From Gemmatimonadota bacterium (GTDB lineage Bacteria; Gemmatimonadota; Gemmatimonadetes; Longimicrobiales; Gaopeijiaceae), in contig JAJDXM010000092.1 of assembly GCA_022823225.1 (NCBI GenBank), positions 62,001 to 126,000 on the forward strand: 64,000 nt of DNA. The letters are read 5' to 3'. The translations under genes and the position numbers were made by a program. Below the pieces are notes generated by a model. The model did not search any database. It was given only the letters and a program-made list of their open reading frames with translations, and was not told where the DNA came from. Position 1 is the stretch's first letter; every line of letters starts with the position of its first letter. Below, in pieces: positions 1-64,000 of this stretch.

Positions 1-872
1 CTGCCCCGGAACCATGGGTCGAGCCCGAACTCGGTGGCCAGCTTGTGCGCCCGCAGGTAGTCCTCCTCGCTGTTCGCCTCGAAGAGGACCGGCTGATCAC
101 CTTGCGCGGCGTCCTGAAGCGCCGCGAGCGCCTCGCTGGTTTCGGGCGGAAGGAAGGCGCGGCCGCTGGACTCGTACGCGCCCCACGCGCGGCCGTACCA
201 CTCGGTGTCCATCCACGTCTGCTTCATGAGGGCGATCACCCCCATGGCGGAGTTGGGATAGGACCCCCCGAGCTGGAAGGAGCGCTGGAAGCCGACCGAC
301 TGCGCGATGTCGGGGCGCAGCACCCGCTCCCGGACGCCTTCCTCCCCGAGGTTCACCACCGATGCGGTCCCCCGGAAGATGCCCTGCCGCGGAACCGCGA
401 GCGCCGTCCCGAAGCCCTGCGAGCGCAGCGCGGAACGGCGGCTCTCATCGTCCTGCAGGTTGGAGGTGGTGCTGAACCAGGCGCGGACCTGGGGGTTCCA
501 GTGGGTCGGCCCCACATCGCCCCCTTCGGGCACGGCGTCCATGCCGAGGTCGGCGTGCGCGTCGATGAAGCCCGGATAGACCGTGAGGCCCGTCATGTCC
601 CAGACCCGGGCGCCCGCGGGCGCGTCCCCGCCCCGGCCCACCCGCTGGATGAGCCCGTCGCGGATCACGATCGTGGCGTTTTCCATGACCTGGCCCGGCC
701 CCGTCACCACCCGGGCGCCGACCAGGGCGTGATACCCCGTGCCGTTGTCCCGGATGCCGGTCACCGGCTCGGTGCGCGACGCCTGCTGGGCGCCGGCGAC
801 TCCGGCCAGTGCAAGGGTGAGCCCGAGCAGCCCGAGGACGCGGGCCGCCGGTGCGGCGAGAAGTGGTCTCAT
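1..872 (-). CDS. Amidohydrolase family protein, secreted (partial, C-terminus outside window)
   Basis: The first about 290 codons of a gene that runs off the left edge. The start ATG at 872 has a strong ribosome site (AGGAGG about 7 bases upstream). A signal peptide is followed by AGAQQ, a likely signal-peptidase cleavage region. The mature N-terminus has the small beta-sandwich of composite-domain amidohydrolases (ALVGARVVTGPG, then NATIVIRDGLIQRVG), then the VYPGFIDAHADLG stretch, where the first metal site normally reads GxxDxHxH; here the second His is replaced by Asp. It is probably an exported imidazolonepropionase/dipeptidase-like hydrolase, but the other metal ligands lie outside the window, so the substrate cannot be named. 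Confidence 0.85.
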   Translation of the reverse strand, partial: MRPLLAAPAARVLGLLGLTLALAGVAGAQQASRTEPVTGIRDNGTGYHALVGARVVTGPGQVMENATIVIRDGLIQRVGRGGDAPAGARVWDMTGLTVYPGFIDAHADLGMDAVPEGGDVGPTHWNPQVRAWFSTTSNLQDDESRRSALRSQGFGTALAVPRQGIFRGTASVVNLGEEGVRERVLRPDIAQSVGFQRSFQLGGSYPNSAMGVIALMKQTWMDTEWYGRAWGAYESSGRAFLPPETSEALAALQDAAQGDQPVLFEANSEEDYLRAHKLATEFGLDPWFRG

Positions 873-1171
873 GGATGTTCCTCCTGAGAAAGTTGGTTTG
901 CGCGCGTGGGCGGAGTGGCCCCGCGTGGGCGCGCGCGTTCGTGCTGATGTGACAGTACTACAGGGACAATTGGGGGGGGAGGGGCGTTGAGGGGCAAGGG
1001 TTGCCAGGCGATCTATCCGCCTGGCGGCCGGCTCGGTCTGCTTGCAGGCCGCGGATAATCCCCGCGCGCCGCGGCCAGCCCGGATGCATCGTCGGCCGAA
1101 TGCAGCGGGGACTTGTTCCGCGGCCTGCCTGAAATCGGCGCGGACCCCGGTCCCCTGTTAGTCTGAAAGAC

Positions 1172-1533
1172 GTGAAGACGCGCACCGACCCGGACGAAAC
1201 GGGACAGGACGATTTCGAGCGACGGATGGCCGACGTGGACCGGCTTCCCGAGCCGGAGCGGCTGGTCGAAGAGACGGTCGTCAGGGAGGGTGTGGGCGCT
1301 CGCCAGCCGCGCGGAAGGTCGCGGCATTCCTGGCCCAGTCCGCCCACCGGGGTCTGCGCTGCGTTCTGGTGATCACCGGGCAGGGAAGGAGCGACCCGCT
1401 CGCCGAGGCCCGGGGCGTGCTGCGCCGCCAGCTCGAAGACTGGCTGAACGAGCCCGCGACCCGACCGTCTGTGCTGGCATGCGTGCCGGCGCGGGGCAGG
1501 GATGGGGGGCAGGGTGCGTTTTTGTGCTGTTGA
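1172..1533 (+). pseudogene. Smr-domain protein relic, frameshifted
   Basis: From a GTG at 1172 the frame reads DDFERRMADVDRLPEPER, typical of the region just before an Smr domain. From about 1315 a different frame carries the C-terminal half of an Smr domain (KVAAFLAQSAHRGLRCVLVI, then TGQG, and near the end RDGGQGAF) up to the TGA at 1531-1533. Known Smr domains carry an LDLHG motif between these blocks; here it is absent and the frame changes. What is left cannot make an intact Smr endonuclease/MutS2-type domain. A sequencing error could explain the shift but not the missing motif. Confidence 0.55.
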
Positions 1534-1596
1534 GACGGGGGGGTGGGGGAAGGCGATGACGGCGCGACCGCACAACGTCACCGCCCCGAGCCGCAA

Positions 1597-3711
1597 TCAC
1601 CCACCCCCCTCCCCCACCCCCCGAAACCACTCCAGCGCTTCCGGGTTCGCCAGCGCCTCGACGTTCCTCACCGGCTCTCCGTGCACCACCGCCCGCACCG
1701 CCAGCTCCACGATCTTGCCGCTCCTCGTCCGCGGAATGTCCGGGACCTGAACGACCTTGGCGGGCACGTGCCGCGGGCTCGCCTGCGTCCTCAGCACGTC
1801 CCGGATCCGGCCCTCCAGCTCCTCGTCGAGCCGCACTTCGGGGGCCAGCCGCACGAAGAGCACCATGCGCTCGGTGGCTCCCATCAGCTGTGCGATCGAG
1901 AGCGCCTCCGCGACCTCGTCCATCGCCTCGACCGGGCGGTAGACCTCGGCCGTTCCGATCCGCACCCCGTGTACGTTCAGCGTCGCGTCCGAGCGCCCGT
2001 GGATGATGTACCCGCCCGCCGCGGTTTTCTCCGCGTAGTCGCCGTGGTGCCACACGCCCGGGAAGCGGTCGAAGTAGGTGGCGCGGTAGCGGGAGCCGTC
2101 GTCGTCGCCCACGAACCCCAGCGGCAGCGACGGAAAGGGCCGGGTGCAGACCAGCTCGCCCTTGCCCGCGGCGAGGGGGGTGCCGTCGTCGGCGAAGACA
2201 TCGGTGCCCATCCCGAGGGCGGGGCCCTGGATCTCGCCGGCGTGAACGGGCCGCGTCGGGATGCCGCCCACGAAGCAGGCGCAGAGGTCGGTGCCGCCGG
2301 AGACGGACGCCAGGTGGACATCCGGCTTGACGTGCTCGTAGACGTACTCGAAGCCCTCCGCCGAGAGGGGCGAGCCGGTGGAGATGACCGTCCGCAGCGA
2401 GGAGAGATCGTGGGTCTCGCGGGGACGGAAGCCGGACTTGCGCAGCGCGTCCAGGTAGCCGGGCGAGGTGCCGAGCAGGGTCATTCCGGTGGCTTCGGCG
2501 AAATCGAAGAGCGCGCCGTTGCCCGGGTGGACGGGGGAGCCGTCGTAGAGGAGGATCGTCGCCTCCGACGCCAGCGCCGAGACCAGCCAGTTCCACATCA
2601 TCCATCCCAACGTCGTGTAGTAGAGGACGCGGTCGCCGGGCCGGATGTCGCAGTGGAGCCGGTGCTCCTTGAGGTGCTGCAGCAGGACGCCGCCCGCGCG
2701 GTGGACGATGCACTTCGGCACGCCGGTGGTGCCGGATGAGAAGAGGATGCAGAGGGGGTGGTCGAAGGGGAGGCGGGCGAAGGGGATTTCGGACGCCTGG
2801 TGTGGGGCGATGAAGTTGTTGAGGGGGATGGTGTCGGTGGCAGGGCGGGCGGCGGCCGCCGGGTCGTCGGATCGTGCCCCCGGGCCGGGGTCCGGGCCAT
2901 CCGCGCCGCCCGGGCTCGGCACAATCACCGTCCGCTCCACCGTGGGGAGTCCTTCCAGGATGCTCGGCACACGTTCCAGCGTGTCGTACCGCTTGCCGCG
3001 GTAGCTGTACCCATCCGTCACGAAGAGCAGCCGCGGCTCGACCTGGCCGAAGCGGTCGATCACGCCCCGGACGCCGAAGTCCGGTGACGCGGTGCAGACA
3101 ACCGCGCCGATCGAGGCGGCCGCGAGGAGCACCACGATGGCTTCGGGCACGTTGGGGAGCAGCGCGGCGACCCGGTCGCCGGGGCCGATCCCGGCATCGC
3201 GCATGGCCTGGGCGAGGCGCGAGGTGAGGTCGTGCAGCTCGCGCCAGCTCACCACCCGGCGCGCGCCGTCCTCGGACCAGGCAATGATGGCGGGGTCGTC
3301 CGTGCGGCGGCGCAGCAGGTTCTCGGCGAAGTTGAGGCGCGCGTCCGGGAAGTAGCGGGCGCCGGGCATGCGGTCGCCGTCGACGAGGACGCGGCCGCCG
3401 CGCTCGCCGACGACGCCGCAGAAGTCCCACAGCGCGGCCCAGAAGGCCGGTTGATCGGTGATCGACCAGCGCCAGAGGGGGTGGTAGTGGGGGGTTGGGT
3501 GGGCGGGGGCGGGGGGGTCGCGCCGCGCAGGGTCTCCAGGCCGCGCTGGGAGGGCAGCAGGGCTGGCAACCGGGCCGGACCCCTCCCCACGCCCCGCCAA
3601 CCAGGCTGCAAAGCCCGCCAGATTGGTCGCGCCCACACGTTCCCGCGACGGGGTCCAGAGCGGCGGCTTCGCTGCCGGCCCGCCCGGGCCGGCCGTGGCA
3701 GCCCGCCTCAT
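1597..3711 (-). CDS. acsA: Acetoacetyl-CoA synthetase (acetoacetate-CoA ligase)
   Basis: 704 residues of the ANL adenylating superfamily, predicted to convert acetoacetate, ATP and CoA to acetoacetyl-CoA (EC 6.2.1.16). The N-terminus LWTPSRERVGATNLAGF and the block SPDFGVRGVIDRFGQ (about 209-223) are diagnostic for this subgroup. The ATP/AMP motif SSGTTGVPK is at 325-333. The C-terminal lobe has GRSDATLN and the adenylation lysine in RTRSGK. An Ala/Pro/Gly-rich stretch at about 40-75 is a lineage-specific insertion in the linker after the N-terminal motif. The start ATG at 3711 has only a weak ribosome site. It would feed ketone bodies or polyhydroxyalkanoate-derived acetoacetate into acetyl-CoA; the enoyl-CoA hydratase near 62 kb is not linked to it. 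Confidence 0.93.
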   Translation of the reverse strand: MRRAATAGPGGPAAKPPLWTPSRERVGATNLAGFAAWLAGRGEGSGPVASPAALPARPGDPARRDPPAPAHPTPHYHPLWRWSITDQPAFWAALWDFCGVVGERGGRVLVDGDRMPGARYFPDARLNFAENLLRRRTDDPAIIAWSEDGARRVVSWRELHDLTSRLAQAMRDAGIGPGDRVAALLPNVPEAIVVLLAAASIGAVVCTASPDFGVRGVIDRFGQVEPRLLFVTDGYSYRGKRYDTLERVPSILEGLPTVERTVIVPSPGGADGPDPGPGARSDDPAAAARPATDTIPLNNFIAPHQASEIPFARLPFDHPLCILFSSGTTGVPKCIVHRAGGVLLQHLKEHRLHCDIRPGDRVLYYTTLGWMMWNWLVSALASEATILLYDGSPVHPGNGALFDFAEATGMTLLGTSPGYLDALRKSGFRPRETHDLSSLRTVISTGSPLSAEGFEYVYEHVKPDVHLASVSGGTDLCACFVGGIPTRPVHAGEIQGPALGMGTDVFADDGTPLAAGKGELVCTRPFPSLPLGFVGDDDGSRYRATYFDRFPGVWHHGDYAEKTAAGGYIIHGRSDATLNVHGVRIGTAEVYRPVEAMDEVAEALSIAQLMGATERMVLFVRLAPEVRLDEELEGRIRDVLRTQASPRHVPAKVVQVPDIPRTRSGKIVELAVRAVVHGEPVRNVEALANPEALEWFRGVGEGGG

Positions 3712-3765
3712 GATATCACCTGATGTTGCACGATGATACTACTCGCGGGCTGCCCCTCGCCGCGC

Positions 3766-4197
3766 TCACGAGCCCGACGCCGCCGCGCGCTCCTTCTTCT
3801 GCTCCTCCACCATCCTCGCCACATCCTCCAGCAGCTGCCGCGCGTCGTAGATGATTCCGTCCTTGATCGTGTACCTGATCCCGCCGATGCGCTCCTTCAC
3901 GCCCGTTTCGGGATTCAGCCGCTCGTGGCCCGTCCCGTACAGCACCTTGAGGTTGTCGATGGGGTTCTCGGGCACGATCACCAGGTCGGCCAGCAGCCCC
4001 TCGCGCACGATCCCGAAGTCGATCGGCCGGCCCTTCGGCTCGAATAGCGCCTCGGCGCCGTGCATCGTCGCGCCGCGGATGACCTCCAGCGGGTGGAAGC
4101 CGGCCTCCTGGAACAGCTCCATCTCCTCGATCGTCGAGAAGCCGAAGAGGTTGTAGATGAAGCCGGCGTCGGAGCTTACGGTGACGCGGCCGCCCAT
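3766..4197 (-). pseudogene. Amidohydrolase, C-terminal fragment
   Basis: Only the last about 145 residues of an imidazolonepropionase-like amidohydrolase remain. GGRVTVSSDAGFIYNLFGFS contains the conserved Asp region of the metal centre. It continues into EAGFHPLEVIRGAT, MHGAEALFEPKGRPIDFG and ADLVIVPENPIDNLKVLYG, typical of family C-termini. Homology appears to begin just upstream of the Met at 4197 (YNMGGRV); the frame hits a stop at about 4255 and no N-terminal barrel or first metal motif is present, so the protein cannot be active alone. It is probably a deletion relic; this copy and the 1-872 gene belong to the same broad family. Confidence 0.7.
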
Positions 4198-4520
4198 GTT
4201 GTAAGGCGGCGATTGCGTGCCGTGCGGGGGAGGGTGGAGTCGCTGGTCGGCGAGTCATGGCGCGGGCTCCGGTCGCGGGGCGGTCGGATGGACGGACGGT
4301 AGGCGGAAGCTGCGGAGTGCCGGCCATGTGCCGCAAGTCACTCAGACGGGTGGCACAACGGTTTCGCTGAGTCCGACCGCATGGTACCCGTCGGCCCCCG
4401 GCGACAACCCTGTTTGGCGCCGGCCGCGTCCTACGGATGAAGAGAATGCCCAACATGCAGCGGCCGTGGCGCCTCGGAATCCGTCTACGTCCACGCACTT
4501 GCCTCCTGGAGGGCCAGCCA
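4198..4520. other. Gene-free stretch
   Basis: About 320 bases between the amidohydrolase fragment and the first propeller gene. Open frames here have no family-like composition on either strand. The deleted amidohydrolase N-terminus would have started here; no trace is recognisable. It presumably contains the promoter of the downstream gene pair, but I see no convincing hexamers. Confidence 0.4.
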
Positions 4521-5648
4521 ATGAACCGGTCGTGTTGTCTCTTCCTCGCCCTCGCGGCCCTGGCGCTGGATGCCGCGGCCTGCCACGCGCAGGAGATCAC
4601 CGTTCTCACCGAGGACCGGTGTGCCTCCTGCTCGATCGAAGTCACCCCCGACGTCGTGCTCGGCACCGACGGCGAGTCGGTGATCGGATACGCCGTCGAC
4701 ATCCAGCGGCTCTCCGATGGCCGTTTCGTGATGGCCTTCGACGACGCGCCCTACGAATTCACCGTCTTCTCCTCCGATGGCTCCGAGTACCGGCGGGTGG
4801 GCCGCAGGGGCCAGGGGCCGGGGGAGTATCTGCATGTGTGGTCGGTCAGGGAGCACGGCGACAGGCTGCATGTGTTCGACAGGGCGGGAATGCGCATGAC
4901 GGTGCTCGAACGGGACTACGAAGTGGCAGGCACGATGCCGGTGGTATGCTTCCTTTGCCTGGCGGGGGATATGGCCATGCTCCCCGACGGCTCGACCGCG
5001 CTGAGCTTCGGCCTTCCCGCACCCGGCTCCGAGCGAGTCAGTAGCCCGCAGGACCTCATCGCCGCAGAGCGCTGGCTCACCGTTCACATCCTCGGGGAAG
5101 ACGGTCAGCCACGGCTCTCGATGGACGAGGCTGACCGGACCGAGGGTGGGGAACCCGTCCGCCATCTTGAGATTGCGCCCGACGGGTCCCTGCTGTCGGC
5201 CCGTTTGACGGAGTACCGCATCGATCGCTGGAGTCCGGCAACGGGAGAACACCTCGAGTCCGTCCTGCGGGAAGCTGACTGGTGGCCGGAAGTCAACCCG
5301 GTATTCTCCGGCGGGCCCGACCAGCCGCCCCCGACGAAGATGGAGGCGATGCACGTCGACGAGGCCGGACAGCTGTTCCTGTACATCAATCGACCCACCC
5401 GGGACTGGCGGGACCACGTGGAGACCGGCTTGCCGGGGAATGTCTTCCGCTATCGGCCCGGAGCGACCGAGTGGCTTGTTGAAGTCCTGGATATGGAAGC
5501 AGGCAGCGTAGTCGTGTCGCAGGTCGTGGACGCGGTGCCGAGATTGGCTCGCTTCTTCGCGCCCGGCTGGCTGGCCGTCTACAATGACGATGGATTCCCG
5601 CAGTACCGGATGTACCGGGTGCGGTTGCAGGGATTGGAGCCGGCATGA
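4521..5648 (+). CDS. 6-bladed beta-propeller protein, exported
   Basis: 375 residues from the ATG at 4521, chosen because GGAGGGC lies upstream and the next residues form a good signal peptide (LFLALAALALDAAACHAQ). An upstream in-frame ATG (4437) would place 28 non-signal residues in front. The body has repeated blade-like units: VDIQRLSDGRFVMAFDD, FTVFSSDGSEYRRVGRRGQG followed by PGEY, and FDRAGMRMTVLERDYEV. The G-x-GPGE(Y/F) signature is typical of the 6-bladed propeller family abundant in Bacteroidota and Gemmatimonadota. Catalytic activity is not known for the group. It overlaps the next, related gene by an ATGA junction, so the pair is probably co-translated. Confidence 0.8.
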   Translation: MNRSCCLFLALAALALDAAACHAQEITVLTEDRCASCSIEVTPDVVLGTDGESVIGYAVDIQRLSDGRFVMAFDDAPYEFTVFSSDGSEYRRVGRRGQGPGEYLHVWSVREHGDRLHVFDRAGMRMTVLERDYEVAGTMPVVCFLCLAGDMAMLPDGSTALSFGLPAPGSERVSSPQDLIAAERWLTVHILGEDGQPRLSMDEADRTEGGEPVRHLEIAPDGSLLSARLTEYRIDRWSPATGEHLESVLREADWWPEVNPVFSGGPDQPPPTKMEAMHVDEAGQLFLYINRPTRDWRDHVETGLPGNVFRYRPGATEWLVEVLDMEAGSVVVSQVVDAVPRLARFFAPGWLAVYNDDGFPQYRMYRVRLQGLEPA

Positions 5649-6717
5649 AGTCTCGCGCCGTACCTCGCAGGGCCCGGCAAGGCCGCTGGAAGCTCGCGAT
5701 TGCCGTTGGGTTGGCGATGCCGTCACCGGGATTCCCTGAGGCTCTCGCCCCACGACTGACGGCTCAGACCGATTCGGCCGGGGTACCGATCACCACGGCA
5801 CGGGCCCCGCTCTGGGGTCCCGGCGAAGGCTGGACGGTCAGCGACGAGCCCCTGGTCCGGATCGGCGCCCTGGCCGGGGCCCCCGAACAGCAGCTGAACG
5901 GCGTGGTGGGGACCGTGCGCCTGAGCGGAGGCGACATCGTGATCGGAGAATGGACCACCGGTGAGCTGCGCCGCTACGGGGGGGACGGGAACCTGGTGTG
6001 GCGCGCGGCGGGAGAGGGTGAGGGCCCCGGCGAGCACGCGTTTCTGGCATTCGTGGGCCGGCTCCCTGGTGACTCCCTGGTCACCTTCGACCAGAGCCTG
6101 CTCAGGGCTCAGGTATTCGCTCCGGGCGGGGAAGCGGTTCGCACGATGCGCGTGGAGTGGCCGGGTAGCGGTTTCGGGCCCGGAGACGCCCCAGGTACGC
6201 AGTCTCCGGCGGTCGGCTGGCGCTCGCTGACACCGAGCGCTTTTCCGTGCGTTCGATCGCGCTCGACGACCTTTCAGCCACCTGGCTGCTCAGGAGGGAA
6301 GAGCCGGCCCGCGAGGTTACCAGCGAGGATGTGGAGGCCGTGGTCGAGGTGAGTATCTCGATGATCCGCGGCGTGGAGGGAATGCCGGCAGGCGCCGGAG
6401 AGGGCCTCAGCCGCAGCATGCACGAGAGTCCCACGGCTTCGACGCTTCCGGCGCTCCAGTCGCTCCACTTCGACGCGGCCGGGAACCTCTGGGTGGAGCC
6501 CTACTCCCTCCCCGGCACCGACCTTCCGCCGTTCCAGGTCTATTCGCCGGAGGGCGCCTGGCTGGGGACCATCGCCATGCCCCCCGGGCTCTCCCTTGAG
6601 CCGCCATCGGGGCTCCAGCTCGGGATCGGGCTGGAGATCGGCGACGACTACATCCTCGGCGTCTGGCGGGACGAGCTCGACGTGGAATACGTGCGGATGT
6701 ACGCACTGGAGAAGTGA
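5645..6717 (+). pseudogene. 6-bladed beta-propeller protein, frameshifted
   Basis: Starts at the ATG overlapping the previous stop (ATGA) and reads as a propeller protein: a signal-like N-terminus, RIGALAGAPEQQLNGVVGTV and GEGEGPGEHAFLAFVGRLPG. Around 6170-6200 the family-like sequence moves from frame 2 to frame 1 and continues as GGRLALADTERFSVRSIAL, LQSLHFDAAGNLWVEPY and a proper C-terminus (GDDYILGVWRDELDVEYVRM) ending at 6717. The net shift equals loss of one base. The first frame alone would stop at 6352 after a run of random-looking residues. It is either a true pseudogene or a single-base sequencing error; the two halves together have normal family length (about 357 residues). Confidence 0.75.
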
Positions 6718-6750
6718 CTGCACCACGGCAGGGATTCCACCAACGCCGTC

Positions 6751-6779
6751 TTGACAGACACGACGGCACGTCTTAACGT
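6751..6779 (+). promoter_or_regulatory. Promoter of the BlaI-relic / M56 operon
   Basis: A perfect -35 TTGACA (6751-6756) and a weak -10 TAACGT (6774-6779) separated by 17 bases. The spacer contains GACGGCACGTC, an imperfect dyad. The operator-like palindrome at 6784-6795 would lie at the start of the transcript. Confidence 0.5.
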
Positions 6780-6783
6780 GACG

Positions 6784-6795
6784 ACGACATGTCGT
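6784..6795. promoter_or_regulatory. Operator-like palindrome
   Basis: ACGACATGTCGT is a perfect 12-base palindrome just downstream of the promoter and 26 bases before the relic start codon. It has the ACA..TGT core general to BlaI/MecI-type operators. The regulator that would bind it is truncated here, so any repressor must come from elsewhere. Confidence 0.45.
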
Positions 6796-6821
6796 GTTGC
6801 CGTCGACGAAGGGCTCCAGTC

Positions 6822-6965
6822 ATGAACGATACCCGCCCTGCCCAACTCCGAATCAGCCGCGACGCCTATGCCCGTGTGCCGATGATCACCCGCCTGGTCG
6901 CGGACAACAAGCTGTCGCAGGACGAAATCGAGAAGCTGCACCGCATTCTGGAGGAGGAGATATGA
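6822..6965 (+). CDS. 47-residue peptide resembling the C-terminal end of a BlaI/MecI repressor
   Basis: An ATG at 6822 opens a 47-residue frame ending LVADNKLSQDEIEKLHRILE, matching the usual C-terminal dimerisation helices of BlaI/MecI/CopY repressors (lv-ed--LS-EE---L--lle). The preceding ISRDAYAR resembles the VSRDEAR segment that starts that domain. The winged-helix DNA-binding domain, about 75 residues, is absent, and upstream DNA leaves no room for it. The stop overlaps the start of the M56 gene (ATGA), the position a full-length BlaI gene normally occupies. It may be a relic kept for translational coupling or a dominant-negative dimerisation peptide. Confidence 0.5.
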   Translation: MNDTRPAQLRISRDAYARVPMITRLVADNKLSQDEIEKLHRILEEEI

Positions 6966-8485
6966 CCGCGTTGCTCCTTCAGATCGGCGCGACCAAGCTG
7001 GCGGTCTCGGTCGTTCTGGCCGGGGCGGTGTGGATGGTGCACCGGCGCGTGGACCGTCCCGCGATCTCCCACCCGCTTTGGCTCATGGTGCTCGTGACGC
7101 TGCTGGTGCCGGCGGTCGTTTCGCTCCCGGTGCTGCCGGCGGAGTTTGCGGCGCCGTTGGCCACATGGCGTGCTGGCGCTTCCGAATTCATGTTGGCCGA
7201 GGGGACTTCGTACCAATCCACCGGCCCGCCGCTCGGCGCGGCTGCCCCCACGGCCCTGGCGATCCTGTGGCTCCTCGGCACGACGGGGTTCCTGGGATGG
7301 ACGCTCGCCCGGACGATCCTGTTTCGGCGCACGTTGGCCAGGGCATCCTGTCAGGCACCCGCGTCGCTCCAACGCCAGGCCGCCGGCATCGGCCGCGAAC
7401 TCGGGCTGGCCCGGATCCCGGAAGTGCATACCACGAACGCCCGCGTGACGCCCATGGTCTGGTGGACCGGGGGGAGGGCACGGGTGCTGATTCCCGCCTT
7501 CCTTCCGGCCGAACTGAGCCGTGCGGAAATGCATGCCATCCTGACCCACGAGCTGTCACACGTCCGCCGCGGCGACCACATCGTGCGCTGGCTGGAGTGG
7601 CTGGTCTGCTCCGCCTTCTGGTGGAACCCGGTGGCCTGGTGGGCCCGCCACCAGCTCCGGATCGCCGAGGAAGCGTGCTGCGACCGGCTTGCTCTGGACA
7701 CCGCGGGATCCTGTCCCAGGACCTATGCGAACGCGCTGCTGCGGGTAGTCACCAGCACGTCGGCCCCGCCCGGCTACCGGCCACCCTTGCCTGCGAGCGC
7801 GGCCGGAGGGGTCGGACGCGCCAGGGAACTCGAAAGGAGACTCACAATGATTGTTTCGAACGACACCAGCTCCCCCGCTCCGCGTTGGCTGCGCGCAGCA
7901 ACCTGGGTCGCGGTGCTTTGTGCACTGCCTTTCGGGCTCATCTATTGCGACCGATCCGACGCGCCGACGGGAGCCGACGAGGAGGAGGCCGCCGGATTGG
8001 TGGTGCCGGACGCTCCACAGGAAGTGTCGGAGCCGGCCGAGTCCGACATTGAGGCAATTCTCGCGACCCGCGAGGAGGAGATCAACCAGGGAATCCTGCA
8101 AGAGGTGGAATCGGGCGCACTCAGCGCGGTTCAGGGTCTCGAACTCAGTGCCTACGTGGCCGGCGCAAAGGCGGGCCTTCTGATCTCCTACGGGGACCGC
8201 GATCTTTCCGAAGCGGAAAAGCAGCTGGCCGCCGACAGGCTCTCCGAGAGCGTCGACCGGAAGCGTCCGCCCGATGGGACGGCGATGCGGGACACGTTAT
8301 TGCAACGCGAACTCATTCAGTCTGCGCTGAGGGAACATTCCGAGCTCATTCGGCGTGTATCGCTGCGGTTGGTACGCTTCCATCCGATTGAGAAGAGACC
8401 GGCTCCTCCGATCATCAAGGGACCGCTTCCCCTACTCCCGAAAAGACCCCCGGGCGGGGCCTCACAGACCGTAACGGTAATATAG
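6962..8485 (+). CDS. M56 (BlaR1-like) membrane zinc metalloprotease
   Basis: 507 residues. The start ATG at 6962 overlaps the preceding stop. The N-terminal half has hydrophobic segments (LLLQIGATKLAVSVVLAGAV, LWLMVLVTLLVPAVVSLPV, LAILWLLGTTGFLGWTLA) and the zinc motif HELSH in AILTHELSHVRRGDH, followed by the EEACCDRLAL segment with the third-ligand Glu. A last transmembrane helix (TWVAVLCALPFGLIY) is followed by an about 170-residue Glu-rich C-terminal region that is not a penicillin-binding domain. In known systems such proteases sense a signal and cause cleavage of the BlaI repressor; here the cognate BlaI is only a fragment. The sensed ligand is unknown. Confidence 0.85.
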   Translation: MTALLLQIGATKLAVSVVLAGAVWMVHRRVDRPAISHPLWLMVLVTLLVPAVVSLPVLPAEFAAPLATWRAGASEFMLAEGTSYQSTGPPLGAAAPTALAILWLLGTTGFLGWTLARTILFRRTLARASCQAPASLQRQAAGIGRELGLARIPEVHTTNARVTPMVWWTGGRARVLIPAFLPAELSRAEMHAILTHELSHVRRGDHIVRWLEWLVCSAFWWNPVAWWARHQLRIAEEACCDRLALDTAGSCPRTYANALLRVVTSTSAPPGYRPPLPASAAGGVGRARELERRLTMIVSNDTSSPAPRWLRAATWVAVLCALPFGLIYCDRSDAPTGADEEEAAGLVVPDAPQEVSEPAESDIEAILATREEEINQGILQEVESGALSAVQGLELSAYVAGAKAGLLISYGDRDLSEAEKQLAADRLSESVDRKRPPDGTAMRDTLLQRELIQSALREHSELIRRVSLRLVRFHPIEKRPAPPIIKGPLPLLPKRPPGGASQTVTVI

Positions 8486-8490
8486 ACACG

Positions 8491-8504
8491 ACATTATGTA
8501 ATGT
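8491..8504. promoter_or_regulatory. Operator-like inverted repeat over the start of the third propeller gene
   Basis: ACATTA-TG-TAATGT has perfect 6-base arms and covers the ATG at 8501. Its ACA...TGT layout resembles the palindrome at 6784-6795, and the shared flank gACACGAC occurs next to both. An AT-rich TAATAT (8478-8483) upstream could be a -10. No ribosome site is present. Confidence 0.35.
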
Positions 8505-9718
8505 ATACTTTACAACTTGGCCGATCGTGTCACCCCGTTGTCATTTTCGCGACCTTGATCGCCAGCACAGCATGCGGTGGCGACGCGGCTCCCTCCCCGC
8601 AGGACGCGAGCGCGAAGTGGACCCTCTCCGAAGAGCCCACCGTCGTCATCGGCGGCGCGGACGAGCGCGAGGCCTACCTTCTCCACTGGGTCACTGGCGC
8701 GACCCGTCTCGGCGACGGCCGAATCGTCGTTGCGAACGAGAGCACCTCGGAACTGAAGTACTACGATTCACAGGGGACGCACCTCTTCGACACCGGGGGC
8801 GAGGGCGGGGGTCCGGGCGAATTCGCAGGGTCGATCGAGCGAATCACCCGAGCTCCCGGGGACTCCGTCCTGGTGCTTTCCTCGCTATCGCGAATCACCC
8901 GATTCGGGCCTGATGGCCGGTACGCGAGCTCGAGTCGATACAACCTGCCGCCGTCCGGACATTGCCGGCGCGTCGAGGGTCGCGAACGCCTGGTTCCCGA
9001 TGGATCGATCGTGATGGGTTACGGACTGTTCGTCGGTCGCTCCGGCGAATGCCCGCCCCCGGGGCCCGGCGAGGCGCGCCAGCCGATGGTGGTCGGGCGA
9101 TTCGTCCCGGCAACCGAAGACTTCGATACCATCGCGGAGCTGCCCGCTGCGGAGATGACCTCCGATGCCGAGACCATGCATGCTTATCCGAGGAACCGGG
9201 TCTACGGGATCGGGCACGACCGCATCTACCTCGGCGACACCGGCTCGGACACCATCCTCGTGATGAGCTTCGCCGGCCAGCGCATCGTCACCCTTCCCGT
9301 TCCCTTCGAACCGGCTGCCGTCCCCGCCGAGGCAAGGGAGAGGCTGGTCCGGGAGATGGAGGCCACGAGGGCGGGGCAAAGCATGACCATGACCGTGAGT
9401 TGGACGCTGGTCTATCCGGACTACTATCCCCGCTACGCACGACTTGTCGCGGCTCCGGAGGACCGGGTCTGGGTGATGGCCTACCCGCCCCTTACGGAGC
9501 CGGTCGTATTCGCGGACGAGGTAATCCATCCGAGGATTTCCCGCCGCCTGGACGGTGGTGCGCTGTGGAAGGTTGTCGATCGTGACGGGTCGCCGATCGC
9601 CGAGTTGCGAACGCCCCCGGGCTTTTTTCTCCTCGAAGTGGGCGACGACTACGTCCTCGGGATCAACAAGGACGAGGTCGGGCGTGAGAGTGTGCGGCTA
9701 TTTGGGCTGATACGGTGA
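8501..9718 (+). CDS. 6-bladed beta-propeller lipoprotein
   Basis: 405 residues. The first 25 residues form a lipoprotein-type signal ending IASTACGG. Blade features include LHWVTGATRLGDGRIVVANE, GGEGGGPGEF and the ending VGDDYVLGINKDEVG, where the C-terminal GDDYVLG matches the GDDYILG of the frameshifted propeller at 6.6 kb, so the two are paralogues. The start is uncertain: the ATG at 8501 lies inside an inverted repeat and has no ribosome site, but no better in-frame start precedes the signal sequence. It follows the M56 gene by 15 bases and may be in the same regulon. Confidence 0.8.
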   Translation: MYTLQLGRSCHPVVIFATLIASTACGGDAAPSPQDASAKWTLSEEPTVVIGGADEREAYLLHWVTGATRLGDGRIVVANESTSELKYYDSQGTHLFDTGGEGGGPGEFAGSIERITRAPGDSVLVLSSLSRITRFGPDGRYASSSRYNLPPSGHCRRVEGRERLVPDGSIVMGYGLFVGRSGECPPPGPGEARQPMVVGRFVPATEDFDTIAELPAAEMTSDAETMHAYPRNRVYGIGHDRIYLGDTGSDTILVMSFAGQRIVTLPVPFEPAAVPAEARERLVREMEATRAGQSMTMTVSWTLVYPDYYPRYARLVAAPEDRVWVMAYPPLTEPVVFADEVIHPRISRRLDGGALWKVVDRDGSPIAELRTPPGFFLLEVGDDYVLGINKDEVGRESVRLFGLIR

Positions 9719-9761
9719 GTGGCATCGCTTCCTGGCCGAGCCAGACTCATCGTCCTTCAGG

Positions 9762-11525
9762 TCAGTGCGCCCACCCCAGCCCCTCCCGCAGCTCACCCAC
9801 AAAGCTGCGCAGCCCACGCCGGACAATCGAACGCAGGAAGAGGCCGGTCAGCAGAACGAGGCTGCCCAGCTGGATGACGCCCGGGGTTTCCTCCATCAGC
9901 GCCGCCAGCGACGGAACGGAGAGTGCGCCGAAGGCGGCGTTGATCGCGACCCCCGCGGTGACCGCAAACGTGACCATGACGGCGGCAAACGCGATGGCGG
10001 CCTTCCTGCCGTGCAGGCTGCTCACCAGCCCCAGCGTGGAGATGTTTGTGGCGGGCCCCGTAATGAGGAAGGCGATGCCCGCGCCCGGTGAAAGGCCCGT
10101 CGCGAGGAACGCGGCGACCAGGGGGGTGGCCGACGCGGCGCACACGTAGGTCGGGAAGCCCAGCAGGGCGAAGATGAAGACGTCGGCGACCGGGGGGAGG
10201 CTGCCCAGCCAGCCGCTTTCGAGGAGCGGCGTGACAAGGGCCGCCACGCCCAGTCCCAGGATGATCCAGGGGGCGGTGTGGTCGACGACTTCGCCGGTTC
10301 CGGTACGCAACGCGATGGCGAGCCGGGTCGCCAGTGACGGCGCGGGGCCCGACGACACGGTCTGCTCCTCGGCGCGAAGGGCCGACTTGATCCTGCCGCC
10401 CACCAACCAGCCCACCAGGAGCGCGACGAGCGCGGCCGTGGCCAGGCGCAGAATCGTGACCTGGGGACCCAGGAGCGGAATGGAAAGCAGCACGGCATCG
10501 AGGCCCAGCTCGGGGGTGGCCACCAGGAACGCCATCGCCGCGGCGGGAGGGGCTCCGCGCTGGATCAGACTGCGGTACAGCGGCACGACCCCGCAGGAAC
10601 AGATCGGGAACGGCAGGCCGATCAGCATTCCCCGCCCCGCCTGGGAGACCGCCCCGCCCCGCTCCATCCAGCGGACTGACCGCTGTGGCAGAAACGCGCT
10701 CAGCAGCCCGGCGCAGAGGTAGGCGAGCAGAAGGGCCGGCGCGCTCTCTGCAGCGAGTACGAAGAGGCGCGACAGAAAGTCCGCGGGACCGTGCGGACGG
10801 ACGTCAATGCCCGCCAGGAAAACGCCCGGAAGGAGCGCCAGCGCGATCACCGCGCCCCAGCCCTCGCTGCGGCGATCGCGGGCGGTCGTACGCGCACTGC
10901 TCTGATGGACGACGACATGCACCAGCGACCCACCGACCGCGGCCTGGTACAGGTGCAGCGCCCGGGAGTCGAGGATGGCCGTGTCCAGCAGGGCTCCGTC
11001 GGCGGTGGCGCCAAGGAGATACCCAGCCACGGTCGCGAGCATCAGAGCGGCCAGCGCCACGACGCCCGCCGGGCGGTTGATCTCCCTGGCCGTGAGCCAC
11101 CACACCGCGACCCCCACCGGAAGGCGATGCAGGATGACGGCCACGGGAAGCGAAGCCGGGCTGCCCGCCGGCAGGGTGGCCAGTGCGGCCCCGTCGAGCG
11201 CTGAGTGGATGAGGAATCCGGAGAGGCCGGCGATCAGCGCCCATCGGTGGGCCGGCTGCCCGCCGCTCCGCGACGACCGTTCCGCGAGTACGGGCAATCC
11301 GAACCCAGCCAGGAGCACCACCAGGATGCCCCACTCCCCCTCCCCGACCGCGGACGGCACGAATTCCAGAAAGATCAGCCCCGGAACCGCCGCCATCACC
11401 AGGCCCTCGAGCAGGGGCGCCAATCCGCCGCGTCGCCCGGCTTCCGGGCCGCGGAACGGCCGCGCGCGCGCTCCCAGAAGGGGGCCGGCCGCGAGCGCGG
11501 CGAGAGCGGCGATCAGGTAGAGCAT
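9762..11525 (-). CDS. Fused metal permease: ZIP-like domain plus COG0701 (SO_0444-type) permease
   Basis: 587 residues with two membrane halves. Residues 1-210 have ZIP-like features: HSALDG at 107-112 (like ZIP HSxxDG) and HRLPVG at 133-138, where ZIPs usually have HxxPEG, so a key Glu is Val here. Residues 245-587 match the COG0701 permease family: GLPFPICSCGVVPLYRSL at 303-320 and the repeated AFLVATPELGLD / AFLITGPATNISTLG signatures. Members of this second family (SO_0444, ArsP, YraQ) export copper/zinc or organoarsenic. The fusion is likely a metal-ion transporter in the inner membrane; direction and ion are not shown. A TAATAT at 11552-11547 is a possible -10. Confidence 0.75.
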   Translation of the reverse strand: MLYLIAALAALAAGPLLGARARPFRGPEAGRRGGLAPLLEGLVMAAVPGLIFLEFVPSAVGEGEWGILVVLLAGFGLPVLAERSSRSGGQPAHRWALIAGLSGFLIHSALDGAALATLPAGSPASLPVAVILHRLPVGVAVWWLTAREINRPAGVVALAALMLATVAGYLLGATADGALLDTAILDSRALHLYQAAVGGSLVHVVVHQSSARTTARDRRSEGWGAVIALALLPGVFLAGIDVRPHGPADFLSRLFVLAAESAPALLLAYLCAGLLSAFLPQRSVRWMERGGAVSQAGRGMLIGLPFPICSCGVVPLYRSLIQRGAPPAAAMAFLVATPELGLDAVLLSIPLLGPQVTILRLATAALVALLVGWLVGGRIKSALRAEEQTVSSGPAPSLATRLAIALRTGTGEVVDHTAPWIILGLGVAALVTPLLESGWLGSLPPVADVFIFALLGFPTYVCAASATPLVAAFLATGLSPGAGIAFLITGPATNISTLGLVSSLHGRKAAIAFAAVMVTFAVTAGVAINAAFGALSVPSLAALMEETPGVIQLGSLVLLTGLFLRSIVRRGLRSFVGELREGLGWAH

Positions 11526-11572
11526 GTCAACGGCGCCGCGTCCACTATATTAGTCCCATCCTGCAAGCCCCA

Positions 11573-11614
11573 CGTGACAGATTCTCTGGCAGACAGTGTC
11601 ATGAATCTGTCACG
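11573..11614. promoter_or_regulatory. Long inverted repeat in the PKS promoter region
   Basis: CGTGACAGATTC (11573-11584) and GAATCTGTCACG (11603-11614) are perfect 12-base inverted arms with an 18-base spacer that itself contains GACAGTGTC. The repeat lies 33 bases before the PKS start and about 48 bases upstream of the divergent permease start, so a dimeric regulator bound here could control either gene. It is not followed by a T tract, so it is not an intrinsic terminator. Confidence 0.6.
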
Positions 11615-11647
11615 GAATCCGTCAAGACCCGCAAGGGAGTCGCCCCG

Positions 11648-14600
11648 ATGCCACGCCCGGCCTCAGAACCCATCGCAATCATCGGCATGGCGTGCCGCTT
11701 CCCCGGCGCGGACGACCTCGAGGCCTTCTGGCGGCTGCTCGAATCCGGGACCAACGCCGTGACCGAAGGCGTCCTGGGCTCCGGAGTCGGGCGAGCGGGA
11801 CAGCTCTTCCCCGACGACGGGGTCAACCCGGCCTGCCGCTTCGCCGGCTTCCTCGACCGTCTGGACGAATTCGACGCTTCGTTCTTCCGAATCTCGCCGG
11901 TGGAGGCTCAGCGTCTGGACCCGCAGCAGCGCATGATGCTCGAGACGAGCTGGCAGGCGCTCGAGGATGCCGGGATCGACCCGGACAGGCTCAAGGGCAG
12001 CCGCACCGGAGTATACGCGGGGATCAGCAACTACGACTACCGGGCGCTGGTGCTCGAGGCTGCCGAGCCGACCGAGCCGGCCGCAAGCCTCTACTCGGTG
12101 ACGGGCACGTCCTTCAACACGGCCATCGGGCGGGTAGCCTTCGCGCTGGGGCTGAGCGGTCCGGCGATGGCCCTCGACACAGCGTGTTCCTCGTCGCTGG
12201 TGGCCACTCACCAGGCGGTCTCGGGGCTGCAGCGAAGAGAGGCGGATCTGGCGCTGGCGGGCGGCGTGCACACGATCCTGTCGGCCCAGCTGTTCGAAAT
12301 GCGCGCCAACGCCGGGATGCTGTCGCCCGACGGACGGTGCGCCACCTTCGACGCCGGGGCAAACGGCTACGTGCGGGGCGAAGGCTGCGGCATCCTGGTC
12401 CTGAAGCGGCTCAGCGAAGCCATGGCTGACGGCGACCGGATATGGGCCGTGATCCGCAGCACGGCGGTCAATCAGGATGGGGCGACACCGGGTCTGACGG
12501 TGCCGAGCCAGGAGGCGCAGGAGCGGTGCATCGAGGACGCGCTCCTGCGGGCCGGGCTCCAGCCCTCGGACGTGGACTACGTGGAGGCTCACGGCACGGG
12601 AACGGAGGTGGGAGACCCCATCGAGGCGCGCGCGACGGCTGCAGCCTACGGCAGGGGACGAACGGCCGACCGTCCCATCCTGATCGGATCGGTGAAGACG
12701 AACATCGGGCACCTGGAGGCGGCGGCGGGCGCGGCAGGGATGATCAAGGCCGTCCTGTCGATCGAACGGCGCGCGATCCCCAAACACCTGCACTTCCGGA
12801 ATCCGAGCCCCCAGATAGACTGGGACGGAATTCCACTGCGGGTGACGGCTGACCGGATGGACTGGCCGCTCCGGTCCGGCCGGCCTCCGCGGGCGGGGGT
12901 GAGTGGCTTCGGCTGGTCCGGCACGAACGCCCACATCCTGTTGGAAGGGAATGAAGTAGCCGGTGACGCCGCAGGGTATGGGGATATGGACGGTCGGAAG
13001 TGGCCGGTCGGGGCCGCCTTGCCGGTCCCCGTCACGCCAGCGGAGGAGGGCGCGGATGCACGACGCTTGCCCGCACCGAAAGATGGAGAACTCTCCGCCC
13101 GGGCCACACGTGTCCTCCCCCTTTCCGGCAGGTCCGGCGACGCGCTCGGCGAGCTCGCGCAGCGGTATCTCGACTGGATCGACGAAAGAGCCGGGAGGGG
13201 TTCCGCAGGGAGCGGTGCAGACGCGCTTCTCGCGGACATGGCGTGGACGGCGGGTGTGGGGCGAAGTCATTTCGACCACCGGGCCGGGGTTGTGTTCCGG
13301 GACGCCGCGTCGTTGCGCGAGGGTTTGCGGCAGGTCGCCGATGCGGACGGGAGAGCTGCATCCGGCAAGGCGGCGACCGTGGCGTTCGCCTACGGTGGAC
13401 AGGCCAGCCAGTGGCCGGGCATGGGCGCGGGGCTGTATGCGAGCGAGCCGGTGGTGCGCGCGGTGCTCGACCGGTGCGACGAAGTGCTCAGGCAGGGGCG
13501 TGACGCCTCGCTGCTCGACGTGATGTTCGGTCGTCCCGCCGCCGTGGGCGACCTGGACGATCCGCAGTGGAAGCAGCCGGCGATCTACGCGCTCGAATGC
13601 GCCCTGGCGGCGTTCTGGTCGAGCCTTGGCATCCGGCCGGACGTGGTGGTGGGACACAGCCTTGGCGAGATCGCGGCGGCCCACGCTGCGGGCGTGTTCG
13701 GCCTGGAGGATGGGCTGCGCCTTGCGGCGGTGCGGGGCGAACTGGTCGGCGCTTTGCCCGGCGAGGGCGCGATGGCGGCGGTGTTCGCACCAGCCGCTCG
13801 CGTCGCGGAGGCGCTGGACGCGCACAATGCGGCGTCTCGCGGGATCGGCCTCTGTATCGCGGCCGACAACGGCGCGCACCAGGTCATCAGCGGTCCGGCT
13901 GACGAGGTCGGTGCGATCCTCGAGCGTCTTGAGGTGGACGGGATCGGGGTCGCGCGGCTGCGGAAGAGTCCCGCCTACCACAGCGCCATGATCGAGCCGG
14001 CGCTGGACGATCTGGAGGAAGCCCTCGCGAAGCTCTCCTTTGCGCCACCATCACTCCCCTTCGTCAGCAATCTCACCGGAAGGGCGGTCGGCGCGGGCGA
14101 GGCGCTGGATGCGTCCTACTGGCGGCGGCAGATGCGCGCGCCGGTGGCGTTTCGGGCCTGCATCGCGACCCTGGCCGATTTGGGGGTGGACGCGGTCGTG
14201 GAGATCGGCCCGCACTCGGTGCTCGGCCCGATGACGTCGCTCGCATGGCCCGAGACGCCAGGCACGCCAGAACCGCCCGCAGTGCTGTCGAGCCTCAAGC
14301 GGCCCGGTCGCAAGGTTTCGGCGACGGAAGCCGAAGACGCCTTCCTGGCGGCGGTGGCGGGAGCGTACGAGGCGGGGCTGCCGATACGCTTCGACAGGCT
14401 GTTCGCCGGTGAGTCGCGGCGCAGGATCTCGCTGCCGGGGTATCCGTTCCGCCGCGACCGCCACTGGATCGACGCACCCAGGCGGAGGCGCTCGGCGGCC
14501 GACCACCCGCTCCTCGGCAGCCGCCACGAGTCCGCCAGCGGCGAGATCGCCTTCGATACCGAGCTGTACCCTTCCGACCCGGCGTGGCTCGGCGACCACC

Positions 14601-17600
14601 GAGTGTTCAACCGGGTGGTTGCGCCTGGCGCGCTCCATGGCACGATGGCAGCATCGGCTTGCGCCTCCGAGAGCGACGGCCCCGTAGTCGTCGAGGACTT
14701 CCAGATGCGCAGCGCGCTTGTCTTTCCGGCGGGCGGCGACGACGGAAATGGAGATCGAAGCGCGGAGGAAGGCAGGCGGCTGCAGCTGCTGCTGGACGGA
14801 GCCGACGAGGGCGGGTCGCGGCGCGTCCGGATCCTGAGCAGGGGTGCGGCCGAGAACGAGTGGACGCTGCACGCGGAAGGCCGGGTCGCGACCGGCGCCG
14901 GTGCGGATCTGCCTCCCGCTCCCGCGCCGCTGGACCCGGCACGGCTCAGGTCCGAGCTGGCGCCGGTGGATCTCCCGGCCTACTACCGCGCCAAGGCGGA
15001 GGTCGGGATCGATCTCGGCCCCTCGTTCCGCACCTTGTCGGCGCTCTCGGCCGGACCGGGCGAAGCCCTGGGCGAGGTATCCCTGCCGGACTCCGCCGAC
15101 GCCGGCGGGCTTGCGTTCCACCCGCTCGTGCTGGATGGCTGCTTCCAGGTAATGGGTGCGGCCCGCGAGACGTTCGGATCCGACGAAGACGTCACCTATC
15201 TCCCCTTCGGGTGGGAGCGGTTGTCGGTGCCTGAACGGCTGCCCGAGCGGCTGCTCTGCCATGTCCGGATGAGGGAGACACCGGAGAGCGCGGGTGCCGA
15301 GCCTCCGGAGGTGCTGAGCGCGGACATCACCCTCCACGACCTGGATGGATCCCCGCTCGGCACGCTGAGCGGGTACACGGTGAAGCGGGCGACGCGGAGT
15401 GCGCTGCTCCCCGCGGCGGAGGGTGTGGAGGAATTGCTCTACGAGATCGTTTGGCGCGACCAGGCGCTGCCGCCGGGCATCGTGGCGGCGGACTTCCTCC
15501 CGAGTCCGTCGGCCGCGGCGTCCCGCGCCGAGCCGTTCTCACGGTACCTGGCCGTCGAGGGAGTCAGGGTCGAAGACGAGACCGGTCTGCAGGAGGAAAT
15601 GGAGCGGGTGTCGTGGGGCTACGCGCTCTCGGCGCTGGAGGCACTGGGGTGGGACCGTGAAGCGGGCGCGGTGGCGGATCCGGAGGAGCTGCGCGAGCGG
15701 CTTGAGATTCTGCCCGAACACGTTCATCTGCTGCGCCGCATGCTGGAGATTCTCGCACGCTCGGGGGTGTTGCGGGCGAACGGGGCGGGCTTCGTGGTCG
15801 CGGTCGGTGCCGGCGATCCGCTGCCCGATGGAATGCCGCACGATTCCGAGGCGTTTGTCACGGATGTGACACGGCGGTTCCCGCACGCCACGAACGAGAT
15901 CGGGCTGTTTCGGCGCTGTGCCGGTGCCTTACCCGAAGTGCTTCGCGGCGACGAGGACCCGCTCGCGCTGCTGTTCGGCGACGTGGAACCCAACGCCGTC
16001 GATCTCTACCGGCGGGCGCCGGCCTGGCGGGCGGCGAACGGGATGCTGGGCGAGGTGGTGCGCACCCTCGTCGGCGAGTCTCCGGCGGGCCGCCGGCTGC
16101 GCGTGCTGGAGGTGGGCGCCGGGATCGGCTCCGCGACCGAATACGTCCTTCCCGAGCTTCCGGCAGGACGGTTCGACTACACCTACACCGACATCTCCGC
16201 AGGCTTTTTCGCGGATGCCGAGGGGCGCTTCAGCACCCCGGACACCTCGATCGACTACCGGGTGCTGGACATCGAGAAGGACCCGGGGGACCAGGGCTTC
16301 GAGGCCCACGGCTACGATCTTGTAATCGCGGCCAATGTGCTGCACGCCACACGCCACCTGGACGAGACGCTCGCCCACTGCCGGGGACTCCTCGCCCCGT
16401 CCGGTCTGCTGGTGGCGCTCGAAAACCAGCGCGGCAGGGGCTGGATGGACCTGATATTCGGGCAGCTGGACGGATGGTGGCGCTTCGCCGACCGCTACCG
16501 CTCGAACCATGCCCTCGCCGGGCCCGAAGTCTGGCGGCAGGCGCTTGCTGACGCGGGGTTCGCGCAGTCCGAGGTTCTCGGCCTGGACAGGCAGGAAGTG
16601 GCCGGGTTGCCGGACCGAGGGGTGATTGTGGCGCAGGGTCCGGCGGAGATCGCCTTGCCGGAGGGTGTCTGGGTTCTGGCGGCTGACCGGGGCGGCGTGG
16701 CGGCGGCGCTGGCGGCGGAACTCGCTGCTCGGAACCAGCGGGTGGTGCTGGCGGGCGACGATTCGGAGGCCGCGAGCCTGGCAGCGGAAGGCGAGGTCGG
16801 AATCGTCGCGACACAGGTCGAGATGGGGCGGCGCGAGTCGTGGCGGTCGCTCTTCGAAAGCCTCCCCCCCGATGTGCCCCTGGCCGGCGTGGTGCACCTC
16901 GTCGCCCAGGACGGACGCGGGCCGGAGGCGGCAACCGCGGAGTTTGCGGCAGATGCGAAGCGGGCGGCCGGGAGCGCGCTCGCGCTTGTGCAGGGAATCG
17001 CGGACGCGGACATGGTGCCGGAGAAGGGCCTTTGGCTGGTCACCGTGGGGGCGCAGGTGCTGGAACGGGAAAGAACCGGCCAACTGGCCGGCGCCACCCT
17101 CTGGGGCTTCGGCAGAGTGGTGGCGCGGGAGGCGTCCCACCTGAATCCGCGAATGATCGACCTCGACCCCGAGTCGGCGAACGCGCCGGACACACTCGCG
17201 GACGAGTTGCTGTTCTCCGATTCGGAGAACCACGTCGCCTATCGCCGGGGACACCGGCAGGCGGCCCGGCTCGTCCGCTCGGGTGACGGCGTGCAGCGCC
17301 TTGCCCTGCCGGAGGAGGGGGACTGGGTGCTGGCGCCCGACGAGGGGGGGGCGATCGAGTCGCTGCGGGTGCAACCGCTGGCGCCGCGCGCTCTGGAGCC
17401 GAAGGAGGTGCGCGCCGCGGTGGAGGCCTGCGGACTCAACTTCCTGGACGTGTTCCGGGCCATGGGGCTGGTCGAGGACGAGGGGATGCTCGGCGAGGAA
17501 TTCTGCGGCCGAATCGTCGAGGTCGGCTCGGACGTGACCGCCGTCGCCGTGGGCGACCGCGTGGCCGGATTCGCGTTCGGCACCTTCGGGCCGGAGGTGG

Positions 17601-20600
17601 TGACACGGGAGGAACTGGTCGCGGTCGCGCCGGCGGGCGTGTCGGCGACAGCGCTCGCAACGATCCCTTCGGTCTTCGTGACCTGCGTGCTGTCCTACGA
17701 ACTTGCCGGGCTGAAGGCGGGGGACCGCGTGCTGGTTCACGCCGGCGCGGGCGGGGTCGGGCTCGCCGCCATTCAGTTGGCCCAGGCAGCGGGCGCGGAG
17801 GTCTTCGCCACGGCGAGCGCGCGAAAGAGGGACTATCTCCGCTCACTCGGCGTAAGGCATGTGTTTGACAGTCGGACGACCGCTTTCGGCGAGGAAATAC
17901 TCGAAGCAACGGGCGCCGCCGGGGTCGACGTCGTGCTGAACAGCCTGACGGGCGAGGGCTTCATCGAGGCCAGCCTGGCCTGCCTCGCGCACGGCGGCCG
18001 GTTCGTGGAACTCGCCCGGCGGGACATCCTTACCGAGGACGAGATGGCGGCTCTGCGGCCGGATGTCGCCTACGCCATCCTCGACCTCTACACCCTCAAG
18101 GAACAGGATCCGGCGGGACCGGGCGCTGCCCTTAAGGAAGTGCTGGCGCGCACGGAAACCGGCGACCTCGCACCGCTGAGGCACACCACTTGGCCGATGG
18201 CCGAAACGAGCGCCGCCATGGGCTACATGCGCGCGGCCCGGCACATCGGCAAGATCGTGCTGACGACGCCTCCGATCGCGGGCGGCCGGCTCCGGCGGGA
18301 CGGGACCTACCTGGTCACGGGCGGGCTGGGCGGAATCGGCCTCGCACTCGCCGAATGGCTTGCCGAACGCGGCGCGGGGACGGTCGTCCTGAACGGCCGC
18401 AGGGCACCGGACGCGGCGGCGGAGAAGGCCATCGAGGCGCTGCGCACGCGCGGATTCAGTGTCGATGTCGAGATCGCGGACGTTACGGACACGGCGGCGC
18501 TCGACGCCATGCTGGACCGGATGGACGGGTCCCTGCCACCGCTCGCCGGCGTGATCCACAGCGTCGGCGTGCTGTCGGACGCAGCCATCGGGAACCAGGA
18601 CTGGGAGAGTTTCGAGACCGTGCTGTGGCCGAAGATGCTGGGGGCCTGGCATCTCCACCGCGCGACAATGCACCGGGATCTGGACCTGTTCGTCCTCTTC
18701 TCCAGCGTGGCCGGGGTCCTGGGCAATCCGGGCCAGGCGAACCATGCGGCGGCCAACGCCTTCCTCGATCAGCTCGCGGTCCACCGGCGGGCGCTGGGGC
18801 TGCCGGGACAGGCCATCGCCTGGGGGGCGTGGTCGGGCATCGGCGAAGCCGAGGAACAACGCGCACGGATCGCGGAGCGGCGAGAGGTTTCCGGAACGGG
18901 CTGGTTCAGTCCGGAGCAGGGCTTCATGGCTCTGGACCGGCTGCTGCGGGAGGACTCGTCGACCTCGGTCGTACTGGCCGTGGACTGGCCCGTCTTCGGC
19001 GAGACCCTCGGGAGCCGCCACCCCCTGTTCGCGGACCTGGTGTCGGCGGATCAGGATCCTGCGGACGGCTCGACGGAGTCCTCAGACGACATCCTCGCTA
19101 CGCTTCGGGGCACGCCGCCCGCGGCGCGCGAGGAACTGCTCGTGTCATTCCTGCAGCGGGAAATCCAATCGGTGTTGCGGCTTCCGACGGCTCCGGCCCC
19201 CACGGTCGGTTTCTTCGACCTCGGGATGGACTCGCTGGTGGCGGTGGAGCTCCGCAACCGGTTGAACCGCGTGTTCGCCGGAGAGTACTCGGCACCCAAC
19301 ACCATCGTATTCGACTATCCGGACATTGCGTCGCTGGCCGGCCACCTGGCGACGGAGCTCGCCGCGGAAGCAGGCGCCCCCGCCACGGAGACGGAGCCCC
19401 TGCCGGAAGCGCGGCCCACGGTTCGCCAGGACGAGGATGGGATCGCGATCGTCGGCATGGCCTGCCGCTTCCCCGGCGCTCCGGACCTGGCGGCGTACTG
19501 GAGCCTGCTCGAAACCGGCAGGGACGCGGTGACGGACGGACGGCCCGGATCCGGTCCCTGGCACGGGGTCTCCGGGGATCCTGCCTCGGACGACCCGGTC
19601 TCCCGTCGCGGCGGGTTCGTCGAAGGGATCGATCGATTCGATGCGCGCTTCTTCGGAATGACGCCGATCGGTACGCGGATGATGGATCCGCAGCAACGGC
19701 TCCTGCTGGAGACGGCCTGGCAGGCACTCGAGGACGCCGGAATGGATCCCGAGGGTCTGCGTGGGAGCAACACCGGGGTCTATGCCGGAATCGCGGCGAG
19801 CGAATACCGCGACCTGATGATGGACGGCCTCGACGGCATCAACTACCTGGGAACCGCCGGCAGCATGGCGATCGGCGGAGTGGCTTTCAAGCTGGGGCTG
19901 ATGGGACCGACGATGCCTGTCGTCCTCAACTGCGCGGCGTCGCTCGTCGCCGTCCACCACGCCGTGGGGGCATTGCGACAGGGTGAAGTGGACCTGGCGC
20001 TGGTCGGGGGCGTGAACGCGATCTTTTCGCCCGGGCTGACCCGCGAGATGGCCGAGCTGCGGATGCTGTCGCCGGAAGGCCGCTGCAAGACCTTCGATGC
20101 TTCGGCGGACGGGTTCGTGCGGAGCGAGGGCTGCGGGATGGTCGTCCTGAAGCGCCTGGGCGAGGCAGAAGCGGACGGCGACCGGATCTGGGGCGTGATC
20201 CGGGGGTCCGCGGTCAACCAGAACGGGGCAACCGCGGGGCCGACGGTGCCGAATGGCCGAGCACAGCAGCGCGTGATCGAAGAGGCGCTCGACCGTGGCG
20301 GTGTTGCGCCCGACCAGGTCGATTACCTGGAAGCACACGGAGCCGGCTCCGCGCTGGGCGACCCGATCGAGGTGCAGGCCGCGGCCGCAGTCTACGGCCG
20401 CGGGCGAGAGCCGGACCGTCCGCTGCTGGTCGGCTCCGTGAAGACCAACATCGGCCACGTGGAGTCCGCCGCCGGGGTTGCCGCCCTGATCAAGGTGATT
20501 CTCGCAATGAAGCGCGGCTTGATCCCCAAACAGCTGCATTTCCGGAACCCTACGCCTCATCTGGACTGGGAAGGGCTGCCGGTGCGGGTCACGGCGGAAG

Positions 20601-21916
20601 CGCTGGACTGGCCGCAGCGGCCCGGACAGCCGCCCCGCGCCGGCGTGAGCGCCTTCGGCATCTCTGGTACCAACGCGCATGTCGTAGTCGAGGGCTACGG
20701 TTCCCCGGCGGGCGCCTCCCTTGCAGTCGACGCCGCAGCGTCGGCGCGGGCGTTCGTTGCGGATGCCCCGGGATCGCCCCGGACCGTTGCCCTTCCGCTC
20801 CCGGAACCTCTGTCGGACCTGCAGCGCGCGGCGGGTGACTGTCAGCCCCGAACGACGCGCGTCCTTCCCCTGTCCGGCAAGTCGGAGGGTGTGCTGAGCG
20901 AGCTCGCGAGACGGCATCTCGGCTGGATCGACGGACAGGCCGGCATCCTTGCCGATCCGGGCGCGCGCGCGGATTCACTGCTCGCGGACATGGCCTGGAC
21001 GGCAGGTGTGGGGCGCAGCCACTTCGTGCACCGAGCCGGGATCACATTCAGCGACGTCAGGTCGTTGCGAAATGGACTTCGAGCGCTGGCGAACGCGGAC
21101 GGACCGCCCCGCGGCCCGACCGCTCCGGACCCCGGGACCGCCCCGAGGCTGGCCTTCGTCTACGCCGGCATGGGACGCGAGCAGGCGGGAATGTCCGCGG
21201 AGCTCTACGAGACCGAGCCCGTCGTGCGAGTCATTCTCGACCGATGCGACACGGTGCTGAAGGAGGCCCGCGGGAACGTCTCGCTCCTGGACGTGATGTT
21301 CGGCCCGGCCAGGTCCGGCCCACCCGACCCTGCCTGGGCGCAGCCCGCGATCTTCGCCCTCGAGTGCGCGCTCACGGCGCTGTGGTCCGGTGTCGGGGTA
21401 CGGCCCGGCGTGGTTGCGGGGCAAGGCGTCGGGGAGCTGGCCGCAGCCTGGAGCGCGGGAGTGCTGAAACTCGAGGACGGACTTCGCCTGGCGGCCAGCC
21501 GGGGAATCGAAGCCGGGTTCGCCGAGATGACCGTCTCACCGCCATCGGTCAGGATGCTGAGCCAGTTGACCGGCCAGCTGATCCGGCCCGGCGAAGCACT
21601 CGACGGAGCATACTGGCTTGAGCAGGCACGCCAGCCCGAGAGCCCCCGGCAACCGCCCCGCGCCCTCGCGGAACTGGGCGTGGATCTGGTGTTGGAAATC
21701 GGGCCGGATACGGCCTCGGGTCCCGTACCGCTCCGCGACTGGCCGCAGGCGCCCGGGCAAGAATCCGGTCCATTCGCCGAGGCGGTGGCGAGCGCGTATG
21801 AGGCCGGACTTCCCGTCTCGTTCGCGGGACTGTTCGCGGGCGAAGAGCGGCGGCGAATCTCATTGCCCGGCTACCCGTTTCAACGAAGTCGCCATTGGTT
21901 CGAAGCGGGCTCGTGA
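11648..21916 (+). CDS. Type I polyketide synthase: KS-AT-DH-cMT-ER-KR-ACP-KS-AT(inactive)
   Basis: 3422 residues. KS1 about 6-428 with DTACSSS (Cys180). AT1 about 577-870 with GHSLGE. DH about 952-1240 with His984 but Asn988 where HxxxGxxxxP has Gly; second DH motif DGCFQ (1163-1167) intact. C-methyltransferase about 1380-1640 (LRVLEVGAGIGSATEY). ER about 1890-2200 (HAGAGGVGLAA). KR about 2215-2400 (TGGLGGIG), with His2366 at the usual catalytic Tyr position (GQANHAAAN). ACP with Ser2529 (GMDSL). KS2 about 2596-3015 with an unusual LNCAAS active site (Cys2762) but intact EAHG and NIGH. AT2 about 3167-3360 has GQGVGE instead of GHSxGE, so no nucleophile, and is about 90 residues shorter than AT1. 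The protein ends at the post-AT linker, without DH, ACP or thioesterase. The first module would make methyl-branched, fully reduced chains. A 4-base overlap couples it to the next gene. Confidence 0.93.
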   Translation: MPRPASEPIAIIGMACRFPGADDLEAFWRLLESGTNAVTEGVLGSGVGRAGQLFPDDGVNPACRFAGFLDRLDEFDASFFRISPVEAQRLDPQQRMMLETSWQALEDAGIDPDRLKGSRTGVYAGISNYDYRALVLEAAEPTEPAASLYSVTGTSFNTAIGRVAFALGLSGPAMALDTACSSSLVATHQAVSGLQRREADLALAGGVHTILSAQLFEMRANAGMLSPDGRCATFDAGANGYVRGEGCGILVLKRLSEAMADGDRIWAVIRSTAVNQDGATPGLTVPSQEAQERCIEDALLRAGLQPSDVDYVEAHGTGTEVGDPIEARATAAAYGRGRTADRPILIGSVKTNIGHLEAAAGAAGMIKAVLSIERRAIPKHLHFRNPSPQIDWDGIPLRVTADRMDWPLRSGRPPRAGVSGFGWSGTNAHILLEGNEVAGDAAGYGDMDGRKWPVGAALPVPVTPAEEGADARRLPAPKDGELSARATRVLPLSGRSGDALGELAQRYLDWIDERAGRGSAGSGADALLADMAWTAGVGRSHFDHRAGVVFRDAASLREGLRQVADADGRAASGKAATVAFAYGGQASQWPGMGAGLYASEPVVRAVLDRCDEVLRQGRDASLLDVMFGRPAAVGDLDDPQWKQPAIYALECALAAFWSSLGIRPDVVVGHSLGEIAAAHAAGVFGLEDGLRLAAVRGELVGALPGEGAMAAVFAPAARVAEALDAHNAASRGIGLCIAADNGAHQVISGPADEVGAILERLEVDGIGVARLRKSPAYHSAMIEPALDDLEEALAKLSFAPPSLPFVSNLTGRAVGAGEALDASYWRRQMRAPVAFRACIATLADLGVDAVVEIGPHSVLGPMTSLAWPETPGTPEPPAVLSSLKRPGRKVSATEAEDAFLAAVAGAYEAGLPIRFDRLFAGESRRRISLPGYPFRRDRHWIDAPRRRRSAADHPLLGSRHESASGEIAFDTELYPSDPAWLGDHRVFNRVVAPGALHGTMAASACASESDGPVVVEDFQMRSALVFPAGGDDGNGDRSAEEGRRLQLLLDGADEGGSRRVRILSRGAAENEWTLHAEGRVATGAGADLPPAPAPLDPARLRSELAPVDLPAYYRAKAEVGIDLGPSFRTLSALSAGPGEALGEVSLPDSADAGGLAFHPLVLDGCFQVMGAARETFGSDEDVTYLPFGWERLSVPERLPERLLCHVRMRETPESAGAEPPEVLSADITLHDLDGSPLGTLSGYTVKRATRSALLPAAEGVEELLYEIVWRDQALPPGIVAADFLPSPSAAASRAEPFSRYLAVEGVRVEDETGLQEEMERVSWGYALSALEALGWDREAGAVADPEELRERLEILPEHVHLLRRMLEILARSGVLRANGAGFVVAVGAGDPLPDGMPHDSEAFVTDVTRRFPHATNEIGLFRRCAGALPEVLRGDEDPLALLFGDVEPNAVDLYRRAPAWRAANGMLGEVVRTLVGESPAGRRLRVLEVGAGIGSATEYVLPELPAGRFDYTYTDISAGFFADAEGRFSTPDTSIDYRVLDIEKDPGDQGFEAHGYDLVIAANVLHATRHLDETLAHCRGLLAPSGLLVALENQRGRGWMDLIFGQLDGWWRFADRYRSNHALAGPEVWRQALADAGFAQSEVLGLDRQEVAGLPDRGVIVAQGPAEIALPEGVWVLAADRGGVAAALAAELAARNQRVVLAGDDSEAASLAAEGEVGIVATQVEMGRRESWRSLFESLPPDVPLAGVVHLVAQDGRGPEAATAEFAADAKRAAGSALALVQGIADADMVPEKGLWLVTVGAQVLERERTGQLAGATLWGFGRVVAREASHLNPRMIDLDPESANAPDTLADELLFSDSENHVAYRRGHRQAARLVRSGDGVQRLALPEEGDWVLAPDEGGAIESLRVQPLAPRALEPKEVRAAVEACGLNFLDVFRAMGLVEDEGMLGEEFCGRIVEVGSDVTAVAVGDRVAGFAFGTFGPEVVTREELVAVAPAGVSATALATIPSVFVTCVLSYELAGLKAGDRVLVHAGAGGVGLAAIQLAQAAGAEVFATASARKRDYLRSLGVRHVFDSRTTAFGEEILEATGAAGVDVVLNSLTGEGFIEASLACLAHGGRFVELARRDILTEDEMAALRPDVAYAILDLYTLKEQDPAGPGAALKEVLARTETGDLAPLRHTTWPMAETSAAMGYMRAARHIGKIVLTTPPIAGGRLRRDGTYLVTGGLGGIGLALAEWLAERGAGTVVLNGRRAPDAAAEKAIEALRTRGFSVDVEIADVTDTAALDAMLDRMDGSLPPLAGVIHSVGVLSDAAIGNQDWESFETVLWPKMLGAWHLHRATMHRDLDLFVLFSSVAGVLGNPGQANHAAANAFLDQLAVHRRALGLPGQAIAWGAWSGIGEAEEQRARIAERREVSGTGWFSPEQGFMALDRLLREDSSTSVVLAVDWPVFGETLGSRHPLFADLVSADQDPADGSTESSDDILATLRGTPPAAREELLVSFLQREIQSVLRLPTAPAPTVGFFDLGMDSLVAVELRNRLNRVFAGEYSAPNTIVFDYPDIASLAGHLATELAAEAGAPATETEPLPEARPTVRQDEDGIAIVGMACRFPGAPDLAAYWSLLETGRDAVTDGRPGSGPWHGVSGDPASDDPVSRRGGFVEGIDRFDARFFGMTPIGTRMMDPQQRLLLETAWQALEDAGMDPEGLRGSNTGVYAGIAASEYRDLMMDGLDGINYLGTAGSMAIGGVAFKLGLMGPTMPVVLNCAASLVAVHHAVGALRQGEVDLALVGGVNAIFSPGLTREMAELRMLSPEGRCKTFDASADGFVRSEGCGMVVLKRLGEAEADGDRIWGVIRGSAVNQNGATAGPTVPNGRAQQRVIEEALDRGGVAPDQVDYLEAHGAGSALGDPIEVQAAAAVYGRGREPDRPLLVGSVKTNIGHVESAAGVAALIKVILAMKRGLIPKQLHFRNPTPHLDWEGLPVRVTAEALDWPQRPGQPPRAGVSAFGISGTNAHVVVEGYGSPAGASLAVDAAASARAFVADAPGSPRTVALPLPEPLSDLQRAAGDCQPRTTRVLPLSGKSEGVLSELARRHLGWIDGQAGILADPGARADSLLADMAWTAGVGRSHFVHRAGITFSDVRSLRNGLRALANADGPPRGPTAPDPGTAPRLAFVYAGMGREQAGMSAELYETEPVVRVILDRCDTVLKEARGNVSLLDVMFGPARSGPPDPAWAQPAIFALECALTALWSGVGVRPGVVAGQGVGELAAAWSAGVLKLEDGLRLAASRGIEAGFAEMTVSPPSVRMLSQLTGQLIRPGEALDGAYWLEQARQPESPRQPPRALAELGVDLVLEIGPDTASGPVPLRDWPQAPGQESGPFAEAVASAYEAGLPVSFAGLFAGEERRRISLPGYPFQRSRHWFEAGS

Positions 21917-23676
21917 GCGCAAGCCGCCCTGCTGGCGAGTCCCGCATTCGCTACCAGCCCGACGAGACACCGCCACCCGCGCTCGCTCTCGGCGTAGGCC
22001 TCCAGCTCGCGGTGCTGAACATCGCGGCGGTCATGCTGATCCCGATGGTGGTCATGCGGGCAGCCGGCGCTTCGGAATCGTACGCGTCCTGGGCCGTGCT
22101 CGCTTCGGTCACGATCTGCGGCCTGACCACCATGTTGCAGGCCGTTCGGGCGGGCCGGATCGGTGCCGGGCACGTCATGGTCATGGGCACCTCGGGAGCC
22201 TTCATTCCCGCCTGCATCAGCGCACTCACCCAGAGCGGCCCCGCGACGCTGGCCAGCCTTGTCGCCGTCTCCGCGCTGGTGCCTCTCGTGCTTGCCTGGC
22301 GGCTGTCCCTTTTCCAGCGCATCCTCACGCCCACCGTGTCGGGTACGGTGCTCATGCTCATCCCGGTCACGGTGATGCCGGCGGTCTCGGGAATGCTCGC
22401 CGACGCTCCCGGGGATACTTCCCCGGCAGGTGTGCTCTCCGGATTCTTCATCACGGTCGTGGTTATCGGCTGCATCGCCCTCCGGGCCACTGGAACACTG
22501 CGGCTTTGGGCACCGGTCATCGGGGTCGTCATCGGCTCCGCCATCGCCGGATTCTTCGGCCTCTACGATCTGGAGCGCGTCGCCGAGACTTCCTGGATCG
22601 GCGTTCCCCGGCCCCGGCCGCCGGGCCTCGACCTTGATTTCGGACCCGCCTTCTGGACGATACTTCCTTCATTCCTGCTCGTCGCGGTGGTCGCCTCCAT
22701 CCGCACCATGAGCAGCGCGGTTGCCATTCAGCGCGTGTCCTGGCGCCGAACCCGGGCGGTGGACTTTCGCGCCGTCCAGGGCGCCGTGGCCGTGGATGGC
22801 GTGGGGAACCTGCTGGCCGGGCTCGCGGGAACGGTCCCGGGGAGCGCCACCACGCTGAGCGTGTCGCTTACCGAACTCACCGGGGTCGCGGCGCGCGCCG
22901 TCGGAATCGTCGCAGGCGGGGCGTTCATCGCCTTCGTGTTCCTGCCCAAGCTGCTCGCCGTGATTCTCGCGATCCCCGATCCCGTGTTTGCGGGCTATCT
23001 GGTGGTACTGCTGGCCATGCTCTTCGCGATCGGCCTGAAGGTCGTGCTGCAGGGCGGGCTGGGCTATCGCGAAGGCATGGTCGTAGGAATCGCCGTCCTG
23101 ACCGGGATCGGCTTCCAGTTCGGACTGATCTTCCCGGAACAGGTTTCCGGATTCGCGGGTGGCCTGCTCGCCAACGCGATGAACGCCGGAGGTTTCGCCG
23201 CGATCCTCATGTCTCTCTTCCTGCGCCTGACCGAAGCGCGCCCCAGCCGTATCGAAACGGACTTCGACGTGTCGGAACTGCCGAGGATCCGGGATTTCCT
23301 GGACGAGTTCGTTTCACGCAGCGGATGGGACGCCGCGATGGCCGAACGCCTCGGTGCGGCCGCCGAGGAGGCCTTGCTTTCGCTCGCCCGGGAGGATCGG
23401 CCCGACGCGGAGCCCGGCAAGGCGGAGAAGCGCCGCCGGCTGCTGCTCGTCGCGCAGAAGGAAAAGACCGGCGCCGTGCTCGAATTCATCGTGGCGCCAC
23501 GGGACGAGAACCTGCAGGACCGGATCGCCCTGGCCGGCGAGGACACGGACGAGGCCGCCATCGCACGCGAAGTCTCTCTGCGTCTCCTGGGCCACCTCGC
23601 ATCGTCGGTGCGCCACCAGCAGTATCACGACACCGACATCGTGACCGTGCACGTTCAGGCTCCTGGCCAGCGGTAG
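21913..23676 (+). CDS. NCS2-type permease with C-terminal cytoplasmic (degenerate GHKL-like) domain
   Basis: 587 residues from a GTG overlapping the PKS stop (GTGA). Residues about 15-440 form the membrane core of the NCS2 (uracil/xanthine permease) family, with small-residue-rich helices and the stretch GTVPGSATTLSVSLTELTGV typical of the family. After about residue 445 comes a soluble domain (LPRIRDFLDEF, GAAAEEALLSLARED, LGHLASSVRHQQYHDTD) whose first helices look like the N-box of RsbW/histidine-kinase ATP-binding domains; I see no clear DxGxG box, so ATP binding is doubtful. It should move a nucleobase or another small acid across the inner membrane. The tight coupling to the PKS suggests shared expression, not necessarily product export. 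Confidence 0.8.
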   Translation: MSASRPAGESRIRYQPDETPPPALALGVGLQLAVLNIAAVMLIPMVVMRAAGASESYASWAVLASVTICGLTTMLQAVRAGRIGAGHVMVMGTSGAFIPACISALTQSGPATLASLVAVSALVPLVLAWRLSLFQRILTPTVSGTVLMLIPVTVMPAVSGMLADAPGDTSPAGVLSGFFITVVVIGCIALRATGTLRLWAPVIGVVIGSAIAGFFGLYDLERVAETSWIGVPRPRPPGLDLDFGPAFWTILPSFLLVAVVASIRTMSSAVAIQRVSWRRTRAVDFRAVQGAVAVDGVGNLLAGLAGTVPGSATTLSVSLTELTGVAARAVGIVAGGAFIAFVFLPKLLAVILAIPDPVFAGYLVVLLAMLFAIGLKVVLQGGLGYREGMVVGIAVLTGIGFQFGLIFPEQVSGFAGGLLANAMNAGGFAAILMSLFLRLTEARPSRIETDFDVSELPRIRDFLDEFVSRSGWDAAMAERLGAAAEEALLSLAREDRPDAEPGKAEKRRRLLLVAQKEKTGAVLEFIVAPRDENLQDRIALAGEDTDEAAIAREVSLRLLGHLASSVRHQQYHDTDIVTVHVQAPGQR

Positions 23677-23712
23677 GGGGATTATCCCCGCGCTGCCCCG
23701 GAGGAGGGCCTG

Positions 23713-24630
23713 CTAAACCAGTCTCCGTTCCTCCAGGAACCCGCGCATTGCCCCGACGCACTCCGCCGGCTTCTCCAACTGCAGGAAGTGCGTCGTCTCC
23801 GGTATGAAGTCGTAGTCGAGAGTCTCAATGTGACTGAGGTTGAAAGTCGGCAGATACGCGTAGGGCAGCGTGGGATCGGAGCCGATTACCTTCGTCGGGC
23901 ATGGGAGACTCCCGAAATCCACCAGGAAAGCGTAGGTCCGCACATAGGCGATGATCTGCGCCTCGTATTCCCTGGGACACCGAAGCACATAGCCCTCTTC
24001 GGCGGACGATTCCCGCAGAATGGTCCTGGCCATGAGATCCGAAGCCCCGGGCACCGCCCGGACGAGCAGGGGCATGTAGCTCATGAGGTCGCTGAAGTCG
24101 CTCCGCCTTCGGAAACGATGCGTGCGCCGGCCGGCCATCCCGGCGGATTTCTCGGCCAGCGCGTCGTAGTCCGGGTCGTCCGGCCCAGGCTTGTAGAGCG
24201 GTGGATCAAACAGAATCCAGGCGGAAAGCCTGCCGGTTCGGCCGGTGGCCAGCATGCTGGACAGAAGGGTCGTCAATGCCGACAGCGAATGGAAAACCCC
24301 GATTGTCGGCCGATCCCCGTATCTCAGGGCTACGGCATCAATTACCTGCTCCTGATCCCTGACCAGGTTGGGCACGTTGTGTTCGCGCCGGTCGCCGACG
24401 GAGTTCCACCCATGGTTGCGGAGATCGTAGACGATCAGGTCGAAGTCGTTCGTGAGCAGGGACCAGAACGGATAGTACAGGTCTATTGCGAGCCCGTTGC
24501 CGTGTCCCAGCAGTACACGGGGCCCGTCGGGATTTCCGTGCCGGCGCACGATCGTAACGCTGCCGTCGTCGTGTCCGACCTCAACCGCGGACAACGGCTC
24601 GGGCACCTCCCACATCAGCTCCGTTCTCAT
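23713..24630 (-). CDS. Alpha/beta hydrolase
   Basis: 305 residues with an alpha/beta-hydrolase fold: oxyanion-hole HGNG (LLGHGNGL at 40-47), a nucleophile elbow reading GVFHSLSA (Ser115; the classical GxSxG is altered), and a catalytic His candidate His281 in PETTHFLQLEKP. No signal peptide, so cytosolic. The start ATG at 24630 has GGAGGG directly against it, closer than ideal, and Met6 is a possible alternative. It lies 57 bases downstream of the stand-alone ACP gene on the same strand and converges on the PKS operon. By position it could be a type II thioesterase-like or product-releasing hydrolase, but sequence alone does not prove an acyl-ACP substrate. Confidence 0.8.
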   Translation of the reverse strand: MRTELMWEVPEPLSAVEVGHDDGSVTIVRRHGNPDGPRVLLGHGNGLAIDLYYPFWSLLTNDFDLIVYDLRNHGWNSVGDRREHNVPNLVRDQEQVIDAVALRYGDRPTIGVFHSLSALTTLLSSMLATGRTGRLSAWILFDPPLYKPGPDDPDYDALAEKSAGMAGRRTHRFRRRSDFSDLMSYMPLLVRAVPGASDLMARTILRESSAEEGYVLRCPREYEAQIIAYVRTYAFLVDFGSLPCPTKVIGSDPTLPYAYLPTFNLSHIETLDYDFIPETTHFLQLEKPAECVGAMRGFLEERRLV

Positions 24631-24687
24631 CCCTCCGGATCAACCCCACCCGCCGACTCGGCGGCAGCCCGCCGATAGTTGAGACTG

Positions 24688-24918
24688 TTAGCCGGTCTTC
24701 GCGTCAACGTGAGCGATCAGATCCCGAAAGGTATTGATCGTTTCGCAGTCCTCGGGGGGAATCCTGATGCCGAACTCCCTCTCGACGAGCCTCATGAAGG
24801 CAACCGCGTCCAGGGACGAAACGCCAGCATCGGAAAACCCTCCATCGAGGTTAGGCTCGCGACCGAGTCCCAGGTTTTCATCGATCAGTCCTCTGAGACG
24901 GGTTTCGGTGGTGGTCAT
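24688..24918 (-). CDS. Stand-alone acyl carrier protein
   Basis: 76 residues, the usual ACP length. The phosphopantetheine site is in GVSSLDAVAF: Ser35 takes the place of the Ser in canonical DSL, with Asp replaced by Ser. The helix II region LVEREFGIRIPPED is typical. It starts at an ATG preceded by a good ribosome site (AAGGAAGG). It is the first gene of a two-gene operon with the hydrolase. Because the neighbouring PKS ends without an ACP, this protein is a candidate trans-acting carrier, although ACPs of this size also serve in fatty-acid or ligase pathways. No phosphopantetheinyl transferase gene is in the window. Confidence 0.85.
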   Translation of the reverse strand: MTTTETRLRGLIDENLGLGREPNLDGGFSDAGVSSLDAVAFMRLVEREFGIRIPPEDCETINTFRDLIAHVDAKTG

Positions 24919-24954
24919 CGGGTTGCCTTCCTTGCAATGGGAGTCCGTGTGATC

Positions 24955-24966
24955 GTTAGCGCTAAC
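24955..24966. promoter_or_regulatory. LacI-type operator-like palindrome upstream of the ACP gene
   Basis: GTTAGCGCTAAC is a perfect 12-base palindrome with the central CG and half-sites usual for LacI/GalR-family operators. A TTGACA (minus strand, 24996-24991) lies 24 bases upstream with only a weak -10 (GAAGAT) between, so the site would cover the transcription start. No LacI-family gene lies in the window. Confidence 0.5.
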
Positions 24967-25130
24967 ATCTTCTCCTCATACCGGCTTCCTTGTCAAGGTG
25001 ACCGCCGAACCAGGTCGGGAATCCGATCGCGATTCGGGGTGTCTCGCACCGGGCCGGACTACTAGTTTCGGTTGGCAGCCAGGCGCACGCCGATGACACC
25101 GATCCCGACCGAGGCCCAACATCCGATCCG

Positions 25131-27650
25131 ATGCCAACAGCTCGAAATCAAGCCTCATTCGCGAATGAGGCCTCCCTGCAGGGTGTGGAGGCCCCCGGCG
25201 CCAACCCCTGCAGGAATCCGGCACTGAGCCGCCGGGGCGGAAGTCGCGCAGCGCGGCCTCGTGGTGCACTCATCGCCTCACTCGCGCTGCTCCCGGCCTG
25301 CGTCGAGGCCAACACGATCACACCGGTCGCGTTGCTTTCACTGACGGTCACGCCGCATACCGCCAACTTCGCGGCGATCGGGGACACGGTGCGGTTCACC
25401 GCGACGGTCCGCGACCAGCATGGCCAGCGGGTCGTCGGAGGGACGACGGAGTGGACTTCGAGCGACCTGGGGGTGGCAACGGTAGACGGTTCAGGGCTGG
25501 TCCGTGCGGAGGGCAACGGCACGGCCATGATCAGCGCAACGTCCGATAGCGCCACCGGCACGGCAATGGTCGCGGTGGCCCAGGCCGCAGCACTCGTGAC
25601 GGTCACGCCCGGCAACGTGCAGTTCGCATCGCTTGGACGCAGCGTGCAGCTTACCGGGACCGTGCACGACGCCAACGGGCACTCCATCCAGGGCGTCGGC
25701 GTAACCTGGTCCTCCACCGATACCGCGGTGGCAAGCGTCAACGCCTCCGGCCTCGTCCGGCCGGTTGCCAACGGCCGCGCTGCCATCCACGCAACGTCGG
25801 GAGGATTGAACGGCCTCTCGACCGTGGTTGTCGAGCAGGTGGCCGCCGCCGTCAACCTTTCCAGCCCGAGTGACTCCATCCTGGTCACCGACTCGATTCG
25901 CCTGCGGGCAAGGGCCTTCGACGCGGACGAGTTCGCGATGCCCGATGCACTCTTCCGTTGGGAGTCGAGCGATCCGGCGGTCGCGCGAGTCAACGAGGAA
26001 GGCTACGTGACCGGCATCAGCCTGGGCCGGGCGGACATCACCGTTTACGAGGGAGACGAGAGCGCCTCGGTGCCGGTCCGTATCGTGCCCTACCCGGAAG
26101 ACCTCGTGCTGAGGGTCCTGTACGACGCGACCAACGGCGACCTCTGGCAGGACAACACGAACTGGCTTTCCGAGGAACCCCTGTCCCTCTGGGCGGGGAT
26201 CCACCTCAACAAGGAGGGGCGGGTGCGCCATCTCGTGCTGGCGAGCAACGGGTTGATCGGCAAGATTCCGCCGCAGATCCAGCACCTTGAGGACCTGGAG
26301 TCGCTCCACCTTGGAGAGAATGACCTGGAAGGGCCCATTCCGCCCGAGATCACCCGGCTCTCTCGCCTCCAGTCGCTCGATCTCAACTACACCGGCATAA
26401 CGGGCAGGCTGCCCCCCGAAATCGGGGATCTTTCGGAACTCGTCGCACTCTCGCTCTTCGGCAACGAACTGACCGGCGAAATCCCCCCGGAAATCGGCAA
26501 TCTCACGAAGCTGCAGTACCTGGACCTCTGCCACAACAAGCTCCGGGGGCCGATTCCCCCCGAGATCGGCAACCTGCGCGACATGCAGTACCTGATGATG
26601 TGCGGCATAGACTCGTCTCCCGAGGAAGGCAACCGCCTGAGCGGCGAGATCCCGCCGGAAATCGGCAATCTCACGAAGCTTCGGAGGCTCGATCTCGGCG
26701 CCAACCTGCTGGAGGGGCCGGTTCCTCCGGCGATCGGCAATCTCACGAGGCTCGACAGCCTCGAGCTCTACAGCAATCTGCTGACCAGCGTGCCCCCGGA
26801 AATCGGCAACCTCGAAAACGTCCAGGCCATCCTCATGTGGGGCAACCGCCTCACCAGCCCGATCCCCTCGACGATCGGCGACCTCCCGAGGCTCAGGAAG
26901 CTCAACTTCGGGATCGGCTTTACGAGCGGCAACAACCGCATCACCGGGTCGATTCCGCCGGAGATCGGCCACCTCGCGAATCTCGAGGAGCTGGACCTGG
27001 GCGGGAATCGTCTCACCGGTTCGATCCCGGCGTCAATCGGCAACCTGCGCCGGCTGAGAAAGATCGAGTTGGGAACCAACTATCTCAGCGGGCCGATTCC
27101 ATCGTCGATCGGCAACCTCACCCGGCTGGAGCGGTTCGCTGCCTGTCCAGACAGCCTCGAGGGCTCCATTCCGCCCGAATTCGGAAAGCTGACCAGGCTC
27201 AGGGAGCTGCACCTCTGCCGGAACCGGTTCGCCGGCACCGTCCCGGAGGAACTCGGGGATCTCGCCAGCCTCCGGCAGCTGAACCTGTGGAGCAACCTGC
27301 TGACGGGGGAGCTGCCGGGCACCTTCGTGTCGCTGAAGGAGCTCCAGGAGATCAACTGGGTGAACAACGCCGGGTTGTGCGCGCCGCAGACGCCGGAGTT
27401 TCAGGCGTGGCTGGCCGGGCTGAGGAGGTGGTTCGGAGAATTCTGCATGGAGGGCTCGGCTGCGGGAGACGCCCATGGAGACCGCGCCACCGGGACTGTC
27501 GTCAGTGGGGACGGCACGGTGTGCTGGATGACGGTGGCAATCCGCGCGCGGGCGGGCCCCGGAGCCACGGGCGTGGGGGTGCCGCCGGGACCGGGCTACG
27601 GAAGAAGGGGTGGTTTGCTGGAGCGGCGCGCGGTGCCGTGCGCCTCTTGA
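25131..27650 (+). CDS. Secreted Ig-like (BIG2) and leucine-rich-repeat lipoprotein
   Basis: Up to 839 residues. A Cys-ended signal (LIASLALLPACVEAN) at about 47-60 suggests a lipoprotein. Three bacterial Ig-like domains of the BIG2 type follow (about 65-310; repeated WTSSDLGVATVDGSGLVRA-type units), then about 18 leucine-rich repeats of the plant-like form LxxLxLxxNxLxGxIPPEIGN (about 335-780) and a Gly/Pro-rich tail. Such proteins are usually surface-exposed and bind other proteins. The start is uncertain: the ATG at 25131 precedes a 20-base perfect palindrome within the frame, and a GTG at 25185 is an alternative that still keeps the whole signal peptide. Confidence 0.8.
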   Translation: MPTARNQASFANEASLQGVEAPGANPCRNPALSRRGGSRAARPRGALIASLALLPACVEANTITPVALLSLTVTPHTANFAAIGDTVRFTATVRDQHGQRVVGGTTEWTSSDLGVATVDGSGLVRAEGNGTAMISATSDSATGTAMVAVAQAAALVTVTPGNVQFASLGRSVQLTGTVHDANGHSIQGVGVTWSSTDTAVASVNASGLVRPVANGRAAIHATSGGLNGLSTVVVEQVAAAVNLSSPSDSILVTDSIRLRARAFDADEFAMPDALFRWESSDPAVARVNEEGYVTGISLGRADITVYEGDESASVPVRIVPYPEDLVLRVLYDATNGDLWQDNTNWLSEEPLSLWAGIHLNKEGRVRHLVLASNGLIGKIPPQIQHLEDLESLHLGENDLEGPIPPEITRLSRLQSLDLNYTGITGRLPPEIGDLSELVALSLFGNELTGEIPPEIGNLTKLQYLDLCHNKLRGPIPPEIGNLRDMQYLMMCGIDSSPEEGNRLSGEIPPEIGNLTKLRRLDLGANLLEGPVPPAIGNLTRLDSLELYSNLLTSVPPEIGNLENVQAILMWGNRLTSPIPSTIGDLPRLRKLNFGIGFTSGNNRITGSIPPEIGHLANLEELDLGGNRLTGSIPASIGNLRRLRKIELGTNYLSGPIPSSIGNLTRLERFAACPDSLEGSIPPEFGKLTRLRELHLCRNRFAGTVPEELGDLASLRQLNLWSNLLTGELPGTFVSLKELQEINWVNNAGLCAPQTPEFQAWLAGLRRWFGEFCMEGSAAGDAHGDRATGTVVSGDGTVCWMTVAIRARAGPGATGVGVPPGPGYGRRGGLLERRAVPCAS
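25152..25171. repeat. Perfect 20-base palindrome
   Basis: GCCTCATTCGCGAATGAGGC reads identically on both strands. It is followed by the 10-base palindrome CCCTGCAGGG (25174-25183). It lies at the 5' end of the LRR gene and could be an operator or a transcript hairpin. Confidence 0.6.
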
Positions 27651-27663
27651 CGGTGCAAGTGCG

Positions 27664-28947
27664 CTAGTACCGCGGCCGCCTACGCAACTCCGCGGCTCGG
27701 GCGTGCGCCTCGAGTCCCTCCATGCGAGCCATCACGGCGGCGTCACCCGCCAGTCGTACGCGTGCCGGCCCGTCGTCGAGTCGCAGCCATGTGGGCCTCC
27801 GAAGGAATGAGAATACCGACAGTCCTCCGGTGAAGCGGGCGGTGCCACCGGTCGGCAGAGTGTGGTTTGGACCGGCGCCATAGTCCCCGAAGACTTCCGT
27901 GACGGATTGGTTGACAAATACTGTCCCGAATCGGTCCAGTTCTCTTTCCCAGGCCGCCGCGCGGCCCCCGTGGAGTTGCAGATGCTCAGGCGCAAGCTGC
28001 TGACAGCAGTCCAGTGCTTCCTGCTCAGGGGCGACCACGGCGAAGCCGTTGTGGAGCGCGGCGATTGCGGTTTCGGCGGTGGGAAGGTCCGCGAGCTGGG
28101 CTGCGAGTTCCTCCTCGACGCGGGCGACCAGACCGCTGGCCGTCGTGATGAGGACCGGCAGGGCTTCCGGATCGTGCTCGGCCTGCGCCAGAAGGTCGGC
28201 CGCGATGAGGACCGGATCGCCGTCCTCGTCCGCGAGGACCGCGAGTTCGGACGGCCCGGCCAGCAGGTCGATTCCGACCACGCCCGACACCAGGAGCTTC
28301 GCGGCGGTCACCCAGCGGTTCCCCGGGCCGACCACCACATCGCACGGGGGGACCGGCGAAACACCGTACGCCATGGCCGCCACGGCCTGCGCCCCCCCCG
28401 CCGCCAGCAGCCCCGCCACCCCCGCCACCGCCCCCGCCGCCATCACCTCCCGGGACGGGTTCGGCGAGGCCAGCCAGACCTCCCGCACCCCGGCGACCCT
28501 CGCCGTCACAGCCGTCATGAGTACCGACGAGGGCAGCGGAAACCGACCTCCCGGCGCGTAGCAGCCGGCCACCCGGACAGGTACGACCCGGTCGCCGGCC
28601 CTTCCCCCTTCCACCGCCACATCCACCGGGGCTGCCGCCTCCAGCTGGGCGCGGGCGAAGTGCTCGATCCGGCCGGCGGCGCGCTCGAGCACTTCCCGGT
28701 CCCCCCGTGGCAGCGAATCGAGCGCTGTCTGCATCTCACGGGGATCCCGGGTCAGCGCCCCGCCGGCCTCCAGCCCGTCCCAGCGCCGGGCGAGTTGGCG
28801 CAGCCGGGCTTCGCCGCCCCTTCGCACCGATTCGATGATCTCGAGCACGGGCGCGATCATCTCGGGCTGCACGGCGGGTTGGCGCATCCGGCCAACGTCG
28901 GTCGCGGCGATCCGCCGCAAGCGGACACGGCGGCCTCTCCTATTCAC
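27664..28947 (-). CDS. hisD: Histidinol dehydrogenase
   Basis: 427 residues. It oxidises histidinol to histidine using two NAD+ and zinc (last two steps of histidine synthesis). Family blocks are present: VVGPGNRWVTAAK, LLAGPSELAVLAD, LLAQAEHDP, QLAPEHLQLH and GAGPNHTLPTGGTARF, which include the zinc ligands and catalytic Glu/His residues. The start is a GTG overlapping the end of the hisA-I-E gene by 8 bases. It is the last gene of the his operon here. Confidence 0.95.
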   Translation of the reverse strand: MNRRGRRVRLRRIAATDVGRMRQPAVQPEMIAPVLEIIESVRRGGEARLRQLARRWDGLEAGGALTRDPREMQTALDSLPRGDREVLERAAGRIEHFARAQLEAAAPVDVAVEGGRAGDRVVPVRVAGCYAPGGRFPLPSSVLMTAVTARVAGVREVWLASPNPSREVMAAGAVAGVAGLLAAGGAQAVAAMAYGVSPVPPCDVVVGPGNRWVTAAKLLVSGVVGIDLLAGPSELAVLADEDGDPVLIAADLLAQAEHDPEALPVLITTASGLVARVEEELAAQLADLPTAETAIAALHNGFAVVAPEQEALDCCQQLAPEHLQLHGGRAAAWERELDRFGTVFVNQSVTEVFGDYGAGPNHTLPTGGTARFTGGLSVFSFLRRPTWLRLDDGPARVRLAGDAAVMARMEGLEAHARAAELRRRPRY

Positions 28948-30301
28948 GCGCCGCCCCCTTCGGCGGCGACGCCTCCCGCCGGCTCACATTGAGGGCGCGG
29001 CGGTCCAGCTCGCGCTCGACATCGCCAAGGCTCACGCCGGCCCGCTCGAGCGCCACCATCAGAAAGTACATCAGGTCCGCGGCCTCTTCGACCACGCGGT
29101 CTCCACTGCCGGGCCGTGCGGCGCTCCCCGCCGAGTCGGCCGACCGCCCGGGTGGGGTCGGGCCATCGCTTCGTCCGGCGGCGCCTGCCGAATCACTCAC
29201 CGCATCGCCCAGTTCGCCTGCCTCCTCCACGAGCTTCCCACGGAGCAGCGCCACATCCTCGAGGAGGCGGCTGGTCAGCGACCCGGGGGTCGGCGCGGCG
29301 CGGCGCAATCTCACGATGCGTTCCAGCGCGCTCAGCCCCCGCGCCGGACCGAAGCAGCCCCAGTCTCCGGTGTGGCAGAACCCGGATCCCCGCTGCGCAA
29401 CCGTGAAGCGCAGCGCGTCCCGGTCGCAGTCGGGCTCGACGCGCAGGAGATCCTGGATGGCGCCCGAGGACTCGCCCTTTTTCCAGAGCCCGCGAGAGCG
29501 CGACTGGTAGACACCACGCCCCGTCTCGATCGCCGCGCGCACGCTCTCGGGGCTGGACCAGACCAGTCCCAGAACGCCGCCCCGGTCGTCGGCCACCACC
29601 GTCGGCCAAAGACCGTCGGGCCGTTCGCTCCTGAGCGGGGCCGCAAACGCTTCGGCGAGCCCCAGCGTGCCACGGTAAAGCGCCATGCCGACCTGCGCAT
29701 CGGCGCCGGCAGCATCCAGCCAGGCGACCTCATCGGCAGTCGTGATTCCACCCGCCACCGTCAGGCGGGACGAGCCCGCCGCCTCCACAAGCGCCGCAAT
29801 CCCGTCCTCGGGGAACCCCCCCTCCATCCCCTCCCCCTCGACGAACGTCACGAGGAAACCGCCCGCTAGCCCGCGAAGCTCTCGCATGCCGTCCTGGACG
29901 GTTCTTCCGGTGCGCTCGGTCCAGCCCTTAACGACCACTTCGCCCTTCCACATGTCCAGCGCCGCGACCACCCTCTCGGCCGGCAGCGACTCCAGCACCT
30001 CCGGAACGGCGGCCGTGCCCAGGACAACCTTTGCGGCGCCCCGATCAAGCCACTCGAGCGCCGCGTCGGGCGTGCGTATGCCGCCGCCCACCCGGCAACG
30101 CGCGATTCCGCAAAGTTCCTCGACGACCGCGGCGTTCGACCCGCGTCCAAGCGCGGCGTCCAGGTCGACCACCGCCACCTCCCCAACCCGGCCGAAGCGC
30201 TCGGCAAGCGGGCGTGGATCGCCGGCTTCCAGAGCCTTGCGGCGGCCCTGTATCAGCTGTACCGCCTGGCCGTCCATGAGGTCGATCGAAGGGACGATCA
30301 T
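28940..30301 (-). CDS. hisAIE: Trifunctional HisA-HisI-HisE fusion
   Basis: 453 residues. HisA (ProFAR isomerase) occupies 1-about 228: an eightfold barrel with Asp7 (IDLMDG), VGGGIRT at 71-77 and AGGIT. HisI (phosphoribosyl-AMP cyclohydrolase) is at about 232-320, with metal-binding DCDRD at 291-295 and FCHTG at 308-312. HisE (phosphoribosyl-ATP pyrophosphatase) is at about 340-440, with KLVEEAGEL and VVEEAADLMYF; a Ser/Gly/Pro-rich insertion (about 370-400) splits its helices. HisI-HisE fusions are common, but HisA joined to the front is not usual. The ATG overlaps the hisF stop (ATGA). The protein would carry out steps 2, 3 and 4, consecutive in the pathway. Confidence 0.92.
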   Translation of the reverse strand: MIVPSIDLMDGQAVQLIQGRRKALEAGDPRPLAERFGRVGEVAVVDLDAALGRGSNAAVVEELCGIARCRVGGGIRTPDAALEWLDRGAAKVVLGTAAVPEVLESLPAERVVAALDMWKGEVVVKGWTERTGRTVQDGMRELRGLAGGFLVTFVEGEGMEGGFPEDGIAALVEAAGSSRLTVAGGITTADEVAWLDAAGADAQVGMALYRGTLGLAEAFAAPLRSERPDGLWPTVVADDRGGVLGLVWSSPESVRAAIETGRGVYQSRSRGLWKKGESSGAIQDLLRVEPDCDRDALRFTVAQRGSGFCHTGDWGCFGPARGLSALERIVRLRRAAPTPGSLTSRLLEDVALLRGKLVEEAGELGDAVSDSAGAAGRSDGPTPPGRSADSAGSAARPGSGDRVVEEAADLMYFLMVALERAGVSLGDVERELDRRALNVSRREASPPKGAARE

Positions 30302-31173
30302 GGCCGGACCCCCACCCCGAGCGCCGCCAGCGCCTCCTTCACCCGGCCCACCGTCCACTCCCGCTGGTGGAAGATCGAGGCAGCCAGCACCGCATCCGCC
30401 CCGTGCCGCACGGCATCGGCCATGTGCCCGGGGTCGTCGGCCCCTCCCGATGCGACGATGGGCACCTCAACGGCCTCGCGCACGGCGCGGAGCAGCGGAA
30501 GCTCATAGCCGCTGCGCGTCCCGTCCCGGTCGATGCTGGTCAGGAGAATCTCCCCCGCACCAAGGTCGACCGCGTGGCGCGCCCACCTGGTCGCGTCCAC
30601 GGCCACGGGCTCGGTCCCGGAGCGAACCACAACCTCATAGGCGTCGACGGCAAGGTCGTCCGCCGCCCCGTCCGGCCGTTCCTTCGCCCGGGCCGCCGCA
30701 ACGCCCGTCCGGGCCGCGTCCCCTCCGACCCTCAACGCGTCGATCGACAGGACAACGCACTGGGTTCCGAAGCGCGCCGCCAGTTCGGAGAGCAGGTCCG
30801 GGCGCCGCAGCGCGGCGGTGTTGACCGCGACCTTGTCCGCACCGGCTTCCAGAAGCGCCTCCGCGTCTTCGACCCCGCGGATGCCGCCGCCCACCGCAAG
30901 GGGCACCGAGAGCCGCGCCCTGACGGAGCGCACCGTGTCCAGGCGCGTCCGCCGCGCTTCGGTGGTCGCGGTGACATCGAGCACGACAACCTCGTCCGCG
31001 CCCTGTTCCTCGTAGGCGCGGGCAAGGGTGGCGGGGTCGCCCTGGTCGGCGAGTCCCTTGAACTTCACGCCTTTGACGACGCGCCCGGCGCGCACATCCA
31101 GGCAGGGGATGATGCGCACCGGCAACATCGTCGCCACCGCCCGGTCCACGCTCGGGGTGCTCGCGGGTCGCAT
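30298..31173 (-). CDS. hisF: Imidazole glycerol phosphate synthase, cyclase subunit
   Basis: 291 residues, somewhat longer than the usual about 255 because of an N-terminal extension and an insertion (about 160-185, RTGVAAARAKERPDGAADDL). Conserved IIPCLDVRAGRVVKGVKF with the first catalytic Asp, LAVGGGIRG, and TSIDRDGTRSGYEL with the second Asp. The ATG at 31173 is chosen because GGAGG lies about 8 bases upstream and it is 3 bases after the hisH stop; Met16 would match the usual length. With HisH it makes IGP and AICAR from PRFAR and glutamine. Confidence 0.95.
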   Translation of the reverse strand: MRPASTPSVDRAVATMLPVRIIPCLDVRAGRVVKGVKFKGLADQGDPATLARAYEEQGADEVVVLDVTATTEARRTRLDTVRSVRARLSVPLAVGGGIRGVEDAEALLEAGADKVAVNTAALRRPDLLSELAARFGTQCVVLSIDALRVGGDAARTGVAAARAKERPDGAADDLAVDAYEVVVRSGTEPVAVDATRWARHAVDLGAGEILLTSIDRDGTRSGYELPLLRAVREAVEVPIVASGGADDPGHMADAVRHGADAVLAASIFHQREWTVGRVKEALAALGVGVRP

Positions 31174-31176
31174 GGT

Positions 31177-31791
31177 TCAGGCCTCCAGCCAGCGGTTCAG
31201 GAGCAGTGCTCCGTAGGCACCGGACAACTCCGGGTGGAACTGGCAGCCGACCACCGCCCCGCACTCCACCGCTGCGAGGAACCGGCCCGCGTATTCGCAC
31301 CACACGGGCTCCCACCCGGCGGGCCTCGCGGTGAGGCGGTAGGAGTTCGCGAAGTACGCGTAGCCGGGCGGCACGATGGTGCACCCCCGGGCCGGGATGA
31401 CCCGGTTCCACCCCATCTGGGGGACGCGCCATTCCTGCTCACCGGTCTCGAAGCGTCCCGCAACCCCGTCCAGCACGCCGAGTCCCGGAGTGCCAGGAGC
31501 TTCCTCGCTACCCGTTGCCATCAGTTGCATGCCGAGACAGATCCCCAGAGTGGCTCGCCCCCGTTCGATCCGCTCGCGCAAGGGATCTTCCAATCCGTGC
31601 GAGGCGATGGCGCCCCGGGCGGCCGCAAATGCGCCCACGCCGGGGAGGACGAGACGGTCGGCGCGTGCAACGCGACCGGCATCGGCCGTGGTGCGCACCC
31701 GGCAGCCGATGCGTTCGAAGCCGGCCACCACCGAGGCGAGGTTGGCCGTGCTGGTCCGAACGACCGTGACTTCGGGCGCAGACCGGCTCAA
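31177..31791 (-). CDS. hisH: Imidazole glycerol phosphate synthase, glutamine amidotransferase subunit
   Basis: 204 residues of the class I glutaminase family: nucleophile Cys in GICLGMQL, and the His/Glu pair in GCQFHPELSG. The N-terminus VTVVRTSTANLASVVAGFER resembles the family start, although the usual Asp of DYG..N is changed. The start is inferred as TTG at 31791, which overlaps the hisB stop (TTGA), as other junctions in this operon do; there is no ATG or GTG in a better place. It supplies ammonia to HisF. Confidence 0.9.
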   Translation of the reverse strand: MSRSAPEVTVVRTSTANLASVVAGFERIGCRVRTTADAGRVARADRLVLPGVGAFAAARGAIASHGLEDPLRERIERGRATLGICLGMQLMATGSEEAPGTPGLGVLDGVAGRFETGEQEWRVPQMGWNRVIPARGCTIVPPGYAYFANSYRLTARPAGWEPVWCEYAGRFLAAVECGAVVGCQFHPELSGAYGALLLNRWLEA

Positions 31792-32450
31792 AGGACGCCC
31801 TTTGTCGACGGCACCCGGCCGGAACCATCGCCGGCGAGCGCCGCCTTGAGGGCCAGAGCCGTCGCCTTGAAGGCCGCCTCGATTCGGTGGTGGTCGTTCG
31901 TCCCGCGGACCACGTCGACGTGCAGCGTGAGCCCCGCGCCCTGGGCGAAGGAGTGGAAGAAGTGGGGCACCATCTCGCACGACAACGCGCCGACGCGCTC
32001 GCGCCGGAGCCCCAGGTCGCCGGCGAAGAAGGCCCGGCCGGAGACATCGACAACCGCCCGGGCCAGCGCCTCGTCGAGCGGGGCGAAGGCGTGGCCGAAA
32101 CGCGCGATCCCCATTATGTCCTCGCCCAACGCCAGCGCCACCGCCCGCCCGAGGGCGAGTCCCGTGTCCTCGACGGTGTGGTGGTCGTCGACCTCCGTGT
32201 CGCCGTCGCACGCGAGTTCCAGCGCCCACCCGGCGTGGAAGGCGAGCGCGTGCAGCATGTGGTCGAAGAACCCGACCCCGGTGCGCACCCGGACGGCGGT
32301 CGCGTCGAGCCCACGATCCTCGCGCATTCCCGGTGGGCGGTCCTCGGCGCCCGCCCGGGCCTCCGACTGCTCGCGCCCGTACAGCGCGAGCCGCACGGTC
32401 ACCCGTGTTTCCCCGGTCTCGCGGGAAAACTCACTCACCGCTTCACGCAT
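31788..32450 (-). CDS. hisB: Imidazoleglycerol-phosphate dehydratase
   Basis: 220 residues, monofunctional. Manganese-binding repeats are visible: GFFDHMLHALAFHAG, DTEVDDHHTVEDTGLALG, VDVSGRAFF and GTNDHHRIEAAFKA. The ATG at 32450 is selected because GGAGGAG stands 7 bases upstream; it overlaps the hisC-HAD stop by 8 bases. The insertion near residues 20-40 (REQSEARAGAEDRPPGMRED) is slightly unusual. It dehydrates IGP to imidazole acetol phosphate. Confidence 0.95.
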   Translation of the reverse strand: MREAVSEFSRETGETRVTVRLALYGREQSEARAGAEDRPPGMREDRGLDATAVRVRTGVGFFDHMLHALAFHAGWALELACDGDTEVDDHHTVEDTGLALGRAVALALGEDIMGIARFGHAFAPLDEALARAVVDVSGRAFFAGDLGLRRERVGALSCEMVPHFFHSFAQGAGLTLHVDVVRGTNDHHRIEAAFKATALALKAALAGDGSGRVPSTKGVL

Positions 32451-34086
32451 TGAACACTCCTCCAAAGTCGGCATTCGCCTCCACGACCCGAGCGGCCCCC
32501 GCACCCTCCAGCGCCCCCCACTCGGCGTCCCCCCCGCCCGGCGGCACCACCCCGAGCGGCACCACCCCGGCCGCGACGGCGGCGCGCACATCGTCGGGCG
32601 TGTCTCCCAGCAGCCAGCCGCTCTGCGCCTTGAGCAACCGCATTGCGATCGCGACCGAGGCCGGATCGGGCTTGAGCGGCCCGTCCTCGCGGCAGACAAC
32701 CGCGCTGAACAACTCCCGCACGCCCTGTTCCCGCAGGAAGCGCTCGGCGTCGCGGCGCGGCCTGCCGGTGACTACGCCCAGGCGGGACGACCGGGCCAGC
32801 GCCGCGAGATGGGCCCGATCCGGGATCAGCGTCTCGTGGCGGCGAAGTCCCGGCGATCCCTCCGTCCCCTGGTACAGTTCCTCAAAGCGCCCGGTGACCT
32901 CCGCCAGCGGCGCCTCCACACCCCGGCGGGCAAGCAGCCTCCGGGTGACCTCCCAATCGTCGTTGGCGTCGCCCCCAGCCTTCACGGCGGCGATCTCTTC
33001 GCGCCCTGCTTCGACCCCGTAGGAGGCGCAGGTCCGCGCGATCGCCTCACGGTACGACCGCCGCACATCGGCGAGCACGCCATCCATGTCGAAGAGGATC
33101 GCCTCCGGGGTGGCCAGACATGCCAGCGCCCGCTCCACGCGGCCGAATTCCTCTGCGTCGCGCGGCACCGTGATGCGCACGTACTCCGGCAGATGGGCGA
33201 AGTGGCGCACCTTGATTCCCTGCGCCGCCAATCCACGCAGGATCCACCGCGCGTCCGGAAAGGAAGCCAGCACGAAGTTCGTCTGCGACGGTTCGGCGGC
33301 GCCCCCGGCATCCCGGATCGCGGCCGCCAGCCTGACGCGCCCGGCGCGCGCATCCCGCACGACGCGGCGCATCCTGCCGACACCGCCCTGCAGCTGGTCG
33401 AGCGCGATCTCGATCGATGGCCCGGTCAGCGCATACGGCCCGCCGAAGCCCCGCAGCACGTCGATCCGCTCCTTCGGCCCAAGGGCGAAGCCCACGCGCA
33501 GACCGGCAAGTCCCCACGCCTTCGAAAGGGTGCGGATCACGATCGTGCGCGGAAGCTCCAGGAGCGCGCCGGTCGGGTTTTCGTCCGCGAACTCGGCGTA
33601 CGCCAGGTCGACCATGAGGGTCACGTGGGCTGGAAGCGCCTGGCCAAGACTCAGCAGGGACTCGGTCGTGAAGGCCCGGCCGGTGGGATTGTCGGGGGTG
33701 AGGACCGCAACCACGCCGGTCCGGTCGCTCACCGCCGCTACGATTTCGGCAACGGGCAGCGTGCCCCAGTCGTACTCGACGGGGACGATTTCCCCACCGG
33801 CCATGCGTGCGCAAGCCGGGACCATCTCGAAGGTGGGCGTCGGGTACACAAGGTCCTGTCCCGGCGCCAGGAAGGCGCGCATCACCCGGTCGATGGCGTC
33901 GTCGGCTCCCGTCGTGGCGAGGACGTTGCCGGGCGAGGTCCCGATGTAGGCCGCGTACGCCGCCTCCAACGGCGCCGGGTCGGCGTACTTGCGCAGAAGG
34001 CCGGGACCCAGGCGGTCCAGCACCCGCAGACTGCTCTTCGGCGGCGGCGGTCCCTCGTTCATGCTGAGGTCGATGACGTCTCTCAT
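32443..34086 (-). CDS. hisC: Histidinol-phosphate aminotransferase fused to a HAD phosphatase
   Basis: 547 residues. Residues 1-about 330 are a class I/II PLP aminotransferase: Asn133 (PDNPTGR), Asp160/Tyr163 (MVDLAYAEF) and the PLP lysine Lys189 (TLSKAWGLAGLRVG). Residues about 328-547 are a HAD subfamily IA hydrolase: nucleophile and acid/base Asp333/Asp335 (LFDMDGVLAD), VVTGRPRRDAERFL and GDTPDDVRAA. No other histidinol-phosphate phosphatase is seen in the operon, so the HAD domain is a good candidate for that step, directly after the transamination made by the first domain. It starts 13 bases after hisG. Confidence 0.9.
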   Translation of the reverse strand: MRDVIDLSMNEGPPPPKSSLRVLDRLGPGLLRKYADPAPLEAAYAAYIGTSPGNVLATTGADDAIDRVMRAFLAPGQDLVYPTPTFEMVPACARMAGGEIVPVEYDWGTLPVAEIVAAVSDRTGVVAVLTPDNPTGRAFTTESLLSLGQALPAHVTLMVDLAYAEFADENPTGALLELPRTIVIRTLSKAWGLAGLRVGFALGPKERIDVLRGFGGPYALTGPSIEIALDQLQGGVGRMRRVVRDARAGRVRLAAAIRDAGGAAEPSQTNFVLASFPDARWILRGLAAQGIKVRHFAHLPEYVRITVPRDAEEFGRVERALACLATPEAILFDMDGVLADVRRSYREAIARTCASYGVEAGREEIAAVKAGGDANDDWEVTRRLLARRGVEAPLAEVTGRFEELYQGTEGSPGLRRHETLIPDRAHLAALARSSRLGVVTGRPRRDAERFLREQGVRELFSAVVCREDGPLKPDPASVAIAMRLLKAQSGWLLGDTPDDVRAAVAAGVVPLGVVPPGGGDAEWGALEGAGAARVVEANADFGGVFNA

Positions 34087-34099
34087 TCCCGGTCCACCC

Positions 34100-34981
34100 T
34101 CACTGCACGATCTGCTGCGGCTCGGAGACCACCAGGTCGGTGCCTCCCCGGGCCTTCACCTTCAGGAGCAGGGCGGGGAGTTCCGCGCGAGGAACCGCGG
34201 CCCTGACCGCGTAGGCGCGCTCCCCGTGGAGGCGCGACACGGTGGGCTCCCGCATGCAGGGCAGGATCGACACCACGGCATCGAAGTCGTCCTCGGCGAC
34301 GTTGAGTTCCAGCATGACCCGCTGCCGCGCCTCGAGCACCGAAGTGAGCAGGAGGACCAGGTCGTCGATCGCGGCTCGCCGCGCGGAATCGCCGAGGGCC
34401 GCCGGGTTGGCGTACAGCCGCGTGGAGGAACTCATGAGGGTGTCCACGATCACGAGCCCGTTGCCCCGCAGCGTGGCCCCGGTCGCGGTATTGTCGATGA
34501 TGAGGTCGGCGTCCTCGGGCGGGAAGACCTCGGTCGCCCCGTAGGACCGCACCACGGCGGCATCGAAGGGCTGTTCCCGCGTCCACCGTTCGGCCAGCCG
34601 CACGTACTCCGTCGCCAACACCAGACTCTGGCCCGCGGAAAGCGAACCGCCGTTGAGGAGCGCCTCGGGAGCAGCCGCGACCACTCGCACCGGGTCGAGT
34701 CCCGTGTCGAGCAGTTCCACGAGGTCGGCGCCGAGTTCGGCCACCCAGTCGGCGCCCGCAAAGCCCAGGTCGCGGGAACCCGCATCCAGCATCTTCACCA
34801 CGTTCTGCGGTTTGAGCAGCTTCGCGCTGAATCCCGGCCACGACAGCTCGGGACGGTAGTTGCGGCCGCCCGTGCGCACATCGATGCCCGCATCGCCGAG
34901 CAGCGCGCGGACTCCGGCTTCCATCCGGCCCTTGGGCAACCCGATCCGAATTGCGCCGCTCTGCCGATGTGTCTCGTCCAT
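34100..34981 (-). CDS. hisG: ATP phosphoribosyltransferase (long form)
   Basis: 293 residues: first and committed step of histidine synthesis, from ATP and PRPP. IRIGLPKGRMEAGVRALL at the N-terminus, LGFAGADWVAEL, the PRPP-loop-like DNTATGATLRGNGL, and a C-terminal about 75-residue ACT-like regulatory domain (VSRLHGERAYAVRAAVPRAE, then VVSEPQQIV). The long form is usually feedback-inhibited by histidine without HisZ. It is the first structural gene after the attenuator. Confidence 0.95.
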   Translation of the reverse strand: MDETHRQSGAIRIGLPKGRMEAGVRALLGDAGIDVRTGGRNYRPELSWPGFSAKLLKPQNVVKMLDAGSRDLGFAGADWVAELGADLVELLDTGLDPVRVVAAAPEALLNGGSLSAGQSLVLATEYVRLAERWTREQPFDAAVVRSYGATEVFPPEDADLIIDNTATGATLRGNGLVIVDTLMSSSTRLYANPAALGDSARRAAIDDLVLLLTSVLEARQRVMLELNVAEDDFDAVVSILPCMREPTVSRLHGERAYAVRAAVPRAELPALLLKVKARGGTDLVVSEPQQIVQ

Positions 34982-35031
34982 GCTGTCGGATCCTTCCGTT
35001 CACCGTCCGGCGCACCCCGGCGGGCCGGCGC

Positions 35032-35064
35032 AAAAAAAGCGCCGGACCTCCGAGGAAGCCGGCG
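35032..35064 (-). terminator. Intrinsic terminator of the his attenuator
   Basis: On the minus strand CGCCGG (35064-35059), a 13-base loop containing a CCTC/GAGG dyad, CCGGCG (35045-35040), C, then seven T (35038-35032). It lies 29 bases after the leader-peptide stop and 50 bases before hisG. The 3' arm can also pair with GCGCCGG after the T run (7-base stem with a T7 loop), an alternative fold. I could not identify an antiterminator with certainty by eye. Confidence 0.75.
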
Positions 35065-35093
35065 TCTCTGGTATCCGTTCCGTTCCCGTACGG

Positions 35094-35165
35094 CTACACC
35101 GTCGCGCGGCCCCCTTTCCGGTGACCGTGATGGCGATGCGTCGCTGTGCGGGTACGAATGGTCAT
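35094..35165 (-). CDS. hisL: His-operon leader peptide (attenuator)
   Basis: A 23-codon frame MTIRTRTATHRHHGHRKGG, then RATV, stop TAG. Four histidines fall in six codons (10-15), the hallmark of a histidine-sensing leader peptide. It lies between the operon promoter and the intrinsic terminator upstream of hisG. By the known mechanism, ribosome stalling at the His codons when charged His-tRNA is scarce would favour antitermination. There is no clear ribosome site; the predicted transcript starts only a few bases before the ATG, so translation may be leaderless. Confidence 0.8.
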   Translation of the reverse strand: MTIRTRTATHRHHGHRKGGRATV

Positions 35166-35174
35166 AAGATCTTA

Positions 35175-35203
35175 ATCGTCACACCCACGGGGCCGGGTGT
35201 CAA
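35175..35203 (-). promoter_or_regulatory. his operon promoter
   Basis: On the minus strand TTGACA (35203-35198), a 17-base spacer and GACGAT (35180-35175; three of six consensus bases, including the key A and T). The transcript would begin around 35168-35165, at or just before the leader ATG. Confidence 0.55.
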
Positions 35204-35271
35204 GCGGCATGGCGGCGTCCTTCGCGGCCCAAAGCCCCCACCCCCGCGCCCGGTGATCGTCGCCGACCCGC

Positions 35272-35277
35272 TATATT
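35272..35277 (+). promoter_or_regulatory. -10 element for the HD-domain gene
   Basis: TATATT (five of six consensus bases) ends seven bases before the ATG of the HD-domain gene, so the message should start at or next to the start codon. No ribosome site and no clear -35 are seen. Confidence 0.45.
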
Positions 35278-35284
35278 CTCAAGC

Positions 35285-35881
35285 ATGAACCCGCCGAGCC
35301 GGAGACTTGAGCAGCAGATCGACTTCATCGTCGCCGTCGACCGGCTCAAGCAGGTCTTTCGGCAAACCCGGCTGATCGACGACCGCCGCCCGGAAAACGA
35401 CGCCGAGCACTCCTGGCACCTGGCGCTGATGGCGGTGGTGCTCAAGGAGTACGCGTCGGACGAAGTGGACATGGCCAGAGTGCTGGCGATGCACCTGATC
35501 CACGATCTGGTGGAGATCGACGCCGGGGACACCTTCGCCTACGACGACGCGGGACAGGCGGACCGGGAGGAAAGGGAGCGGGCAGCGGCGGAGCGGATTT
35601 TCGGCCTCCTGCCGGCCGACCAGCGGGCTTCAATGATCGAGCTGTGGGAGGAGTTCGAGGCGCGGCAGACCCCCGAAGCCCGGTACGCCGCCGCGCTGGA
35701 CCGGTTGCACCCGGTGCTCCTCAACTACCATACGGACGGGGCGGCCTGGCGCCGGCACGACATACGCCGGCATCGGGTGGTGGCCGTCAACCGGCACATG
35801 GAGGACGGGGCGCCGGAACTCTGGGAGTACGCCCGCGCCCTGATCGACAGCGCGGTGGCGGAGGGCAAGCTGAAGAGCTGA
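35285..35881 (+). CDS. HD-domain phosphohydrolase (YfbR/HDDC2-like)
   Basis: 198 residues. The HD metal motifs are present: DAEHSWHLALMA (first His pair), MHLIHDLVEIDAGDT (the HD pair), with a downstream conserved Asp (ALDRLHPVL). This matches the COG1896 family that includes 5'-deoxynucleotidase YfbR and HDDC2, cytosolic enzymes acting on deoxynucleoside monophosphates. It is divergent from the his operon, with about 120 bases between this ATG and the leader ATG. The substrate is inferred from family only. Confidence 0.85.
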   Translation: MNPPSRRLEQQIDFIVAVDRLKQVFRQTRLIDDRRPENDAEHSWHLALMAVVLKEYASDEVDMARVLAMHLIHDLVEIDAGDTFAYDDAGQADREERERAAAERIFGLLPADQRASMIELWEEFEARQTPEARYAAALDRLHPVLLNYHTDGAAWRRHDIRRHRVVAVNRHMEDGAPELWEYARALIDSAVAEGKLKS

Positions 35882-35978
35882 TCCGCGTCTCGCGGCCGGA
35901 TTTGTCCCCCGGGCGGCCGTGCATTACCGTGTTCGTCCAATCCATCACCCACGGATGTGCCAAACCGAGCCAACGCCG

Positions 35979-36203
35979 ATGAAGAGCCCCCGCTCCCACT
36001 ATCTCCCGCGCACCCGCGCCGGCCGCACCGCGACCATCGCCTTCCTGTGCGCCATGGTGCTTGCCCAGCCCCCGATCGTCCACGGCCTCATGAACCGGAT
36101 CGAGCCCCTGATCCTGGGCATGCCCTTCCTCTTCGCGTACCTGCTGATCGCGTACCTGCTCGGCATCGGCGTGCTCGTCTGGGCGCAGCGGAAGGGGGTA
36201 TAG
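35979..36203 (+). CDS. DUF3311-type small membrane protein
   Basis: 74 residues with two membrane helices (ATIAFLCAMVLAQPPIVHGL and FLFAYLLIAYLLGIGVLVWA) and the mid motif PLILGMPFLFAYLL typical of the DUF3311 family. Such proteins are usually encoded just before an SSS-family symporter, as here, and may be a small subunit or assembly partner. The ATG at 35979 is the most likely start; no strong ribosome site is present. Confidence 0.75.
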   Translation: MKSPRSHYLPRTRAGRTATIAFLCAMVLAQPPIVHGLMNRIEPLILGMPFLFAYLLIAYLLGIGVLVWAQRKGV

Positions 36204-36282
36204 CAGCCCGTGGACAGAATCCCCCCGGCATTCGAGCGGCGATGCATCCGCGCGGGGCCACTCCGCCCACCGGATCACTGAC

Positions 36283-37767
36283 ATGGAACCCTGGGTCGTT
36301 TCAACCTCGCTCATCTTCATCTACCTGATCGCCACGATCGTGATCGGGATTCTGGCCAACCGCAAGGGCACCTCCAGCATGGAGGACTTCTTCCTCTACG
36401 GGCGCCAGGCCGGCTTCATCGTCCTCTACCTGACCGTGGTCGCGACCTTCCACTCGGCGTTCGCCTTCCTCGGTTCCGGGGGCTACTTCTACACCCACGG
36501 AATCGGGTTCTGGATGGCCGGGACCTGGACGGTGCTGGTCGGGGCCATCACCTACACCCTGGGCACGCGGATCTGGGCGATCGGCAAGAAGTTCGGCTAC
36601 ATCACCCCCGCGGACATGATCGCCGACTTCTACGAGAGCGAGATCGTTCGCGTGATCGTGGCCCTCGTGTCGGTGGTCTTCACCCTGATCTACATCCAGG
36701 CGCAGGCACAGGGGCTGGGGTACATCCTCTCCGTCGCGACCGGAGACCGCATTTCCTTCGAGCTGGCCTCGCTGATCCTGCTCGTGGTCGCCGCGGCATA
36801 TCTCATGGTGGGCGGCCTTCGCGCCGTCTACTGGACCGATGTGATCCAGGGAATCTGGATGTACGTCGCGGTGTGGGCCGGCAGCCTGCTGCTGACCTAC
36901 AAGCTCTTCGGGGGTCCGGTCGAGCTGTGGCGCCGGCTCATGGCGGAGCGCCCGGACCTGCTGAGCCTGCCCGGCCCCGAGGGCTTCTTCACCCCCGGCA
37001 TCTGGGTGGGGATGACGATCGCGCTCTCATTCGGGATCATCTTCCAGCCCCACATGATGATCCGCTACTTCACGGCGGCCTCCAGCCGCACCCTCAAGCT
37101 CCTCGGCGCCACCACGCCGATCTACCTCATGACGCTCTTCATTCCGGCGGCGTTCGTAGGGCTGGGCGGCGCGCTGATCCTGCCGGAACTGGAGTTGACC
37201 GACCGGGTCTTCCCCGAACTGCTGTTCCAGTACGCGCCTCCCTGGCTGACCGGCCTGATCCTGGCCGGCGCCACGGCCGCGGCGATGTCCACGCTGGATT
37301 CGATCCTCCACTCGAACATGACCGTGCTCACCCGGGACGTGTACCAGCGCTACATCGCCCGTGACCGCAGCCAGGGCCACTACCTGGCCTTCGGGCGCTG
37401 CGTGGTGGTTGTGCTGCTGGGGGTGGGCTTCTACCTCACAGTCTCCCAACTCGACATGCTGGTCACTCTGGTGGCGCTCTCCGGCGCCGGGGCGCTCCAG
37501 CTGATGCCGGCCATCCTGGGCGTCTGCTACCCGGGACGCCGGCTCAATACGAAAGTGGGCGTCATCGCCGGGATCCTCGCCGGCCTGCTCACGCTGTACC
37601 TGACCCGGGTCGAGTTCCCGCAGCCATTAGGCATCCACGAGGCGCTATGGTCGCTTGCCGTGAACTTCGCGGTCACGCTGATCGTGTCGCGCTTCACGCG
37701 GCCGCCTTCCGCAGCCACCGTCGAGCGAATCCACGGAGAGGTCGAGCGCTTCGTCTACGGCGACTGA
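36283..37767 (+). CDS. Sodium:solute symporter (SSS family)
   Basis: 494 residues, about 13 membrane helices. Family signatures include EDFFLYGRQAGF near the start, GGLRAVYWTDVIQGIWM, and GATAAAMSTLDSILHSNMTV (helix 8 sodium-site region). It moves an organic solute with sodium; the substrate is not determined, though the DUF3311 pairing is often seen with carboxylate or amino-acid transporters. It starts 79 bases after the DUF3311 gene, same strand. Confidence 0.9.
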   Translation: MEPWVVSTSLIFIYLIATIVIGILANRKGTSSMEDFFLYGRQAGFIVLYLTVVATFHSAFAFLGSGGYFYTHGIGFWMAGTWTVLVGAITYTLGTRIWAIGKKFGYITPADMIADFYESEIVRVIVALVSVVFTLIYIQAQAQGLGYILSVATGDRISFELASLILLVVAAAYLMVGGLRAVYWTDVIQGIWMYVAVWAGSLLLTYKLFGGPVELWRRLMAERPDLLSLPGPEGFFTPGIWVGMTIALSFGIIFQPHMMIRYFTAASSRTLKLLGATTPIYLMTLFIPAAFVGLGGALILPELELTDRVFPELLFQYAPPWLTGLILAGATAAAMSTLDSILHSNMTVLTRDVYQRYIARDRSQGHYLAFGRCVVVVLLGVGFYLTVSQLDMLVTLVALSGAGALQLMPAILGVCYPGRRLNTKVGVIAGILAGLLTLYLTRVEFPQPLGIHEALWSLAVNFAVTLIVSRFTRPPSAATVERIHGEVERFVYGD

Positions 37768-37996
37768 AGACCTTTCTTGCCCGGAGGGTCCCCGTACGGC
37801 ACCGATGACGGCGCGGCCCGCGCCGGTTCCGCGGCGTCAATCCGGGGGCGTTGTCCGTCACGAGGAACGCGACAATAGCATGATCTGCTCCGTTTTTCGC
37901 ATCTTTTTCCACCGCAGCCCTTGCGCGATCGGCACACATTACCCACATTGGCCCCGCTTATCCGCAACCCGTCCACTCCAAAAAGGGAGAAGCACC

Positions 37997-38380
37997 GTGG
38001 ACATCAAGAAACTCGCGATCGCCTCCGTCACCGCAGCTGTTGCGTTACTGGTGGTCGACTACCTTGTCGATATGGTGCCCTTTATTGGGGGGCACCACCC
38101 GCAAGGGCATCCCGATCACGACGCCTTCTCGGCCGGAGGCCTGCTCGGGTCGCTCTTCCACGGCATCGTGCTCGCGGTGGTGCTGGGATGGAGGGGCGTG
38201 TCCGACGCGATGGACGGAGCGAAAGCCGGAGCCACCTACGGGGCCCTGGTCAGCCTGGCCCTCAGCATGGAAACGATGAGCATGAACGGTGAACTGGTGG
38301 GTTCGTTGATCGGCAGCGCGGTCGTCCTGGGTATTGCGGGCGCAGCAGTCGCCGTTACGGCCGGTGGGTCCGACGGCTAG
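37997..38380 (+). CDS. Small membrane protein of unknown function
   Basis: 127 residues from a GTG with a good ribosome site (GGGAG). Four hydrophobic segments: IASVTAAVALLVVDYLVDMV, LGSLFHGIVLAVVLGW, ATYGALVSLALSMETM, and IGSAVVLGIAGAAVAVTAGG. A His-rich loop (GGHHPQGHPDHD) lies between helices 1 and 2 and could bind a metal. I do not recognise the family. The upstream 229-base gap holds no other gene. Confidence 0.65.
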   Translation: MDIKKLAIASVTAAVALLVVDYLVDMVPFIGGHHPQGHPDHDAFSAGGLLGSLFHGIVLAVVLGWRGVSDAMDGAKAGATYGALVSLALSMETMSMNGELVGSLIGSAVVLGIAGAAVAVTAGGSDG

Positions 38381-38585
38381 CTAGCCGATCCTCTTGAGCG
38401 CCGGGGGTCCACCCCGTGAAGGTGGGCTCCCTTTGGCCGCCCTCGGAGCCGGAACGCCGCTCGGGTGCGATGAGCCCCCGGGATGGCGGATGCGGAGGTC
38501 AGGTCCGCGACCGGATTCCGGGGGCGGTCGTGCGTGAGTGCCGGCGGATCAACGCGGATGCATCGCAGCTCGAATGCCGGGTGAC

Positions 38586-39653
38586 CTATTCCGCGGCGCG
38601 CCAGGCGTCCAGGCGGCGGTCGATACCGTAGTCGACCGCGGCCCACGCCGACGCCTCGCCCGCGGGATCGAATCCGACGTCGATCCGACCCAGTCTCATG
38701 CCACCCCATCCGACCTGGTTGACCAGGGTGAAGCCGCTTCGCCCCTGCCCGAAGACCTCCGCCTCGTCCAGGAAGGTGTGCGTGTGGCCGCCCAGGATCA
38801 GGTCGATCTCCGGCACGGCCTCCGCCAGGGTGCGGTCGCTAGGACGGGCGGGGTCCCCGTATCGATACCCCAGGTGCGACAGGCAGATGATCAGCGAACA
38901 CCCAAGGCCGCGCAGCTCGCTGCATGTGGCCCGCGCGGCCGCAATGGGATCGGTGTAGACCACGCCCTCGTGCAGACTCGCCAACACCAGCTTCTCGAAG
39001 GCGATGCCGAGGCCGAAGATCCCCACCCCGACCCCTTCGAAATCACGCAGGACATAGGGCTTCACATGGCCCGCCAGGGCGGAGGCGCTCACGTCATAGT
39101 TCGCCGAAACGAACTCGAAGCCGGCCTCCGGCAGCATCGCCACCAGTCCGTCCACGCCGTTGTCGAAGTCATGGTTGCCCAGCGTCGCGACATCGTACCC
39201 CATGGCCGTCATCGCGCGGAATTCGAGTTCGCCACCGAAGAAGTTGAAGTAGGGAGTCCCCTGGAAGATGTCGCCCGAGTCGAGGACCAGGACGTGTTCG
39301 TTGGCGTCGCGGATGCGCCGGATCAGCGTGGCGCGCCGGGCGGCCCCGCCCAGTCCCTGGAACCGGCCGCCGTCCATCGGGAACGGGTCCATGCGCGAGT
39401 GCGTGTCGTTCGTGTGCAGCACGACCAGGTTCACCGAGTCGCTTGCCAGCGGGCCGAGGGGCGGGTGGGGACGGCCGCCGGGTGGCGGGGCGCCACCATG
39501 TGTGGCCGGGCCGCCACCGCCCGGGAGCGGCGGGGCTCCACCATGTCCGGCCGCGCTGCGGCCGTGAGGCGCGGTGCCCAGGAGCGACCCGGGCGCGGTC
39601 AGTCCCGCCACGCCGGAGAGCCCCAGCGCGCGCACGAAATCCCGCCGTTTCAT
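38586..39653 (-). CDS. 5'-nucleotidase-type metallophosphatase, Tat-exported
   Basis: 355 residues. Twin-arginine signal (MKRRDFVRALGLSGVAGL), then a Gly/Pro/His-rich linker (about 30-70) with the unit HGGAPP repeated at 15-residue spacing. The catalytic domain has the UshA-type metal motifs LHTNDTHSRM, LDSGDIFQGTPY, TLGNHDFDNG, CLSHLGYRYGD and ILGGHTHTF. The C-terminal substrate domain of UshA is missing and is encoded by the preceding gene, which overlaps by ATGA, so the enzyme appears to be split in two polypeptides. Confidence 0.88.
   Translation of the reverse strand: MKRRDFVRALGLSGVAGLTAPGSLLGTAPHGRSAAGHGGAPPLPGGGGPATHGGAPPPGGRPHPPLGPLASDSVNLVVLHTNDTHSRMDPFPMDGGRFQGLGGAARRATLIRRIRDANEHVLVLDSGDIFQGTPYFNFFGGELEFRAMTAMGYDVATLGNHDFDNGVDGLVAMLPEAGFEFVSANYDVSASALAGHVKPYVLRDFEGVGVGIFGLGIAFEKLVLASLHEGVVYTDPIAAARATCSELRGLGCSLIICLSHLGYRYGDPARPSDRTLAEAVPEIDLILGGHTHTFLDEAEVFGQGRSGFTLVNQVGWGGMRLGRIDVGFDPAGEASAWAAVDYGIDRRLDAWRAAE
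39481..39559. repeat. Imperfect 45-base tandem repeat in the nucleotidase linker
   Basis: Two imperfect copies of a 45-base unit with the core GGCGGGGC(G/T)CCACCATGT (copies beginning near 39484 and 39529), encoding the two HGGAPP units of the linker. The copy number could vary by slippage. Confidence 0.5.
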
Positions 39654-40558
39654 GGTTCTCTCCGTTCGCGTTGCGTGGGAGCCTGCTGGCCGGGCCGCAA
39701 AGGATCCGCCGCGTCGCGGATGCGGCCGTCCAGCTCAGGCGTGACCGTGCCGTGGGTGCGCAGGTATTGAACGAAAACGTCCCGTATGAGGATGCCCAGG
39801 TCCTCGCGGTCCTCCGGACGGGCCTCCCAGAGCACGCTCCAGGTTCCGCCGCCGTTCACGAGGTAGTCCACCGTGGCGAGCCGATAGGTGCCGCCCGGAT
39901 CGATCGGTTCTCCGGCGACGCGCACCTCAATCGCGTCGTCACCGTCCAGTTCCATGGTCCACCCGGCGATCGGCTCGCCGTTCGCAGCGGCGATCTCGTC
40001 CGCGAGCCGCTCCATCTGGGTGCCCGAAAGCGAAAGGACGGTCACGAAGTTCTCGAAGGGAAGGAGTTCATAAGCATGCCGCATCCGGATCGGTCCCGCG
40101 GCGATCGGCACCCGCAGTCCGCCTTCGTTGATCAGGGAAACGTGAACCGGGCCCGCCGCCATTTCCCGCGCCACCTCGAGGAGCGCATCCGCCACCAGGT
40201 TGTCGAGCGTCCCTTCCGGGTCGTCCTTCGCAAAGCCCCCCTGCGCGTGTCCGAGCACCTCGGCCAGCTGGTCCTCGAGCTGCGCCCGGTACGGAGCGAT
40301 CATCGCCTCGACGTCGGCGGCGGGCTCCAGGCTGTCTCCAACCTCGGTGAAGACAACCGGGGCCTCGCGGATCGCGAATGCAGCCGGCATCGGGTCGGGT
40401 GGCGCGGGCCTCTCTGCCGGCCCGTCCGAACACCCCGCGGACGACAGCGCCACCATCAGCAGTCCGACGGCATGGCGGCCGCAGGACCGGGCGCGGTTTG
40501 CCGCCGGGCGGCCGAGCCCCTGCACGAGGCGCCCTCGGGATCGGAGAGTTGCCGACAT
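39650..40558 (-). CDS. 5'-nucleotidase C-terminal domain protein, lipoprotein
   Basis: 302 residues. A long N-terminus ends in a lipobox-like segment (LLMVALSSAGCSDG, Cys about 43). The rest matches the C-terminal (substrate-specificity) domain of UshA/5'-nucleotidases: DNLVADALLE, NEGGLRVPIAAGPI, LLPFENFVTVLSLSG and ATVDYLVNGGG. It should pair in the periplasm with the metallophosphatase made from the overlapping next gene to release nucleosides from nucleotides. A TATATA at 40572-40567 ends eight bases before the ATG, so the transcript may be leaderless. Confidence 0.85.
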   Translation of the reverse strand: MSATLRSRGRLVQGLGRPAANRARSCGRHAVGLLMVALSSAGCSDGPAERPAPPDPMPAAFAIREAPVVFTEVGDSLEPAADVEAMIAPYRAQLEDQLAEVLGHAQGGFAKDDPEGTLDNLVADALLEVAREMAAGPVHVSLINEGGLRVPIAAGPIRMRHAYELLPFENFVTVLSLSGTQMERLADEIAAANGEPIAGWTMELDGDDAIEVRVAGEPIDPGGTYRLATVDYLVNGGGTWSVLWEARPEDREDLGILIRDVFVQYLRTHGTVTPELDGRIRDAADPLRPGQQAPTQRERREP

Positions 40559-40566
40559 GATGGGGT

Positions 40567-40572
40567 TATATA
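40567..40572 (-). promoter_or_regulatory. -10 element for the split 5'-nucleotidase operon
   Basis: TATATA on the minus strand, eight bases before the start codon at 40558, in an otherwise GC-rich gap; no ribosome site lies between. Confidence 0.4.
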
Positions 40573-40727
40573 GCCATGTCGAGCGGCCCGGGCCAGCCGG
40601 GAGGCCGCCATTGCCCGGCTCGAAGCCTCCTGATTAGTTTGGCTGGCCGCCTGCGAGAACCTTGCCGTCACTCGCCGCCCTCGATGCTCGCGGGGCTTTG
40701 TCCACGGACTGCTGAACCCGGTTTCCC

Positions 40728-42011
40728 ATGGTGAACGTCGCATCGAATCCCACCGCATCGAACGACGGGCGAACCGCATCCGATCCCGGCGGCCTGTCTG
40801 TTGTAGACGTCACGTCGTTCTTTTCCGAGACGGCTTCCGGTGGCGTTCGCACCTATCTGACCGCAAAGGCACGCGCATTGAGCCGGCCCGGCGTCCGCCA
40901 CACGATCGTGGTTCCGGGTGAGAGGACCGGTTTCGAGGAGTGGGAGGGCGGCACCTTGGCCCGGATCGGCAGCCCCGTGTTCCCGCTCGCCCCTGCCTAC
41001 CGCCAACTCGTCGACTGGCGGGCGCTGCGCGACGTGTTCGAGACGGTGAATCCATCGGTGATCGAGGTGGGTGGCCCGTTCTCGGAGCCCATTCTGGTAC
41101 GACTCGCGCTGGATGGACGGCGCGTTCCCGTCGTGGGATTCTATCACGCCGACCTGGTCCGTACCTTCGCCGAGCCCTTCGTCGATCACGCGGTGCTGAG
41201 CCCGCTGCGGGCGATCCTGCGCGTGGGGGCCCGGGGAATGATCCGGGCCGTCTACAACCGGTTCGACGCGACGGTTTGCGCGTCATCGAGCATGTTTCGG
41301 GAACTTCGGGCGCTGGGCGTGAAGAACGTGCATGAAGTGCCGCTGGGGGTGGACCTCGAGACTTTCCGGCCGCTGGATCGCGAGGATGGCGGTGCGCTTT
41401 CGGACCCCGGCGGCGCAGATCCCGTTTCGCCCCGGGACGACGCACCTCCCCTTCCGGCCCGCAACGGGGCGCCGGTCGCGGTGTACGTGGGACGGATCTG
41501 CCCCGAGAAGCGCCTCGACGTGCTGCTCGATGGCCACGCCCTGCTTCCCCGCGAGGAGCAGCCCAATCTGTTCCTGGTCGGCGACGGCAACATCCGCGAC
41601 AGCATGGCCGCGAGGGCGCGCGACGGCGGCAGGGTCACCCTGCTCCCCTATGTATCGGACCGCGAGCAACTCGTGCGCGTCTACAACGCGGCCGACTACT
41701 ACGTGGCGCCGGGTCCCGGCGAAACCTTCGGCCTGTCGATCGGTGAAGCGATGGCGTGCGGACTGCCCGTGCTCTGCGTCGGCCGCGGGGCCGGACCCGA
41801 CCGGGTCGAGGGCTCGGGAGCCAGCGAACTGTACCGGCACGGGGACCCGGCGGATGTGGCGCGCAGCTTGCGGGCGATGAGGCGCCATCTCGGCCCCGAG
41901 GCCCGAAAGCGCGCCCGCGCCCACGCCGAACGGACGCTGGACTGGGCCGTCACCTTCGATCGGCTGCTGGCACTGTACGACCAGTTGGCAACGGCCGGCG
42001 GGACGTCTTGA
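40728..42011 (+). CDS. Glycosyltransferase, family 4 type (GT-B)
   Basis: 427 residues. N-terminal Rossmann half: VDVTSFFSETASGGVRTYLT (the GGV..Y acceptor loop). C-terminal nucleotide-sugar half: AVYVGRICPEKRLDVLL, LFLVGDGNIRD and ETFGLSIGEAMACGLPVLCV (the E-x7-E region). It is cytosolic or membrane-associated and transfers a sugar from a nucleotide or lipid donor. It overlaps the flippase-like gene by TTGA, which suggests one glycolipid or envelope-polymer pathway. The acceptor is unknown. Confidence 0.85.
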   Translation: MVNVASNPTASNDGRTASDPGGLSVVDVTSFFSETASGGVRTYLTAKARALSRPGVRHTIVVPGERTGFEEWEGGTLARIGSPVFPLAPAYRQLVDWRALRDVFETVNPSVIEVGGPFSEPILVRLALDGRRVPVVGFYHADLVRTFAEPFVDHAVLSPLRAILRVGARGMIRAVYNRFDATVCASSSMFRELRALGVKNVHEVPLGVDLETFRPLDREDGGALSDPGGADPVSPRDDAPPLPARNGAPVAVYVGRICPEKRLDVLLDGHALLPREEQPNLFLVGDGNIRDSMAARARDGGRVTLLPYVSDREQLVRVYNAADYYVAPGPGETFGLSIGEAMACGLPVLCVGRGAGPDRVEGSGASELYRHGDPADVARSLRAMRRHLGPEARKRARAHAERTLDWAVTFDRLLALYDQLATAGGTS

Positions 42012-42967
42012 TCCGGCGCCTCTTCGTCGCACTCAGCCTGGCTGGGGTCGCGGTCGCGACCGTGCTGGTGCTCAGGATGAGCGGCGGACCGGAGGCGTTG
42101 TTCGTCCTTTCGCCGGGGAACCACCTGGCGGCGCTCGGCGCGATGTCGCTGGAAGTCGTCATGCGCGGGGCGCGCTTCGTGATCCTGGGTGCGGCGATGG
42201 GCGTATCGGTCCCCCTCCTGATTGCGACCATGGCCCAGCTCGCCGGCGACGGCGGCGGGGCGGTGACGCCGTCGAGGTCGGGCTCCGACCCGGCCAAGGC
42301 GCTGATCCTGGTCCGCCGTGGCGTGCGCGGCGGCCACATCGGCGCGCTGCTCGTCGGCGAAGTGGTGGCGGAAGCGATCCTGCTGCCGGTCTGCGCGCTG
42401 ATCCTGATCCTGTCGCTGGAAAGCGTGTCCCTCCCCGCGATGGGCGCGACGCTCACCTGGTCCGTTGCGGCCCTGACCCTGGTCGGGGTGGCCGTCTGGC
42501 TCGCGCCGACCCGCGACTCGACCGCGCCCCGGCTGCTGCAGCGCTTCGGCGTGACCGGCCCGAGGTGGGAGCGCCTGGTCACGATCGCCGCCGATTTTCG
42601 CCAGGCCGCGGGGGCTCTGCGGCGCATGTCCCACGTCCACCTGGCGCTCCTCGCCGCGGCCACCGTGGGCCACATCGGCGCGCGTCTCCTCGTCCTTCCC
42701 GCACTGGCCGGTTCCGCTCTCGCATCCGAAAACCTGGCGGAACTGCTCGGCTGGCCGTTCTTTCTGCTGTATGGCGCGCCGCTGATCCCCGTTCCCGCGG
42801 GCGGCGGCGCCATTGAGGCCGGTTTCGTCTACTGGGTCGGAGAACACCTGCCAGCCGAAAAGCTCGGGGGCCTGCTCTTCTGGTGGCGCTTCTACACGTT
42901 CCACCTCTTCGCCCTGGCCGGCTGGCTCGTGATCACCATCCCGCTTCGCCGGAGGACGCTCAAATGA
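42008..42967 (+). CDS. Flippase-like membrane protein (LPG synthase TM / UPF0104 family)
   Basis: 319 residues, about eight membrane helices (RLFVALSLAGVAVATVLVL, AMSLEVVMRGARFVILGAAM, IGALLVGEVVAEAILLPVCA and others), with the PVPAGGGAIEAGF motif characteristic of the lysylphosphatidylglycerol synthase transmembrane/AglD family. The start is inferred as TTG at 42008, overlapping the glycosyltransferase stop. Members translocate or modify lipids, often next to glycosyltransferases. The soluble synthetase domain of MprF is absent. Confidence 0.78.
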   Translation: MIRRLFVALSLAGVAVATVLVLRMSGGPEALFVLSPGNHLAALGAMSLEVVMRGARFVILGAAMGVSVPLLIATMAQLAGDGGGAVTPSRSGSDPAKALILVRRGVRGGHIGALLVGEVVAEAILLPVCALILILSLESVSLPAMGATLTWSVAALTLVGVAVWLAPTRDSTAPRLLQRFGVTGPRWERLVTIAADFRQAAGALRRMSHVHLALLAAATVGHIGARLLVLPALAGSALASENLAELLGWPFFLLYGAPLIPVPAGGGAIEAGFVYWVGEHLPAEKLGGLLFWWRFYTFHLFALAGWLVITIPLRRRTLK

Positions 42968-44958
42968 AGCACCTGATCATCGCGGCGGTCGTGCTCTGCA
43001 CCCTTGCGCCCGGATGGGCCTGCACCGGAGAGCCCGGAAACGGCACCTCTGCCGACCCGCCCGCCCTCCCCATCGCCGCCGAGTCGCTGGTGGATCTTCG
43101 CCCCGCCGTCGGCGGAAGCCGCTCTCCGAAGTGGGCGCCCGACGGCTCCCGCATCACCTATGTGTCGCCGCGCGGCGGGATCGCGGCCCTCGACGTGGAG
43201 CGCGGCAGCGTGACGACCCTGGTCGAGAGCGTCCAGCTGAGCGGCGTGGGCTCGCTCGGGGCGCCGCAACCGACCTGGTCGCCGGATGGCCGCTGGATCG
43301 CCTACACCTCGGACAAGGGCGACGCGCCGGACATCTGGCTCTGGTCGGCCGAGGACGGGAGCGACCGCCGGCTCACCCGGCTGTCGGCTCGCGCCAACGG
43401 GCTGGCGTGGTCCCCGGACGGGCGCTGGATCGCGTTCTCGGGCGACCGATTCGGCAACATGGACATCTGGAAGGTGTCGGTGCCCGACGGCGAAGTGCAC
43501 CGCCTGACCGGTGACGCGCTCTACGAGGGCTACCCAAGCTGGGCTCCGGACTCGGAGCGGCTCTACTATGTGCGCATGGACGACCGCTGGGTCGACCACG
43601 ACGTGATCGAGATCCACCCGGACGGAACGAACCCGCGCGTGGCCGTCGAGGACCGGGGGTTCTTCGACTACCGGGCCGGCCGGGCCTTCGGATCCGCGCA
43701 GCCGTCCCCGGACGGGCGGACGCTGCTTTTCCGCTCCCAGCGCAGCGGCTGGCTGAACTTCTGGGTGGCGCCGGTGCACGGCGGAGAGCCCCGGCAGGTG
43801 GCCGCGTCCAATCACGACCAGAGCGACGCTCGCTGGTCGCCGGACGGGCGCTGGATCAGCTACACCGAAAACCGGGGCGGCGTGCATTCGCTGCGGGTCG
43901 TGCCGGCCGACGGCGGCGAGCCCAGGGTCCTTGTCGACCCCGGCACCGGCGCCGCGCTACGCCCGGAGTGGTCGCCGGAGGGGGACCGGATCAGCTACAC
44001 CTTCGAAACTCCGACACGCCCGGCGGAGCTGTTCATCTTCGACATGGAGTCGGGCGACAGCCGGCTCGCACACACCGAAGCGGATTCCGCCGCCGCCGCG
44101 CGACTCCACATGCCCGAAAGGGTGCGTTACCCGAGCACCGGCGGGCTGACCATCGACGCGTACCTGCACCGCCCCGCGGACGCCGCTCCCGGGCAGCGCT
44201 TCCCCGGCGTCATCTGGATCCACGGCGGACCCACCTCGCAGTTCGACGACCAGTTCCGCAGACACCAGCAGGTCCACTTCTTCGCCCAGCGAGGCTACGT
44301 CGTCCTGATGCCGAACATCCGCGGAAGCTCCGGGTACGGGCTCGAATTCGAGGATCTCAACAACGGCTGCTGGGGCCACTGCGACCTGGAGGACGTGCTC
44401 GCGGGCGTCGACTACCTCAAGGGTCTCCCGGATGTCGACCCCTCGAAGATCGGAGTCACCGGCACGAGCTACGGCGGCATCATGACCATGGCGGCGGTGG
44501 CCTTTGCGCCCGGCGTCTTCCAGGCCGCCATATCGCTGTCCGGATACGGGGACATGACCGACATGTTCACCAAAGTGCACGAGCTTCAGCATATCAAGCT
44601 GCTGGAGTACGAACTCGGGCCATACCCCGAAAACCGGGACGTCTACCTGCGCAGTTCAGCGATCCTGATGGCCCACCAGGCCACCACGCCCACCTTCGTG
44701 ATCCAGGGCGAGGGCGTCGCCGCCGACTGGCGCCTGCCCGAACCCGAGCCCCACGCGGCGCTGGACTTCGCCAGGAAGCTCGACCAGCACTACAAGATCG
44801 TGCGGTACAAGGCCTACCCCGGCGAGGGCTACTACGTGTATGGACGGGACAACACCATTCAAAAGCTCCACGACATGCTGGACTTCTTCGAGGAGTTCCT
44901 GACGGAGGAGATCGAGGACCGGGCGGAGGGTCGGATGATCGCGCCAGCGATTAGGTAG
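42964..44958 (+). CDS. S9-family (prolyl oligopeptidase-like) protein, possibly catalytically altered
   Basis: 664 residues, start ATG overlapping the previous stop (ATGA), with a signal peptide. Residues about 45-370 are TolB-like beta-propeller repeats (SPKWAPDGSRITYVS, PTWSPDGRWIAYTS and several more). Residues about 380-664 are an alpha/beta-hydrolase: WIHGGPTSQFDD, nucleophile Ser502 in GTSYGG, and Asp588 (AADWRLP). Where the catalytic His is expected (usually EGHGF) the sequence is EGYYV (Tyr623). It may be inactive, use another base, or belong to a subgroup in which this is normal. Periplasmic. Confidence 0.85.
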   Translation: MKHLIIAAVVLCTLAPGWACTGEPGNGTSADPPALPIAAESLVDLRPAVGGSRSPKWAPDGSRITYVSPRGGIAALDVERGSVTTLVESVQLSGVGSLGAPQPTWSPDGRWIAYTSDKGDAPDIWLWSAEDGSDRRLTRLSARANGLAWSPDGRWIAFSGDRFGNMDIWKVSVPDGEVHRLTGDALYEGYPSWAPDSERLYYVRMDDRWVDHDVIEIHPDGTNPRVAVEDRGFFDYRAGRAFGSAQPSPDGRTLLFRSQRSGWLNFWVAPVHGGEPRQVAASNHDQSDARWSPDGRWISYTENRGGVHSLRVVPADGGEPRVLVDPGTGAALRPEWSPEGDRISYTFETPTRPAELFIFDMESGDSRLAHTEADSAAAARLHMPERVRYPSTGGLTIDAYLHRPADAAPGQRFPGVIWIHGGPTSQFDDQFRRHQQVHFFAQRGYVVLMPNIRGSSGYGLEFEDLNNGCWGHCDLEDVLAGVDYLKGLPDVDPSKIGVTGTSYGGIMTMAAVAFAPGVFQAAISLSGYGDMTDMFTKVHELQHIKLLEYELGPYPENRDVYLRSSAILMAHQATTPTFVIQGEGVAADWRLPEPEPHAALDFARKLDQHYKIVRYKAYPGEGYYVYGRDNTIQKLHDMLDFFEEFLTEEIEDRAEGRMIAPAIR

Positions 44959-44981
44959 GATTTCTTAACTTAAGAAAACCT
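44957..44981. repeat. AT-rich palindrome at a convergent gene junction
   Basis: AGGATTTCTTAA-C-TTAAGAAAACCT: 11 of 12 positions pair around a single central C; the inner 17 bases are perfect apart from the centre. It begins at the S9 stop codon and lies before the convergent gene ending at 45016. The weak stem is a poor terminator, so a protein-binding site is also possible. Confidence 0.5.
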
Positions 44982-45015
44982 CATTATGGCGCGGTGAGAC
45001 TCCTGGAACGCCCCG

Positions 45016-45669
45016 CTACCCGCCGGCACTCCGCATGATCGTGGTCACGTGAAGGTTCAGGCCGTGATTGACGCGGAGTCCGAAGACGCCCTCCGTCTCC
45101 AGGCCGTCGCGCGATCCGCTCCAGACTTCCTGGCCGTTGATCGAGAACCGCAGCCGGCCGCCCTCCGCTTCCAGGACCAGGACGTTCTTCGCAGTGTTGG
45201 CGTCCGCCGGCTTGGAGGCGAACGCGACGACCGCCGGATGGGCGGTCCAGTCCTGCACGACCGCAGTCTCGGTGCCGGAACGGGTCTTCACCAGGAACTC
45301 GCCGCCTTCGCGCACGAGGAAGTAGGTGTAGCGCTGGTTCGGCCCCTGCAGATCCGAACCGCCGACGAAGAAGCCGAACGCCTCGCGCCGGCGTCCGGGA
45401 TCGAAGAGGAAGGTCTCGGATTCGATGCGGAATTCGCCGGTGGCGACGGAGTCGGGGTGGTAGGCGATCATCGCGGGTCCGGTGGTGACGTGCATCCCCG
45501 GTGGCATGACTCCGAACACAAGGTCGTCCATGCTGGAGCCCTCGCGGTCGAAGCGGACCTCCCAGCCTTCGGGGAAGGCGAGCTCTTCCTCCTGCGCCTG
45601 CAGCGCGGCGGCGCCGGCCAGTACCAGGATGGCCGCCACTGCTGCCGAGAGGATCTTTCCTGTGTGCAT
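45016..45669 (-). CDS. Exported protein, probable concanavalin-like (DUF1080-type) fold
   Basis: 217 residues from the ATG at 45669, chosen because it begins a clean signal peptide (MHTGKILSAAVAAIL, then AGAAALQAQEEE). The mature part has alternating beta strands (EFRIESETFLFDPG, EAFGFFVGG, RYTYFLVREGGEFLVKTRSG, RLRFSINGQEVWSG, GVFGLRVNHGLNLHVT) typical of the 3-keto-disaccharide hydrolase/LamG sandwich fold. A catalytic role is not clear. It stands alone between convergent and codirectional neighbours. Confidence 0.7.
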   Translation of the reverse strand: MHTGKILSAAVAAILVLAGAAALQAQEEELAFPEGWEVRFDREGSSMDDLVFGVMPPGMHVTTGPAMIAYHPDSVATGEFRIESETFLFDPGRRREAFGFFVGGSDLQGPNQRYTYFLVREGGEFLVKTRSGTETAVVQDWTAHPAVVAFASKPADANTAKNVLVLEAEGGRLRFSINGQEVWSGSRDGLETEGVFGLRVNHGLNLHVTTIMRSAGG

Positions 45670-45809
45670 CTCGATTCTGCCTTTCGTTGGGTGGAGTCTG
45701 TATCTTCGGGTCGCCGGCGCGCATCCGCCAGTCCGGAAAAGCCGCGGCCGACGGACGACTGCGCGCGGCGACGCATCGGGAGCGGAGCCTGAAGAGCGGC
45801 CGTCCCCCC

Positions 45810-48800
45810 TCACCACGTCTCCATCCGTCCCTGCGACGTGAAGACGAGCACCCGTTCGCCGACCTCATCGCCCGTGAGGCGTTCCCAGCACTCGGCGTAG
45901 AGGTCGACCTGCGCGCGGTATCGCTCGACCCGTTGCGCGAATTCGGGGTCGCCGCCGCTGTCCGTCTTGTAGTCGGCGACCACCCACCGGTCTCCCTCGC
46001 GGAAGGCCAGGTCGATGACGCCCTCGATCACCTCGCCGCGACCGGGGCCGGGGCCCACGTTCACGGCAAAGGGCACCTCGCTGTGACGCTCGCGGGCCTC
46101 CGCGGCCCGCATCCAGATCGCCGAACTGCGCACGGACTCGACCAGGGCGATCAGCGCCCCCAGTTCGGTGGGTTCTCCCGAGGCGTCGACCGGGCGCTCG
46201 TACTCGACGAGCAGCTCGCGCGCGAGCCGGGTGAGCGCGTCGCCGGTCCTGCCCTCGCTGGCCGCCGCAAGCACTTCGTGCACCACGCTCCCCCACTCGA
46301 AGCCTCCAGCGCCGGGGCGAAGATCCGGTTGCGGCAGGGCATCGGTGCGAAGATCGGCGTGGGCCACGGCCGCCTCCGGGGCCAGGTCCCCCTTTGCGCG
46401 GGCCGTCACCGAATCCATACGGTAGGTGGGCTCGCGCGCCTTCGCCGTCGCCTCGGCAGCGGCCGCCAGCGGCTCCGCCAGATCCGTCGCGGGATCCAGC
46501 ACATCCGGCGCGGGAGGGTCCTCGCGCGGCAGATCGACCAACCTTGCGATCCCCCCTCCCTCCCCCCCCTCCCCGCGCGCCGCCTCGGCGACCACCCACG
46601 ACTCGACCGGCTCCCACACCGACACCTTCCCCCTTGGTCCGCCCGACCACCGCGCCACCCACAGCTCGTCCCTGGCCCTCGTCGCGGCCACATAGAGCAG
46701 TCGCACCTTCTCCGCGTCCTCGAAGGCGGCCTCGATCTCCCTGTCCTCTTCCCAGGTGAAAGGCTGCGCGATCACCTCGCTACTCCACCGCGACAGCTTC
46801 ACCTCGATCGGCATGGTGCCTCGCGCCGCACCCTCGGCGTCCCGGGCCACGCGCTTCTTCGGCGCAAACCCGGGCCCGGGGAAGGGCGCCGCCAGGAACA
46901 CGACCGGGGCCTCCAGTCCCTTGGCGCGGTGCAGGTTCATGACCCGGACGCAGTTCGGACGCTCGGGGACCAGCGGCGCCTCCGCGTCCTCCCACTCCAG
47001 CGCCGTCTCGAGGGCGTCCACGGCTCCGGCGATCGACGTGTCGCCCTCGAGCGCCCTGGCCCGCACGGCGTTGAGAAGGTACACGAGCGCCCCGGCGCGC
47101 AGCTGTCCCAGCGTCCCCGCGGCTGCCAGCGGGAAGAGCCCCGTCTCGGCCACCATGCGCTCGGCGGTCAGGTCGGCGGGCTCCCGGCGCGCCCGCCTCC
47201 ACCAGCCGTGCAGCAGGTTCAGGGCCTCCGCCACCTCTCCGTCGCCCTCGGCGGGCCCGTTGATCCGGAAGCTGCCCCCGCCGTCCCGGTATTCCACGAG
47301 CTGGTCGAGGGTGATCCCGAAGAGCGGTCCGGAAAGCACTCCGAGCGCCCGAACCTCGTGGGCCGGGTCGGCGAGGCACCGGAACAGGAGCAGGAGCGCG
47401 CCGAGTTCGTCCTCGAAGCCCACGCCCGCGCCCGACACCTCCACCGGAAGGTTGCGGTCCTCCAGCGCACGCGCGTAGACCCCCAGGTACTTGCGGGTCC
47501 GGGTCAGTACCATGAAGTCGCCAGGGGCGCGATCGCCGGCGGCCACCCGCCGCGCGATGGCCGTCGCGATCCGCTCGGCGTCGTCCCACGCCGCCTCGTC
47601 GTGCTTCCCGCCGATCACATTGTAGGCCGCGAGCAGCCCGGGACCCGGGTCCCCCTCGCCCCTCACCCTGGGCTGGACCCGCAGCGGGGCGAAGGCCGCC
47701 TGGCGGTCCGTGTCGTTCCGCGCGAAGCGGTCCTCACGGTCGAAGACACCCTTGACCAGCGCCTCGACGGCACCGAGGGAACGGAAGTTGGCCGCAAGCA
47801 GCAGCACGTCGCCAAAGGCCTCGAAGCGCTTCTTCACGAAGTCGTAGAGCGAGATGTCCGCCCGCCTGAAGCGGTAGATGCTCTGCTTCGGGTCGCCGAC
47901 GACGAAGAGCGCGCCCGGGCGGGGAACGACCTTGCGCCAGTCGGTTCCCTCCTCCGGATCGCTCGTCAGAAGCAGGAGGATCTCCGCCTGAAGCGGGTCG
48001 GTGTCCTGGAACTCGTCCACAAGGACGTGCCGGTACCGCTTGCCCATGTCCCGGCGGGCGCCCGACTCGTCGCGGAGCAGGTCCGCGGTGACGACCAGCA
48101 GGTCCTGGAAGCTGAGTTCCCCGCGCTCCTTGCGCTGCTGCGCGAAGGCGCGGGCGGCACGGTTGGCCACCCGCATCGCGACCGGATAGCGGTAGGCCCA
48201 CCACGAGCGCAGCAGAACGTCCGCACGGCTGCCGGCCCCGGCGAAGTCCTCGAACGCCTGCCCCAGCGCCTTGGCGGCCGCCTTGCCCGGCGCATTGTCG
48301 GCCCACCTCTTCTGCGTGACCTTGCCCGACTTCAGGTGAACCCGGGCCAGCGCGTCGAAGAAGGCTGTGCGGTCGCTCCAGTCGAGGGCCCGCCTGTAGA
48401 GAAGCGTCCGCACCCGCTTGCCGAAGGCATCCCAGCCACCGGGCGGCTTCCGGTCGCCCATCATCGCCGCGGCCCGGTCGAGCAGCTCCTCGAAGCGGGC
48501 GCGCACCGACCGCAACTCCTCCTCGTCCGGCGGATCCCCGGGCCGGAATCCGAAGTCCACGTCCGGGTCCTCGACGAGTTCGTCAAAAAGGGGCTGCAGC
48601 AGGTCGGGTTCGATCCCCAGCCGGGCGAGTTCCTCGAGGTCCGGGTCGCCGTCCGAGCCGAGGCGCTCCAGAAAGTCCAGCCAGAAGGCCCGCTTCATCC
48701 GGGCCGCATCGGTCTCCCGCAGCTCGCGAAAACCGGGATCGAGACCGGCTTCGAGGGGCCGCTCGCGGAGCAGCTTCGCACAGAAGGCGTGGATCGTTCC

Positions 48801-49121
48801 CAGGAAGGCCCGGTCCAGGTCGCGGATCGCGTCCTCAAGCCGTTCGCGGCGGGGGTCGGCGGATGACGTTTGGGCGAGCGCCTCCTCGAGCCGGACCTGG
48901 AACCGCTGGCGCAACTCGGCGGCCGCCTTGCGGGTGAAGGTGACCGCCACGATCCGATCGGCCGTGCAGGTTCCCGTGTCGACAAGCGCGACCATCCGGT
49001 CCACCAGCGATCTCGTCTTCCCGGAGCCGGCCCCGGCCTCGACGAGGATGTTGCGGTCCAGTTCGCCGGCAATGCGGTCCCGTTCGGACTGGTCGGGCGG
49101 GCGGTGCGCAAAGTCGCTCAT
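45810..49121 (-). CDS. addA: AddA-like helicase-nuclease subunit
   Basis: 1103 residues. UvrD/Rep superfamily 1 helicase: Walker A GAGSGKT at 30-36, VTFTRKAAAELRQR, DEFQDTD near 370, VVGDPKQSIYRFRRADI, VMNLHRAKGLEAPVV and VAATRARDEL. The C-terminal about 150 residues are a PD-(D/E)xK nuclease (GVIDLAFREGDRWVVADYKT). It works with AddB in resecting double-strand breaks before RecA loading. The start ATG at 49121 overlaps the addB stop (ATGA). Confidence 0.92.
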   Translation of the reverse strand: MSDFAHRPPDQSERDRIAGELDRNILVEAGAGSGKTRSLVDRMVALVDTGTCTADRIVAVTFTRKAAAELRQRFQVRLEEALAQTSSADPRRERLEDAIRDLDRAFLGTIHAFCAKLLRERPLEAGLDPGFRELRETDAARMKRAFWLDFLERLGSDGDPDLEELARLGIEPDLLQPLFDELVEDPDVDFGFRPGDPPDEEELRSVRARFEELLDRAAAMMGDRKPPGGWDAFGKRVRTLLYRRALDWSDRTAFFDALARVHLKSGKVTQKRWADNAPGKAAAKALGQAFEDFAGAGSRADVLLRSWWAYRYPVAMRVANRAARAFAQQRKERGELSFQDLLVVTADLLRDESGARRDMGKRYRHVLVDEFQDTDPLQAEILLLLTSDPEEGTDWRKVVPRPGALFVVGDPKQSIYRFRRADISLYDFVKKRFEAFGDVLLLAANFRSLGAVEALVKGVFDREDRFARNDTDRQAAFAPLRVQPRVRGEGDPGPGLLAAYNVIGGKHDEAAWDDAERIATAIARRVAAGDRAPGDFMVLTRTRKYLGVYARALEDRNLPVEVSGAGVGFEDELGALLLLFRCLADPAHEVRALGVLSGPLFGITLDQLVEYRDGGGSFRINGPAEGDGEVAEALNLLHGWWRRARREPADLTAERMVAETGLFPLAAAGTLGQLRAGALVYLLNAVRARALEGDTSIAGAVDALETALEWEDAEAPLVPERPNCVRVMNLHRAKGLEAPVVFLAAPFPGPGFAPKKRVARDAEGAARGTMPIEVKLSRWSSEVIAQPFTWEEDREIEAAFEDAEKVRLLYVAATRARDELWVARWSGGPRGKVSVWEPVESWVVAEAARGEGGEGGGIARLVDLPREDPPAPDVLDPATDLAEPLAAAAEATAKAREPTYRMDSVTARAKGDLAPEAAVAHADLRTDALPQPDLRPGAGGFEWGSVVHEVLAAASEGRTGDALTRLARELLVEYERPVDASGEPTELGALIALVESVRSSAIWMRAAEARERHSEVPFAVNVGPGPGRGEVIEGVIDLAFREGDRWVVADYKTDSGGDPEFAQRVERYRAQVDLYAECWERLTGDEVGERVLVFTSQGRMETW

Positions 49122-52100
49122 GCGAGCGGCTCCTCGTCTTCCCACTTGCGGGCGCGCCTCAGCGCCGACAACTCAGGCAGCGTGTCCAGGTTTCGCGCCG
49201 TCCAGTCCGCCAGGCGGCACGGCGGTTTGCCCCATTCGACGGGCCTCACCCCGCACAGTGCCTGGTAGTCGCAGAAGCGGCAGTCGTCGGTGTCGTCCGT
49301 CGCCGGAAACCACCCCGCGGCGGCGCCCTCGAGCATCATGGCGGCGAGCGCGCCGCCGTGCCGGAGATCGGACACCGCGTAGCGCCGAATCCGGTTTTCG
49401 CCGCGGCGGGTGGGGAAGTGGTACTCCATGCAGTCGACGGGACTGCCCTGCACCGCGGCCACAGCGGCCGTGTAGAGCGCGTGCTGGAGCCGACGCCCCC
49501 CGCGGTACACGCCCGCCTTTCCCCCGTGGCCATAGTCCTTGCCCGTCTTGTAGTCCACCACCCGGAGGTGCGACCCGTGGTCGTCTACGCGGTCGATGCG
49601 GCCGCGCGCGAGAACCGGGGCGCCTTCGCCCGCCGGGATCTCCACTCCGACGTCGTCCATCCCGAAATCCATTTCGAGCGCGGTCCAGTTGGGCGGCGCA
49701 CGCCGGATCATCTCCACGAAGGAATGGACATCCTCGCGAAGGCCCGCCGTCTCGATTTGCCGCACCACCGGACTCGGCGAAGGTATCTGTCGCGTCTTCC
49801 TCGCCACTTCGTCGTCGGCGAGCTGCAACGCGAGCGCCAGGAAGGCGTCGTCGCCGGGCTCGATCCCCCTTTCGCCCGCCTGCCGCAGCGTCTGCTCGTA
49901 GACGTCGTGGAGGAGACTGCCCCGCTGCAGCGCGTCCAGCCAGCGGTGAGGGTCGAACTCGGGGTCGTCGGGGGGGGAAACCCGGAGAACGTTGGCGAAG
50001 AGGAAGCGGCGGGGACAGGCGCCCAGGGCCTCGAGGCGGCTCGCCGACAGGATGCGGGCCCGCAGATCATTGTAGGACAGGGGCGGATCCCGCTGTCCGA
50101 TGATCCCGGTATGCACACTCGCCACGTCACCCTCCAGGGCGGCGGCCGCGCGGAGCCCCCGGCCCAGCCGCGGATGGGCAAGGCCCACGGCCTCGACGCC
50201 GTTGCGCAACCTGCCGTCGCTGGTGGCGAGCGCGCGCAGCCATACGTCGCCCGCGTCCAGATCCACCCGCACTTCCGGACGCGGGAGACGGGACTCGGTG
50301 ACGCGGAGGTGGCGGTCGAGGTCCTTGAAGTTCAGCGCGGGGTCACCGGTCACGAGCCGGAGCGCCTGCAGCAGCTCGGGGGCGGGTGAAAGCGCCCGCG
50401 CCTCCGCCGGATCCCACCGGGCATAGCTCATCACCACGGTGCCCCTCAGGCGCGCCACGAGCTGCGCAAGATTGAAGCGCGCGTCGGCGGCGCGGTCCCG
50501 GGCCAGCGAGAGTTCGTCCTGGCCGAGGCGCACCCGTTCCCGGTCCAGCAGAAGCGGGTCCTCGATCGCCGAGCCGGGGAAGTGGGTCGAGTCCAGCCCC
50601 ACGATGAAGGTGAAGGGGCGCCCCGCGGTGCTCCCGTGCCTGAGGTCGCTCAGGTAGAGGTGGCCGGCGGCCGAACTCCAGGGCGCCGTCCCTTCGGTTC
50701 TTGGAGCCGGGATCCGGATCGCCAGCAGCGACCTGACAATTGCCGCGGCCGACGGGAAGTCCGTGAGCCGGGTGAGGGTGGTCTCGATCCGGTCGAGGAC
50801 CCGCAGCAGCCGATCGCGGGCGGTGTCGTCGGTGTCGGTCCCGTCGGTGACGCGAGCGAGCAGACTCCTCACGCCGGCGGCCACCTCGGCCGGCGACACC
50901 CTGGGCGCAACGCTTTTTGATGCGCGCACCTCGGGAGTCGCGTCAAGGACCGGCCCCAGCAGGGCCTTCAGTGCACGCAACTCCTTGTCAATGCGCTTCT
51001 TGCGCCGTTGGAACCGCTCGTCGTCCTGGTACCGTCCGGGCTCCATTACCGGGATGGCGCGCAACGCCGCCTCGATCCTGTCCAGATAGCGGTCCCGGCC
51101 CCAGCCGATGCGCCGGCGTCTCAGCGCGCGCGCCAGCCGCGGGCCGGCAATTCGGTCGTGCGGGGCGGGCGGGCTCACGTCTCCAGCCTCCACCAGGGCG
51201 CGAAACACCGACTCCTGGAACCCGCTCTCGATCCACCTGAACCAGGTGGACACGACCCTCCCGGGCCGGGTGCGCTCAACCGGCAGTCCGACCGCAAAGG
51301 TGACCGGGATGTCCATGGAATCCGCCAGCGCATGGAGCGCGGAACCGTACATTGCCGGATCGGCGGCGACGATCTCCACTTCATCCCATCCGGCCCCCTG
51401 GTCGATCACCCTTCGGAGCACGCCGCGCAGTTCGTCGTATATGGAACCGGCTGCGAAGAGCTCAATGCGCGGGAGGGTCGCATGCTCGTTCTCACGCCAT
51501 CGATCCACCGCGTGCAGATAGCTGCCCCCGGACTCCGGCGGGGCGGTGTCCCACAGGACGCGCCGCGGCGAATCCAGGCCGACCACGGGATCGGTCCTGA
51601 GCACGGTCGCGCCGCGCAGTTCCAGGGCGCGCAGGAACCGTCCCGCGAGTCCTCGACCGTCGAGGCCAGGCACAAGGCAGACCGATGCCGCCGGAAGGCC
51701 GTGCGCCCCTTCGGACGCCGATTCGATGACTTGGATGGCCATCTCCAGCACCGCCGCCGTATCGGCCAGATTCCGGGCCTCCAGCAGCGCCTCGAGACGC
51801 CCAAGCACCGCGGTCAGGAGGATCTGGCGCCTGGAAACCCCGCCCCGCACCTCCCGCAGCGCACGTGCATGCACTCCGGCGAGCCGGAGGGCCGTCACCG
51901 AGTTTCGCACCGCATCGCGGAAACCGACTTTTTCGGCCAGCCCGGCAAACCGAGCCCACGCAGCCGAGGGTGGCCCCGTGACCACAATTTCGTCGAGCGC
52001 CTGCTCGAGAAGCGCCTGCTCGTCAAAGGGGTCGATCACCACCCGGCCCGATCGGGCCCGGTGGTCCGCCGCGCACATCACGGCCAGCGGGCGCACGGTC

Positions 52101-52327
52101 TGGACCTCGAACCCGGCCCAGGACTGCCCCTGCAGCGCCACCTGCCGCAGCAACTCCCTGCCCTCGCCTCGCGTGCGCGTCACCAGGATCTTGCGCCGGC
52201 GGCCGCTTTCCCGCGCGATGCGCGTCAGCTCCCGGACGAGGACGCACGCGTCCGCGGGCCGCCCCCCCTCCTCCCCTCCCCGCCCTCCGCTCCGCCGCGC
52301 TTCGAAGTCGAGCTGGAGCTGCTTCAC
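49118..52327 (-). CDS. addB: AddB-like nuclease/inactive-helicase subunit
   Basis: 1069 residues from a GTG overlapping the upstream stop (GTGA). The N-terminal helicase-like half has no recognisable Walker A (KILVTRTRGEGREL), so it is probably not an ATPase. The C-terminal nuclease domain has GRIDRVDDHGSHLRVVDYKT (about 910-930), and four cysteines fit an iron-sulphur cluster: one in ACPRRFLF (about 769) and three in CRFCDYQALC (about 1012, 1015, 1021), as in AddB and RecB-like nucleases. It partners with AddA encoded next. Confidence 0.88.
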   Translation of the reverse strand: MKQLQLDFEARRSGGRGGEEGGRPADACVLVRELTRIARESGRRRKILVTRTRGEGRELLRQVALQGQSWAGFEVQTVRPLAVMCAADHRARSGRVVIDPFDEQALLEQALDEIVVTGPPSAAWARFAGLAEKVGFRDAVRNSVTALRLAGVHARALREVRGGVSRRQILLTAVLGRLEALLEARNLADTAAVLEMAIQVIESASEGAHGLPAASVCLVPGLDGRGLAGRFLRALELRGATVLRTDPVVGLDSPRRVLWDTAPPESGGSYLHAVDRWRENEHATLPRIELFAAGSIYDELRGVLRRVIDQGAGWDEVEIVAADPAMYGSALHALADSMDIPVTFAVGLPVERTRPGRVVSTWFRWIESGFQESVFRALVEAGDVSPPAPHDRIAGPRLARALRRRRIGWGRDRYLDRIEAALRAIPVMEPGRYQDDERFQRRKKRIDKELRALKALLGPVLDATPEVRASKSVAPRVSPAEVAAGVRSLLARVTDGTDTDDTARDRLLRVLDRIETTLTRLTDFPSAAAIVRSLLAIRIPAPRTEGTAPWSSAAGHLYLSDLRHGSTAGRPFTFIVGLDSTHFPGSAIEDPLLLDRERVRLGQDELSLARDRAADARFNLAQLVARLRGTVVMSYARWDPAEARALSPAPELLQALRLVTGDPALNFKDLDRHLRVTESRLPRPEVRVDLDAGDVWLRALATSDGRLRNGVEAVGLAHPRLGRGLRAAAALEGDVASVHTGIIGQRDPPLSYNDLRARILSASRLEALGACPRRFLFANVLRVSPPDDPEFDPHRWLDALQRGSLLHDVYEQTLRQAGERGIEPGDDAFLALALQLADDEVARKTRQIPSPSPVVRQIETAGLREDVHSFVEMIRRAPPNWTALEMDFGMDDVGVEIPAGEGAPVLARGRIDRVDDHGSHLRVVDYKTGKDYGHGGKAGVYRGGRRLQHALYTAAVAAVQGSPVDCMEYHFPTRRGENRIRRYAVSDLRHGGALAAMMLEGAAAGWFPATDDTDDCRFCDYQALCGVRPVEWGKPPCRLADWTARNLDTLPELSALRRARKWEDEEPLA

Positions 52328-53460
52328 CCTGGGCTCGCCCGGGCGGGCGCCTCGTCGAAGATCGCGCCCAACCGCTTCCCCGCCCTCTTCCGCCACCGGC
52401 CCCGGTGGTAGGCGTCGCTCACGAGCAGCGAAAACGTCACCGTGGCTTCGCCGAATACCATCCGTTCCCGCGCCGCGTCCACCTTCCCCCAGGTCGTGGC
52501 CTCTCGCAGAGTGGACCCCGAAAGGCCCCCGTCCCGCGCGTCGGCCACGGTCAGTTGGATGGCAAACCTGTGCATGGGGACCCGCACATCGATTCGGGCG
52601 TCGCCGGCCCCGGTGCCCATTCCGCCGGCAGCGCCCCAGCCGCCCCCGGCAAGCAGCCTCGCCGCGACCACCGCGTCCTGCGCGAAGTTCTTCGGGACCC
52701 CGCCACCCACCATCAGAAGCCCCGTTTCGGCGGCCGCCAGCTTGATCAGCGCAAGTTCGTGGAAGTCCTTCGCGCTGTCGAAAGCCATTTGCGGCAACCC
52801 GAGGCTGGCCGCCTTCATCCGGTGTGCGACCGCGCCGAACCCGGCCGACGAGTCGCTCAGCGCCGGCACGAATACCGGCACCTCCTTGCGATACGCGGAC
52901 AGCACGAACGACCGCGCGTCGCCGTGGTACCGGTCGAGGTACGCACCCAGTTCCCGCACCACCTCGCGGCTCGACCAGGGCCGCGCCTCCATCCCGTCGA
53001 GGATGCCGGCCACCACCCGGTCGCAGTGCTGAAGCTCGCCCTCGTCGATCCAGGTGTCGTAGATGCGGTCGATCCCCAGCGCGCGGAGCTCCTCGTCGTC
53101 GACCTCGGGCGCCTCCGGTGTCCCTGGTGCCCTGTAGTGCCGGAATCCGAGCCCCTCGAAGAAGTCCTGGTCGACCACGACCGCCCCGGTCGAGACGATC
53201 GCGTCGACCATGTCGCACTCGACCAGCGTGATCAGCGCCTCCTTGAGCCCCGCCGAAACCAGCGACCCTGCAAGTGTCAGGATCACCGCGCACTCCGGCT
53301 CGTCGAGCATCTCGGCAAGAATGTCGGCGGCTTCGGCCAGGTTCCGCGCCTGAAAAGCCGCGTTCCGGTAGGAATCGACGACCGCCCGGCCGTCGAAGCA
53401 CGTCACGTCGATGTGCTCCAACGGCCGGGCGAGCAGCGCCTTCCTGCGGTCCCCGCTCAA
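52324..53460 (-). CDS. Deoxyhypusine synthase-like protein
   Basis: 378 residues matching the deoxyhypusine/homospermidine synthase family: EHIDVTCFDGRAVVDSYRNA at the start, LTLAGSLVSAGLKEAL, VGGGVPKNF and GSTLREATTWGKVD, where the Lys matches the catalytic enzyme-imine lysine. Bacteria lack the eIF5A substrate (EF-P is not known to carry deoxyhypusine), so members in bacteria are commonly homospermidine synthases or uncharacterised. The TTG start at 53460 is the only start between the SusD stop and the conserved N-terminus. Confidence 0.85.
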   Translation of the reverse strand: MSGDRRKALLARPLEHIDVTCFDGRAVVDSYRNAAFQARNLAEAADILAEMLDEPECAVILTLAGSLVSAGLKEALITLVECDMVDAIVSTGAVVVDQDFFEGLGFRHYRAPGTPEAPEVDDEELRALGIDRIYDTWIDEGELQHCDRVVAGILDGMEARPWSSREVVRELGAYLDRYHGDARSFVLSAYRKEVPVFVPALSDSSAGFGAVAHRMKAASLGLPQMAFDSAKDFHELALIKLAAAETGLLMVGGGVPKNFAQDAVVAARLLAGGGWGAAGGMGTGAGDARIDVRVPMHRFAIQLTVADARDGGLSGSTLREATTWGKVDAARERMVFGEATVTFSLLVSDAYHRGRWRKRAGKRLGAIFDEAPARASPG

Positions 53461-53472
53461 GGCACGGACGTT

Positions 53473-54945
53473 CTAGTTGAAGGGTGAAGCGTTGTTGGTT
53501 GCCAGCACCCTGTTCATGTCCACCCCGATCGTGACCATCGTGCTCAGAAGGGTCGCATCCGGCCCGTCGCCGTCGTAGAGCATGACGGGGGAATAGACGT
53601 CCATCGCGTACAGCGGCGCCTGCGGGAGGTATCCCGGAATCACCGGAACCGTGCCCGCGTCGCCTTCGTTGATGTTGGGGTTCTGGTCGATCTCCCGCAG
53701 CATCATCGGCAGCTTGATCCCCAAATCCGCCAGTCTCCGGCCCTCCAGGAAAAGGATCTCCTGGCGCGCCAGCCAGAGGGAATGCCACAGATCGCCCGCG
53801 TCCGCCGGGGCCGCGACGCTGTCGGCGTCGAGCGAGGTTCCGGAGATGTTCGGGATCGGGAGCCCGTCGCCCGGACGATCGAGGACCAGTCCCGCACGGT
53901 AGGGGCTCGATTCGTCCGCGCGAACGAGAATCTCGGAATCCCGTGGCCGCAGGCTCAGATCCGCGTTGCGGCGTTCGTCGATGTCGTCGAAGGATACCGT
54001 GCTGCGCGTGCCCGCCAGCCGGATGGCGTTGGCGAGCTGGTTCCTCGCCCCCGGCAGGTCACCCGCCGCCAGCGCGACCTCGGCCAGGATCAGGTGCATC
54101 TCCTCCGCCTTGGCAAGCGGAATCGCCGAACTTCGCTCCGTGTACTTGGGGTCGAGGAAGTCGAGCCGCGGGAGGGGCTGCATCTCCTGCAGGGCCCGCA
54201 GCACCAGGAAGAACACGGACGTATTGCTGATCGATGACGCGTCGTATTCGGGCGCGTAGAGGAACTCCGCGTCGGCGGACAGAACTGCGTTGGCGGCCGC
54301 GGCGGACGCCCCGGCATCGCCCTGAAGGCGATAGGCCCGCGCCAGCGCCGCATTCGCCTGCGGTCCGAAGCCCGTCGCCGCCTGCAGGTCGGCCACTGCC
54401 CTGGTGAAGGCGACATCGGCGCCCTGGGGGGTTCCGTCCGCCTCATGCGGCACGTACGAAAAGGCCTCGCCCATGGTCAGATAGGCCATGCCGCGGTAGT
54501 AGCGCGCCTCGGCGACCAGTTCCGGCGTCGCGGTATCGTCGCCCGGTGCGATCTCATCTATGACGAAATCCGCCAGCGCGCGGAGCTCCTGGACATTCCA
54601 GTACAGGCCGTTGGCGCTGGTCCCAGTCGAGTTCATGATGTCCGGCGTAACTTCCTGCGGGCTGTCCAGGGTCTGGATGATCCCCGTGCCGTGGATTGAG
54701 TAATTGTCGGTGACGACCTCCGCGACCACGTATGCGTTGATCAGCCGGGCGAACTGGGCCCGCAGCCCCGGCAGCAGCGCCGCCGTCGGATTGGTGGCCT
54801 GTGCGAGGTCTTCGTCGGTGGTTGTCGGGTTGTTCACTTCGGTGGGATCGATGGCGTCGCATCCGGACGCCGCCAGGCAGGCAAGGAGCACCGCCGCTGC
54901 CAGGCGCCGGCCCCTCCCGAAGATCAATGTGCAATAGTCTTTCAT
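53473..54945 (-). CDS. RagB/SusD family outer-membrane lipoprotein
   Basis: 490 residues with a lipoprotein signal (LACLAASGC, Cys about 29) followed by DAIDPTEVNNPT, a typical SusD start. TPR-like helical repeats (ARYYRGMAYLTMGEAFSY, AALARAYRLQGDAGASAAA, AEEMHLILAEVALAAGDLPG) and the SusD C-terminal RQEILFLEGRRLADLG are visible. It forms the lid over the SusC-type pore for capture of a large nutrient. The SusC gene ends 25 bases upstream. Confidence 0.9.
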   Translation of the reverse strand: MKDYCTLIFGRGRRLAAAVLLACLAASGCDAIDPTEVNNPTTTDEDLAQATNPTAALLPGLRAQFARLINAYVVAEVVTDNYSIHGTGIIQTLDSPQEVTPDIMNSTGTSANGLYWNVQELRALADFVIDEIAPGDDTATPELVAEARYYRGMAYLTMGEAFSYVPHEADGTPQGADVAFTRAVADLQAATGFGPQANAALARAYRLQGDAGASAAAANAVLSADAEFLYAPEYDASSISNTSVFFLVLRALQEMQPLPRLDFLDPKYTERSSAIPLAKAEEMHLILAEVALAAGDLPGARNQLANAIRLAGTRSTVSFDDIDERRNADLSLRPRDSEILVRADESSPYRAGLVLDRPGDGLPIPNISGTSLDADSVAAPADAGDLWHSLWLARQEILFLEGRRLADLGIKLPMMLREIDQNPNINEGDAGTVPVIPGYLPQAPLYAMDVYSPVMLYDGDGPDATLLSTMVTIGVDMNRVLATNNASPFN

Positions 54946-54970
54946 TTATCTGGTCTCCGCGTTCGGACTG

Positions 54971-57919
54971 CTAGAATACGATCTCGATACCGAGCCTGTA
55001 GGTCCGGTTGGGGGATAGGGTGGAGCTGGTTTCGCTGCCCAGCTGCAACCCGCCGCCGGTGAGCCCGTTGAGTTCTCCGTCGACAATCTCGTTCCGCGAC
55101 CAGATCCACAGGTTGCGGCCGCTCGCAAAGAGCGAGGCGCGGCTGGCGTTCACGCTGCCGGCAAACTCCTCGGGCAGCGCATACCATACCGAGACCTCCC
55201 TTAGCTTGAAGAAGTCGCCGTCGTAGAGGAAAGCGCTCCGCGCGGCGTTCTGGCTGTACCTGCCCCGGGCGGCGCCGTTCTGGTCGTACCGGGTGGGGAA
55301 GGCGTACTCGCAACCCTCCGCGGCCCCCTCCTCCATGCCGCAGCGCACGCGCTCACGGCGGTAGATGCCGTTGAAGGTGGCCCACACCGAGCCCCAGTCG
55401 AACACCTGGTGGCCGCCGGCCCAGTCCGCCAGCGCGCTGATCGTCAGGTTGTTGCCGATCCCGATCGTCGTGTTGAAGCTCCCGCTCTTGTCGGGGACCG
55501 GGAATCCGCCGGTGAACTGGCGCTGCGACCCGTCGGGAAGCCCGTCGCCGTTGGTGTCCACGGGCATGGTGACCCACCAGGCGCCCACGGGCCCGCCGCG
55601 GCATACCTCTTCGCCGTCGCGCTCGACCATTCTCCAGCAGCCGGTCACGCGCTTCTGCGACCCATCGGCCGGGAAGTCGGCCACGCCACCCATGTCGGTG
55701 ACTTCGTTGTGCGTGTAGCGGAACGTCCCGCCCAGGCTCCACGCCAGCTGCCTCGTGTTGACGATGTCGAGGTTGACGCCGAGTTCGACGCCCCGGTTCA
55801 GGATCTCGCCGACATTCTCCTGCTGGGTGCCCTGGCCAGTGACCGGCTGTCGCGGCACCTGGAAGAGCGCATCGGTCGTGCGGGCGTCATACACGGTGAA
55901 ATCGATCCCGACCCGGTTGTCCCAGAGCGCGGCGTCGATGCCCGCTTCGATCGTGGATGTCTTCTCGGGCCGAAGATCGAGATTGCCGGGATTCGCGAAC
56001 CTTGGCGCCGACTCCCCGCGAAACGAGATGGCCGAGAATGTCCTGTCCTTGAGGAAGGCGCCGGGGAACCTCCCGGTCTGCCCGAAGGCGCCGCGAAGCT
56101 TCAGTTCGTCGACGAAGGGCAGACTCAGGTCGTCCGATAGGATGTAGGATGCGGTGGCCTTCGGATACAGCTCGGTATCGATGTTGTCGCCGAAGCTCGA
56201 GCCGGCGTCGATCCGGAATCCGCCCCCCAGGTACAGCTTGTTCCACAGGCTCAGCTGTTCGTCCACGTAGAGGCCGCCGTTGAACACCTCGACGTTCCCT
56301 TCGAAGGCGGTGATGTCCGCTGCCGCGTCGAAGTCGAAGCTCCCGGGCAGGGCGAAGGTGCGTCCCTGCCCGTTGATGATGCTCTCGTCCTCGCGGAAGC
56401 CCTGCACCCCGACCGTGAGGGAGGAGCCTATGCTCCCTTCGGCGTTCTCCCAGGCGTAGGTCGCGCCCGCGTCCAGCGAGACCGAGTTGAAGGAGCGGTC
56501 CCGGCGGTTGAGCTGGCCGGTGGATTCGCCCGGCGTGAATCCGATCGGCTGGTAGATCCGCTGCTGGTTGGTCCGGTTGTCGCTCCCCACCGTGAGCCTG
56601 GCGGTCAGGTCGTCGCGGATGTTCCAGCGGGCAGCGGCGGAAAAGATGAACCGGTTGACCCACTCGTCGATGTCCGGCATCAGGAAGATGTCGTACGCCT
56701 CCTGGAGGGTGGCGGCTCCGGAGAAGAAGAGCGCGTCCCCGACCTCGAAGGTGGTGATCGGATCCGCGATCGAGGATCCGTTGTAGAGCCGCTCGAAGTT
56801 GTGACGGACATAGCCCCCCGAGAAGTCCAGCCGGAAGTCATCGCTGAGAGACGCCTGGAGGCCGCCCCGAATGTTGTAGTTCGTGCTCGCGTCCTTGGGC
56901 TGCGTTCCTGTTCGGTCCTCAAGGCGGCCGCTGACGCTGTAGGTCACGTCGGCGGTCCCCCCGCTGACACCGAGGTAGTAGCTCTGCGTCTGTCCGTTCT
57001 TGAAGTACTGGTCTTCCAGGAAGGTGCCGGTGACTTCGCCGGACTCGACCCGGCCGGGGAAGATGGTGCGCGTGTCGAAGATGTACTTGAGCTCGGGCAT
57101 CTCGATGCCCTGCTCCATGCGCGCGGTGACGCGCGGGGCCCCCGGTGTGCCCTTCTTCGTGAAGATCTGGATCACCCCGGTGGCCGCGTCCGATCCGTAG
57201 AGCGTGGACGCCGCCCCACCCTTCGTGATCTCGATCCGCTCGATGTCGCTGGTGAGGAGGTCGGCGAGCGCCGATGACTGCTCGCCGCCGGTCCCCGCGG
57301 CGGTGGACTGATCGTTGTCCACACGCACGCCGTCGACATAGATGACCGGGGTCTGGGCGCCGAACACCGAGGACACGCCCCGGAAGTTGATCAGCGATCC
57401 GGTGCCGGGCTGCGCCGAGGTGGCGTTCACGGTCGCGCCGGCGACCCGTCCCTGCAGGAGCTGGTCGACGGACTGGACCGGCGCCAGCGCGATGTCGTCC
57501 GCGGACAGCACCTCGACGGAGGTGCCGAGCGCGCGGCGTTCGGTCTCGGCCCCGACCCCCGTAACCACGATCTCGTTCAGCGCGATCGCCGTCGATGACA
57601 TCTCGATCTCGATGGCGACCGTCTGACCGGCCCCGATGGTGACCGTCTCCACGGTCTCGTTGTAGCCGATCAGGATGGCGCGCACGGCGTGCTCGCCCGC
57701 CGGCACGTTCGGGAGCACGAAGCGCCCCGAAGCATTGCTCAGCTGCCCGATGCCGGTTCCCTCAACAAGCACCTGGGCGTTGGCCAGCGGGCGTCCGGAC
57801 GATGCGTCGAGCACCTGTCCCTGAATAACACCCGTCTGCTGGGCCTGGGCCGGGGCCCACGCCCCGCCCGTCGTCGCCACAATCGCGGCGACGACCGCAA
57901 TTACTCGTCTACACTGCAT
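54971..57919 (-). CDS. SusC/RagA family TonB-linked outer-membrane receptor
   Basis: 982 residues: signal peptide; carboxypeptidase-regulatory-like domain about 28-115 (VIQGQVLDASSGRPLANAQV); plug about 125-245 with VEVLSADDIALAPVQSVDQL, INFRGVSSV and PVIYVDGVRVDN; then the beta-barrel ending in TYRLGIEIVF, where the terminal Phe is the Bam-recognition residue. It takes up a substrate with energy from TonB. With SusD it would import an oligosaccharide, peptide or other polymer fragment; no degradative enzymes lie nearby to identify it. Confidence 0.92.
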   Translation of the reverse strand: MQCRRVIAVVAAIVATTGGAWAPAQAQQTGVIQGQVLDASSGRPLANAQVLVEGTGIGQLSNASGRFVLPNVPAGEHAVRAILIGYNETVETVTIGAGQTVAIEIEMSSTAIALNEIVVTGVGAETERRALGTSVEVLSADDIALAPVQSVDQLLQGRVAGATVNATSAQPGTGSLINFRGVSSVFGAQTPVIYVDGVRVDNDQSTAAGTGGEQSSALADLLTSDIERIEITKGGAASTLYGSDAATGVIQIFTKKGTPGAPRVTARMEQGIEMPELKYIFDTRTIFPGRVESGEVTGTFLEDQYFKNGQTQSYYLGVSGGTADVTYSVSGRLEDRTGTQPKDASTNYNIRGGLQASLSDDFRLDFSGGYVRHNFERLYNGSSIADPITTFEVGDALFFSGAATLQEAYDIFLMPDIDEWVNRFIFSAAARWNIRDDLTARLTVGSDNRTNQQRIYQPIGFTPGESTGQLNRRDRSFNSVSLDAGATYAWENAEGSIGSSLTVGVQGFREDESIINGQGRTFALPGSFDFDAAADITAFEGNVEVFNGGLYVDEQLSLWNKLYLGGGFRIDAGSSFGDNIDTELYPKATASYILSDDLSLPFVDELKLRGAFGQTGRFPGAFLKDRTFSAISFRGESAPRFANPGNLDLRPEKTSTIEAGIDAALWDNRVGIDFTVYDARTTDALFQVPRQPVTGQGTQQENVGEILNRGVELGVNLDIVNTRQLAWSLGGTFRYTHNEVTDMGGVADFPADGSQKRVTGCWRMVERDGEEVCRGGPVGAWWVTMPVDTNGDGLPDGSQRQFTGGFPVPDKSGSFNTTIGIGNNLTISALADWAGGHQVFDWGSVWATFNGIYRRERVRCGMEEGAAEGCEYAFPTRYDQNGAARGRYSQNAARSAFLYDGDFFKLREVSVWYALPEEFAGSVNASRASLFASGRNLWIWSRNEIVDGELNGLTGGGLQLGSETSSTLSPNRTYRLGIEIVF

Positions 57920-58005
57920 ATTACACCTGTACTGTTTGGGTGCGTAGCATGCGGCCAGCCCCTCCTGGCGAGCCGCGGTCCAGCCGTGGACTTCCTGGAG
58001 CGTGC

Positions 58006-58022
58006 GCCGGTTTCACACCGGC
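58006..58022 (-). terminator. Possible hairpin after gyrB
   Basis: On the minus strand GCCGGT-GTGAA-ACCGGC forms a 6-base stem with a 5-base loop two bases after the gyrB stop. No T run follows, so it is either a weak/Rho-assisted terminator or an mRNA-end hairpin. The SusC gene begins about 85 bases further on. Confidence 0.35.
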
Positions 58023-58024
58023 CG

Positions 58025-60361
<2,337 letters not shown>

Positions 60362-60365
<4 letters not shown>

Positions 60366-61537
60366 GCCGCGATCACCCCGTCGCGGATGTGCCAGAGCCC
60401 CAGAGAGCGTCCCGGCAGCCGCACATCCGCTTCCTTCGGGACGGTGAGGATGACCTGACCGGTTCCCTCTTCCGCCAGGAGCCCAGCCAGGCGCCCGGAG
60501 CGCCCGGAATCGAGCTCGGCGAAGGCATCGTCGATGAGCAGAATGGGCTCGGCGCCCCGCTGTTTGCGGATTGTCGCAGCTTCCGTGAGCCGGAGCGCGA
60601 GCGCCGCGGTGCGACGCTGCCCCCCCGAGCCGTAGGCGCGGGCGGGGAGGGTCCTCTCTCCCGTGTCGATGGTCACCAGCAACTCGTCCCGGTGAGGGCC
60701 CGCGCTCGTGACGCCGAGGCGCGAGTCCCTTTGCCAACGCTCGTCCAGGCGCGCAATGAAGACTTCACGCAGGGCGTCCTCGTCCGGCGCCGGCTCATCG
60801 GGCCCCGCCGAACCCGCGACATCGGCGCGCGTGCCCTCGGGACCGGAGGGGCGCAGGTTCGGCCGGTAGGAGATCGCCGCCGAGTCGCCTCCGGAGACGG
60901 TCTCGTAGTACCGCGCAAAGTGGCCGCCCCACTCGGATACCCACTCCTGCCGCATGCGCGTGAGGCGTGCTCCCTGCTTCACCAGCCCCCGCTCCCACGG
61001 GCGGACGCGGTCCCGAAGCCCGAGGCCGCCTCCGTCGGTCCTGAGCGCGGCGTTCCGCTGTGCCAGCGTCCTGCGGTACTCCTGCAGGGCCTCCAGGTAC
61101 CCGCTGCGGTTCAGCGACAGCGCGATGTCCAGAAAACGGCGGCGCACGGACGGCCCGCCGGCAACCAGTTCAGTGTCGGTCGTGGAGAACACGACAGCCC
61201 CCAGCCTGCCCAGGGCAGCCGAGATTCTGATGGTGTCGCTGCCGTCCACCGTCACCTTCTTGCTCCTTGTCCTCCGGTCGAAGCCCGCCGCCACTGTCGC
61301 CGGCTCTTCACCATCCACACTCCCCCGGACGTAAAAGACATCTTCCGAAAAGGCCGTCAGCTCGCCGTCACCCGCACCACGGAAGGAACGGAAGCTCTCC
61401 AGATAGTAGATCGCTTCGAGAAGGTTCGTCTTCCCTTGCGCGTTGTCGCCGACAACCGCGACACCCTCGGGAGGGAATGTCAACTCCTGGACCCCGAGGT
61501 TGCGGAAGTGGCGCAGCTCCAGTCTCCTCAAGACCAC
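60362..61537 (-). CDS. recF: DNA replication and repair protein RecF
   Basis: 391 residues of SMC-like ATPase type: Walker A GDNAQGKTN near 31-39, ABC-type signature YGSGGQRRTAALALRL, and Walker B ILLIDDAFAELD. The N-terminus LRRLELRHFRNL is typical. The start is GTG at 61537. It loads RecA at gaps together with RecO/RecR. dnaN, usually upstream, is absent: the next gene upstream is an enoyl-CoA hydratase. Confidence 0.95.
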
Positions 61538-61678
61538 GAACGGCAGTGGAACCGGGGTATTCCATGCATCCCCGAATATAACAGGAATCGCAACGGAATT
61601 CTCTGCCTGGAACCGGTTTTTTCGAGGCGGCGGAGCACGGTCCGCATCGCGCCTCCCGGCGGCGGCCGCGCGCGCCGG

Positions 61679-62464
61679 CTACTCCCCTTCGAAAACCGCT
61701 TTTCGCTTCTCCAGAAACGCGGCCATGCCCTCGCGCATGTCCCGGGTCGAGGCGAGGAGCCCGAAAAGGGTCGACTCCAGCTCCAGGGCATGGTCCATCG
61801 TGCTTTCGACTGCCCCGTAAATCGACTTCAGGCCCAGTTCCACGGCAACCGGAGCATTCCGGGCAATCCGCGATGCGAGAGCCGTGGTTCGGGCCATCAG
61901 CTCATCGTGCGGGACCACCAGATTGGCGAGGCCGATCTCGGCCGCGCGCTCCGCGTTGACCATGTCTCCAGTGAGGACCATCTCGATCGCGCGACCGAGG
62001 CCGATCAGGCGGGCGAGTCGCACCGTGCCCCCGTAACCGGGAATGATCCCGAGCCCCACCTCCGGCAACCCGAACCGGGCGCGATCGCTGACCACGCGAA
62101 GATGGCACGCGATCGCCAGTTCGCAGCCGCCCCCCAGCGCGTAGCCGCCCACCGCGGCGATCACCGGCTTGGGGAAGCGCTCGATGCGCCGCAACACCTC
62201 CTGCCCTTCGCGACTGACCTCCACCCCCGTGCGCGGTCCCATCTCCGCGAGCACCCCGATATCGGCCCCGGCCACGAAGGCCTTGTCTCCGGCACCGGTC
62301 AGGATCACGGCGCGCACCGCGCGGTCCTCACGCAGCGCGCCAAACGCCACGTCCACCTCTGCGACCACCTGCGGGTTGAGAGCGTTCAGCTTCGCCTGCC
62401 GGTCGATCGTGACGGTGGCGATCGAATCGGCGATCTCGGTCCGGACGTACTCGTTCTTGCTCAT
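61679..62464 (-). CDS. Enoyl-CoA hydratase/isomerase family protein
   Basis: 261 residues of the crotonase fold. The oxyanion-hole region GDKAFVAGADIGVLAE and catalytic-site segments ALGGGCELAIACHLRV (first Glu) and FGLPEVGLGIIPGYGGT (second Glu) are intact, so hydration of trans-2-enoyl-CoA is likely, for example crotonyl-CoA. The start ATG at 62464 was chosen by alignment to the family N-terminus (MSKNEYVRTEI); the ribosome site is weak. Confidence 0.9.
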   Translation of the reverse strand: MSKNEYVRTEIADSIATVTIDRQAKLNALNPQVVAEVDVAFGALREDRAVRAVILTGAGDKAFVAGADIGVLAEMGPRTGVEVSREGQEVLRRIERFPKPVIAAVGGYALGGGCELAIACHLRVVSDRARFGLPEVGLGIIPGYGGTVRLARLIGLGRAIEMVLTGDMVNAERAAEIGLANLVVPHDELMARTTALASRIARNAPVAVELGLKSIYGAVESTMDHALELESTLFGLLASTRDMREGMAAFLEKRKAVFEGE

Positions 62465-62756
62465 GGCATTCGTCGGGTGAGGGTGTCTGGGGGCGGCAGC
62501 CCCGGATGTGATGGGCGGTCGCCATTCGGGAAGATGGAAGCTAGTGTTCCGTGCCGGAAGTTGGCGAGCCAACGCGACCAGCGTGGCGCGCGCTGGCGGC
62601 TGACGACGACGGCGGTGCCGCTTCGGCCTGCCGACCTGGAGAAGTGGGCGCCGGCCAGCACGTTTTGGGACGGATTTCGGCGTGGGCGTGGCAATCCCGC
62701 GCCGCGTGCCTTACCTTGCTTGCTGCTTTCGGACGACTACCCCGGATGGAGAAACC

Positions 62757-63194
62757 ATGGCGCGTTCGCTGAACAAGGTGACATTGATCGGGAACACGGG
62801 AGGTGATCCCGATGTGCGTACTACCGCTTCGGGCAGCCGGGTCGCCAAGCTTTCCCTGGCTACCAGCCGGCAGTTCACGGACCGGTCCGGGCAACAGCAG
62901 GAGCGCACCCAGTGGCACCGGCTGACCGTCTTCGGTCGCCTGGTCGACGTGGTGGAGCAGTGGGTCAAGAAGGGAGACCGGCTGTACATTGAGGGCCGCC
63001 TCGAGTACTCGCAGACACAGGACGAGCAAGGTGGCACCAGATACTGGACCGACATCATCGTCAATGAAATGATCATGCTGGGATCGGGAGGCCCCGGCCG
63101 GGGAGCACCCGAACCCGCCGGTCACTCCGGCGGCTACCGCGCACCGGCCCCGCAAACCCCCATCAGCGAACCCGAGGACGACCTGCCCTTCTAG
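62757..63194 (+). CDS. ssb: Single-stranded DNA-binding protein
   Basis: 145 residues: OB-fold (MARSLNKVTLIGNTGGDPDV, WHRLTVFGRLVDVVEQWVKK, LYIEGRLEYSQ) about 1-105, a short Gly/Pro-rich linker, and the acidic C-terminal tip EDDLPF that recruits partner proteins. The ATG at 62757 has GGAG 6 bases upstream. It covers ssDNA in replication and repair. It is divergent from the enoyl-CoA hydratase across a 290-base gap that otherwise shows nothing. Confidence 0.95.
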   Translation: MARSLNKVTLIGNTGGDPDVRTTASGSRVAKLSLATSRQFTDRSGQQQERTQWHRLTVFGRLVDVVEQWVKKGDRLYIEGRLEYSQTQDEQGGTRYWTDIIVNEMIMLGSGGPGRGAPEPAGHSGGYRAPAPQTPISEPEDDLPF

Positions 63195-63230
63195 CAGGCC
63201 CCGCCGCGACCGAAGAGCGAGGAAGGCATC

Positions 63231-63446
63231 TTGGCCAACGACGCAATCGAGATGGAAGGCACCGTAACCGAGGTCCTCCCCAACGCGAATTTCAGGGTGA
63301 AGCTGGAGAACGGCCATGAAATCCTGGCATACCTCTCCGGCAAGATGCGGAAATTCTACATCCGGGTGCTCGCGGGAGACCGGGTCAAGGTCGAGATGTC
63401 ACCGTACGACCTGACCCGCGGGAGGGTAACCTACCGGTACAAGTAG
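63231..63446 (+). CDS. infA: Translation initiation factor IF-1
   Basis: 71 residues, full length: [59 protein letters not shown]. The start is TTG at 63231, supported by GAGGAAGG 5 bases upstream and by exact agreement of [10 protein letters not shown] with the family N-terminus; no ATG is available. It is 36 bases after ssb and probably cotranscribed. Confidence 0.96.
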
Positions 63447-63506
63447 CCGCGCGGGCCGGGAGGCACGAGACACGTCGCCGACCGGTCGTCCCCCAGCCGC
63501 GGGAGG

Positions 63507-63827
63507 CTACTCGGAGGGAGTCGGTCTCCGTTCCTCCGATTCCCAGAGCCCCAGGAGATCCGGATCGTAGCGGGAAGGATCCTCCCGGTACGAGCGGGCC
63601 CACTCTTCGTACTCGGGCAGGTTCAACTGCTCCCGGATCTTCCGTGTGGCAAAACGGATCGCGTCGTTGTAGGAGGCGGGCGCCGTCTGATCGGCCGCAC
63701 GGGCTTCGGCCTCGGCAAGAGCATACATTTCGGCGGGCGTCAGCGAGAGTATCGCGTCGGCCACCTTCGCGGAGCAGTAGTCTCTGTATTTGGCTCTAAG
63801 GACGGGATCGCCGTCTTGATCGACCAT
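63507..63827 (-). CDS. Conserved hypothetical cytosolic protein
   Basis: 106 residues from the ATG at 63827, which has GGAGGAG just before it. It is helical and charged (LRAKYRDYCSAKVADAILSL, TPAEMYALAEAEARAADQ, EYEEWARSYREDPSRYDPDL). No signal peptide, membrane segment or recognised motif. Convergent with infA. Confidence 0.65.
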   Translation of the reverse strand: MVDQDGDPVLRAKYRDYCSAKVADAILSLTPAEMYALAEAEARAADQTAPASYNDAIRFATRKIREQLNLPEYEEWARSYREDPSRYDPDLLGLWESEERRPTPSE

Positions 63828-64000
63828 TCTCCTCCTCCGCCACAAGTCAGCCCGAAGCCACCTGTGTCCAATGCCCACCGGGGCGGAAACAGATGGCCTA
63901 CGCTACATGGGACGGTAACAGAGTAAGGTTGTCACTTTGGCGACGGGGGGTCAAGTACGGCTGTGGCGGGTCGTGGCGGCTGGCGGCCATCGACAATCCC

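Follow-up and report, generated by a model that had tools for sequence, protein, structure and literature searches.

A probable leader-peptide attenuator, predicted to be leaderless, upstream of the his operon in Gemmatimonadota

In the 64,000-nucleotide stretch of a Gemmatimonadota genome that was analysed here (contig JAJDXM010000092.1; hereafter the window), a complete his operon, consisting of hisG, hisC-HAD, hisB, hisH, hisF, hisA-hisI-hisE and a hisD-like gene, is headed by a short leader element. This raises the question of whether the operon is controlled by ribosome-mediated attenuation and, if so, how such an attenuator is built in this phylum. The original prediction, made from the letters of the window, had proposed a TTGACA promoter element, a 23-codon reading frame encoding HRHHGH, a hairpin followed by seven T, and hisG 50 nucleotides further on, and all of these parts are found in that order and in the places it had assigned to them. 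The features of the locus are the following.

35198..35203, minus strand: -35 element TTGACA (TTGAC kept in 87-88 of 89 leaders)
35175..35180, minus strand: inferred weak -10 element GACGAT, 17-nt spacer, 9 nt 5' of the ATG
35094..35165, minus strand: leader ORF, ATG to TAG, 23 codons, MTIRTRTATHRHHGHRKGGRATV*, predicted leaderless
35121..35138, minus strand: regulatory His codons, CAT CGC CAT CAC GGT CAC, four His
35107..35127, minus strand: 1:2 (protector) hairpin, predicted by folding without a ribosome
35103..35115, minus strand: region 2, antiterminator 5' strand (AGGGGGCCG.CGC), predicted from folding and conservation
35053..35064, minus strand: region 3, antiterminator 3' strand and terminator 5' arm (CGCCGGCTTCCT), predicted from folding and conservation
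35032..35068, minus strand: intrinsic terminator, hairpin 35068-35037 and T7 35038-35032
34100..34981, minus strand: hisG (PF01634, PF08029), ATG at 34981
32443..34086, minus strand: hisC fused to a HAD-family phosphatase domain
31788..32453, minus strand: hisB (imidazoleglycerol-phosphate dehydratase), start provisional
31177..31800, minus strand: hisH (glutamine amidotransferase), start provisional
30298..31137, minus strand: hisF
28940..30304, minus strand: hisA-hisI-hisE fusion
27664..28947, minus strand: last gene of the operon, which from its translation and from family knowledge we take to be hisD-like

The HisA, PRA-CH (HisI) and PRA-PH (HisE) domains lie in one frame (28940-30304, minus strand), and the HAD-family phosphatase domain on HisC (32443-34086, minus strand) is a candidate histidinol-phosphate phosphatase for this pathway. 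Elsewhere in the window, a 3422-aa frame on the plus strand (11648-21916) resembles a modular type I polyketide synthase.

The histidine run of the leader ORF is far above chance. At least four His within ten codons are found in 1 of the 648 short ORFs of the window, namely the leader ORF alone. No control stretch out of 134 taken beside trpE, leuA or ilvB matches has as many, and when the 304-nt upstream region was shuffled 2000 times by dinucleotides, four were reached once. The biosynthetic operon is preceded by a short ORF in which codons for the amino acid it produces are clustered. An exact-letter search of the window's own genome with an idealised His run gave no match, because the actual letters differ.

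The original prediction would have been undermined by a lack of His-codon runs in close relatives, but when every same-genus genome with hisG was examined, 18 in all, the run preceded the gene at 17 of 18 loci, being absent in L017. In the phylum as a whole, 90 of 135 sampled hisG loci, from many genera, have an ATG-started His-run leader, which is missing in family f3, in most of f4 and in genus g12. The typical motif of the genus is ...HHHHGH..., represented in the window by HRHHGH, and the peptide sequence outside the run is not conserved. In L001 and L014 the C-terminus of the leader is read in other frames while the same nucleotides are kept, so that after the His codons it is the RNA rather than the peptide tail that is conserved. 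A covariance model built from the genus leader (R1) locates the element ahead of hisG in every same-genus genome with a leader, usually once per genome.

Some loci depart from this pattern. The genus member L017/L154 and the further relatives L158 and L159 have hisG without a His leader, apparently as a result of attenuator loss. In Palauibacter and relatives (L161, L162, L169, L173, L198), Tyr codons occur among the His codons of the leader upstream of hisG (MTNTHPYFGHYYYHRVRGGR); such a leader could respond to tyrosine as well as to histidine, or could be a decaying His run. In the genome G006 a second complete set of promoter, His leader and terminator lies further down the same operon, after hisC-HAD and before hisB:

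L331 1501-1634 (G006:C13:261456-261589), minus strand: second leader copy, in one same-genus genome

The promoter is supported by comparison. In 89 leaders it takes the form TTGAC-N17-TANNNT, with a GACNAT-like -10 in the window's genus (variants GACAAT, GACTAT and GAGAAT), and the distance from the first -35 base to the ATG is 34-39 nt in 84 of them, a value that is nearly independent of how the spacer was scored. A pyrimidine directly precedes the ATG in 80 of 89 leaders and a Shine-Dalgarno-like tetramer is seen in just 3 of 89. Because the short promoter-to-ATG distance is fixed and such motifs are rare, we predict a leaderless or almost leaderless leader peptide, whose promoter by comparison places the +1 at the ATG. 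In the window, 9 nt separate the end of the -10 from the ATG, which would allow a +1 between 0 and 4 nt upstream of the start codon. Of the promoter originally proposed, TTGACA is retained, and the best -10 is corrected to the weak GACGAT at a spacer of 17. The further proposal of a transcription start at the leader ATG, without a ribosome site, is supported by the constant spacing in the 89 leaders and the lack of Shine-Dalgarno motifs, and transcription very probably begins at the leader ATG or within a few bases 5' of it. Since the leader-peptide transcript of Sinorhizobium meliloti trpL has been established to be leaderless (PMC7298713), such a design is plausible and not unprecedented.

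The terminator is found by folding. The hairpin at 35068-35037 has a calculated energy of -20.2 kcal/mol, compared to a shuffle mean of -11.1 kcal/mol (z -3.65), and none of 200 shuffles equals it; an intrinsic terminator thus separates the leader ORF from hisG. In relatives, nearly all His-run leaders have a terminator 20-55 nt past the leader stop. A strict consensus scanner reported neither promoter nor terminator at the locus, because a -10 this weak and a stem with a bulge fall outside its rules.

The original prediction had pointed to folding of the leader RNA as a way of finding a competing antiterminator, and one was found in this way and is conserved. When the ribosome is represented by a single-stranded footprint on the leader RNA, folding predicts three states for the window. 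In the absence of a ribosome, the 1:2 hairpin (35127-35107) and the terminator would form; with a ribosome halted on His codon 10 or 13, region 2 (35115-35103) is predicted to pair with the terminator 5' arm (35064-35053); and with a ribosome at the stop codon, the terminator alone would form. Much the same three states are obtained by folding for L005, L008, L016, L027, L094 and L137, and at least six antiterminator pairs appear in 76 of 77 leaders with a mid-run stall, compared to 15 with the ribosome at the stop. The in silico prediction is thus of an antiterminator that excludes the terminator and becomes available when a ribosome stalls on the regulatory codons, with a modest margin over shuffles: the mean number of antiterminator pairs is 12.7 for the real sequences and 10.5 with region 2 shuffled, and shuffled versions pair nearly as well because the whole region is GC-rich. 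A gapless-helix shuffle test likewise gives weak support, the mean fraction of shuffles as good being 0.22.

Conservation and cross-phylum covariation were therefore relied on instead. Among 15 genus members, 8 of 12 core antiterminator pairs are invariant and RNAalifold selects the antiterminator on the genus alignment, while covariation within the genus is weak. Across phyla, leaders pair better with their own terminator arms than with permuted ones (29.4 vs 26.5, p = 5e-5, for 21 de-duplicated sequences, with a p-value only partly corrected for relatedness), and arms are replaced together, as in GAUGGU/ACCAUC vs GAUCGU/ACGAUC. The window's own arm pair is not specific in the swap test (rank 19 of 21), and RNAalifold returned no structure on the cross-phylum alignment, probably because loop lengths vary.

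The conservation of the His run, the terminator and the conserved predicted antiterminator support the original proposal of ribosome-mediated attenuation, and we consider it highly probable that the element is a transcription attenuator controlled by translation of a His-rich, leaderless leader peptide. The parts, their conservation and the mutually exclusive predicted folds are what the analysis observes; the transcription start, translation, stalling and histidine response would follow from them as we now describe. RNA polymerase would begin at the leader AUG or a few bases upstream, and a ribosome would need no Shine-Dalgarno site to load on this 5'-terminal AUG. With an ample supply of charged tRNA-His, the ribosome would reach the stop codon and cover region 2, such that regions 3 and 4 would form the terminator and transcription would end before hisG. 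When charged tRNA-His is short, the ribosome would stall at the four His codons and leave region 2 free to pair with the terminator 5' arm, and this antiterminator would allow the his operon to be transcribed. Without translation, the 1:2 hairpin would hide region 2 and the terminator would form.

Other explanations of the same anatomy have to be weighed against this one. The weakness of the window's -10, which lies 9 nt from the ATG, and the possibility of other promoters further upstream would fit translation-dependent control through a conventional ribosome site, with an upstream transcription start and a 5' untranslated region. We find this unlikely, since the -35-to-ATG distance is fixed and the -10 conserved across the 89 leaders, of which 3 have a Shine-Dalgarno-like motif. 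It is less likely still that the terminator acts alone, either as a constitutive damper or as the end of a small RNA, beside a His-rich ORF that is incidental: the hairpin is strong by itself and the antiterminator gains little over shuffles, but 90 leaders from many genera repeat the His run before hisG, no such run is seen beside trpE, leuA or ilvB, and the arms co-vary across phyla.

We give hardly any credence to the short ORF being a functional His-rich, metal-binding small protein. The HHHHGH motif is indeed conserved, but the sequence outside the run is not, the C-terminal frame varies between species over retained nucleotides, and the ORF is nearly always coupled to a terminator and hisG. 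Control of the operon by a T-box or another ligand- or protein-binding leader would have parallels in the Firmicutes, where T-boxes and HisR regulate his genes (PMC9413887); it is just as improbable for the present locus, as the window has no above-threshold match to any Rfam family and the leader peptide and terminator fully explain the anatomy. The T-box riboswitch was discarded as a candidate, the window having no match to the Rfam T-box model.

Returning to the leader-peptide attenuator, its distribution reaches beyond the phylum. By HisG, the closest named relatives of the window are MAGs that carry the titles Gemmatimonadetes/Gemmatimonadota bacterium and Longimicrobiales bacterium, which places the window in an uncultured member of the phylum. 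Among the best 80 HisG relatives, which define the coverage of other phyla here, His-run leaders also stand before hisG in MAGs labelled as Phycisphaerae and other Planctomycetota, Sumerlaeota, Acidobacteria (Acidobacteriota) and Deltaproteobacteria. Such labels can be wrong, because L151, titled Chloroflexi, carries a leader identical to one from the window's genus. Many of the other-phylum leaders have a promoter near the ATG and the common core GCCGG-N-TGATGGTG ... ACCATCGACGCCGGC. The model R1, although built from the window's genus only, matches other-phylum leaders from the ATG to the T-run (L192 2e-9, L172 3e-6, L177 1e-5), with the His codons adding to these scores. The HisG tree contains two very distant HisG types inside Gemmatimonadota, each with its own attenuator style, and the window's type is intermixed with other phyla, the deep branches being poorly resolved.

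On balance we lean towards a cross-phylum family of leaderless histidine attenuators that is not represented in Rfam and has one RNA core, passed on by vertical descent or gene transfer together with a single deeply divergent hisG type in Gemmatimonadota, Planctomycetota, Acidobacteriota, Sumerlaeota and Deltaproteobacteria/Myxococcota, while a second, differently built attenuator would serve the other hisG type of Gemmatimonadota. As part of this joint reading, region 2 of the core, GCCGG-N-TGATGGTG, overlapping the leader stop codon, would pair with the terminator sequence CACCATC-GA-CGCCGGC.

The HisG of the window has 60-66% identity to that of Myxococcota, Planctomycetota and Alphaproteobacteria MAGs and about 30-35% to that of other families of its own phylum. 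For other amino acids, no Trp leader was seen in the trpE upstream regions of relatives, and order and family relatives have Leu/Val/Ile-rich short ORFs before leuA (L251-L254, L256, L258, L259, L261-L263; e.g., MTRSINLLLVLRLLSLTGLSGEGHVRTGRESGR), with no obvious promoter directly before the ATG. These ORFs are likely branched-chain attenuators.

The element had originally been called a classical histidine attenuator outside the Proteobacteria. The working principle holds: as in hisL of Escherichia coli and Salmonella (RF00514), there is a His-run peptide, predicted protector, antiterminator and terminator folds, hisG as the first gene and the same inferred logic. Membership in RF00514 was rejected, however, as the gathering threshold is not reached in the window and 0 of 40 relatives are over the cut-off, whereas an identical search detects His_leader above that score in 1 of 14 control genomes; Rfam searches of the window at gathering and relaxed thresholds gave chance matches only. 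Nor does the enterobacterial arrangement of ribosome site and untranslated leader apply to the Gemmatimonadota element, which is predicted to be leaderless, has, in the window, fewer and partly interrupted His codons (4 of 6) and belongs to a different phylum.

His-codon leaders with predicted terminator and antiterminator outside the Proteobacteria have already been reported in the Firmicutes, for hisZ/hisS* (PMC2965389) and for his genes of the B. cereus group, Peptostreptococcaceae and Erysipelotrichales (PMC9413887); these differ in phylum and partly in the genes concerned, and a leaderless start is not reported in the sections of the two papers considered. In the trpL of S. meliloti the 5' end coincides with the leader ATG of a ribosome-mediated attenuator, which is demonstrated there and predicted here, but trpL concerns tryptophan and trpE in Alphaproteobacteria (PMC7298713). 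The Actinobacteria provide another high-GC, non-proteobacterial phylum with classical attenuation, having trp, ilv and leu attenuators or leader peptides, and no conserved RNA elements were reported there upstream of other amino acid operons such as that for histidine (PMC1262725). A full-text literature search of partial coverage for Gemmatimonadota with leader peptides or attenuation gave nothing relevant.

What is new is thus the phylum, the apparent leaderless design as a rule and the cross-phylum RNA core; the mechanism itself is textbook, and the understanding of attenuation is unchanged by the Gemmatimonadota element. The finding extends histidine leader-peptide attenuation to a phylum for which the literature searched, with its partial coverage, gave no description. 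It provides a concrete RNA family for possible addition to Rfam and offers a means of annotating many short leader genes that currently escape notice. It also suggests that starting the transcript at the leader AUG, with no ribosome site, is a common design outside enterobacteria.
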